NCBI GenBank assembly: GCA_025351745.1
Contig: JANXVI010000021.1
Span: forward strand, 1-37,929
Reading direction: 5' to 3'
DNA length: 37,929 nucleotides
Source: Rhodoferax sp.
GTDB lineage: Bacteria > Pseudomonadota > Gammaproteobacteria > Burkholderiales > Burkholderiaceae_C
Under the pieces are notes generated by a model. The model saw only the letters and a list, made by a program, of their open reading frames with translations. It made no database searches and was not told the DNA's origin. Positions within the stretch are counted from its first letter, which is position 1. Each line of letters opens with the position of its first letter. Position numbers and translations under genes: made by a program. Below are positions 1 through 37,929 of the stretch, one piece after another.

Positions 1-90
1 AAAATAGCGGTATACACCCGGTAGGTTGGGTAATTTGGCAACCAGATCGAGCACTTGCTGGCGTGCTTCTGAGATATTTGGTTCAGTCAT
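1..90 (-). CDS. uvrC: Excinuclease ABC subunit C, N-terminal fragment
   Basis: Only the first 30 codons are inside the window; the gene runs off the left edge. The ATG at position 90 (minus strand) opens a frame that reads through to base 1 and ends in LPNLPGVYRYF. The PGVYRYF stretch matches the start of the GIY-YIG nuclease domain of UvrC, which makes the 3' incision during nucleotide excision repair in complex with UvrB. UvrC proteins of related betaproteobacteria have a similar short acidic leader before this motif. It lies 33 bp downstream of acpS on the same strand. The identification rests on a short motif, so another GIY-YIG protein is possible. Confidence 0.7.
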   Translation of the reverse strand, partial: MTEPNISEARQQVLDLVAKLPNLPGVYRYF

Positions 91-123
91 GATGCAATCA
101 ATCTGCAGCGCTTGTGGAAGTCG

Positions 124-531
124 CTACTTTAGCAGGGATTGTTCGATTTCGATGATGACGAAGGCGATGGCGTAATCAGTTTCATCACTGACGGAGATAC
201 GCGCGTGCAAACTGCGCTCTTGCATCCATTGCAGCATATTACCGTTAGTCTGCACGACAGGCTGGCCCTGGTCGTTATTCAGCGTTTGCATGGCATGCCA
301 GTTCATTGGATCACGCATGCCCATGCCTACGGCTTTGGAAAAAGCTTCTTTTGCGGCGAACCGGGTAGCCAGATAACGCAGGCCGCGTGCCTCTACCAGG
401 GCTTTGCGTTCGTGGTAAATGACCAGCTCTTCTGGCCCCAGGATTTTTTCAGCAAAGCGTTCACCGTTACGCGCCAATGCATCTTGCATGCGCGAGATTT
501 GCACGATGTCGGTGCCTATGCCGTAGATCAT
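124..531 (-). CDS. acpS: Holo-[acyl-carrier-protein] synthase
   Basis: AcpS transfers 4'-phosphopantetheine from coenzyme A to the conserved serine of acyl carrier protein, making active holo-ACP in the cytoplasm. The 135-residue product has the usual size. It starts with the family signature [10 protein letters not shown], whose Asp8 binds Mg2+, and carries the second signature [10 protein letters not shown] near residues 58-67, with the metal-binding Glu. The ATG at 531 is preceded 8 bases upstream by a G-rich stretch (GTGGGGG) that belongs to a dispersed repeat and is the only Shine-Dalgarno-like sequence there. Its substrate AcpP is encoded about 13 kb away in the same window. Family assignment is secure. 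Confidence 0.96.
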
Positions 532-538
532 GTGGATT

Positions 539-620
539 GGGCCCCCACGCTCCGCCTCTGGCGCGGGTTGCTGCCCCCCGAAAATGCGCGTTTCGCCATG
601 GGACGGCCCAGCGGCGAAAC
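539..620 (-). repeat. GC-rich dispersed repeat, copy 1 (acpS-pdxJ gap)
   Basis: The gap between pdxJ and acpS is filled by a GC-rich element beginning GGGCCCCCACGCTCCG on the plus strand. Its first ~43 bases match the reverse complement of the element inside ppc at 35634-35701 almost base for base, including CCCCCACGCTCCG, CTCTG, CGGGT and GCTGCCCCCC. Its end lies 8 bp from the acpS start codon and may supply the ribosome-binding purines. Confidence 0.75.
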
Positions 621-628
621 CCTTGGCA

Positions 629-1387
629 CTAAGAGAGGCATTGCAGGTACGCCTTGACGGTGGCGGTGTAGCCCAGCTCCAACGCGTCGGCGATCAGCGC
701 GTGACCGATGGACACTTCATCCAGGCCCAGCACGGTATGCGCGAACTCAGCCAGGTTGTCGCGATTAAGGTCGTGACCGGCATTCACACCCAGGCCCACA
801 TCCAGCGCAGCATGCGCAGCGCGGGCGAAGCGCTGCAATTGCGCATCCTGTTCGGAAGTGCCCCAAGCTGCAGCGTAGGGTTCGGTATAAAGTTCGACGC
901 GGTCGGCGCCCACGGCCTTGACGGCGGGCATGGCAGCGGCGTCTGCGTCCATGAACAGGCTCACGCGCAAGCCCATGGCGTGGGCCTGGTCGATGAGCGG
1001 TTTTAAGCGCGCGGCATCTTGCGGAAAGGTCCAGCCATGGTCGCTGGTGAACTGGCCTTCGGAATCGGGCACAAAGGTAACCTGGTGCACCGGCAGCTTG
1101 CGCGCCACCAAATCGGCCACACATTCCATCAGGTTGTGAAACGGGTTGCCCTCTACGTTGTACTCGCGGTCTGGCCAATCCTTCAGCAACACAGCCAGGT
1201 CGCGCACATCGTCGGCACGGATGTGGCGCGCATCAGGGCGTGGATGCACGGTGATACCCGCAGCACCCGCTTGCAGGCAGAGTGTGGCCGCCTTGGTCAC
1301 GCTGGGAATACCCAAGTGCCGGGTGTTGCGCAGGTGAGCCACCTTGTTCAGGTTGACCGAGAGATTGATCTTGGATGTGGGAGTCAT
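629..1387 (-). CDS. pdxJ: Pyridoxine 5'-phosphate synthase
   Basis: PdxJ condenses 1-deoxy-D-xylulose 5-phosphate with 3-amino-2-oxopropyl phosphate to form pyridoxine 5'-phosphate, the last ring-closing step of DXP-dependent vitamin B6 synthesis. The 252-residue product is a TIM-barrel protein of normal length. Motifs seen are [12 protein letters not shown] near residues 13-24, [12 protein letters not shown] near 44-55, YNVEGNP, and the C-terminal GHALIADAL phosphate-binding region. The open frame extends 32 codons further upstream, but that part reads through repeat-like DNA and has no family similarity, so the ATG at 1387 ([12 protein letters not shown]) is chosen. The usual acidic/His residue in the first motif is replaced by Asn/Lys, which I believe is a normal betaproteobacterial variant. 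It sits between recO and acpS, as in many proteobacteria. Confidence 0.93.
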
Positions 1388-1398
1388 ATTGATTTTCC

Positions 1399-1495
1399 GC
1401 CGGGCCGCACCAAGGCCTCTGGACCGCTTGGCGGCCAGTCCAGCGAGGGAAAACGCACGCCCTTGGGGAGCAGCGCAGTACACGAAGTGACAAGC
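1399..1495. repeat. Decayed GC-rich repeat, copy 2 (recO-pdxJ gap)
   Basis: The gap upstream of pdxJ contains GGGCCGCACCAAGG and, further on, GCCCTTGGGGAGCAGCGCAG followed by TACACGAAGTG. These blocks occur in the same order as in the clearer copies at 13810-13881 (CGCCCCAAGG ... CCCTTTAAGGGGG ... TACACGC ... GAAGTG) and inside ppc. The spacing is less regular, so this looks like a diverged copy. Confidence 0.5.
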
Positions 1496-1510
1496 ATAGG
1501 GGCCATGTTC

Positions 1511-2260
1511 TTAGAGACTTTGGATGTCCATCATCATCTGGCGGGTACGCAGGGTTTTGACACCGCAATGGTAGTGCAGCAGCGTGCGCAACTGCGGCTT
1601 GAGTTCAGTGGCCACGGCAGCGCAAGCGCGCAGCGTCATGGTAAACGGCGCACGGTCTTGCAGCGCCGCTTGCAACGCGGTCCATTGCTCGCCGCGGAGG
1701 CTTGCGCGGTCATCGGCATGGGCCTGGCGCAAGCCGCCTTCGGGGACCAGGCAGTACGCGGCGTCAGGCTCTAGCGCGCCCAAAGTCATGGTCTGCGTAT
1801 TGAGCTGCGGCAGCAAGCCGATTTCGCGCAGCAGCAGCAATTCGTAAGTACGCAGCGCGGCCTGCAATGCCTCGCCATGCTCGCTGGCAAGGACGCGCAC
1901 CACATTGGCATAGACATCGAACAGGCCGGGGTGGGGATCGTCGCGCGCCAACAGGGTCAGCAGTAGTTCATTGAGGTAATAGCCTGACAGCAATGCATCA
2001 CCGGTGGGCATCACATGGCCACCCTGCCATTCGGCGCTTTTGAGCGTGCGGATCTCGGCATCGCCACCAAAGGCAACATGCAGCATCTGCAAGGGCAGCA
2101 GCACGGGGCGGAAGCTCGAACTGGGTCGCTTGGCACCCTTGGCCACCAGCGCAATGCGGCCGTAGTGCCGCGTAAAAACTTCCAGGATCAGGCTGGACTC
2201 GCTCCAGTCGTAGCGGTGCAGCACATACGCAGGCTCGTCAGCTATACGCTTGGTCGCCAT
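1511..2260 (-). CDS. recO: DNA repair protein RecO
   Basis: RecO works with RecF and RecR to load RecA onto SSB-coated single-stranded DNA at gaps, and anneals complementary strands. The 249-residue protein has the expected N-terminal OB-fold start ([21 protein letters not shown] with the phase-typical [13 protein letters not shown] following at about residues 34-46) and a C-terminal helical part. No zinc-binding cysteine cluster is evident, as is common in proteobacterial RecO. The ATG at 2260 gives the normal start. The gene lies between era and pdxJ, a widely conserved order (era-recO-pdxJ-acpS). A repeat element separates it from era, so co-transcription with era is likely but not certain. 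Confidence 0.94.
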
Positions 2261-2307
2261 GGATAGGCTGTCTTAGTCACGCAAACACCGTGGAACCGGT
2301 TTTGCCG

Positions 2308-2373
2308 GGCCACTGGCGTTGCCCCCTGCAAGGGGGAAAGCGGCTACGCGCAGCGAGCAAGCCGTGTGGTGTG
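2308..2373. repeat. GC-rich dispersed repeat, copy 3 (era-recO gap)
   Basis: Directly after the era stop codon (2375) lies TTGCCCCCTGCAAGGGGGAA, a palindromic CCCCCTGCAAGGGGG core, followed by GCGGCTACGCGCAGCGAGCAA and GTGTGG. The arrangement parallels the copy at 13810-13881 (CCCCTTTAAGGGGG, AGCTACACGCAGCGAACGAAG, TGGGGGGC). The core can form a hairpin in the era-recO transcript. Confidence 0.75.
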
Positions 2374-2374
2374 C

Positions 2375-3433
2375 TCATTCGTACCCAAAGCTGCGCACCC
2401 GCGCTTCGTCGTCAGCCCAGCCGGAGCGCACCTTTACCCACAACTCGATAAAGACCTTGGCGTCTGCAAGCTTCTCCAGCTCGACGCGGGTTTCCATGCC
2501 GATGCGTTTGATACGCTCGCCCTTGTCGCCAATGACCATGGCCTTGTGCGTGTCACGCTCCACAACGATGGTCGCAGCAATACGCAACAGGCGCTTCTGG
2601 CCCTTGCGCTGGGGTGGTTCTTCTTCAAACTTGTCAATGACCACTGTGGAGGTGTAAGGCAGTTCGTCGCCCGTCAGGCGGAACAACTTTTCACGCACCA
2701 GTTCGCTGGCCAAGAATTTCTCGCTGCGGTCGGTCAGCTCGTCTTGGGCATACCACCACGCTTGCTGGGGCAGGTATTTCTCACAGACGCCGAGCAGGCG
2801 CTCCACGTCTTTGGCATTGTTGGCCGACATCGGAATAAATTCCGAAAAACTGTGCTTGCCCTGCATGGTTTGCAGCCACGGAGCGATGTCGCCCCGGCGG
2901 TGGATGTTGTCGAACTTGTTGGCGATCAGCAGTGTCGGAATATCCTTGCCCAAGAGGGCCAGCACGCGCGCGTCGGCCGGGGTGAAGCTGCCCGCCTCGA
3001 CGACAAACAAAATCAGGTCCACATCGGCTACGGCGCCTTGCACGGTCTTGTTCAGCGCCTTGTTCAACGCGTTGGCATGCAGGGTCTGAAAACCCGGTGT
3101 ATCGACAAACACAAACTGCGTGGCGCCACGGGTGTGCATGCCGGTGATGCGGTGGCGCGTGGTCTGCGCCTTGCGAGAGGTAATGCTGATCTTTTGCCCC
3201 ACCAATGCATTGAGCAGGGTGGACTTGCCGACATTTGGCTTGCCGACGATGGCGACCAGGCCGCAGCGCTGGTCTCCCTCCGCGGCTGCCCCGGGCTGAG
3301 CCAGCTTGGGCGTGCTCTTGAGCATTCCTTCGAGCATGCTGTCCAGATCGGGTTGTTGGTCGTTTCCATCGCCAGCCCTCGTAGAATCTACGTGCGGTGC
3401 TATATTTTTTGGAGTATCTTTTCTTACGGTCAT
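2375..3433 (-). CDS. era: GTPase Era, ribosome maturation
   Basis: Era is a small GTPase that binds the 3' end of 16S rRNA and helps 30S subunit assembly. The 352-residue product carries G1 GKPNVGKS (64-71), switch-region [13 protein letters not shown] (86-98), G3 DTPG (111-114), G4 NKFD (172-175) and a C-terminal KH RNA-binding domain (roughly 260-340) with [12 protein letters not shown]. Era is usually about 300 residues; here about 55 residues precede the GTPase domain and have no family similarity. Part of this extension is encoded by DNA resembling an intergenic repeat (3373-3415). The ATG at 3433 overlaps the rnc stop (ATGA), supporting translational coupling. An internal ATG start further in is possible. 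Confidence 0.95.
3373..3415. repeat. GCTAT-type dispersed repeat inside the era 5' coding region
   Basis: The plus strand reads AGCCCTCGT at 3374 and GCTAT at 3399. In the two intergenic copies (25353-25400 and 36998-37046) TAGCCCTCGTC and GCTAT are separated by exactly the same distance (26 bp from start to start). The right arm of the final hairpin is degenerate here. The element lies within codons 7-21 of era. Confidence 0.5.
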
Positions 3434-4116
3434 GGTTTGACTTTTGCCTTGATGGTTAGCAGCATCGCGGCAGCTGCGGCCTGTTCGCCAGATCGGCGGG
3501 AGCCGCCTATGCCCCGCTCGGCCAAACGCAATTCGGGAATTTCACACTCCACGTCGAAGCTTTGCTTGTGCGCCGCACCCAGGGTGCCGACGACTTTGTA
3601 CAGAGGCAGCTTCATTTTGCGACCCTGCAACCACTCTTGCAACTCGGTTTTGGGGTCTTTGCCTATGGCGTCCATGTCCGGGTTGATTTCCACGCCCTGG
3701 AAGAGCCGTTGCACAAGCGCCTGGGCTACAGCAAATCCTGCGTCGAGGTATACCGCTCCGATGATGGCTTCCAGCGTATCGGCCAGGATGGACGGGCGCT
3801 TTTGTCCGCCGGAACGCACTTCGCCTTCACCCAGGCGCATGACCTCAGGCAGCTCCAAACTGACAGCCAGTTGGTGCAAGGTATCTTGCTTGACGAGGTT
3901 GGCGCGAACCCGGGACAGGTCGCCTTCGGGCAGATCGCCCAAACGGGTATAGAGAAGATCGGAAACTGCTAGATTGAGCACCGAGTCGCCCAGAAACTCC
4001 AGACGCTCGTAGTGGTCGCTTGAGAAGCTGCGGTGGGTCAGTGCCTGGGTAAGCAACGAAGCATTGGAGAATTCGTGTTGCAAGCGACGCTGCAACTCCA
4101 CTAGTCCAGGCGCCAC
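3430..4116 (-). CDS. rnc: Ribonuclease III
   Basis: RNase III cuts double-stranded RNA, including the 30S rRNA precursor. The 228-residue protein has the RNase III signature [11 protein letters not shown] (38-48), with the catalytic Glu/Asp at 40 and 44, the second acidic pair Asp113 and Glu116 in [13 protein letters not shown], and a C-terminal double-stranded RNA-binding domain (about 155-225) with the [12 protein letters not shown] helix. The start is GTG at 4116, one base after the stop of the upstream DUF4845 gene, so translation is probably coupled. The order lepB-DUF4845-rnc-era is typical for betaproteobacteria. Confident call. Confidence 0.96.
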
Positions 4117-4117
4117 G

Positions 4118-4477
4118 CTATTTGGAACGACCGGAGTATTTGAGCGTCAGCCACCCAGGGCCGGTCAGGTGGATTTCGCGCTGGTAGCTAAAGCTCACTA
4201 CGACCTTGTCACCCTCTTTGGTGATTTCCAGGTCTTTGGGGTCAACAGATTTGAAGTCATCAACGGCCTGCGCACGTCCAAAATTGTTCCGTATCTCCAC
4301 CACTGAACCTCCTTCCGCCGCTACTTTATTGACCGCCTTGGCAATCGCCTGGTACTCCACCAGGGTAGGAAACACCTGCGCAGCGATGACCCCAGTCACT
4401 GCCAACACGACCCCGACAAAAACCAAACCAAAAAACGTAATGCCACGCTGCTTGGACTTGCTTTGCATCTTTTTCAT
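4118..4477 (-). CDS. DUF4845 small membrane protein
   Basis: A 119-residue protein of the DUF4845 family, routinely found between lepB and rnc in betaproteobacteria; its function is unknown. The N-terminus is basic (MKKMQSKSKQRG), followed by one hydrophobic segment at about residues 13-33 starting ITFFGLVFVGVVLAVTG, resembling a pilin-like or signal-anchor helix. The remainder is a short soluble domain that would lie in the periplasm. The open frame starts 7 codons earlier at 4498 and overlaps lepB, but AGGA lies 8 bases before the ATG at 4477, which decides the start. One base separates its stop from the rnc GTG start. The position suggests co-expression with signal peptidase; no role can be stated. 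Confidence 0.85.
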   Translation of the reverse strand: MKKMQSKSKQRGITFFGLVFVGVVLAVTGVIAAQVFPTLVEYQAIAKAVNKVAAEGGSVVEIRNNFGRAQAVDDFKSVDPKDLEITKEGDKVVVSFSYQREIHLTGPGWLTLKYSGRSK

Positions 4478-4490
4478 AGGAATCTTCCTT

Positions 4491-5456
4491 TCAATCAAAC
4501 GAACCGATACGCTTGGGATTGCTGAAATTCATCCAGACAAAAAAGGCCTTGCCGACGATGTTTTTTTCCGGCACAAAACCCCAATACCGTGAATCCAGCG
4601 AATTATCGCGATTGTCACCCATCATGAAATAGTGGCCTTCAGGCACCTTGCAGCGCACGCCTTCAACCGAATAGAGGCAGCCTTCGCGCCCCGCAAAGTT
4701 GTCGGCCCCCGGTATGAAAGCCGGCCGCGCGTCGTCATTGAGCAGCCTGTGCTTCTTGTCCCCCAGGGTTTCTTCAAATTGCTTGAAGTAGACCGTCAGA
4801 TCCTGGTCCAAAAACTCCGGCACGCTGGCGGTAGGCACGACCTGACCATTGATCGTCAACCGCTTGTTGATGTAATCCACTTGGTCACCCGGCACACCTA
4901 CGACGCGCTTGATGTAGTCCAGGCTTGGCTTGGGTGGGTATCGGAACACCATTACATCGCCGCGCTTGGGGGGAGTGCCTTCAGTGATCTTGGCGTTAAG
5001 GACCGGCAGGCGCAGGCCATAGGTGAATTTGTTGACCAAGATCAGGTCGCCGACCAGCAAGGTCGGAATCATGGAGCCGGATGGAATCTTGAATGGCTCC
5101 ACCAGGAACGACCGCAGAAAGAACACGGAGATGATGACGGGGAACAAACCCGCGGTCCAGTCCAACCACCAAGGTTGCATCAGTATGCGGTTCTTGGCTT
5201 CTGTGATGTTGCCATCTACTTGGCTGATTCCCATCTTGCCAAGGTCTTCACGGCGCTTCGCGTCGGATGCCTCGAGCACAGCCGCGGCCTTTTGCCGCTG
5301 CGGCAGAAAATAGAAGCGTTCGGCGAGCCAGTAGGCTCCTGTGACGACCGTCGCCATAAAAAGCAACAAGGCGAAGTTGCCCTCCACCACGCCAAAATAC
5401 CAGGACACCGCGTAAGCGACAAATGCTGCCAGAACGGCTGAGGTTATGGCTTGCAT
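4491..5456 (-). CDS. lepB: Signal peptidase I
   Basis: LepB cleaves signal peptides from Sec- and Tat-exported proteins at the outer face of the inner membrane. The 321-residue protein has two N-terminal hydrophobic segments (about 6-48), a cytoplasmic loop and a further membrane segment around 101-118, followed by box B PSGSMIPTL with nucleophile Ser128 and box D DYIKRVVG with general base Lys183. Box E GDNRDNSLDSR is near the C-terminus. Length and topology match the E. coli type. The ATG at 5456 is 43 bp downstream of lepA, and its 3' end lies just before the DUF4845 gene, in line with one lepA-lepB-rnc-era transcript. Confidence 0.96.
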   Translation of the reverse strand: MQAITSAVLAAFVAYAVSWYFGVVEGNFALLLFMATVVTGAYWLAERFYFLPQRQKAAAVLEASDAKRREDLGKMGISQVDGNITEAKNRILMQPWWLDWTAGLFPVIISVFFLRSFLVEPFKIPSGSMIPTLLVGDLILVNKFTYGLRLPVLNAKITEGTPPKRGDVMVFRYPPKPSLDYIKRVVGVPGDQVDYINKRLTINGQVVPTASVPEFLDQDLTVYFKQFEETLGDKKHRLLNDDARPAFIPGADNFAGREGCLYSVEGVRCKVPEGHYFMMGDNRDNSLDSRYWGFVPEKNIVGKAFFVWMNFSNPKRIGSFD

Positions 5457-5499
5457 CAGGAATTCCCTCCGATGCGTGTCGCCTTGCGTACCGCGGCGC

Positions 5500-7311
5500 T
5501 CAATCTTCCACCTGCAAAATAGCGAGGAATGCCTCTTGGGGCACTTCCACAGATCCGACTTGTTTCATACGTTTCTTACCTGCCTTTTGTTTTTCAAGGA
5601 GCTTCTTCTTGCGTGAAATGTCGCCGCCATAACACTTGGCCAGCACGTTTTTGCGAAGGGCTTTGATTGTCTCACGGGCAATGACGTTGGCCCCGATGGC
5701 CGCCTGGATGGCGACATCGTACATCTGGCGAGAAATGATTTCGCGCATCTTGGCGACCACGGCCCGGCCGCGGTATTGACTTTGGGCACGGTGCAACATG
5801 ATGGACAGCGCATCGACCTTTTCGCCATTGAGCAAAATATCGACCTTTACGACATCGGCCGCGCGGTATTCCTTGAAATCGTAATCCATGGAGGCATAGC
5901 CACGGCTCACACTCTTGAGCTTGTCAAAGAAGTCGAGCACGATTTCGGCTAACGGCATCTCATAGGTCAGCACGACCTGGCGGCCTTTGTAGGCCATGTT
6001 CATTTGCACGCCACGCTTCTGATTGGCCAGCGTCATGACCACGCCCACATATTCCTGCGGCATATAGAGGTGCATGGTGACGATGGGTTCGCGGATTTCG
6101 GCCATCTTGCCGACGTCTGGCATCTTGGATGGGTTCTCCACCATGATGACCTCGCCGTCGTTCTTCATAACCTGATAGACCACGCTGGGCGCGGTCGTAA
6201 TCAGATCCTGGTCAAACTCGCGCTCCAGTCGCTCCTGCACAATTTCCATGTGCAACAAGCCCAGGAAGCCACAACGGAACCCAAAACCCAGGGCCTGCGA
6301 GACTTCGGGCTCGTAGTGCAGGGACGCATCGTTGAGCTTGAGCTTCTCCAACGCATCGCGCAGTGAATCGTATTCGCTGGCTTCGGTGGGGTACAGACCG
6401 GCAAACACCTGGGGCTGGATTTCCTTGAAGCCAGGTAACGCTTCAGTCGCCGTAAAGGCCGCGCCACCGGAGCCTTGCTTGATGAGGGTGACGGTGTCGC
6501 CAACCTTGGCAGCCTGCAGCTCCTTGATACCCGCAATGATGTATCCCACCTCGCCCGCTTCGAGTGATTGGCGCGGCTGATTGGCGGGCGTGAACACGCC
6601 CAGGTTGTCTGCGTTGTACATGGCACCAGACGCCATCATCTTGATTCGCTCACCCTTGGCCAAGCGACCGTCGACCACGCGCACCAACATCACGACACCA
6701 ACATAACTATCGAACCAGCTGTCGATGATCATGGCGCGTAGCGGGCCATCTGGATTGCCCTTGGGTGCAGGGATCTTGGCAACGATGGCTTCCAAGATTT
6801 CGTCAATGCCTACGCCGGTCTTTGCAGAGCATTGAATGGCATCAGTCGCGTCGATACCAATCACGTCTTCAATTTCACTGCGCGCGTTGTCGGGGTCAGC
6901 ATTGGGCAAGTCAATCTTGTTGAGTACCGGCAGCACTTCCACATGCAGGTCCAACGCGGTATAGCAATTCGCTACCGTCTGCGCTTCAACACCTTGTGAT
7001 GCATCGACTACCAGCAAAGCGCCCTCGCATGCTGAAAGCGAGCGGCTCACTTCATACGAAAAGTCTACGTGGCCCGGTGTGTCGATCAGATTGAGGTTGT
7101 AGACCTGTCCATCCAGTGCCTTGTATTGCAATGCTGCGGTCTGCGCCTTGATGGTTATCCCACGCTCTTTTTCGATATCCATCGAATCTAGAACCTGTGC
7201 TTGCATGTCGCGTGCTTCGAGTCCACCGCAGCGCTGGATCAAGCGGTCGGCGAGTGTGGATTTACCGTGATCAATGTGCGCGATGATCGAAAAATTTCTG
7301 ATGTGATTCAT
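5500..7311 (-). CDS. lepA: Elongation factor 4 (LepA), back-translocating GTPase
   Basis: LepA/EF4 is a ribosome-binding translational GTPase related to EF-G, implicated in remobilising stalled ribosomes and in initiation or 30S assembly. The 603-residue protein shows the P-loop AHIDHGKST (11-19), switch [24 protein letters not shown] for guanine recognition, and the LepA-specific C-terminal domain ending in basic [16 protein letters not shown] and [10 protein letters not shown]. The frame is open one codon further to a TTG, but ATG at 7311 ([12 protein letters not shown]) fits the family. No good Shine-Dalgarno precedes it. A strong minus-strand terminator lies only 44-74 bp upstream, so its own promoter must be very close or expression must depend on read-through. 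Confidence 0.97.
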
Positions 7312-7354
7312 CAACGAAAACGTTTAAGTGGTTGAATTAAAAAGAACAGACAAG

Positions 7355-7385
7355 AAAAAAGGGCGCGTCGGATGGTGACGCGCCC
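7355..7385 (-). terminator. Rho-independent terminator upstream of lepA
   Basis: A perfect 9-bp stem, GGGCGCGTC (7361-7369) with GACGCGCCC (7377-7385), and a 7-base loop. On the minus strand it is followed at once by six T residues (A-run 7355-7360). It would stop minus-strand transcripts arriving from mucD or from the intergenic region before lepA. Confidence 0.85.
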
Positions 7386-7426
7386 TGAAACCAACAATCA
7401 TTGGCAACTGCGAAGGTTGGACCTTC

Positions 7427-7432
7427 ATTGTA
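7427..7432 (-). promoter_or_regulatory. Possible -10 box of a short transcript or lepA leader
   Basis: The minus strand reads TACAAT here. A weak -35 match (TTTGCT) lies 16 bp upstream. An inverted repeat GAAGGT/ACCTTC (7412-7426) adjoins it at the likely start point, and CCAACAATCATTGG (7391-7404) forms a second small hairpin before the terminator at 7355-7385. The promoter is inferred from one hexamer only. Confidence 0.3.
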
Positions 7433-7502
7433 GGCAAAAAGCGCTGAAAGCAAAGCCCCCAAAACACCACTTGGGCGTCGTTGCGACTCAACAACAGTTA
7501 TT

Positions 7503-7591
7503 TTATTCACAGCTTATCAACAATTCAAAGGGAGAACTTCTGTACAACTTGTGGGCGATCTGTGGATCAGCTGTGGGGGACTTGTCGTCAT
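7503..7591. promoter_or_regulatory. Cluster of DnaA-box-like 9-mers in the mucD-lepA gap
   Basis: Within the 484-bp gap between mucD and lepA, which holds no convincing gene on either strand, lie TTATTCACA (7503-7511) and TTATCAACA (7514-7522). In the opposite orientation come TGTGGGCGA (7550), TGTGGATCA (7561) and TGTGGGGGA (7572). The DnaA consensus is TTATNCACA. The first is a full match, TGTGGATCA has one mismatch to the reverse consensus TGTGGATAA, and the others are weaker. Successive motifs start 11 bp apart (7503/7514; 7550/7561/7572). Function is inferred only. Confidence 0.35.
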
Positions 7592-7721
7592 CCCATATGA
7601 TGGATTTTTCCGAATCCATATATCCAGAAAGTGCTTTGCAAGCTCCATATTCTAACCAATTTCCAGACCGTACTGGTAAGTTAGTGAGCGCAAACGTAGT
7701 CGTAGGTGTTTTGCTCGATAC

Positions 7722-7785
7722 AAAAAATCTATGACGCGGGTGCCCGAAGAAGCCCCAATGCCGTCGGCTTTGGGGGTTGTTCGGG
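7722..7785 (-). terminator. Likely mucD terminator hairpin
   Basis: Just beyond the mucD stop, an interrupted stem pairs CCCGAA (7743-7748) with TTCGGG (7780-7785) and CCCCAA (7753-7758) with TTGGGG (7770-7775). The loop itself contains GCCGTCGGC. On the minus strand a T6 tract (7722-7727) follows about 15 bases after the stem, which is farther than in a typical intrinsic terminator. Confidence 0.45.
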
Positions 7786-7795
7786 GACTGGCGTT

Positions 7796-9268
7796 CTACT
7801 TGGTAGGCTTGATGATGACGAATTGCGCCAATTCACCCCGGCGAATCAGAACTGGCAAGGGCTTGGTTTTGTCATGTTTTGCAAGGGCAGCCTCAAATTC
7901 CTTGACCGAGGCCACGTCGGTATTGGCCAAAGCCAGAATGATGTCTCCGTCACGCAACCCAGCGCGGGCAGCTGCATCGACAGCACTGTCGACCTTCACA
8001 CCGCCCTTGACCTTGAGTTCCTTCTTCTGTGCGTCTGCTAACTCGCTCACAGCCAGACCGATGGACTGTCCAGCAGCCGTGGCCTTCGGCTTTTCGTCAC
8101 GGGCGGAAGCCTTCGCTGCTGGTTTATCGGCATCAAGTTCTGCGATCATGATGCTCAGATCTTTGGAAACACCCCGCCGAAACACGGTGATCGTGCTCTT
8201 GGTACCAGGCTTGGTAGCACCAATGAAACGGGGCAACTCTGAAGACTTTTCGATGGTCTTGCCTTCGAAGCGGGTGATGATGTCCCCGGCTTCAATGCCC
8301 GCCTTTTCAGCGGGCGATCCGGCCTCCACACTTCGCACAATCGCACCCACCGCCTTGCCAAGGCCAATGGACTCCGCAACCTCTTTGCTGATCTGCTCAA
8401 TCGTCACCCCTATGCGCCCGCGCGACACCCGTCCGGAACTGCGCAGTTGGTCACTGACACGCATCGCCTCATCCATCGGGATGGCAAACGAAATTCCCAT
8501 GAAACCACCCGAGCGAGAATAGATTTGGCTGTTGATTCCGACAACCTCACCGCGCATATTGATCAGTGGACCTCCGGAGTTCCCTGGGTTGATCGCAACA
8601 TCTGTTTGGATCAGTGGCAGGTCACCACCCGTGTCGCGCTGCTTGGCGCTCACAATACCCGCAGTGACGGTGTTTTCAAGACCGAATGGCGAGCCAATCG
8701 CCATGACCCATTCCCCGACCCGCAGGCGGCTTACATCGCCCACCTTGACTGCTGGCAAGCCGGTCGCCTCGATCTTCACCACGGCTATGTCACTGCGCTT
8801 GTCTGAGCCAACGATCTTGGCCTTGAATTCGCGCTTGTCGGTTAACGTAACCAGCACTTCGTCGGCACCTTCTACGACGTGGGCATTCGTCATGATGAAT
8901 CCGTCTGTCGTCAAAATAAAGCCTGAGCCCACACCCCGTGGCTGCTCTTCTTCTTGTTGGGGTTTGCTCTGGCGCGGAGCCTGGCGGGGATTTCCGGGAA
9001 CGTTGGGCATCGGTATGCCAAAGCGCCGGAAAAACTCCATCATGTCCTCATCTGCTGCACCACCCTGCGCAGGGCGCGCTGCAACTTTTTCCAAAGTACG
9101 GATATTGACCACGGACGGCCCCACCTGGTCCACCAGGTCCGTAAAGTCAGGCAAGGTGCGAACCTGTGCCATGGCCGATTGCAATGGCGCAGTCGCCACA
9201 AAGGCGCCAGCTGACAGGGTCACCGCAACCAAGAATGCGTGCAACGTTTTGTGCATAAAAATCTTCAT
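7796..9268 (-). CDS. mucD: DegP/HtrA-type periplasmic serine protease (MucD)
   Basis: A periplasmic serine protease/chaperone that degrades misfolded envelope proteins. The 490-residue protein begins with a signal peptide (hydrophobic 11-27, cleavage likely after SAMA near residue 34). The trypsin-like domain has the triad His130 (TNAHVV), Asp160 (RSDIAVVK) and Ser231 (NPGNSGGPL). Two PDZ domains follow, at about 275-375 and 395-485. The Q-rich loop after residue 95 resembles the LA loop of DegP. The ATG at 9268 has GGAAG 8 bases upstream. It lies downstream of rpoE-rseA-rseB in the same direction, the usual MucD setting, and a candidate sigma-E promoter (9301-9329) precedes it. DegQ/DegS-like alternatives are less likely given the cleavable signal and two PDZ domains. 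Confidence 0.95.
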   Translation of the reverse strand: MKIFMHKTLHAFLVAVTLSAGAFVATAPLQSAMAQVRTLPDFTDLVDQVGPSVVNIRTLEKVAARPAQGGAADEDMMEFFRRFGIPMPNVPGNPRQAPRQSKPQQEEEQPRGVGSGFILTTDGFIMTNAHVVEGADEVLVTLTDKREFKAKIVGSDKRSDIAVVKIEATGLPAVKVGDVSRLRVGEWVMAIGSPFGLENTVTAGIVSAKQRDTGGDLPLIQTDVAINPGNSGGPLINMRGEVVGINSQIYSRSGGFMGISFAIPMDEAMRVSDQLRSSGRVSRGRIGVTIEQISKEVAESIGLGKAVGAIVRSVEAGSPAEKAGIEAGDIITRFEGKTIEKSSELPRFIGATKPGTKSTITVFRRGVSKDLSIMIAELDADKPAAKASARDEKPKATAAGQSIGLAVSELADAQKKELKVKGGVKVDSAVDAAARAGLRDGDIILALANTDVASVKEFEAALAKHDKTKPLPVLIRRGELAQFVIIKPTK

Positions 9269-9300
9269 CGGATATCTTCCATTTAAAAAAACAGTACTGT

Positions 9301-9329
9301 CATAGAGTGGGCTGTGCGGTCAGCGTTCC
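9301..9329 (-). promoter_or_regulatory. Candidate RpoE (sigma-E) promoter for mucD
   Basis: On the minus strand, in the 71-bp rseB-mucD gap, GGAACGC (9323-9329) is followed after 16 bases by TCTATG (9301-9306). The sigma-E consensus recalled from E. coli is GGAACTT, 16 bp, then TCTGA-like. The -10 ends 32 bp before the mucD ATG. The agreement is partial. Confidence 0.4.
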
Positions 9330-9339
9330 GTGCAAGTTG

Positions 9340-10347
9340 CTATTTTCTGCGTTCCAGCGACTGCGTGAATGCAATCAACGTGACCACAGGCACTTCTCCA
9401 ACGGCGGTTACCCACCAGTTGTCGATGCGTCGTGTCAAGGTGCGCGTTGCTCCACCCATGTCGGTAGCGCCCTCGCGAGCGTGGCGCCGCGCATCAAACG
9501 CTTCAGCGAAAAGCGAAACGGTCGCAACACCGTCGGAAAACACCCATTGCATCGTGCCCTGGGTATTGCTTTCGGACCCGGGCGGCACGCCTGCAGGGCG
9601 TTGGTAACAACCCATGGGTTTGAACCCATCCACCGGCCGTTGCAAGGTCCAACCCTGCGCTTCTGCCGTAGTCTTTTGCAGGTCAGTCCGCACGACGCGG
9701 TAACCATCGGTGTTACCAGAGCGGGACAGCTTAGCCACGTTCACGACTGCACCTAACTGCAGCTCCGAAAACGCGGACTGCTCCAAGATCTTGCCATTCA
9801 CGTCCAGCGTTTGCAACTGGATGATGAGCCCGGTTTTCTTCTCGCTCCAAACGCGGTAGCCATAGCGCAACTGGTCCTTTGGAACCAGTTGAATAATGTC
9901 GGAGTCGAAGCCCGCGATACGCTCATTGCCTACCGCTTTGAGTTGGTAAAAATCACCAATAGCGGAGTCATTGGACTTAAGCAAGTTGGGGAACAAGCCC
10001 AATGACTCGCGTACCTCGGCTACGGCAATTCTCGATTGTGGAAAAAACGTAATGACCTGGTCGTTGTGCCGGAAAATCGCCCTCGGCATGCCACTCAAGG
10101 ATTCCACACGTTCGAGTTGTTGCGTATCGTCACAGGCATGCCAAATACGGGCGCTGGCCATGCCGCCGCTTGAGGAAACAACAAAAGTACCCGTATAAAC
10201 ACTTTGCCGCGCGGCCTGGTGCACACGCATAAGCCAGGCGTTCAAAACCGTATCGCCGCCGACTGACTGAGCCACAGCCGACCCCTGGACGCCCATACCC
10301 AGAACGGCCAGCAGCACACCGACCAGCCACCCCGCAATTTGCTTCAC
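9340..10347 (-). CDS. rseB: Sigma-E regulatory protein RseB/MucB
   Basis: RseB is the periplasmic sensor that binds the anti-sigma factor RseA and shields it from proteolysis until it senses lipopolysaccharide or lipoprotein stress. The 335-residue product has a signal peptide (hydrophobic 5-20, cleavage after SAVAQ near 27) and a MucB/RseB fold: the N-terminal LolA-like domain contains SVYTGTFVVSSSGGMASARI, and the C-terminal domain includes TDGYRVVRTDLQ and the VSLFAEAF segment. The start overlaps the rseA stop by 4 bp (10344-10347), giving coupled synthesis with its partner. Length is close to the family's usual ~320. Confident from both sequence and context. Confidence 0.93.
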   Translation of the reverse strand: MKQIAGWLVGVLLAVLGMGVQGSAVAQSVGGDTVLNAWLMRVHQAARQSVYTGTFVVSSSGGMASARIWHACDDTQQLERVESLSGMPRAIFRHNDQVITFFPQSRIAVAEVRESLGLFPNLLKSNDSAIGDFYQLKAVGNERIAGFDSDIIQLVPKDQLRYGYRVWSEKKTGLIIQLQTLDVNGKILEQSAFSELQLGAVVNVAKLSRSGNTDGYRVVRTDLQKTTAEAQGWTLQRPVDGFKPMGCYQRPAGVPPGSESNTQGTMQWVFSDGVATVSLFAEAFDARRHAREGATDMGGATRTLTRRIDNWWVTAVGEVPVVTLIAFTQSLERRK

Positions 10348-10946
10348 CGAGCAGGCCCCTCATAGGTAGCGTTGCGCAAATAGCCCGCAGGCACTTGCAA
10401 TGCCGAGTGGCCACCCAACTGCCGGTGCGCTGCCATCAGTTCATCCAGGTGCGCATCGCGCAGCATGGTACCGGCGCCAGTATCGGCTGCTACCAAGGTA
10501 GTTGGCGCACGGGGTGCAGTCGCGTCCCGAGCAGCTAATTGCGCCTCGGTGCGGACGTTTGCCTGCATCCAGAGGTTCATTCCTACGACGCCTACCAGTG
10601 CAAAACCCGCCACACCGGCAAGTACCTTCCAACGGAACGCAGCTGCATTGGCACTTGGTGCGCTTACCTGAACATTTGCGAGCTGCGCGCTCTGCGTGAC
10701 TACTGGACGCGCCGGTTCGATTGCCAGACGGCGCTCCAAACGTTCTAAAAAGGCGTGGTCCCCACTAGCCGGTGCCAGCTCTGCACTGCGCAATACGTCG
10801 CCAATCACATGGTATGCGTGCCAGGTTCGCACTGCCTGGCTGTCGCAGAGCAACGCCTCAAAGGCCTGCGCGGACGCATCACCCTGGATTTGCCCATCCA
10901 CCAAATCACAAATTTGTTCGTTGGGTATTGAAATCATTTTGTCCAT
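10344..10946 (-). CDS. rseA: Anti-sigma-E factor RseA/MucA
   Basis: A single-pass inner-membrane anti-sigma factor that holds RpoE inactive until cleaved by regulated proteolysis. The 200-residue protein has an N-terminal cytoplasmic RseA domain (about 8-75: SIPNEQICDLVDGQI, then WHAYHVIGDVLRS, a typical anti-sigma helix), one membrane helix at about 104-128 (start WKVLAGVAGFALVGVVGMNLW) and a periplasmic tail that would contact RseB. The ATG at 10946 is used; a second ATG three codons in is also possible. It is 10 bp downstream of rpoE and overlaps rseB by 4 bp, a textbook rpoE-rseA-rseB operon. Confidence 0.92.
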   Translation of the reverse strand: MDKMISIPNEQICDLVDGQIQGDASAQAFEALLCDSQAVRTWHAYHVIGDVLRSAELAPASGDHAFLERLERRLAIEPARPVVTQSAQLANVQVSAPSANAAAFRWKVLAGVAGFALVGVVGMNLWMQANVRTEAQLAARDATAPRAPTTLVAADTGAGTMLRDAHLDELMAAHRQLGGHSALQVPAGYLRNATYEGPAR

Positions 10947-10956
10947 ATGCAGTCCT

Positions 10957-11580
10957 TCACCACCGTTTTCCCGTTTGCTTGTCCAGCAGCGGTCGCACGC
11001 GCGCTGAGATCGCCTCCCTCGCGCGAAAAATGCGGGAGCGTACTGTCCCTACCGGGCAGTTCATGGCGGCGGCAATTTCCTCGTAGCTCAAGCCTTCGAT
11101 CTCTCGCAATGTCACTGCCTGGCGCAAGTCCGTCGGCAAGTCATCCATGGCCGCATTCACCATGGCCGCAATTTCCTTGGCAGCCAAAATGGATTCCGGT
11201 CCATCGTCGGCTATTGGTTCGTTTTTCTTCCAGGAAGTTTCATCGTCATCGTCATTGGCAAGAAAACTCTCGGAGACCGTGGGATCATTCTTGAGTTGCA
11301 ACAAAAATTTCTTGGCGGTATTGACGGCAATGCGGTAAAGCCACGTGTAAAACTGCGCGTCACCCCGAAACTGGTGCAGCGCACGGTACGCACGGATAAA
11401 GGTTTCCTGGCAGATGTCTTCAACCAGATCGACATCGCGCACCATACGACCGATCAGGCGCTGGATCCGCCGTTGGTATTTCAACACCAACAGACCATAG
11501 GCGCGCTGATCGCCCGCCACGGTTCGCTGAACCAGGACTGCGTCACTGTCTTGCGGGAGGGGCGGCAGGGCGTCGCTCAT
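10957..11580 (-). CDS. rpoE: RNA polymerase sigma-E factor (ECF)
   Basis: An extracytoplasmic-function sigma factor for the envelope stress response. The 207-residue protein contains region 2 (about 20-90: QRAYGLLVLKYQRRI, then DVDLVEDICQETFIRAYRAL, then the FYTWLYRIAVNTAKKFL -10 recognition helix) and region 4 (about 140-195: DLPTDLRQAVTLREIEGLSYEEIA, then CPVGTVRSRIFRAREAI, the -35 helix-turn-helix). A short acidic insertion (NDDDDETSWKKNE) links the two, as in other betaproteobacterial RpoE. The start codon overlaps the stop of the upstream small membrane protein (ATGA, 11577-11580). The protein is controlled by RseA and RseB, encoded directly downstream. Confidence 0.96.
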   Translation of the reverse strand: MSDALPPLPQDSDAVLVQRTVAGDQRAYGLLVLKYQRRIQRLIGRMVRDVDLVEDICQETFIRAYRALHQFRGDAQFYTWLYRIAVNTAKKFLLQLKNDPTVSESFLANDDDDETSWKKNEPIADDGPESILAAKEIAAMVNAAMDDLPTDLRQAVTLREIEGLSYEEIAAAMNCPVGTVRSRIFRAREAISARVRPLLDKQTGKRW

Positions 11581-12050
11581 GCCATGTCCCCGGTTACTGG
11601 CAAAGCACTCTCTTTGTCACCGCCCTTCGCCACGCCTTGGCTGGACACAATCGCGCGCCGCAAGGGTTTCCAACTGGCGTCGCCGGGCATCGCTTCAAGC
11701 CACAGGTAAACCGGCGCACCGGCTGACGCCGTAACCAAGACCAGAACAACGCGTTGAAAATCCAATAAAAGCCGCAGGTGGCACACCGGGTTGGCATTGA
11801 AATTTGACCAGAACCAGTGCTGCCCATCCCACCGCAAAGTCCCCTGGGGGGATTTCTTCCATCCCAAATAGGCGACACCGCTGGTCAACAAAATGACCGA
11901 AGCCAACAGGAAGACCCGGAGATCAAGAAATGCCTGCCCCGACGCAAAAGCCACCAGGACCACCACGGCCAGCAAAGTCATGCAGACGACGAGCCTCATA
12001 TGCCAGCGCGAGCGTTTGACAGAAAAATTGACCGCAGGGGCCCGGTGCAT
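11577..12050 (-). CDS. Small membrane protein coupled to rpoE
   Basis: I do not recognise this 157-residue protein with confidence. It has a basic N-terminus, two adjacent hydrophobic helices (about 20-41 and 45-65), then a soluble part with GTLRWDGQHWFWSN and a beta-rich stretch LRLLLDFQRVVLVLV. The layout of two helices followed by a W-rich beta domain is reminiscent of the YgfX/CptA family, but I cannot prove it. The ATG at 12050 is 26 bp after fabF, and its stop overlaps the rpoE start by 4 bp, so it is probably translated with rpoE. It may be a local modulator or only a passenger in the operon. Confidence 0.75.
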   Translation of the reverse strand: MHRAPAVNFSVKRSRWHMRLVVCMTLLAVVVLVAFASGQAFLDLRVFLLASVILLTSGVAYLGWKKSPQGTLRWDGQHWFWSNFNANPVCHLRLLLDFQRVVLVLVTASAGAPVYLWLEAMPGDASWKPLRRAIVSSQGVAKGGDKESALPVTGDMA

Positions 12051-12076
12051 GGAGTCTGACGAGTGCCCCGTGGCGC

Positions 12077-13321
12077 CTAGATGCGCTTAAACACCAGGGA
12101 CCCGTTGGTCCCGCCGAAGCCAAAGTTGTTTTTGACGGCGACATCGATGCGCATGTCGCGGGCGACGTTGGCGCAATAATCCAAGTCACACTCGGGATCC
12201 TGGTTGAAGATGTTGATGGTGGGCGGGCTCTTCTGGTGGTGCAGCGCCAGAACCGTGAAGACCGATTCGATGCCGCCAGCGCCACCCAGCAAGTGCCCGG
12301 TCATGGACTTTGTGGAATTGACCACAATCTTCTTCGCATGATCACCCAACGCCGCCTTGATGGCATTGGACTCATTCAGATCGCCCAGCGGCGTGGAGGT
12401 TCCGTGGGCGTTCAGGTAATCCACTTGGTCCGCGTTGACGCCTGCATTGCGCAGAGCGCTGAGCATCGCGCGGCGCGGGCCGTCCAAGTTCGGCGCGGTC
12501 ATATGCCCCGCGTCGCCACTCATGCCAAAACCAGCCAATTCGGCATATATCTTGGCGCCGCGGGCTACAGCGTGTTCGTATTCTTCCAGTACGACGACCC
12601 CTGCACCCTCGCCCAGAACAAACCCGTCACGGTCCCTGTCCCAAGGGCGCGAAGCAGTTGCGGGATCCTCGTTGCGCGTGCTTAAGGCGCGCATAGCGGC
12701 AAAACCACCAATACCTAATGGCGATACGGTTGCTTCGGAGCCGCCAGCGACCATGACGTCGGCATCGCCGTATTCAATCATGCGCCCGGCTTCACCAATG
12801 CAGTGCAAGCCGGTGGTGCAGGCGGTCACGATGGCAATGTTGGGACCTTTGAACCCGTACTTCATGGACACATGTCCTGCGGTCATGTTGATGATGGTGG
12901 CCGGTACAAAAAAAGGAGAAATACGACGCGCACCGCGGTTGGTGAGCTCGGTATGCATGCTCTCGATCAAAGGCAGCCCACCAATACCGGAGCCAATCAC
13001 GCAACCAATGCGTGTGGCTTCTTCCTCGCCCAGCGCTTCACCAGTGGGTAGACCAGCATCCACGACGGCCTGCATCGATGCGGCGATACCGTAATGAATG
13101 AACGCGTCCATAGTGCGCGCTTCTTTCGCGCTCATGTACGAGTCGAGATCGAAATTACGCACCTCGCCAGCAATCTTGCATGCAAAGGAGGATGCATCAA
13201 AACGGGTGATCGAATCGATGCCGGACTTACCGGCAAGAATATTGGTCCACGCCTCATTCACCGTATTACCTACGGGACTGACGCAACCCAAACCAGTGAC
13301 AACAACGCGACGACGTGACAT
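12077..13321 (-). CDS. fabF: 3-oxoacyl-[ACP] synthase II
   Basis: FabF condenses malonyl-ACP with acyl-ACP in fatty-acid elongation and converts palmitoleoyl-ACP to cis-vaccenoyl-ACP. The 414-residue thiolase-fold enzyme has the Cys-His-His triad: Cys168 in TACTTGLH, His306 in [11 protein letters not shown] and His343 in [13 protein letters not shown]. The C-terminal [14 protein letters not shown] is characteristic. The ATG at 13321 ([12 protein letters not shown]) fits the family start. It follows acpP, from which it is separated by a strong terminator hairpin (13346-13369), so it probably receives less transcription than acpP. Confidence 0.97.
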
Positions 13322-13345
13322 AGCAATCAGTTTTCAGCTTTGGTC

Positions 13346-13369
13346 AAAAAAAGGCCGATCGAGTCGGCC
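13346..13369 (-). terminator. Terminator between acpP and fabF
   Basis: GGCCGA (13353-13358) pairs with TCGGCC (13364-13369) around a 5-base loop. On the minus strand seven T residues follow directly (A-run 13346-13352). It lies 84 bp after the acpP stop and would end most acpP messages before fabF. Confidence 0.8.
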
Positions 13370-13425
13370 ATGTTCCAGATCGGAAGTACCGCTGCCTATT
13401 TGCCTCGGTGACTGTTCCGACCCGT

Positions 13426-13443
13426 GCAGCATCAGGATGCTGC
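13426..13443 (-). other. Perfect hairpin just after acpP
   Basis: GCAGCATC and GATGCTGC form an 8-bp stem with a 2-base spacer, 10 bp beyond the acpP stop. There is no T tract, so it is more likely a message-stabilising 3' structure than a terminator. Confidence 0.5.
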
Positions 13444-13453
13444 AAAAGCCCTG

Positions 13454-13702
<249 letters not shown>

Positions 13703-13726
13703 CTAAGGGTTGTAAAAGAATCCGTA

Positions 13727-13756
13727 ATTTTACCCGGGCTTAGAGTTCAACTCCAA
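13727..13756 (-). promoter_or_regulatory. Candidate sigma-70 promoter for acpP
   Basis: On the minus strand TTGGAG (13751-13756) and TAAAAT (13727-13732) are separated by 18 bp, 33 bp before the acpP ATG. A short inverted repeat, AGAGTT/AACTCT-like, lies in the spacer. Inferred from sequence match only. Confidence 0.45.
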
Positions 13757-13809
13757 ACGGGTCGCCGAACGGACAAATCGGCTGAACTTTGAGCAAGGGT
13801 TTACCGCCA

Positions 13810-13881
13810 GGCCGCCCCAAGGTGTGTCACGCCCCTTTAAGGGGGTAGTGAGCTACACGCAGCGAACGAAGTGGGGGGCAC
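13810..13881. repeat. GC-rich dispersed repeat, copy 4 (fabG-acpP gap)
   Basis: This well-preserved copy lies directly after the fabG stop. In order it has GGCCGCCCCAAGG, the palindromic CCCCTTTAAGGGGG, GAGCTACACGCAGCGAACG and AAGTGGGGGGC. It aligns along its whole length with the element in ppc at 35964-36030, which has CGCCCCAAGG, CCCCCTCGGGG, ACACGCC and GCGTGGGG in the same order. Confidence 0.8.
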
Positions 13882-13891
13882 CACACAATAA

Positions 13892-14638
13892 CTACATGTA
13901 CATGCCGCCGTTGACATGCAACTCTTGGCCAGTCACATAACCGGCTTGCGGCGAAGCCAAGTATGCAACAGCATGGGCCACATCGGCCGGTTTGCCGAAA
14001 TGGCCCAAAGGAATCTGACCCAACAAGGCTTTTTGCTGGTCTTCTTGAAGGCTTGCAGTCATGTCAGTCTCGATAAAACCAGGTGCCACGCAGTTGACGG
14101 TGATGTTGCGCGAGCCCAGCTCACGGGCCAGCGCACGTGTCATTCCAGCGACACCGGCCTTCGCAGCGGCGTAATTGGCCTGGCCGGGATTACCGGAGGC
14201 GCCAACCACCGAGGTGATGTTGATGATGCGGCCATAACGCTGTTTCATCATGGTGCGCATCACAGCTCGGCTCATGCGGAAGACGCCTTTGAGGTTGGCC
14301 TCCATCACGGAATCCCACTCGTCGTCCTTCATACGCATGGCGAGGTTGTCGCGGGTAATGCCGGCGTTGTTGACCAGCACCTGCAGGCCGCCGTGTTCTT
14401 TGACCAGTGCATCTACCAGCGCTTCACCTGCGGTCCCATTCGTCACATCCAGCGTGCGCCCTGCGCAGCCGGGAAAAGCGGACAAAGTGTCGGTGATCTT
14501 GGCAGCCCCCCCGTCGGTGGTGGCCGTACCAAAAACCTTCACACCTTTGCGGGCCAATTCCAGTGCAATCGCTGCACCAATGCCACGGGACGCCCCCGTC
14601 ACCAAAGCCACCTGGCCTTCAAATTTCACTTCAGTCAT
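13892..14638 (-). CDS. fabG: 3-oxoacyl-[ACP] reductase
   Basis: FabG reduces 3-oxoacyl-ACP with NADPH in each elongation cycle. The 248-residue short-chain dehydrogenase has the cofactor motif TGASRGIG (14-21), NNAG (90-93), the catalytic Ser143 (NITSVVG), Tyr156 and Lys160 (YAAAK), and a C-terminal GQELHVNGGMYM typical of FabG. The ATG at 14638 overlaps the fabD stop by 4 bp (14635-14638). It is followed by a dispersed repeat before acpP. Function is certain from motif set, length and cluster position. Confidence 0.97.
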   Translation of the reverse strand: MTEVKFEGQVALVTGASRGIGAAIALELARKGVKVFGTATTDGGAAKITDTLSAFPGCAGRTLDVTNGTAGEALVDALVKEHGGLQVLVNNAGITRDNLAMRMKDDEWDSVMEANLKGVFRMSRAVMRTMMKQRYGRIINITSVVGASGNPGQANYAAAKAGVAGMTRALARELGSRNITVNCVAPGFIETDMTASLQEDQQKALLGQIPLGHFGKPADVAHAVAYLASPQAGYVTGQELHVNGGMYM

Positions 14639-15597
14639 GCCAAGGCACCTTTTAACGCTTCTTTTGTATCTTGTAATGTGGCGGGGTCAAACACCGCCAG
14701 CCCCGTCAGTTCGGTATCAATACGCTTGACCATACCGGCCAGCACCTTCCCAGGACCACACTCTACGAGTGTAGTCAAACCCCGGGCCTTGAGGGCCTGC
14801 ACACACTCCACCCAGCGCACCGGGCCAAAGGCCTGTCGGTACAAGGCATCGCGAATGCGGTCCGCATCGACCTCCACTGCCACTTCAATATTGTTGACCA
14901 GCGCAATCTGCGGCGTGGCGATATCCAGTGTTTCAAGATGGGCCTTGAGTTTCTCCGCGGCGGGCTTCATCAGGCTGGAGTGAAACGGTGCGGAAACCGG
15001 CAGCAACAATGCACGCTTCGCACCGCCGGCCTTGAGTACTTCGCAAGCCTTGTCCACCGCTGCCTTGCTACCTGCGATCACCGTTTGGGCAGGGTCATTG
15101 AAGTTAACTGCCTCGACAATTTCGGTAGAACCTGCACCGAAGGACTGGGTCACTTCAAGGCATGCGGCCGTGACCCGTGCTGCATCCATGCCCAAAATGG
15201 CCGCCATGGCGCCCACACCTACTGGCACTGCCTCTTGCATGGCCTGTGCACGCAAACGCACCAAGGGCGCCGCCTGTTTCAGAGTCAGCGCGCCAGCGGC
15301 GACCAGTGCGGTGTATTCACCCAGGGAATGACCGGCAACAGCCGATGGCGCAACACCCACTTCTGACATCCAAACCCGGTATGCAGCTACGCCGGCCACC
15401 AGCATCACGGGCTGGGTATTGGTGGTCAGCGCGAGCGCCTCCTTGGGGCCTTCGTGGATCAGCTTGGAAACATCTTCACCCAGTGCGTCCGACGCCTCCT
15501 GCAGTGTCTGCGCAACTAAAAGATGGTCGCCCCATCCGTCCAGCATGCCGACCGATTGTGATCCTTGTCCGGGAAATACAAATGCAAAGTTTTTCAT
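14635..15597 (-). CDS. fabD: Malonyl-CoA:ACP transacylase
   Basis: FabD moves malonyl groups from CoA to holo-ACP. The protein has 320 residues when started at the ATG at 15597 (MKNFAFVFPGQGSQ); the frame also has a GTG two codons earlier. It shows the oxyanion motif PGQGSQ (9-14), nucleophile Ser91 in AGHSLGEY, the malonate-binding Arg in the RLRAQAMQ segment, and His206 in SAPFHSSLM. Length is normal. It is placed fabH-fabD-fabG with a 4-bp overlap to fabG. The Shine-Dalgarno is weak, so the exact start is the only uncertainty. Confidence 0.96.
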   Translation of the reverse strand: MKNFAFVFPGQGSQSVGMLDGWGDHLLVAQTLQEASDALGEDVSKLIHEGPKEALALTTNTQPVMLVAGVAAYRVWMSEVGVAPSAVAGHSLGEYTALVAAGALTLKQAAPLVRLRAQAMQEAVPVGVGAMAAILGMDAARVTAACLEVTQSFGAGSTEIVEAVNFNDPAQTVIAGSKAAVDKACEVLKAGGAKRALLLPVSAPFHSSLMKPAAEKLKAHLETLDIATPQIALVNNIEVAVEVDADRIRDALYRQAFGPVRWVECVQALKARGLTTLVECGPGKVLAGMVKRIDTELTGLAVFDPATLQDTKEALKGALA

Positions 15598-15649
15598 AAC
15601 CACTATTAGTTAAAAGTGCCTCTAGTCCCCGCAAAATATGTGCGAGGCG

Positions 15650-16624
15650 CTACAAAATCAGGAGCAATGCACCCCAGGTAAAACCACCACCCACACCTTC
15701 GAGCAACAGGGTCTGACCCGGCTTGACCTGGCCCGATCGCACACCGGCATCCAGGGCCAGAGGAATCGACGCGGCCGACGTATTGCCGTGCTGGTCCACC
15801 GTGACCACCACCTTGTCCATAGACAGCTTGAGTTTGCGCGCCGTGCTTTGCATGATGCGGATATTGGCCTGGTGCGGCACCAACCAATCGATATCGGCCT
15901 CGGTCAGATTGGCCTTGTTCAGCGTGGCGCGGGCCGCACTCTCCAGCAGGCCTACCGCCAATTTAAAAACCGCCTGGCCATCCATCTTCAACAAAGGATC
16001 GCCCAATATCGCACCGCCTGACACATGACCCGGCACGCACAAAATACTGACGTGTTTGCCGTCGGCGTGTAAATCACTGGACAAAATGCCGGGGGTGTCG
16101 GACGCCTCCAGCACAACAGCACCAGCGCCATCGCCAAACAATACACAGGTTGTGCGGTCGTTGAAATCCAGAATGCGGGAGAAAATCTCAGCGCCCACAA
16201 CCAATGCACATTTGGCAGCACCGGTTTTGACCATCGAATCCGCCACCGCCAGCGCGTAAACAAAACCGCTGCACACGGCCTGCACATCGAAAGCTGCGCC
16301 ACCGTTGGCGCCGAGTTTGTTTTGCAAGATACAAGCGGTCGACGGGAACACCATGTCCGGTGTTGATGTGGCGACGATGATCAGGTCGACGTCTTTGGCG
16401 CTGCGGCCGGCAGCCTCCAGTGCCTTTTTTGCCGCTTCCATGCCGAGGTCGCTGCTGAACACACCGTCCGCCGCAAAGTGACGGGCGCGTATGCCGGTGC
16501 GCTCGACGATCCATTCGTCGGATGTTTCTACGCCCTTGGCCGCCAGTTCGGCCACCAGGTCAGCATTTGTCAGCCGGCGTGGGGGCAAATAACTACCCGT
16601 GCCTGTAATTCGCGAATATTTCAT
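15650..16624 (-). CDS. fabH: 3-oxoacyl-[ACP] synthase III
   Basis: FabH starts fatty-acid synthesis by condensing acetyl-CoA with malonyl-ACP. The 324-residue protein contains the Cys-His-Asn triad: Cys118 in [10 protein letters not shown], His251 in VPHQANIRI and Asn281 in HGNTSAAS. The N-terminal GTGSYLPP and [14 protein letters not shown] segments are typical. The ATG at 16624 lies 30 bp after plsX. A 52-bp gap follows before fabD. Family assignment is secure. Confidence 0.97.
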
Positions 16625-16654
16625 GGTGGGGTTGATGACACCCTATCAGGTTCT

Positions 16655-17680
16655 TTACGGAGCGCTGTCTACAGTCGCCAAAAGCGGGGCTGCGTGCGCG
16701 ATACGAGCCTGAACGCGGTCAAGCAAGTTGTTTCGGGCTGCATCATACGCCCGGTTCAGCGCGAAGCCAAAACCCAGTGCGTCGGCAGATCCATGGCTTT
16801 TGAAAACCAGGCCGCGCAAACCCAACAATGCGGCGCCGTTGTAACGACGATGATCTACGCGGCTTTTAAGCGCACTTAATACAGAGTAAGCGGCCATTGC
16901 CGCCATTTTGGTAAAAATATTACGGAAAAACTCTGCCTTCAAAAATCCGAGAATCATTGCAGCAAGGCCTTCGCTGGCTTTCAAAGCCACGTTGCCGACA
17001 AAACCGTCGCAGACCACCAAGTCCACCGTGCCTTTGAAAATGTCATTGCCTTCGATATTTCCAAAGAAGTTCAAATCACCCGCTTTGGATGCAGAACGCA
17101 GCAATTCACCTGCTTTTTTGATGGTTTCATTCCCTTTGATGATTTCTTCGCCAATATTGAGCAAGCCGACCGTTGGCGACGACTTGTTATTGAGCACTGA
17201 GACCAGCGCCGAGCCCATGACCGCAAACTGCAGCAAATGCTCAGCTGAGCAATCGACATTGGCTCCCAAATCCAGCATGGTGGTGGCACCGCCTGTCGCG
17301 TTGGGGAGCTGACCCGCAATGGCGGGGCGCTCTATGCCCTCCATGGTTTTTAGGATGTAGCGTGAAATTGCCATCAGGGCGGCCGTGTTGCCAGCCGACA
17401 CCGCCGCTTGGGCTCTGCCTTCCTTGACCTGCTGAATGGCCACGCGCATGGACGAGTCTTTTTTACGGCGCAGGGCAATTTCTAACGGATCGTCCATGGT
17501 TACCACCTCACTGGCGGGAACGAGGGTGGCACGGGGATGGGAAAAACCAGCAAGGGCCTCGGGCAAACCCACCAAAACCAATGCGGCCTCGGGATGCTGT
17601 TCCAAAAATTGCGTACAGGCAGGCAGTGTGACTTGGGGGCCGTGGTCGCCTCCCATACAGTCAACAGCAATTGTGATCAT
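16655..17680 (-). CDS. plsX: Phosphate acyltransferase PlsX
   Basis: PlsX makes acyl-phosphate from acyl-ACP, the donor used by PlsY to acylate glycerol-3-phosphate, and so links fatty-acid and phospholipid synthesis at the membrane. The 341-residue protein begins [15 protein letters not shown] and has [18 protein letters not shown] and [16 protein letters not shown], all typical. The open frame extends five codons to a TTG, but the ATG at 17680 matches the family start. The C-terminal ~15 residues ([17 protein letters not shown]) are longer than average. It follows rpmF after a terminator-like hairpin (17738-17775). Confidence 0.96.
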
Positions 17681-17737
17681 GGGGTAGGCACCCAAAAAGA
17701 GAGGGGATCAAACATTGGCAGCAAGGCCAAAAACGAC

Positions 17738-17775
17738 AAAAGCCCGACGCTACAGGACATGTAGCTCCGGGCTTT
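17738..17775 (-). terminator. Terminator or attenuator between rpmF and plsX
   Basis: AAAGCCCG pairs with CGGGCTTT (ends 17739 and 17775), and an inner perfect GCTACA/TGTAGC stem (17749-17765) lengthens the hairpin. On the minus strand it continues TTTTGTCGTTTTTGG. It probably ends part of the rpmF message ahead of plsX. Confidence 0.7.
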
Positions 17776-17791
17776 GGCTGAAAAACCTTGC

Positions 17792-17974
17792 TCAGGCTTC
17801 AGATTTTGTCTTCAGCACCTTGCGACCACGGTAGAAACCGGTGGGGCTGATGTGGTGGCGCAGGTGGGTTTCTCCCGTGGTGGATTCCACGGCAATGCCT
17901 GGGACAACCAGTGCATTGTGCGAACGGTGCATACCGCGCTTGGAAGGTGACTTCTTGTTTTGTTGGACGGCCAT
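17792..17974 (-). CDS. rpmF: 50S ribosomal protein L32
   Basis: A 60-residue basic ribosomal protein. [19 protein letters not shown] and the [20 protein letters not shown] segment match L32 closely. There are no cysteines, so this is the zinc-free form. The ATG at 17974 has GAGGAG 7 bases upstream, a strong ribosome-binding site. The neighbours yceD upstream and plsX downstream form the conserved yceD-rpmF-plsX-fab arrangement of proteobacteria. Confidence 0.98.
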
Positions 17975-18073
17975 GACAAGGCTCCTCAGCTGGGGTGCTG
18001 CGCCATGCTCAATGCAAAATGCAACACTGGGGGTTAGTAAAAAGCGCGGCAGATTTCACACGCGAAGCCTTAG

Positions 18074-18079
18074 ATTATA
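18074..18079 (-). promoter_or_regulatory. Consensus -10 box upstream of rpmF
   Basis: The minus strand reads TATAAT in the 125-bp yceD-rpmF gap, 99 bp before the rpmF start. No good -35 is visible at 16-18 bp, so this is a partial promoter call. Confidence 0.4.
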
Positions 18080-18099
18080 GCCCAAAGCCAGGAACAGGA

Positions 18100-18642
18100 C
18101 TAGGGGCGCTTTTTCAACTGCTTCAGAACGGCAAACGGATTGGGTTTTTCCTGCTCCGCTTCAGCAAAATCACGGTCTGCGACCTGCGGCTTCATCGCAC
18201 CCGGGCATACCTCGTGTTTGGGGACCACCGGCAGGGCCATCAGCAATTCGTCCTCCACCAGCTCCAGCAGGTTGAAGTCGCGACTGATTACCAGCACGTC
18301 TTCTTCTGCGTCCTCATCTTCTATGGCAGCAACCTCCTCGCTGGCCACAAAGCGGAACTCACGGGTAAAAGACACGGGAACGTCCACCGGCCCCAGGCAG
18401 CGCTGGCAGGTCTGTGGCAGTGCCACTTCGGCGGTCAGGGCAAGCCATATCTGCTCGCTTGTCCCGCCATTGGGTCGGGTCGAGCCCTTGGCAGAGAAGT
18501 GCACCGGATTCTGCGCTCCCGCACCCTGCGCCTCTTCGAGCAGGCGGTCGAAGTGGTCCAAGCGCTTGCTGCCTTCAATGTTGGCATCTGCCTTGGCAAA
18601 AGTCTCAATATTGAGATGCCGGGCGTCGTAGTCGTGTTTCAT
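18100..18642 (-). CDS. yceD: DUF177 protein YceD (23S rRNA accumulation protein)
   Basis: YceD/DUF177 proteins are linked to normal 23S rRNA accumulation and sit next to rpmF in most bacteria. This 180-residue version begins MKHDYDARHLNIETFAKADA and has the family core with LPQTCQRCLGPVDVPV (the CxxC pair), an acidic stretch EEVAAIEDEDAEEDV, then VISRDFNLLELVEDELLMALPVVPKHEVC. The frame is open 18 codons further, to 18696, but that would run into the divergent maf gene, so the ATG at 18642 is preferred. Only 25 bp separates it from maf on the other strand. Confidence 0.88.
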   Translation of the reverse strand: MKHDYDARHLNIETFAKADANIEGSKRLDHFDRLLEEAQGAGAQNPVHFSAKGSTRPNGGTSEQIWLALTAEVALPQTCQRCLGPVDVPVSFTREFRFVASEEVAAIEDEDAEEDVLVISRDFNLLELVEDELLMALPVVPKHEVCPGAMKPQVADRDFAEAEQEKPNPFAVLKQLKKRP

Positions 18643-18667
18643 GCGCGCAGTGTAAGAGAATCGGGCT

Positions 18668-19282
18668 ATGCCAGACATTTTCAACAGAAAACTCATACTC
18701 GGATCGACGTCAGCCTATCGGCGTGAATTGCTGCTTCGTCTGAACATTCCCTTTACTGTGGAATCGCCACATGTAGACGAGACGCCGCTGCCCGGCGAAT
18801 CCCCGCACGACCTGGCCTGCCGGTTGGCCTTGGCCAAAGCCAATGCGGTTGCACAACACTATCCCGACTGCGTGGTGATTGGTTCAGACCAGGTCGCCGA
18901 CCTCAACGGACTGGCGCTGGGCAAGCCTGGCACGCATGAACGGGCCACGTTGCAGTTGCGCCAGATGAGCGGCAAGACGGTCATTTTTCAAACGGCGTTG
19001 GCGGTAGTCTGCCTGGACAGCGGCTTTTGCCAACAGTCGTTGGCCCCCGTCAAAGTAGTCTTCCGCGCGCTCGAAGATGCAGAAATTGAAAATTATCTGA
19101 GGCAGGAGCAACCCTACGATTGCGCGGGCAGTGCCAAAAGCGAGGGCCTTGGCATCGCCCTGCTCGACGCGATTGAAAGCGATGACCCCACAGCGCTGGT
19201 GGGTTTGCCGTTGATCCGCACCACCCGCATGCTCCGCGACGCTGGGATCACGCTATTGGCCGCAAAGCGGGTGGCTCCATGA
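18668..19282 (+). CDS. Maf-family nucleotide pyrophosphatase (YceF type)
   Basis: Maf proteins hydrolyse non-canonical nucleoside triphosphates; the YceF subgroup prefers 7-methyl-GTP, preventing its entry into RNA. The 204-residue protein has the N-terminal GSTSAYRRELLLRL, DETPLPGE, the catalytic-region GSDQVADLNGLALGKPG near residues 72-88, and the C-terminal YDCAGSAKSEGLG and LVGLPL motifs. The Q in SDQ fits the YceF rather than the dTTPase (SDT) pattern. The divergent neighbour yceD is 25 bp away, and the next gene overlaps by 4 bp (19279-19282), so the two plus-strand genes form an operon. Confidence 0.92.
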   Translation: MPDIFNRKLILGSTSAYRRELLLRLNIPFTVESPHVDETPLPGESPHDLACRLALAKANAVAQHYPDCVVIGSDQVADLNGLALGKPGTHERATLQLRQMSGKTVIFQTALAVVCLDSGFCQQSLAPVKVVFRALEDAEIENYLRQEQPYDCAGSAKSEGLGIALLDAIESDDPTALVGLPLIRTTRMLRDAGITLLAAKRVAP

Positions 19283-20040
19283 CAACGCCAGGAACGCTGT
19301 ACCTGGTCCCTGCACCGCTGGATTTCGGATGTGACACCCAGGTTGCTCTGGACCGCGTTCTGCCTGCCGCGACGCTGGAAATTGCGGCATCGTTGCAGCA
19401 CTGGGTCTGCGAAAACGCCAAGTCAACCCGTGCCTACCTCAAACGCATAGGGCAAACGCACCCGCTGTGCCAGCCGATACAAGCCGTGCAATTGCAGGAA
19501 CTACCACACGAAGTGCATAAGAAGGGGGACCACCAAGGCCAGTTTGATGCCCGCCCCCTATTGCAACCCGCCGTACAAGGTGCCTGCATGGGTCTGGTCA
19601 GTGAAGCGGGAATGCCCGCCATTGCGGACCCCGGTTCGTCCGTGGTGCGTGCCGCGCATGATCTGGGCCTGCGCGTCGTTCCACTGGTAGGGCCGGTGTC
19701 GCTGCTACTGGCCTTGGCCGCCAGCGGCCTCAATGGTCAAAACTTTGCCTTTGTTGGGTACTTGCCTAGCGCGTCGGCCGAACGCAACCAGCGCATTCGC
19801 GAGCTGGAGTCCCTCGCGCTCAAGACCGGGCAAACGCAGTTGTTTATCGAGACGCCCTACCGCAACCAGGCCATGCAGCAGGCATTGGTGCAAACCCTGA
19901 AGCACAACACGCGTCTGGCAACCGCCAGCGGGTTAACGCTGGAAACAGCGCAGTGTTACAGCGACTTGGCGAAGAACTGGAAGCACAAGTCCTGGATCTT
20001 GGCAAACACGGTACCCACGGTATTTGCTGTCGGTCGCTGA
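19279..20040 (+). CDS. RsmI-like tetrapyrrole-methylase-fold SAM methyltransferase
   Basis: A 253-residue member of the RsmI/tetrapyrrole methylase superfamily. GTLYLVPAPLDFG at the start, LVSEAGMPAIADPGSSVVRAAHDLG (about 108-132) and VVPLVGPVSLLLALAASG are the SAM-binding motifs, and FIETPYRNQAMQQALV resembles the RsmI C-terminal half. RsmI itself 2'-O-methylates C1402 of 16S rRNA. This protein has an unusual N-terminus and lacks the usual RsmI C-terminal extension, so it is more likely the shorter paralogue often found beside maf. Its substrate is unknown. The start overlaps maf by 4 bp. Confidence 0.85.
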   Translation: MTTPGTLYLVPAPLDFGCDTQVALDRVLPAATLEIAASLQHWVCENAKSTRAYLKRIGQTHPLCQPIQAVQLQELPHEVHKKGDHQGQFDARPLLQPAVQGACMGLVSEAGMPAIADPGSSVVRAAHDLGLRVVPLVGPVSLLLALAASGLNGQNFAFVGYLPSASAERNQRIRELESLALKTGQTQLFIETPYRNQAMQQALVQTLKHNTRLATASGLTLETAQCYSDLAKNWKHKSWILANTVPTVFAVGR

Positions 20041-20065
20041 GCCACCAGGCATCAGCTCGACCCGC

Positions 20066-21082
20066 TTAGCGCAGAGCGGGCAGAACGCGCATTGCCTTCA
20101 CACTGCCCTCGCCAATGGACGCGCCAAAGCGCTTGACCAGGCGTTCGGCCACATTGTCTTTGCGGGTGTAATCGATAAGCTCTTCGGCCTTGACCACCTC
20201 GCGCGCCACATAGTCGAGGTTACCGAGTTGGTCGGCCAGTCCCATGTCAATGGCTTGCTGCCCGGTCCAAAAAAGGCCGCTGAAAATCTCTGGTGTCTCT
20301 TTCAAACGCGTACCACGGCCCTGCTTCACCACGCTGATAAACTGTTGGTGGATCTGGTCCAGCATGGTCTGAGCGAACGCACGCTGCTTCTCGGTCTGCG
20401 GGCTAAACGGGTCCATGAAGCCCTTGTTCTCACCGGCTGTCATCAGGCGGCGCTCCACACCCAGCTTGTCCATCAACCCGGTAAATCCAAAGCCGTCCAT
20501 CAGCACCCCAATGCTGCCGACCACGCTGGCCTTATCGACAAAAATCTTGTCGGCGCCTGAAGCAATGTAATACGCCGCTGACGCGCAGGTCTCTTCTACC
20601 ACGGCGTAGATGGGCTTCTTATGCAACGCTTTGAGACGGAGAATCTCGTCGTTGATGATGCCGGCCTGCACCGGGCTGCCGCCAGGCGAGTTGATCAACA
20701 GCACCACGGCTTGCGCACCCTTGTCTTCAAACGCGCTGCGCATAGCGGCCACGATCAACTCGGCACTGGCTTCGGAGCCCGAGGATATTTCTCCCTGGAT
20801 CTTGACCAAGGCGGTGTGTGGCGTGGAGGTGTCTGCCGTTGAACCACCCCGGTCGACGCCCAGCCAGACCAGCGCAGTCAAGAACACCAGCCAGGCGATA
20901 CGTATGGCATTGCGCCAGCGGCGCGCCTGGCGCTGCTCGGTGATGGCGGCCAGGGCCACTGTCTCCAAGGCACTGCGCTCCCAGCTTGGGGTATGACGGG
21001 CGCTGGCCGCACCTGTTGATGCGTCTGCTTTGATAGCAGCATCTGTAATGTCTTCGGGGGCTTGGGGTGAATTCGGCATCAT
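20066..21082 (-). CDS. S49 family membrane signal peptide peptidase
   Basis: A 338-residue SppA-type serine peptidase that would digest cleaved signal peptides or short membrane peptides. A single membrane helix lies at about 59-76 (IRIAWLVFLTALVWLGV) after a ~58-residue cytoplasmic tail. The S49 domain carries INSPGGSPVQAG (130-141), the likely nucleophile Ser168 in CASAAYYIA, and Lys220 in GENKGFMDPF. The 52-residue separation equals that of the Ser-Lys dyad I recall for Bacillus SppA. The frame continues upstream to 21169 but would overlap the Rieske gene by 53 bp, so ATG 21082 is chosen (21079 also possible). It follows the Rieske and HAD genes on the same strand. Confidence 0.9.
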   Translation of the reverse strand: MMPNSPQAPEDITDAAIKADASTGAASARHTPSWERSALETVALAAITEQRQARRWRNAIRIAWLVFLTALVWLGVDRGGSTADTSTPHTALVKIQGEISSGSEASAELIVAAMRSAFEDKGAQAVVLLINSPGGSPVQAGIINDEILRLKALHKKPIYAVVEETCASAAYYIASGADKIFVDKASVVGSIGVLMDGFGFTGLMDKLGVERRLMTAGENKGFMDPFSPQTEKQRAFAQTMLDQIHQQFISVVKQGRGTRLKETPEIFSGLFWTGQQAIDMGLADQLGNLDYVAREVVKAEELIDYTRKDNVAERLVKRFGASIGEGSVKAMRVLPALR

Positions 21083-21116
21083 GGAATCGTTGTCAGGGTT
21101 ACTCGGAGCAATCAAA

Positions 21117-21494
21117 TCAAAATACAAGGACTTGCAGGTTGGGACCAGTATGCCAGTGGACGACGCCATCGCCCTCCGTCAGGGCAATTTTTATCAACCC
21201 ACGACGGCACGGCCCACCTATGCAATGGCCGGTCAGCGGGCTATACATAGCGCCGTGGGTGGCGCACATCAGCCAACTGCCAGAACTGTCGAAAAAACGG
21301 TTGGGCTGGTAATCCATTTCCATGGGGACATGAGAGCACTGGTTCAAATAGCCATAGACCCGCCCGTCAAAACGAATGGCAAACCCGCGTGACGTTCGTC
21401 CGCAATAAACCACGTCAAAAGGAACGGCCTCGCCGCGGTCCACCAAGTCAGTTGATTGGCACAGTGGCACGGCAATGCAGGAAAAGTCTGTCAT
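21117..21494 (-). CDS. Rieske [2Fe-2S] ferredoxin-like protein
   Basis: A 125-residue single-domain Rieske protein. The cluster ligands are visible as CSH (NQCSHVPMEMDY) and CATHGAMYSPLTGHCIGGPC, following the Cys-X-His ... Cys-X2-His pattern. The protein lacks a signal peptide or membrane anchor, so it is a soluble cytoplasmic electron carrier. Its redox partner is unknown. The ATG at 21494 is chosen; a TTG at 21524 would extend it by 10 residues and overlap the HAD stop by 4 bp. Genes of this type commonly sit between a Gph-like HAD phosphatase and an S49 peptidase in this family, and the reason is not known. Confidence 0.9.
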   Translation of the reverse strand: MTDFSCIAVPLCQSTDLVDRGEAVPFDVVYCGRTSRGFAIRFDGRVYGYLNQCSHVPMEMDYQPNRFFDSSGSWLMCATHGAMYSPLTGHCIGGPCRRGLIKIALTEGDGVVHWHTGPNLQVLVF

Positions 21495-21520
21495 CGCAAG
21501 GGATCTCGGTTCTCGGCGGG

Positions 21521-22201
21521 TCAAGCGTGGGCAGTAAACCAGGCCTGCAGTTCGGACACAGTGTGCGCCACGAATAGCGGATTAAGTGCGTTCAAGCTGG
21601 CCGGCTCGTGCGCTCCATAGCTGACGCCCACGCTGGGACAACCGGCGTTGAGCGCCATCTGCAGGTCATGCGTGGTGTCGCCAACCATCAGTACGCGGTG
21701 GGCCGGCACGCCAAATTCCTGCATCAGTTCTTGCAGCATCAAGGGATGGGGCTTGCCCGCAGTTTCGTCGGCGGTGCGCGAACCATGAAACAGGCCCTGC
21801 AGTTGGGAGGTCTTCAAAACATCGTCCAGTCCTCGGCGGCTTTTACCAGTCGCGACGGCCAGCACGTAATTGCGTGCTTTCAGGTCGGCCAGCAGAGGCA
21901 GCACACCATCGAACAGGCTGACGTCATTTTGGTGAGCCGCGTAGTAGTGCTTGTAACGCACGCCCAATTCGCCGTATTTGCTGGGTGGTACATCGGGTGC
22001 GGCATGGGCCAACGCCTGCATCAGTCCTAAACCGATCACATAGGCTGCGTCCTTATCACTGGGCTTGCGTCCGCCGACATCGACGACAGCGGCCTGAATG
22101 CAGTGCGTGATGATGGCGGTCGAGTCAAAGAGGGTGCCATCCCAATCGAAAGCGATCAAGTCGAAAGAGCGCAAAGGTTTGCTCGGCTTGGATGTTGGCA
22201 T
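21521..22201 (-). CDS. HAD-superfamily phosphatase, Gph-like
   Basis: A 226-residue haloacid-dehalogenase-fold hydrolase. Motif I is FDWDGTLFDS (about 18-27) with the nucleophile Asp and acid/base Asp, motif II is VLAVATGKSRRGLDD, motif III includes the Lys of GKPHP, and motif IV is MVGDTTHDLQMA. The helical cap after motif I fits the phosphoglycolate phosphatase group. The physiological substrate cannot be read from the sequence. The ATG at 22201 starts it. It leads a minus-strand set with the Rieske and S49 genes and is divergent from the DUF805 gene. Confidence 0.9.
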   Translation of the reverse strand: MPTSKPSKPLRSFDLIAFDWDGTLFDSTAIITHCIQAAVVDVGGRKPSDKDAAYVIGLGLMQALAHAAPDVPPSKYGELGVRYKHYYAAHQNDVSLFDGVLPLLADLKARNYVLAVATGKSRRGLDDVLKTSQLQGLFHGSRTADETAGKPHPLMLQELMQEFGVPAHRVLMVGDTTHDLQMALNAGCPSVGVSYGAHEPASLNALNPLFVAHTVSELQAWFTAHA

Positions 22202-22229
22202 AGCTAAGAAGATTCAATTGCCGGGCAGG

Positions 22230-22235
22230 TATACT
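22230..22235 (+). promoter_or_regulatory. Possible -10 box for the DUF805 gene
   Basis: TATACT lies 50 bp before the DUF805 start in the divergent gap with the HAD gene. No convincing -35 is present, so support is limited to this hexamer. Confidence 0.3.
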
Positions 22236-22285
22236 CGCCGCCGTCCGCGTTTTTGCGGATTCAAATAATTTCAAAGGGAGTCCAC

Positions 22286-22663
22286 ATGAACGAATTTATG
22301 ACGGTAATCAAGAATTATGCAGGGTTTTCCGGCCGGGCCGGGCGTAGGGAATATTGGATGTTCTATCTGGTTTACTTGGTGATCTATGCAGCCTTGGCGA
22401 TTGCGAGTGCAATCTTGCCTGACGCCTTGGGTTCCGTCTTCGGGATCCTGGTCTTGGTTTTCGCTGTGGGCTTGTTGATTCCCTCGATCGCAGTCGGAAT
22501 TCGCCGCCTCCATGATTCAGACCACAGTGGCTGGTGGCTGTTGATTGCGTTGATACCACTCATCGGCATTTTTTGGTTGTTATACCTGCTGATCATCGAA
22601 GGCACACCTGGATCGAATCGTTTTGGGGCCTCCCCCGTGGCGCTGCTCCCGAATTCGGTCTAA
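22286..22663 (+). CDS. DUF805 membrane protein (YhaH-like)
   Basis: A 125-residue inner-membrane protein of the DUF805 family, function unknown. It starts MNEFMTVIKNYAGFSGRAGRREYW, the family signature in which the aromatic and GRxxRxEYW residues precede the membrane part. Four hydrophobic segments follow (about 23-40, 47-68, 83-97, 98-107), with the conserved IAVGIRRLHDSDHSGWW between the second and third. ATG 22286 is preceded by AAAGGGAG at the right spacing, which rules out the longer frame from 22253. It is followed by an inverted repeat and a strong terminator, so it is probably transcribed on its own. Confidence 0.9.
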   Translation: MNEFMTVIKNYAGFSGRAGRREYWMFYLVYLVIYAALAIASAILPDALGSVFGILVLVFAVGLLIPSIAVGIRRLHDSDHSGWWLLIALIPLIGIFWLLYLLIIEGTPGSNRFGASPVALLPNSV

Positions 22664-22669
22664 ACGTTT

Positions 22670-22686
22670 GTCCACGAAAAGTGGAC
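22670..22686. repeat. Perfect inverted repeat after the DUF805 gene
   Basis: GTCCAC and GTGGAC flank GAAAA. It lies 7 bp after the DUF805 stop and 40 bp before the terminator. It may form a small hairpin in the 3' untranslated region; no further role is seen. Confidence 0.45.
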
Positions 22687-22726
22687 TATCACCTATCCCG
22701 GTCAAGCGCGAGCTTGCCTTCGAAAG

Positions 22727-22753
22727 TGCCCGACATAGGTTCGGGCATTTTTT
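22727..22753 (+). terminator. Rho-independent terminator of the DUF805 gene
   Basis: TGCCCGA (22727-22733) pairs with TCGGGCA (22741-22747), followed directly by six T residues (22748-22753). It lies 22 bp before the M48 peptidase start, so that gene needs its own promoter or read-through. Confidence 0.88.
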
Positions 22754-22774
22754 CATTCCTGACTGTCACTTCCT

Positions 22775-23917
22775 ATGAACACTGATTCTCTGCTGCGAGC
22801 CGAGCCCACAAATACTGCGATACAGGCGGCAAGCGTTATTCCATACCGCCACGAAGCGCCGCTATTTTGGATCAGCGCCTACTTGGCAGTAAGCCTGTGG
22901 CTACTCATGCTGGTATTCACCGTAGGACTCATCATTCCCATCATGCTGGTTTTAGGCCTGCTGGGTATCTTTACCCATTCGCTACTGATCGCCTGGTTGA
23001 AGGGCAACTCGGTACGCGTAACGCCCGAGCAATTTCCCGATCTGCACCATTTGTTCTCGCAAAGCTGCCAGCGGCTGGGAATCAACCACCCACCAGAACT
23101 GTATTTGGCCCAGCAAGATGGCATGCTCAACGCCATGGCAACGCGCTTTATGCGGCGCGACTACGTCGTGCTCCTGAGTGCCGTGGTCGACGCACTGGAC
23201 GATAGGCCACAAGCGATTAAGTTTTATATGGGTCATGAGTTGGGGCACATCTTGCGCAAGCACCTGAGTCGCCACTGGTGGTTGTGGCCCGGCATGATCT
23301 ATCCATTGCTTTCACCTGCGTACTCCCGTGCACAAGAGTACACCTGTGATCGCCATGGATTCGCTTGCTGCGACAACCTCGAAGATGCCAAGCGCGCCCT
23401 TGCCGTATTGGTTGCCGGACCGGAACGTTGGAAATCCCTGAATTTGTCGGCATTTGAAGCGCAAGCCAAGGCCAGCGGTGGCTTTTGGATGGCAGTTAAC
23501 GAGCTGACGGCAGACTACCCTTGGTTGTGCAAACGGATGATGGTTTTGGAGAACCGTAGCGCGGTGTTTCCCCGCCGTAGTTTTTTTGCATGGATGATTG
23601 CGGCGTTTTCTCCGGCCGTGGGATATGGCGGTGCAGTGATTGGTTTCTTATATTGGCTGGTGCTCGGTTGCGTAATCCTGGCGCTCGTGGTGGCGTTGCT
23701 GTTTACTCCCTCAAATTGGTCTCTCCCCAATGTGTTTTCCAAGAGCGCGGTCATGGAACTGGTGTTGAAATCGTTTGGTATGGGCGAACAACCGCCCGTC
23801 GAACGCGAGAGCGAAACTATGGAACCTTCAGAGGATGAGAGTCCCGATGGGGCAGTTGCACCAGAAACTCCTGCGCCAGTCCCAGCGGCAAGCGAGTCAG
23901 CCACCAAGCAGCAGTAG
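22775..23917 (+). CDS. M48 family membrane metallopeptidase
   Basis: A 380-residue zinc peptidase of the M48 (HtpX/Ste24-like) family. Two fused hydrophobic segments (about 31-52 and 53-76) anchor the N-terminus. The zinc motif is HELGH (154-158), and the third ligand is probably Glu188 in SRAQEYTCDRHG. Another hydrophobic stretch lies at about 272-312. The C-terminal ~50 residues are acidic, Pro/Glu/Ala-rich and probably disordered, which is not usual in HtpX. A quality-control role in the inner membrane is inferred from the family. No Shine-Dalgarno precedes ATG 22775, and a terminator lies just upstream, so expression may be low or conditional. Confidence 0.88.
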   Translation: MNTDSLLRAEPTNTAIQAASVIPYRHEAPLFWISAYLAVSLWLLMLVFTVGLIIPIMLVLGLLGIFTHSLLIAWLKGNSVRVTPEQFPDLHHLFSQSCQRLGINHPPELYLAQQDGMLNAMATRFMRRDYVVLLSAVVDALDDRPQAIKFYMGHELGHILRKHLSRHWWLWPGMIYPLLSPAYSRAQEYTCDRHGFACCDNLEDAKRALAVLVAGPERWKSLNLSAFEAQAKASGGFWMAVNELTADYPWLCKRMMVLENRSAVFPRRSFFAWMIAAFSPAVGYGGAVIGFLYWLVLGCVILALVVALLFTPSNWSLPNVFSKSAVMELVLKSFGMGEQPPVERESETMEPSEDESPDGAVAPETPAPVPAASESATKQQ

Positions 23918-23964
23918 CAGCCAAAATCGCTTGCGCTGCAACCGCCGGTTACGTACGCAAGCCG

Positions 23965-23987
23965 AGGGGTGGGTGAGCTCCACCCCT
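23965..23987. other. Hairpin between convergent M48 and rluC genes
   Basis: AGGGGTGG pairs with CCACCCCT around a 7-base loop. It overlaps the rluC stop codon. It has no adjacent T run on either strand, so terminator function is uncertain. Confidence 0.45.
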
Positions 23988-25062
23988 AACCCGTGGCTCC
24001 GCTTGGCAGCACCTGTTGCACGAACTGGGCCAGTTCTTGGGGCAAGTTTGCCTGCAATTCCAGGCGTGCACCTGTAACGGGGTGATTGCACTGCAGCCGC
24101 CAGGCATGCAGGAACATGCGTTTGAGCGGGGTGGTGCTGTTCGCGCGGGCCAGGGCCTTGTTGCTGTCAAAGTCGCCGTATTTGTCGTCACCGACGATGG
24201 GCATGCCCTCGGACGCCAGGTGCACACGGATCTGGTGGGTGCGTCCGGTCTTGATCGTGACTTCCAGCAACGAATAACCGCGGTCGCTGGCGACAGGCGC
24301 CTGGTGGGTGCCCGGCACCACGCCGCCCGCCTCGCGCACCTTGACCAGGGTCAGGGATGCCATGCCGTCCGGGTCGTCCTTGGCCACCACCTTCACGCGG
24401 CGCTCACCATCGGGCAGCAAATACTTGTGCAGCGGCTTGTCCAGCACCTTTTTGTTGGCCGGCCATTGGCCGATCACCATCGCCAGGTAGGATTTTCCGG
24501 TTTCCCGCTCGCGAAACTGGTCTTGCAGGTTTGTCAGCGCGCTGCGTTTTTTGGCGACCAGCAGGATGCCGCTGGTCTCCCGATCCAGACGGTGCACCAG
24601 CTCCAGGAACTTGGCTTGGGGCCGCGCCATGCGCAGCTGTTCGATGACGCCAAAACTGACCCCCGAACCGCCGTGGACCGCCACGCCGGCCGGCTTGTTG
24701 ATGGCCATCAGGCTGTCGTCCTCAAACAAAACCGCAAACTCCTTGGCCGGTGCGTGGCTGGCAACCTGCTCGGCCATGGCCTGGGCCTTTTCCGCGACCC
24801 GCTCGGAGATCCGAACCGGGGGGAGGCGCACCACATCACCCGCATTCAAGCGGGTTTCGGCCGACGCCCGGCCCTTGTTGACCCGCACCTCGCCACTGCG
24901 GATGATCCGGTAGACGTGGGTCTTCGGAACGCCCTTGAGCTGGCGCATCAGGTAATTGTCCAACCGCTGCCCAGCCCCATCCTCGTCGATAGTCAGGGTT
25001 TTCACCTGGGGCTGAACTTGGACCGGTGGGGGGGCAAGAATGCCCCCTATAATGTGTTTCAC
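23986..25062 (-). CDS. rluC: 23S rRNA pseudouridine synthase RluC
   Basis: RluC forms pseudouridine at positions 955, 2504 and 2580 of 23S rRNA in E. coli. The 358-residue protein has an N-terminal S4 RNA-binding domain (about 32-90: AGQRLDNYLMRQLKGVPKTHVYRII) and a RluA-type catalytic domain with Asp160 in HRLDRETSG, plus KTGRTHQIRVHLA. The long frame starts at a GTG (25062). Its first ~19 codons run through a palindrome and a plus-strand TATAAT and are Pro-rich without family similarity. The true start may be the GTG at codon 20, just before KTLTIDEDGAGQ. It is divergent from rne, the classical rluC/rne arrangement. Confidence 0.93.
   Translation of the reverse strand: MKHIIGGILAPPPVQVQPQVKTLTIDEDGAGQRLDNYLMRQLKGVPKTHVYRIIRSGEVRVNKGRASAETRLNAGDVVRLPPVRISERVAEKAQAMAEQVASHAPAKEFAVLFEDDSLMAINKPAGVAVHGGSGVSFGVIEQLRMARPQAKFLELVHRLDRETSGILLVAKKRSALTNLQDQFRERETGKSYLAMVIGQWPANKKVLDKPLHKYLLPDGERRVKVVAKDDPDGMASLTLVKVREAGGVVPGTHQAPVASDRGYSLLEVTIKTGRTHQIRVHLASEGMPIVGDDKYGDFDSNKALARANSTTPLKRMFLHAWRLQCNHPVTGARLELQANLPQELAQFVQQVLPSGATG
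25030..25053 (+). promoter_or_regulatory. Palindrome abutting a TATAAT box, likely rne promoter region
   Basis: The perfect inverted repeat GGGGGCA-agaa-TGCCCCC (25030-25047) runs straight into TATAAT (25048-25053) on the plus strand. If the hexamer is the rne -10, the palindrome occupies the spacer between -35 and -10, a position typical for operators. No clear -35 is present at 17 bp. Confidence 0.45.
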
Positions 25063-25154
25063 TAGCGATGCGCTGTAAGTGGTTGATTTGTCTGGAGTTT
25101 AGTCCACACACCACCCTCAGACACGCTGGAAGGTCGATGCCGCCGGGTTGGCCT

Positions 25155-25192
25155 GCAAACAAACCACATGCCAAATGTCTGTGGTGGTTTGC
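25155..25192 (+). other. Imperfect hairpin in the rne leader
   Basis: GCAAAC (25155-25160) pairs with GTTTGC (25187-25192), and ACCACA (25163-25168) with TGTGGT (25180-25185), closing an 11-base loop. The two 6-bp blocks are separated by 2- and 1-base bulges. Confidence 0.55.
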
Positions 25193-25316
25193 AAACAACG
25201 CGGTCAAGACTACGAATCGAATCACTGATACGGAATACCTACAGTTTGCAGGCCCAACGCCCGCAAACGGAATGAAGCGAGATGTTTGTGCTGATGTACC
25301 TGATGAATCTATGCCT

Positions 25317-25336
25317 GCAGCGCGTTTTCGCGCTGC
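25317..25336 (+). other. Strong tetraloop hairpin in the rne leader
   Basis: GCAGCGCG and CGCGCTGC form a perfect 8-bp GC-rich stem with a TTTT loop. There is no T tract after it, so it is a structural element, not a terminator. Confidence 0.6.
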
Positions 25337-25352
25337 TGCCTAGCATAAATCG

Positions 25353-25400
25353 GCCTCTAGCCCTCGTCAAACGGGCGCAGCCAGCTATGCAATTGATAGC
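25353..25400. repeat. GCTAT-type dispersed repeat, copy in the rne leader
   Basis: TAGCCCTCGTC (25358-25368) is followed, 26 bp from its start, by GCTAT-gcaattg-ATAGC (25384-25400). The same 11-mer and the same spacing recur at 37002-37045 after ppc. I recall sequences of this kind as common between genes in Comamonadaceae. Confidence 0.7.
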
Positions 25401-25556
25401 AAACTCGCAAACGCATCCCCTCGCTCCCCTCCACGCGCCTACGCTTCGTCGCCTCATTTGAGTCGAAGTTCTCCGGCAATTCCACCTCAATCGGTTCGTC
25501 AGTTCAGGTATCAATAGCCCCTAAAGGGCATGTAAAACTGATGAAGGACGCAATCC

Positions 25557-28500
25557 ATGAAACGGATGCTTATCAACGCCACGCAGGCTGAAGAACGCCG
25601 CCTGGCCATCGTCGACGGACAAAAACTCCTCGACTACGAAATCGAAATCGAAGGGCGCGAACAGCGCAAGGGCAATATCTACAAGGCCGTCGTCACCCGC
25701 GTCGAGCCCTCGCTGGAAGCCTGCTTCGTCGACTACGGCGAAGACCGCCACGGCTTCCTGCCGTTCAAGGAAATCTCCCGGATGTACTTCAAGGAAGGCG
25801 TCACAGCCTCCCAGGCACGCATCCAGGATGCCATCCGTGAAGGCCAGGAATTGTTGGTCCAGGTTGAAAAAGAAGAACGTGGCAACAAGGGTGCAGCCCT
25901 GACCACTTTTGTCTCGCTAGCTGGTCGCTATGTGGTACTGATGCCCAACAACCCACGTGGTGGTGGTGTCTCCCGCCGCATCGAGGGCGAAGACCGCGCC
26001 GAGCTCAAGGAGAACATGGACCAGTTGGAATACCCCAACGGCATGTCCATCATCGCCCGCACCGCCGGCATCGGCCGCAGCGCGCCCGAACTGCAGTGGG
26101 ATCTGAACTACCTGCTGAAACTGTGGACTGCCATCGACGGCGCGGCCAAGGGCGGCAAGGGTGCCTACCTGATTTACCAGGAATCCAGCCTGGTGATTCG
26201 CGCCATCCGCGACTATTTCAACCACGACATTGGCGACATCCTGATCGACACCGACGACGTGTACGAGCAGGCCCAGCAGTTCATGGCCCACGTGATGCCT
26301 GAGCATGCAGCCCGCGTGAAGCGCTACCGTGACGACGCTCCGCTGTTCAGCCGTTTCCAGATCGAACACCAGATCGAATCCGCTTACGCCCGCACGGTGC
26401 AACTGCCATCGGGCGGCGCCATCGTCATCGACCACACCGAAGCCCTGGTGTCGGTTGACGTGAACTCGGCCCGCGCCATCAAGGGCGGCGACATCGAAGA
26501 AACTGCTACCCGCACCAACCTGGAAGCCGCCGACGAAGTGGCCCGCCAGATGCGTTTGCGCGACTTGGGTGGCCTGATCGTCATCGACTTTATCGACATG
26601 GAAGAGTCCCGTAACCGCCGCGAAGTGGAAAACCGCTTGCGTGACGCGCTGCGCCAGGACCGTGCCCGAGTGCAGTTCGGCACTATCTCCAAGTTCGGCC
26701 TGATGGAAATGAGCCGCCAGCGCCTACGCCCTGCCCTGTCAGAAGGCGCATCTATCCCCTGCCCGCGCTGCGGTGGTTCCGGCCACATCCGTGACACCGA
26801 ATCCAGTGCGCTGCAAATTTTGCGGATCATCCAAGAAGAGTCTTTGAAAGACAGCACCGCTTCCGTGCTGTGCCAAGTACCAGTGGATGTCGCATCGTTC
26901 TTGCTGAACGAAAAACGCTCCGAAGTCGCCAAGATTGAGCTCAAGCAGCGTATCAACGTGCTGCTGGTGCCCAACAAAACCTTGGAAACGCCCAACTACC
27001 GCCTGGAGCGCCTGAAGCACGACGACCCACGCTTGGACAATATCGAAGCCAGCTACAAAATGGCTGACGAGATCGAAGATCCGACCAGCGTGACACGCCG
27101 CTCGCAGGAGCCTACCAACAAGCAAACACCTATCATCAAAGGCGTACTGCCAGACGCACCGGCTCCTATTGCGGCCCCGCGCCCGGTCGCACCGGTGCAG
27201 CCCGTGGCACAGCAGCCACGCACTGCGCCAGTACCAGCTGCCAAGCCGACAGTAGCCGCTGAAAAGGGCTTCTTTGGCTGGCTCAAGAGCCTCTTTGCCG
27301 CCGAGCCGCCCGCGCCCGTCAAACCCGTACACGTCCCAGCGCCGAGAGCGCCTGAGGGTCGCGAATCCCGTGACGGCCGTGGCCGTGATGGCAACCGCAA
27401 CGGTGGCAAAGCGGGCGAAGGTCGCCCTGAAGGCCAAGGCCGCAACGAACCCCGTGGCGAAGTTCGCGGCCCACGCGGTGAAGGCCGTGGTGACGGACGC
27501 AATAACCGCGGTGGACGCGGTGGTCGTGGCACCGGCGGCGCGGATCGCCAAGGTGGCGCGCAGCGCGAGCGGTTTGACGCCGAAGGCAAGTCCATTCCCA
27601 TGGATGCCAATCTGCAACCTGGCAGCCCGCCCCAAGGCGGCACTGACACCAATCGCCAGGAGCCCCGTCCCGAACGCGGTCCGCGCACTGACCGGGGTGA
27701 GCGCGGCGGTCGCGGCCGTGGCGGCGAACGCAACGAAGCGGGTGAACGCGGCGAGCAGACGCGTACAGAAGTCCGCACCGATGCCATGGTAGAAGGTGAT
27801 GCAGACAACACCCCCCGCAATGAGGGTCAAGCCCGTGAAGGCCGTGAACCCCGCGAGGGCCGCGAAGGACGCAACGGACGTGGTGGCCGCAATGGACGCG
27901 GTCCGCGCCAGGATGACGAAGGCCGCAACACCAATGGTGTTGACGAGCCCTTCCAGCAGACGCAACCCGGCCTCGATGACGCCGACAACGCACCTGCAGC
28001 AACCGTTGCAGAGGGTCAATCACCGGTGCAAGCCAATGAACAGTCCCAAGCGCCACGCAACGACAACGGCGAACCCCGCGAGAAACGCCCGCGCGACCGT
28101 TACGGCCGTGAACGCGGTCCCCGTAGCGAGCGCAGTGAACGCGAAGAGCGCCCTGACCTGCGTATCCCCGCCCAGGCTGCTGCACGGCCCACCCTGAACG
28201 GCGAAAGAGAAGACCCCGGAGTTGCGACTGAAGCAGTACAGGTTGCAGTGCCTTTCCCCGCAGCGGCAAAGCCGGCACCAGTTACCGCGCAATCGGTTCG
28301 CGTTGCAGCGCCCACTCCTCCAGTGGTGGTTTCGCTGAGCCCCTCGCCAGCAGTTTCCGCTGAACGCATGCCCAAGGTCACAACCTACACTTTGCCCACC
28401 GATAGCCTGGTCGACGTGGCACACAGCTCGGGTCTCCAATGGGTCATTTCGGACGCGGACAAGATTGCGGCCGTACAAGCGGCGATTGCGGCCGAGGCCA

Positions 28501-28628
28501 AGCCCATCCATGTACCGCGCGAACGGCCAGCAGCGGTCAGCATCGACAACGGGCCTTTGGTCCTGGTGGAAACCAAACGTGACCTGCGCGATATGACGCT
28601 GCCGTTTGAACAACCCCCGGCCGTTTGA
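25557..28628 (+). CDS. rne: Ribonuclease E
   Basis: RNase E is the main endonuclease of mRNA decay and rRNA/tRNA processing. The 1023-residue protein begins [21 protein letters not shown]. The S1 RNA-binding domain is at about 38-120, the catalytic DNase-I-like part has Mg2+ ligands Asp301 (VDVNS) and Asp344 (VIDFIDME), and the Zn-link is Cys402/Cys405 in CPRCGGSGH. After about residue 510 the protein is low-complexity, with a long R/G/N/E-rich segment (about 590-870) and a conserved-looking C-terminus ([13 protein letters not shown]). This tail would scaffold a degradosome and bind RNA. It has AAGGA before ATG 25557, a long leader and a strong terminator after the stop. Confidence 0.97.
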
Positions 28629-28690
28629 CCGACACGCAAACGAGCGCAACCATTGACACAGCGACGCCGGCACATCCGGGTTGCTGCGAC

Positions 28691-28720
28691 AAAAAAAGAG
28701 GCCAACAGGCCTCTTTTTTT
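28691..28720. terminator. Bidirectional terminator between rne and the GGDEF gene
   Basis: GAGGCC and GGCCTC pair around AACA, flanked by A7 on the left and T7 on the right, so it works on both strands. It serves the convergent rne (plus) and GGDEF (minus) genes. Confidence 0.93.
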
Positions 28721-28735
28721 GGGGCCACAACATAC

Positions 28736-29812
28736 TCAGAACAAATCGACAGCGCCCACCTTTACGGCATCGCCAAAGAAGCCCTTGCGCACCATGTCGT
28801 CGTGGCTGAAAACTTGGTTGCGTCCATGCCGTTGGGCGTAATCGACCGCGCGCTCAGCACGCTCGAGCGACGTGCTAGGGGAGTCTTCGGAAGTCACGCG
28901 GGTAAAGCCGGCACAGGCTGTGATGCGCCCCACTTGCGGAAAATTGAACTTCTCCATATTGGCTCGGAACCGCTCAAACGCGGCCAGTACCAACGACTCT
29001 TCCGGACAGTGCATCAGTACGGCAAACTGCTCTCCACCCAAGCGGTAAATCCGGTCATAGGTACGAAAAGTATTGTTCATGATACGGGCCACCAGCAGCA
29101 GCACCTCTTCGGCAATAAGATGACCACACCTGTCGCTGATAACGCCAAAATTATCGACATCGACCGTGCCCAGCCAGTAGTTGGGCGGCACACGGTGGCG
29201 GCGCTCTGCAACCGGCAAGACTGAGGCCTCCAGCACGGCAGTGTCACTCTCTAGTCCGTGGTCCATTTCTTCCAACACCGCGCTGTAGAACGTGTCGTCC
29301 AACGATTTGCGGTTGAGCAATCCGGTCAAGGCATCGCGGTCGCTGTAAGCCAGCAGTTTGTACATGTTGCGGAACACGTGGACCATGTCCTCAATGACTT
29401 GCAACTGCCCCTTGTTCAGTGGTGAGCCAGAGTGCACCTCGATAACACCTTCGTCATCGGTGGCGGTATCGGCATACAACGGAATGAAACTGACGCGTGG
29501 GCCCTCTTCACCGGCCCAAGCGTATTCCACAAGACTGCGGCGTTGCAGGCAACGCATTCGGTCTTTTTCGTCAGCCAGCTCACGCAAGGACTCAAAATCA
29601 ACCCGCAACGGGTCTACCACCTTGCCGCCCCCCCGCACATCCAGCGACGCAACCTCTAGCCATCGCTTGACACCTTCTTCACTGACAACCCGCGCAATGA
29701 CGACTCGGTCGATGCGCAACAAATCAATCAGCGCCTTGGAAAGGGTCAACTCCAGAAGCTCCCGATCCCGGTGGTCGGTTAGCTTGATGATGTGTTCGGT
29801 AAGTGTTGCCAT
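28736..29812 (-). CDS. GGDEF-domain protein with altered GGEQF site
   Basis: A 358-residue cytoplasmic protein. Residues 1-145 form a sensor-like domain, GAF-like in appearance (VSFIPLYADTATDDEGVIEVHSGSPL), without membrane segments. The C-terminal half is a GGDEF domain: DALTGLLNRKSLDD (160-173), DVDNF (218-222), SDRCGHLIAEEVL, and the signature loop RLGGEQF (257-263). Active diguanylate cyclases have GG(D/E)EF; here the fourth position is Gln, and an unusual ~40-residue insertion precedes the DVDNF strand. It may be a weak cyclase or a c-di-GMP/GTP-binding sensor. The longer open frame to 29935 runs into hemY, so ATG 29812 is used, 31 bp after hemY. Confidence 0.85.
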   Translation of the reverse strand: MATLTEHIIKLTDHRDRELLELTLSKALIDLLRIDRVVIARVVSEEGVKRWLEVASLDVRGGGKVVDPLRVDFESLRELADEKDRMRCLQRRSLVEYAWAGEEGPRVSFIPLYADTATDDEGVIEVHSGSPLNKGQLQVIEDMVHVFRNMYKLLAYSDRDALTGLLNRKSLDDTFYSAVLEEMDHGLESDTAVLEASVLPVAERRHRVPPNYWLGTVDVDNFGVISDRCGHLIAEEVLLLVARIMNNTFRTYDRIYRLGGEQFAVLMHCPEESLVLAAFERFRANMEKFNFPQVGRITACAGFTRVTSEDSPSTSLERAERAVDYAQRHGRNQVFSHDDMVRKGFFGDAVKVGAVDLF

Positions 29813-29843
29813 GGCCCCATAATAGCCCTGAATCCCACACCCG

Positions 29844-31121
29844 TCACCTTTTCGCAGCCTCCCGGAAGGCTTGTGCTGCGGCCTGCTCGTCCTGGCGCTG
29901 CTCGGCCATATAGGCCAAGGCCAGCCAGGTGTCACGTGCCAATTCGGAGTCCTGCAGTATTGCCAGCGACTGCTTGAACAACTGCTGCGATTTACCCCAA
30001 AGGCTCAAGCGCATACAAACAACCCCGGCAAGGTATTGCAGGACGGCGTCGCGGGGGTTGCTCATTTGCGCCATCTCTATGCGGCTTAACCACGCGGCAT
30101 CCGGCGCGCCGTCCGGGGCGGCAAAGCCGCGCTCCAATACGCGGGCCAGACGCACGCGTTGGGCCAGCGTCAGTGCGTCGTAGCGCTGGGCCATCGTTTC
30201 CCAGATCGGCAGCAGCCATTGCCGCGATACGGTTACAGCGCCGCCGTGGGCAAGCAGACGTTCAGCGGCCTCGAATGCGACCTCCGGCACCTGCTGCTCC
30301 GCGTTGTCCAGCGCATCCCAAGCGCGCTGGATTTGCACACTGTCGTGCGCCGCGCGGATAAGTTCGATCGCCAAACCGCGCGCAATACTCTTGCCTGCAG
30401 ACTCGGAAAAGGCGCGGTGTTTGGTCAGCAAGCGGCCAGTCTCCAACGCCAGTGGCAACTGGCCCGTCTGGCGGGCGGCCCGAAAGCGCAGGCGCAACGC
30501 CAGGGTTCGGCGCCCTGCGCCCTGGGGTAACTGGTCCAGCCACTGCATGGCGGCTGCTGCATCGCGGTCGTCCAACGCCCACTGGGCGCCACGGAGCTGC
30601 ACGCCTTCGCGCGCGTCCTGGTAATCGCGGCCCTCGCACTCCTGCAGGGCCAGTTGGAAATGGGCATCGCGCACGCTGCGGTTTTGCAATGCATGGGCGC
30701 TTTCACCAGCCAGCACATGCGCCAGTGTTCGCAGGCGTGCGCCATAGGCCACGCGTTCGCCACTGCGTTGGACCGACTCTTCCAGCGAAATCACCAGTTC
30801 GGCCGCCTTGCGTGCCCTAACAAACCGTCCCGCCATCAGATGCGACAGCGACTCCATCAATGCGGTATGCATGCCGCGCTCTTTCTGCAGCAAACGCCAT
30901 TGCCGCGCCTGGAGGGGAATGCTGGTCAGCACTGACAGCGCGCGCATCGCCAGGTGCAACGTCAAAAAGCTTGCGGCCAGCAGCAGCAGAAACAGGTTCA
31001 GCGAAAGATCCACCCGGTGCGGCGGGAAGAACAACGTCACCGTTCCATGGTTGTCACCCGCAAACAAGGCGCTGGCCACCGCAACCGCGAACAAGGCCAT
31101 CAACCACAGTGCGACGCGCAT
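29844..31121 (-). CDS. hemY: HemY-like membrane protein
   Basis: Proteobacterial HemY (not the protoporphyrinogen oxidase of the same name) is an inner-membrane TPR protein of uncertain role in haem metabolism. The 425-residue protein has two N-terminal hydrophobic segments (about 4-21 and 40-60), then a long alpha-helical TPR-like region: HTALMESLSHLMAGRFVRARKAAELVI and repeats of Ala-rich helices to the end (AYMAEQRQDEQAAAQAFREAAKR). The ATG at 31121 lies 5 bp after the hemX stop, so it is the last haem gene of the hemC-hemD-hemX-hemY operon. Confidence 0.9.
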   Translation of the reverse strand: MRVALWLMALFAVAVASALFAGDNHGTVTLFFPPHRVDLSLNLFLLLLAASFLTLHLAMRALSVLTSIPLQARQWRLLQKERGMHTALMESLSHLMAGRFVRARKAAELVISLEESVQRSGERVAYGARLRTLAHVLAGESAHALQNRSVRDAHFQLALQECEGRDYQDAREGVQLRGAQWALDDRDAAAAMQWLDQLPQGAGRRTLALRLRFRAARQTGQLPLALETGRLLTKHRAFSESAGKSIARGLAIELIRAAHDSVQIQRAWDALDNAEQQVPEVAFEAAERLLAHGGAVTVSRQWLLPIWETMAQRYDALTLAQRVRLARVLERGFAAPDGAPDAAWLSRIEMAQMSNPRDAVLQYLAGVVCMRLSLWGKSQQLFKQSLAILQDSELARDTWLALAYMAEQRQDEQAAAQAFREAAKR

Positions 31122-31126
31122 GCTGC

Positions 31127-32185
31127 TCAGCGTCCTGCGGCAGCGGTTGCAAGGGCCGCGAGGGTCTCGTCCACGCGGGGCAACTCCAGAGCCTTCATCT
31201 GACCGCGCACCTGCTGCAGTAGGGCGTTGGCGGCCTGTGTTTTGCGGGATGAGGCGTCAAAGTATTTGCCCACTGAAACAGAGGCTGCGCCCAAATCGGC
31301 ACGCACTGATTCGATTTGGCGCGACAGCAACCCCAGACGCGCATTGAGCAGTTTAAGCTTGAGGTTCTCACGCAAGAAAAACGATTGCTCTGGCGACAAC
31401 AGCGCGGCTTCAGGTTCTTCGATGCGGCTCACGCGCACCAGGTTACGTGCCTCGTCCCGCACCAACAATCCCAGACGCACCCACCAGGTCGCGACGGTTT
31501 CTTCAGGCTTGCGCTTGAGCGTGTCGTTTGACCTCGGCGTGGGTAAAGCATTGGCCACGGGCAGTTCATCCGCCAGTTGCACCAGTTCATCCAGCTTGAC
31601 CAGCAGCGCCGGTGTGTCGGCCAGGGCCGTGGCCTTGATTCGGCTCACATCGCGTGCGATGGCGCGTTGCAACGGAGTCAACCGGGGTTGCGCTGCGCGC
31701 GTAACACGCAACTCGGCACTCTTGAGAGCCGCCAACAATGGCTCCGCACTACCGGTCAATTGCGCCTGCTGCTGCGCCAAGCGCAAGGCGGACTCGATAT
31801 CAACCACCAGGTTTTCGTCACGCGAGCGTGACAGGCTCTGCATCAACTCTTCCAGTTGCGTGCGCTGCAACGAAACCTCGCTAAGCCGGGCTTCGGTTAC
31901 CGCCAGCTTGGCGGCGGTTTCCATCGCCAGTTCTTGTGCGTGGTGGGCGGTCGCGCGTGCCTCGGCAGCCTGGCTTCCAGAATCCGCACTTTGACGGGCC
32001 AACTGCTCCTGAATGGAGTCCAACTTTTGCCACAGAAGTCCACTGACCACCAAGGCTGCCACCGCTACCAGCGCGATAATCCATTGCAAGCGCTGCGGTG
32101 CGGCAACTTCAGGATGGGCTCCTAAGGGCCTTGGCGAGCCTTCCAGGGGCGCATTCGCCGCGGTGGGGCTGGGCTCAGTGTTCAT
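31127..32185 (-). CDS. hemX: HemX-like membrane protein
   Basis: HemX of proteobacteria is often mislabelled uroporphyrinogen-III methyltransferase, but it has no methylase fold. The 352-residue protein has a Pro-rich cytoplasmic N-terminus, one membrane helix (about 33-53: LQWIIALVAVAALVVSGLLW), a coiled-coil-like segment (about 54-130, with many Gln, Glu and Ala) and a soluble helical domain in the periplasm. The start ATG at 32185 overlaps the hemD stop (ATGA). A longer frame continues inside hemD in another phase and is not real. Its role is unknown; the operon position suggests organising haem enzymes or membrane partners. Confidence 0.9.
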   Translation of the reverse strand: MNTEPSPTAANAPLEGSPRPLGAHPEVAAPQRLQWIIALVAVAALVVSGLLWQKLDSIQEQLARQSADSGSQAAEARATAHHAQELAMETAAKLAVTEARLSEVSLQRTQLEELMQSLSRSRDENLVVDIESALRLAQQQAQLTGSAEPLLAALKSAELRVTRAAQPRLTPLQRAIARDVSRIKATALADTPALLVKLDELVQLADELPVANALPTPRSNDTLKRKPEETVATWWVRLGLLVRDEARNLVRVSRIEEPEAALLSPEQSFFLRENLKLKLLNARLGLLSRQIESVRADLGAASVSVGKYFDASSRKTQAANALLQQVRGQMKALELPRVDETLAALATAAAGR

Positions 32186-33000
32186 GCCACCGATTCTATC
32201 GATGCCATCAGTGCAGCCAGTGTGGGCCGTGACTCGCAAACAACAGCAAATCCGGCCTTGCGCGCCGCCTGTGCAATACGGCTGTGTGTCACCACTGCTT
32301 TGGCCTGGGCCCAAGACTGATCGACACAGCTCGCAACCAAATTGCCAATGGCCTCGGAGCTGCTGAACAACCAGACCGAGCCGTCGGCCGCTGCCTGGCG
32401 GACCATGGCCCGGTCGCTGTCCGACAATTCGGGCGGACGCCGCTGGTACGACACCACGAATTCCACACTGCCCCCGGCGGCGCGCACCTGCTCGGCGAAC
32501 CAATCCCGCCCCACGCCGTCCACAGCCTTGTCGGCTGACATTGCATTGCCTGCAGCATCGTGGCTGGCGCTGCCACGCACAATCAGCACGCGGTAGCCGG
32601 GTTGGACGCGATGAGCGACTACGGACCACAGTGCTTCGGAGTCGAACTGCTCGGCAGCCCGGTCAGGCATGTCAATGCATCGGGCATCGACTCGCGCGCG
32701 CTTCAGTGCCGACAAACTACCGGGACCCGTTACAAATGCTCTAATATTGATAGCACCGGGCATACCAAATTCGGGGGCTGCAGATGGTTTTGACGCAAAG
32801 AAATGGTCCACCGCATTGCCACTGACAAACATGACAGCATCGAATTTGCCGATCCGAGCCCAGGCTGCAGAGACGGTCGCAGGGTCGGGTGGCGGCAACA
32901 CACCGATCAACGGCAAAGCCACAGCGCCAAAGCCGGCATCGGCCAACGCGTGGACCCACTGCGCGGCTTCCTGTATGGGGCGAGTGACGATGACACGCAT
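32182..33000 (-). CDS. hemD: Uroporphyrinogen-III synthase
   Basis: HemD closes and inverts the D ring of hydroxymethylbilane to give uroporphyrinogen III, the branch point of haem and corrin synthesis. The 272-residue protein begins MRVIVTRPIQEAAQWVHAL and has the two-domain alternation typical of the family: VMFVSGNAVDHFF, VTGPGS, VLIVRGSASHDAAG and SVWLFSSSEAIGNL. Sequence conservation in HemD is always low, so the call relies also on its place directly after hemC. The longer frame to 33117 runs into hemC, so ATG 33000 is used, 4 bp after the hemC stop. Confidence 0.93.
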   Translation of the reverse strand: MRVIVTRPIQEAAQWVHALADAGFGAVALPLIGVLPPPDPATVSAAWARIGKFDAVMFVSGNAVDHFFASKPSAAPEFGMPGAINIRAFVTGPGSLSALKRARVDARCIDMPDRAAEQFDSEALWSVVAHRVQPGYRVLIVRGSASHDAAGNAMSADKAVDGVGRDWFAEQVRAAGGSVEFVVSYQRRPPELSDSDRAMVRQAAADGSVWLFSSSEAIGNLVASCVDQSWAQAKAVVTHSRIAQAARKAGFAVVCESRPTLAALMASIESVA

Positions 33001-33004
33001 AAGG

Positions 33005-33931
33005 CTAGCTCCCCTGACCGGTCTGTAAGCGCACTTTGACCTGCAATTCGCGGGCGACCTGCTCGCCCAGCAGCGTTGCAGACGGCGCATCGGGTGCAGC
33101 GCCATGGGCTTGCGCATGGACCAAGGGCAGCGCCCCCTCGGGGTCGCCCCAGGTGGCGCGGATGTTCAGGCGGTCTCCCTGCACGGTGGCGTAGGCGGCC
33201 AACGGCATGGAGCAGCTTCCACCCATGACACGGCTGACCGCCCGCTCGGCCGATACGGCGCGCCAGGTGGGTACATGCAGCAGGACTTGCAGCATCTCAA
33301 CCAAGTCGGCGCGGTCGGTGCGCACTTCAATGCCCAATGCACCCTGACCCGCCGCCGGCAGCATCTGTTCCGGTTCAAACGTTGCGCGAATGCGCTGTGC
33401 CAGTCCCAGGCGCTTGAGTCCGGCTGCAGCCAGCACGATGCCGTCGTACATGCCATCGTCCAGTTTCTTCAAGCGGGTGTCGAGATTGCCACGCAAACCC
33501 TCAATCTTGAGGTCCGGGCGCAACGCCCGCAGCAGCGCCATGCGTCGCAGACTCGAGGTGCCCACCACGGAGCCCTGCGGCAAATCGGCCAGCGACGCGT
33601 AGCGGCTAGAGACCCAGGCATCGCGTGGGTCCTCACGCTCCATCACGCAGACAAGGCTGAAACCCTCTGGCAACTCCATGGGAACGTCTTTGAGCGAATG
33701 CACCGCCAGGTCAGCTTGACCGGCTTCCAGCGCCATCTCCAGCTCCTTGACAAACAGGCCTTTGCCGCCGACCTTACTCAAGGAGCGATCCAGAATCTGG
33801 TCGCCGCGCGTGGTCATGCCCAGCAGCGCGACGGTGTGGCCCTGTTGTTCCAGCAATGTTTTCACATGCTCGGCCTGCCAAAGCGCCAGTCGACTCTCGC
33901 GGGTGGCAATCGTTAATTTGTGTGCAAGCAT
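33005..33931 (-). CDS. hemC: Porphobilinogen deaminase (hydroxymethylbilane synthase)
   Basis: HemC joins four porphobilinogens into hydroxymethylbilane on a dipyrromethane cofactor. The 308-residue protein contains [13 protein letters not shown] (7-19), the catalytic Asp82 region [14 protein letters not shown], the Arg-rich substrate-binding part [24 protein letters not shown], and the cofactor Cys240 in [12 protein letters not shown]. The ATG at 33931 is only 61 bp from the ppc start on the opposite strand, so promoters for both must lie in this short gap. It heads the hemC-D-X-Y operon. Confidence 0.97.
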
Positions 33932-33992
33932 GGCCTAGTCGTCGTAACCTATTTGTAATCTATAGCGAGTGGGCAATGCTAGCATGGGCACC

Positions 33993-36986
33993 ATGAAAAA
34001 TGTATCTGCCCCAGCCCCCGCCAAGCGCGCGAAGGACAATGAACGCCCGCTGGTTGAAGACATCCGCCTGCTGGGCCGAATACTGGGCGATGAAATCCGC
34101 GAGCAAGAGGGCAATGCCGCATTTGAGCTCATCGAAAAGATCCGCACGCTGTCTGTCGCCTTCCGCCGCGATGCGGACCAGGACGCCGACAAGGCGCTAA
34201 AAAAATTACTGAAGAGCCTCAGCGGCGACCAGACGGTGAGCGTGATCCGTGCCTTCACCTATTTTTCACATTTGGCCAACCTGGCGGAAGACCGCCACCA
34301 CATCCGCCGCCGCGCCATCCACGAGCGCGCGGGTGACACGCAAGAAGGCAGCGTGGAAGTGGCCATGTCGCGCCTGCGCTGGGCCGGCATCTCTCCCAAG
34401 ACCATCTCCCATACCCTGGCCCAAAGCTATGTGTCGCCGGTGCTCACTGCCCACCCGACCGAAGTGCAGCGCAAGAGCATTCTGGATGCCGAGCGCGGTA
34501 TTGCGCGCCTGCTGACCGAGCGCGACGAGATCAAGATGCGCGGCGCTTTTTTTGAAAACAAAAAAGATGCGCTCACCGCACGCGAACTCGCTGCCAACGA
34601 AGCCCTGATGCGCGCACGCGTGATGCAGTTGTGGCAAACACGGCTCTTGCGCTTCAACAAACTGACCGTGGCAGACGAGGTCGAAAATGCGCTGAGCTAT
34701 TACGAATCGACTTTCTTGCGCGAGATCCCCAAGCTCTACGCCAACCTGGAGCAATTACTGGGTAACAACCAGCCGGTACATAGCTTTTTGCGCATGGGCC
34801 AATGGATTGGTGGCGACCGCGATGGCAACCCCAATGTCAGTGCGCAGACGCTGGATTACGCGCTGCGCCGCCAAGCCGAGGTGGCGCTGCGCCACTACTT
34901 GACCGAAGTGCATTACCTGGGGGGTGAACTGTCGGTATCCGCCATGCTCAACGATTGCACACCCGATATGAAGGCCTTGGCCGAAAGCTCGCCCGACCTG
35001 AACGTGCACCGGATGGATGAACCCTATCGCCGCGCACTAACCGGTGTCTATGCACGCCTAGCAGCGACGCTGCTAAAGCTCACCGGCACCGAAGCTGCGC
35101 GCCACGCCGTAGCGCCGCAAAACCCCTACGCGCGCTCCGAAGACTTTGCGTCCGAGCTGCGCACCATCGAGGCATCGCTGAAGGCCAACCACGGCTCAGC
35201 CCTGGTGGCAGAGCGGTTGCATCCGCTGATACGCGCGGTCGAGGTCTTTGGCTTCCATCTGGCAACCGTAGACCTGCGCCAAAGCTCGGACAAGCATGAG
35301 GAAGTGGTTGCCGAAATGCTGGCCACTGCACGCATTGAGCCCAACTACTGCAGACTGGACGAAGCCGCCAAGCGCACGCTGCTCATGGGCTTGTTGGGTG
35401 ACGCCCGCGCGCTGCAGGTGCACGGCGTCACCTACTCGGCCCACACGCAAGGCGAACTGGCTATTTTCTCCATGGCCAAGGTCATGCGTGAGCGCTTTGG
35501 CGAGAATGCCATCCGCCACTACATCATCAGCCACACCGAGACGGTCAGCGATTTACTGGAAGTGTTGTTACTGCAAAAGGAAGTGGGCCTGATGCGTGGC
35601 GTGCTCAACGAGAAGCCCATGCAACCCATATCGGGGTCGCCCCAGGTCGGGTTAGCCCCCTTGGGGGGCAGCGACCCGCACAGAGCCGGAGCGTGGGGGC
35701 CCGTGTGTGACCTGATCGTCGTGCCGCTCTTCGAGACCATTGAAGACTTGCGCAACGCCGCACCCATCATGCGCGAGCTTTATGCGTTACCGGGTATTGC
35801 CGCGTTGGTGCGGCGCAGCGGTGGCGAGCAGGACATCATGCTGGGCTACTCCGACAGCAACAAGGACGGCGGTATTTTCACCAGCAACTGGGAGCTGTAC
35901 CGGGCCGAAATCGCGCTGGTCGAATTGTTTGACGAAATGGCAAGCCACGGCTTAAGCGTCGGCGGGTCGCCCCAAGGCGCGAGAGCCCCCTCGGGGAGCA
36001 GCAAGGACACGCCAATGCCGAGCGTGGGGATCACATCAATCAAGCTGCGCATGTTCCATGGCCGTGGCGGTACCGTGGGGCGCGGAGGCGGACCCAGCTA
36101 CGAAGCAATTCTGGCCCAGCCCCCGGGCACCGTGCGCGGTCAGATCCGCCTGACCGAACAAGGCGAGGTGATTGGCTCCAAATACGCCAACCCCGAGATC
36201 GGTCGGCGCAACCTCGAAACCCTGGTCGCCGCTACGTTGGAGGCCACACTGCTGCAACCCACCAAATCGGCTACTCCAGCCTTTCTGGAAGCCGCGGCCG
36301 AACTCTCCCGCAACAGTATGGCAGCCTACCGCGCGCTGGTGTACGAGACCCCCGGCTTCACCGAATATTTCTTCAGCTCAACGCCCATCCGCGAAATTGC
36401 CGAACTGAACATCGGATCGCGCCCCGCGTCGCGCAAAGCATCACAACGCATTGAAGATCTGCGCGCTATTCCCTGGGGCTTCAGCTGGGGCCAATGCCGC
36501 CTGACCCTGCCCGGCTGGTACGGCTTTGGCTCGGCCGTGCAAAGTTTCATCACCTGCGGCACGCCAGCGGAGCAAAAAGAACGCATTGCCCTGCTCCAGA
36601 AAATGTATCGCCAGTGGCCGTTCTTCAAAACCTTGCTGTCGAACATGGACATGGTCATGGCCAAAAGCGATCTGGCGCTGGCATCGCGCTACTCCGAGCT
36701 GGTAGCCGATGCGCGGTTACGCAAGAAGATATTCACTGCAATTGAAGCCGAGTGGCACAGCACTGCCCAGGCCCTGTCCACCATCACCGGTGACAAAAAC
36801 CGCCTGGCCAACAATGCCGCGCTGCAGCGCTCCATCCGCCACCGCTTTCCGTACATCGACCCGCTGCACCACTTGCAGGTGGAACTGATACGCCGCTACC
36901 GCGCCGGTCAGGTCGATGAGCGGTTGCAGCGCGGCATACACATCTCGATCAACGGGATTGCGGCGGGTTTGCGCAATACGGGTTAG
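33993..36986 (+). CDS. ppc: Phosphoenolpyruvate carboxylase with two repeat-derived insertions
   Basis: PEPC carboxylates phosphoenolpyruvate to oxaloacetate, replenishing the TCA cycle. From the ATG at 33993 it has 997 residues, longer than the ~880 of E. coli. His154 lies in LTAHPTE, the signature YSDSNKDGG and the [14 protein letters not shown] catalytic loop are intact, and it ends with the canonical AAGLRNTG, so it is probably active. Two stretches absent from the family alignment I remember, at about residues 548-570 (starts GSPQ) and 658-680 (starts GSPQ), are encoded by two copies of a dispersed GC-rich repeat, both read in the same frame. A GTG at 33969 or ATG at 33984 are alternative starts. 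Confidence 0.95.
35634..35701 (+). repeat. GC-rich repeat copy 5, in frame inside ppc
   Basis: Starts GGGTCGCCCCAGG, contains the palindromic GCCCCCTTGGGGGGC, then CCGCACAGAGCCGGAGCGTG and GGGGCC. It is translated as [20 protein letters not shown] followed by WGP, between the conserved blocks [12 protein letters not shown] and [15 protein letters not shown]. The reverse complement of its second half matches the intergenic copy at 539-581. Confidence 0.85.
35964..36030 (+). repeat. GC-rich repeat copy 6, in frame inside ppc
   Basis: Starts GGGTCGCCCCAAGG, contains GCCCCCTCGGGGAGCAGC, then ACACGCCAATGCCGAGCGTG and GGG. It is translated as [20 protein letters not shown] followed by VG, between [10 protein letters not shown] and [12 protein letters not shown]. 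It begins in the same codon phase as copy 5, with 29 of the first 36 bases identical. Confidence 0.85.
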
Positions 36987-36997
36987 TGCCTTTTCAG

Positions 36998-37046
36998 CCG
37001 GTAGCCCTCGTCGGATAAGCGTACTTCGCTATGAATTGTATAGCGA
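36998..37046. repeat. GCTAT-type dispersed repeat after ppc
   Basis: TAGCCCTCGTC (37002-37012) followed, 26 bp from its start, by a TCGCTAT-gaattgt-ATAGCGA hairpin (37026-37046). It lies 11 bp after the ppc stop and matches the copy in the rne leader. Confidence 0.7.
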
Positions 37047-37173
37047 CCTTCATCCTAGTAGCCATGGAATGTGAATGAGTCCACAATGGGCTCCCCTTTG
37101 CCGGTTTTGAAGCTTCGGGTAGCCGGCAGTTCTTTGGCGTCTTGACGACAACAATGGGATTGAGGAGATCACT

Positions 37174-37929
37174 ATGAAGTTTCTAGCAATGCTCTTGGCT
37201 GCGGGGGTCCTGACCGCTTGTGGCGGTGGCAGTGGCGGTGGCAGCTACACAACCCCACCGACGACGCCGGTTGCGACCTGTACTCCATTTGCCGATAGTT
37301 TTGGGCGGACGGTAAGCTGCGCCGATATGAACGCCCTCGCTGGCGCCAATCTGGGGTTTTTGGAGGGTGGATCTGGAGACGGATCGGGAGGCAGTGCAGG
37401 AGACGGTGGCGCGGATGGCGGCGCGGGCGATGGCGCACCGATTGCCAACACGGCCCTGAAGTTTGTCGACATCAACGGCAAGGAAGTCAACACCACTACC
37501 GACGGCACCGGATATTTCCGCATTAGCCTGCGTGGCATGAAGGCGCCGCTTGTCGCAACCGTGATGCGCGCCACCAAACCGTGGAAAAGCATGTTGGTGC
37601 AAGACATTGTGCGGGCCCCGGCAAATCGCAAGTTCTACACCATCAACCTCACGGGATTGACCGATGTCGTGGCGTCGGCAGTGGCCAAAGCGGACGGCCT
37701 CACCGGAGCCCAGGCACTGACGCCGGCCGCAGTGGCGCGGCAAAAGGCTCTGGTTCCGGCGATCATCACTGCCGTCAACACGTCAATCAGCCCCCAGATC
37801 ACTGCGGCCGGCCTCAACCCGACGACATTTGATCCGCTTGCTGCGCCGTTCCAGGCGGTGGCAACGGACAGCTACGACAAACTACTGGAAAGCGTGGTGA
37901 TCACAAAGGATCCTACAACCGGCAATTCG
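37174..37929 (+). CDS. Predicted lipoprotein with carboxypeptidase-regulatory-like domain, 3'-truncated
   Basis: The frame opens at ATG 37174 with GAGGAG 6 bases upstream and stays open for 252 codons to the right edge, where it is cut without a stop. It begins MKFLAMLLAAGVLTAC, a lipoprotein signal peptide with lipobox LTAC and lipidated Cys16, followed by Gly/Ser-rich linkers (CGGGSGGGS; residues ~65-86 rich in Gly, Asp and Ser). Residues ~87-135 (GAPIANTALKFVDINGKEV, then TTTDGTGYFRISLRG) resemble a carboxypeptidase-regulatory-like beta-sandwich. An Ala-rich helical part (about 160-240) follows. It would be anchored in the outer or inner membrane. Function is unknown. Confidence 0.85.
   Translation, partial: MKFLAMLLAAGVLTACGGGSGGGSYTTPPTTPVATCTPFADSFGRTVSCADMNALAGANLGFLEGGSGDGSGGSAGDGGADGGAGDGAPIANTALKFVDINGKEVNTTTDGTGYFRISLRGMKAPLVATVMRATKPWKSMLVQDIVRAPANRKFYTINLTGLTDVVASAVAKADGLTGAQALTPAAVARQKALVPAIITAVNTSISPQITAAGLNPTTFDPLAAPFQAVATDSYDKLLESVVITKDPTTGNS

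Follow-up and report, generated by a model that had tools for sequence, protein, structure and literature searches.

A short structured repeat inserted in frame in two loops of phosphoenolpyruvate carboxylase and in other enzymes of a Rhodoferax genome

According to Ogata et al., the palindromic elements of Rickettsia (RPEs) are reportedly short repeats inserted in frame in unrelated proteins. Rickettsia is not the only group with such in-frame repeats: the passages on intragenic repeats in PMC3733652 describe REPs tagged with GTAG or CGTC that lie in frame in genes of free-living bacteria, including those of DNA polymerase I and of repair, with two insertions in one gene and insertions at about the same site of recB in two Xanthomonas species, and also list a Bordetella repeat among REP-like families without tags. 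The beta-proteobacterial repeat element (BRE), as presented in the section on genomic copies by Hot et al. 2011 (PMC3110155), is a GC-rich repeat of 75-91 bp that forms tandem groups in Betaproteobacteria, with hosts including Rhodoferax, Polaromonas, Acidovorax and Azoarcus, and some of its copies are wholly inside coding sequences.

The stretch of DNA analysed here (the window, 37,929 nucleotides) is an entire contig (C442) of a Rhodoferax sp. assembly of 5.10 Mb (498 contigs, 91.7% complete, 6.85% contaminated). Its phosphoenolpyruvate carboxylase (PEPC) gene encodes 1005 amino acids without a stop (Pfam PEPcase, E 0), and an earlier note had proposed that two copies of a dispersed repeat are inserted in frame within it, a proposal now borne out by empty sites in relatives and by dispersed copies elsewhere (see below). 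Both elements are indeed read in the same frame (GSPQ) inside one intact open reading frame (ORF), and alignment with solved homologues agrees with the claim that the conserved PEPC core around the inserts is kept. The limits first given to the elements needed correction: both elements are present, each starting 13 nt further 5' according to the model described below; the presumed shared start, GGGTCGCCCC, is part of a loop, and the 5' arm of the first stem (stem 1) had been overlooked. By themselves the short motifs tell little, GGGTCGCCCC with one mismatch having 5 occurrences versus 5.3 expected and GAGCGTGGGG 9 versus 4.2 expected (2 of 100 shuffles reach 9). A strict pattern applied to the assembly matches the two PEPC copies only, and the family emerges only with blastn or a model. 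The blastn likeness, which is independent of the model, amounts to 78% identity of the two elements over 66 nt (E 2e-6), and a search with element 2 gives 42 places in its own assembly at E<=10, the three best other copies at E 1e-15 to 1e-9. The alignment behind the model (R1) comprises 30 copies, of which 29 come from this assembly and one from the PEPC of a relative (truncated copy L023 being excluded from alignment A2). At E<1e-5 the model recognizes two copies in PEPC and three others in the window, five in all (Table 1).

Table 1. Features of the window. R1 scores of the two PEPC copies were obtained in the window and lean upward because both copies are among the 30 sequences of the model's alignment.
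Feature	Position	Strand	Remarks
PEPC gene	33969..36986	+	GTG 33969 or ATG 33993 start; hosts both elements
Element copy 1, PEPC site 1	35621..35701	+	Between helix and next strand of predicted model; R1 69.9 bits, E 7.7e-13
Element 1, stem 1, 5' arm	35623..35630	+	5/8 pairs kept (AACCC/GGGTT)
Element 1, stem 1, 3' arm	35646..35653	+	
Element 1, hairpin 2	35655..35669	+	GCCCCC/GGGGGC
Element copy 2, PEPC site 2	35951..36032	+	Directly before LRMFHGRGG; R1 68.3 bits, E 1.6e-12
Element 2, stem 1, 5' arm	35953..35960	+	6/8 pairs kept
Element 2, stem 1, 3' arm	35976..35983	+	
Element 2, hairpin 2	35985..35999	+	One pair broken
Third copy	540..622	-	Between ORFs 124-531 (-) and 629-1483 (-); R1 53.2 bits, E 1.9e-9
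Fourth, weaker copy	1389..1504	+	Overlaps 5' end of longest form of ORF 629-1483 (-), stops before ORF 1511-2260 (-); R1 38.1 bits, E 2.2e-6
Fifth, weaker copy	13796..13879	+	On 3' side of ORF 13892-14638 (-); R1 44.2 bits, E 1.3e-7

The element is a structured repeat of about 82 nt (82 model positions), the consensus of which consists of a variable 5' arm, GCC, a constant loop GCCGGGCCGCCCCAA, GGC and a 3' arm complementary to the 5' arm, followed by a hairpin GCCCCCTCGGGGGGC, AGCGA, a third part that varies and, as the constant end, AGCGTGGGGGC. The arms of stem 1 vary almost freely among copies with their pairing retained, and covariation of the stem is 0.271 in the 30 copies versus 0.102 when shuffled (reached by 0 of 500 shuffles) and at most 0.094 when the arms are slid; the values for 112 copies, in an alignment that was fitted to the structure and so leans to it, are 0.382 versus 0.148 (0 of 500) and at most 0.101. 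Single PEPC copies fold no better than shuffles (z -1.11 to 1.07, both strands), so that the structure is visible only by comparing copies. An origin of the 5' arm from host sequence, with the 3' arm copied from it, found no support, as the empty loci L107 and L100 are without both arms when compared with L104 and L094. How a freely varying yet paired stem is diversified, and why its pairing persists, is a separate question. The covarying stem would suit an element that is primarily a functional RNA, a small RNA or regulatory hairpin such as bprJ in Bordetella, with the coding copies as by-products, and the bprJ small-RNA region of B. pertussis holds a BRE copy according to the section on genomic copies in PMC3110155. 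This explanation is unlikely, given that 17 of the 61 genomes of the genus have no match at E<=1e-4, that genic copies lie in either orientation, and that Rfam gives 0 matches at E<=10 for positions 35500-36200; a role as RNA would nevertheless be compatible with mobility.

Beyond the window, the assembly has at least 132 matches at E<=1 among the best 150 of 2967 candidates scored, and 112 copies at E<=1e-3 in the 83 loci searched, a count that omits at least one tandem copy (C279:11401-11482) found in the wider scan at E<=1. Among the 112 copies, one pair (L155 and L232) is a single place that occurs on two contigs, and five pairs are in tandem (L169, L214, L223, L239 and L250), about 81-87 nt from start to start. 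At two neighbourhoods with element pairs, the surrounding genes look ordinary by eye. The assembly also contains a second, partial PEPC gene (L063; C469, 1-1848, minus strand) with 94% protein identity and a site 1 segment of 31 residues, on account of which the bin probably mixes two related strains. That the inserts are an assembly artefact, or PEPC a pseudogene, of a mixed metagenome bin might be argued from the 498 contigs, the 6.85% contamination and this fragment on C469, but is exceedingly improbable in view of the intact frame over 1005 residues, another metagenome-assembled genome (MAG, L067) with both insertions, and the same kind of in-frame copy on a plasmid of a RefSeq isolate.

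PEPC is one of many genes that the element has entered. With 187 long ORFs as its training set, a codon-periodic score that requires coding flanks on both sides (rule 1) places 23 of the 112 copies in frame, in 20 ORFs that all have a Pfam family. Under a second rule 23 of the 112 copies are in frame, 5 are frame-shifted, 1 contains a stop, 51 have coding sequence on one side and 31 on neither, and 1 lies between opposed genes; 22 in-frame copies are common to both rules (L248 only by rule 1, L021 only by rule 2). Where copies of at least 60 bits have coding sequence of the same direction on both sides, 13 of 18 are in frame and open versus 24% expected if frame were irrelevant (p 2e-5); the same test with weaker copies included gives 23 of 29 (p 5e-10), a less fair figure, since any chance match within a normal gene is bound to be in frame and so inflates the count. 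Low scores of 31-43 bits mark six of the 23 in-frame copies as possibly decayed or due to chance. The 23 copies use frames 0, 1 and 2 of the plus strand 2, 11 and 2 times and those of the minus strand 3, 3 and 2 times, and all six frames are still used by the 17 copies of at least 50 bits (plus 1, 6, 2; minus 3, 3, 2), the commonest frame in genes being plus frame 1 (GPPQG). Depending on which of the six frames is read, 61-92 of the 112 copies are open, and shuffled sequence of the same composition is open in 66%; openness is therefore about that of GC-rich DNA, with no special frame, and the earlier suggestion that the element is tolerated because one frame is stop-free has to be abandoned. 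The GC content of the 5' arm is 0.69 in in-frame copies versus 0.55 (p 0.001), which may also reflect gene composition.

The in-frame hosts are PEPC (two copies), EPSP synthase with cytidylate kinase, a molybdopterin oxidoreductase (second copy weak), a DEAD/HA2 helicase, Fmt, RelA/SpoT (two copies in opposite orientations), hydantoinase B, RecJ, an AAA ATPase with a zinc ribbon (RadA-like by reading), an M48 protease, a DUF2339 protein, an acyl-CoA dehydrogenase, PolA, a TonB receptor and a ComEC-like protein, together with RecQ-like, DUF3833, Mur ligase, CMAS methyltransferase and MurG-like glycosyltransferase proteins on weak matches (31-43 bits). These hosts include proteins of DNA replication and repair (PolA, RecJ, the weakly matched RecQ-like protein and the RadA-like protein by reading, in L226, L006, L255 and L227), as the passages on intragenic repeats in PMC3733652 report for other repeats.

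Comparison with other genomes, 37 of 41 of which have a PEPC match, shows the two PEPC sites both empty and filled. The closest named PEPC locus is that of a Rhodoferax MAG (L066), followed by MAGs labelled Burkholderiales, beta proteobacterium and bacterium, and then by more Rhodoferax. Among the aligned PEPC loci, the site 1 segment (KEVGL to the residue before DLIVV) reaches 44 residues only in the window and L034, with 30-31 in L035, L036, L037 and L063, 22 in L056 and 13-17 in the remaining rows. The site 2 segment has 39 residues in the window only; far from sharing an unrelated loop of equal length, most rows of the same genus have 11-15 residues there, L043 (= L065) has 19, and all six rows of other families have 7 (the partial L063 does not cover this site). 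The likeness of the inserts to other copies also holds. Most relatives are without both inserted loops, and the close relatives L066 and L068-L071 are without the site 2 element, whereas L067 has both insertions. In 80 named PEPC loci the model gives 24 matches at E<=10 and 14 at E<1e-3, of which 10, in 8 loci, are inside PEPC, all of them at sites 1 and 2, and the remaining four are upstream of PEPC (L135, L138, L127) or at its end (L097). The three upstream cases are Acidovorax loci, in which the copy (L135, 1318; L138, 1325; L127, 414) lies 100-200 nt before the matched part of PEPC. Site 1 holds copies in both orientations (plus in L066, L067 and the window, minus in L075, L094 and L103), and site 2 in plus orientation only (L067, L076, L094, L104, L126 and the window). 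All net insert lengths are multiples of 3, being 84 nt in 8 of 12 PEPC copies and 69, 78, 90 and 102 nt in the others, and pairs of filled and empty near relatives differ by 102 nt (L104/L107), 84 nt (L103/L109) and 69 nt (L075/L140).

Seven named relatives (L068-L071, L074, L088 and L097) have site 1 loops 11-14 residues above base length, where the model gives no match at E<=10, and the loop of fragment L063 is 15 residues longer with a sequence that the model does not recognise. Taken with short motifs that are about as frequent as chance or little more, the seven loops might suggest that loops grew natively by ordinary indels and that the likeness to a repeat is compositional (GC-rich DNA encoding Gly/Pro/Ser-rich peptide). 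Such growth is very improbable as the source of the PEPC inserts, which score E 7.7e-13 and 1.6e-12 with the model and have over 100 copies elsewhere; moreover, the minus copies at site 1 present the same DNA and a different peptide, so that it is the DNA that recurs and not the peptide.

On a tree of 81 rows built without the insert columns (partial L063 excluded), site 2 requires 6 changes and site 1 five (minus 3, plus 2), each of which may be a gain, a loss or an exchange, kinds that the tree does not separate. The extended site 1 loops, all but that of L088, belong to the nine-row clade of the window and are possibly one eroded old insertion. The minus copies of L075, L094 and L103 have a common left flank, GGCATYCTCAAYGAC, where sister species read like GGCACGCTGGA; this flank may be due to recombination or be an end borne by the element, and being unlike the sisters it suggests that the minus copies may have spread by recombination rather than by separate insertion. 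If each site had received one or a few insertions long ago, with later loss or erosion in most lineages and exchange between species by recombination, this flank and the long or extended site 1 in nine of nine rows of the window's clade would be accounted for, and the present pattern would be no sign of repeated insertion at these loops. This history is somewhat unlikely: plus and minus copies at site 1 entail at least two insertions, losses at site 2 must have restored the base length in many rows, and the inserts of EPSP synthase and Fmt are found here and in 0 of 11 aligned relatives each (those returned as loci, of 24 searched), one relative's EPSP synthase having 9 extra residues.

When six of the enzymes are aligned with solved homologues, the alignment breaks at the insert and the homologue has 0-4 residues between the blocks: 534/576 versus 495/500 of the homologue at PEPC site 1, 648/683 versus 569/572 at PEPC site 2, 112/143 versus 105/106 in Fmt, 457/485 versus 70/71 in PolA, 186/216 versus 208/209 in EPSP synthase, 231/263 versus 170/174 in RecJ, and 363/396 versus 326/330 for one of the two inserts of RelA, the other of which (about 137-164) is ahead of the aligned block and so outside the structural comparison. 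The loop position in PEPC rests on a predicted structure (44 alignment rows, mean pLDDT 78), the fold of which matches E. coli PEPC (TM 0.89 by target length). In this prediction the site 1 insert follows helix 518-531 and precedes strand 575-580, the site 2 insert follows helix 628-652 and precedes strand 684-689, and residues 542-567 and 655-680 are coil with pLDDT <50, a low value that may partly come from the few rows covering the inserts. Helix-to-strand loops of an alpha/beta barrel are on the face away from the active site, which would explain why inserts in PEPC are tolerated.

The element was detected at E<=1e-4 in 44 of 61 genomes of the genus, its own included, with the best 75 candidates scored per genome, so that high counts are lower bounds; the 17 genomes without a match at this threshold have 1.3-3.1 Mb, and several are incomplete. 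In the order Burkholderiales it is present in 22 of 200 genomes (own included) and 14 of 109 genera, with the best 23 candidates scored per genome. A plasmid-borne Fic protein (RefSeq) of the isolate Rhodoferax antarcticus contains an in-frame copy, and phage records searched with one copy as query gave no match at E<=1e-3. No candidate for a mobilising enzyme emerged, and apart from tandem copies no enriched flanking direct repeat or target duplication was seen in 111 of the 112 copies, the other one being too near a contig end. A Y1 transposase (e.g. G000:C412:2964-3290), often a single copy with a frame of about 240 amino acids, was considered and is unsupported as a partner: it has a match in 55 of the 61 genus genomes, including 16 of the 17 without the element, 5 element-bearing genomes are without it, and none of the nine Y1 loci examined has the element beside it.

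The best explanation, to which a probability of about 0.87 is given, is that the element is a short non-autonomous mobile repeat that acts like the Rickettsia palindromic elements and that its frame-keeping insertions in tolerant loops survive. The mobile unit would comprise a first hairpin, its loop constant and its paired stem variable in sequence, then the constant GCCCCC..GGGGGC hairpin, the variable third section and the constant end, and would spread through Burkholderiales genomes mostly outside genes, presumably moved by an enzyme acting in trans. After insertion in a gene, a cell line would persist only if the frame were kept, no stop were introduced and the loop were tolerant, purifying selection thus acting as the filter; surviving genic copies would be translated, adding a flexible stretch of about 27 residues to enzymes that still work. 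It is further conceivable, if quite unlikely as a whole, that the element is still active, that stem 1 is rewritten on moving (e.g. by copying one arm from the other, yielding new matching arms), that GC-rich arms make the copies that enter genes, and that the same tolerant loops of core enzymes are reseeded with new peptides in separate lineages. The differences among relatives at the two PEPC loops make it possible to test directly how an insert affects a central enzyme and how selection sorts such insertions.

By description rather than by sequence, the element is most likely the published BRE, with which it agrees in size (about 82 nt), GC-richness, tandem habit, hosts and genic copies; in-frame copies, empty sites and a covarying stem are absent from the section on genomic copies in PMC3110155. 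The open-licence literature consulted did not yield a covarying variable stem or empty-site evidence for this element, the use of six frames, its recurrence in different genera at the two PEPC loops, or one PEPC loop filled in both orientations. The tagged REPs, as their units are described in PMC3733652, are palindromes of 20-40 bp with a tag, whereas the element here is three-part and untagged, no GTAG or CGTC end tag being conserved in 30 and 111 copies, which have a variable 5' arm and end in AGCGTGGGGGC at the 3' side; unlike REPs with a RAYT, its copies are not beside a Y1 transposase gene at the nine loci examined. It shares with MITEs its shortness, its many copies and a presence that varies between relatives; apart from tandem copies, no target duplication was seen in 111 of 112 copies. 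From the RPEs it differs in its lineage, its free-living host and its size, about 82 nt versus about 150 bp as the portion of PMC10969869 on these elements gives it. The likeness to RPEs proposed in the earlier note is nonetheless upheld in effect, since both elements are inserted in frame in unrelated conserved proteins, and protein-coding mobile repeats are thereby extended to a group of free-living betaproteobacteria where a single element enters many core enzymes.
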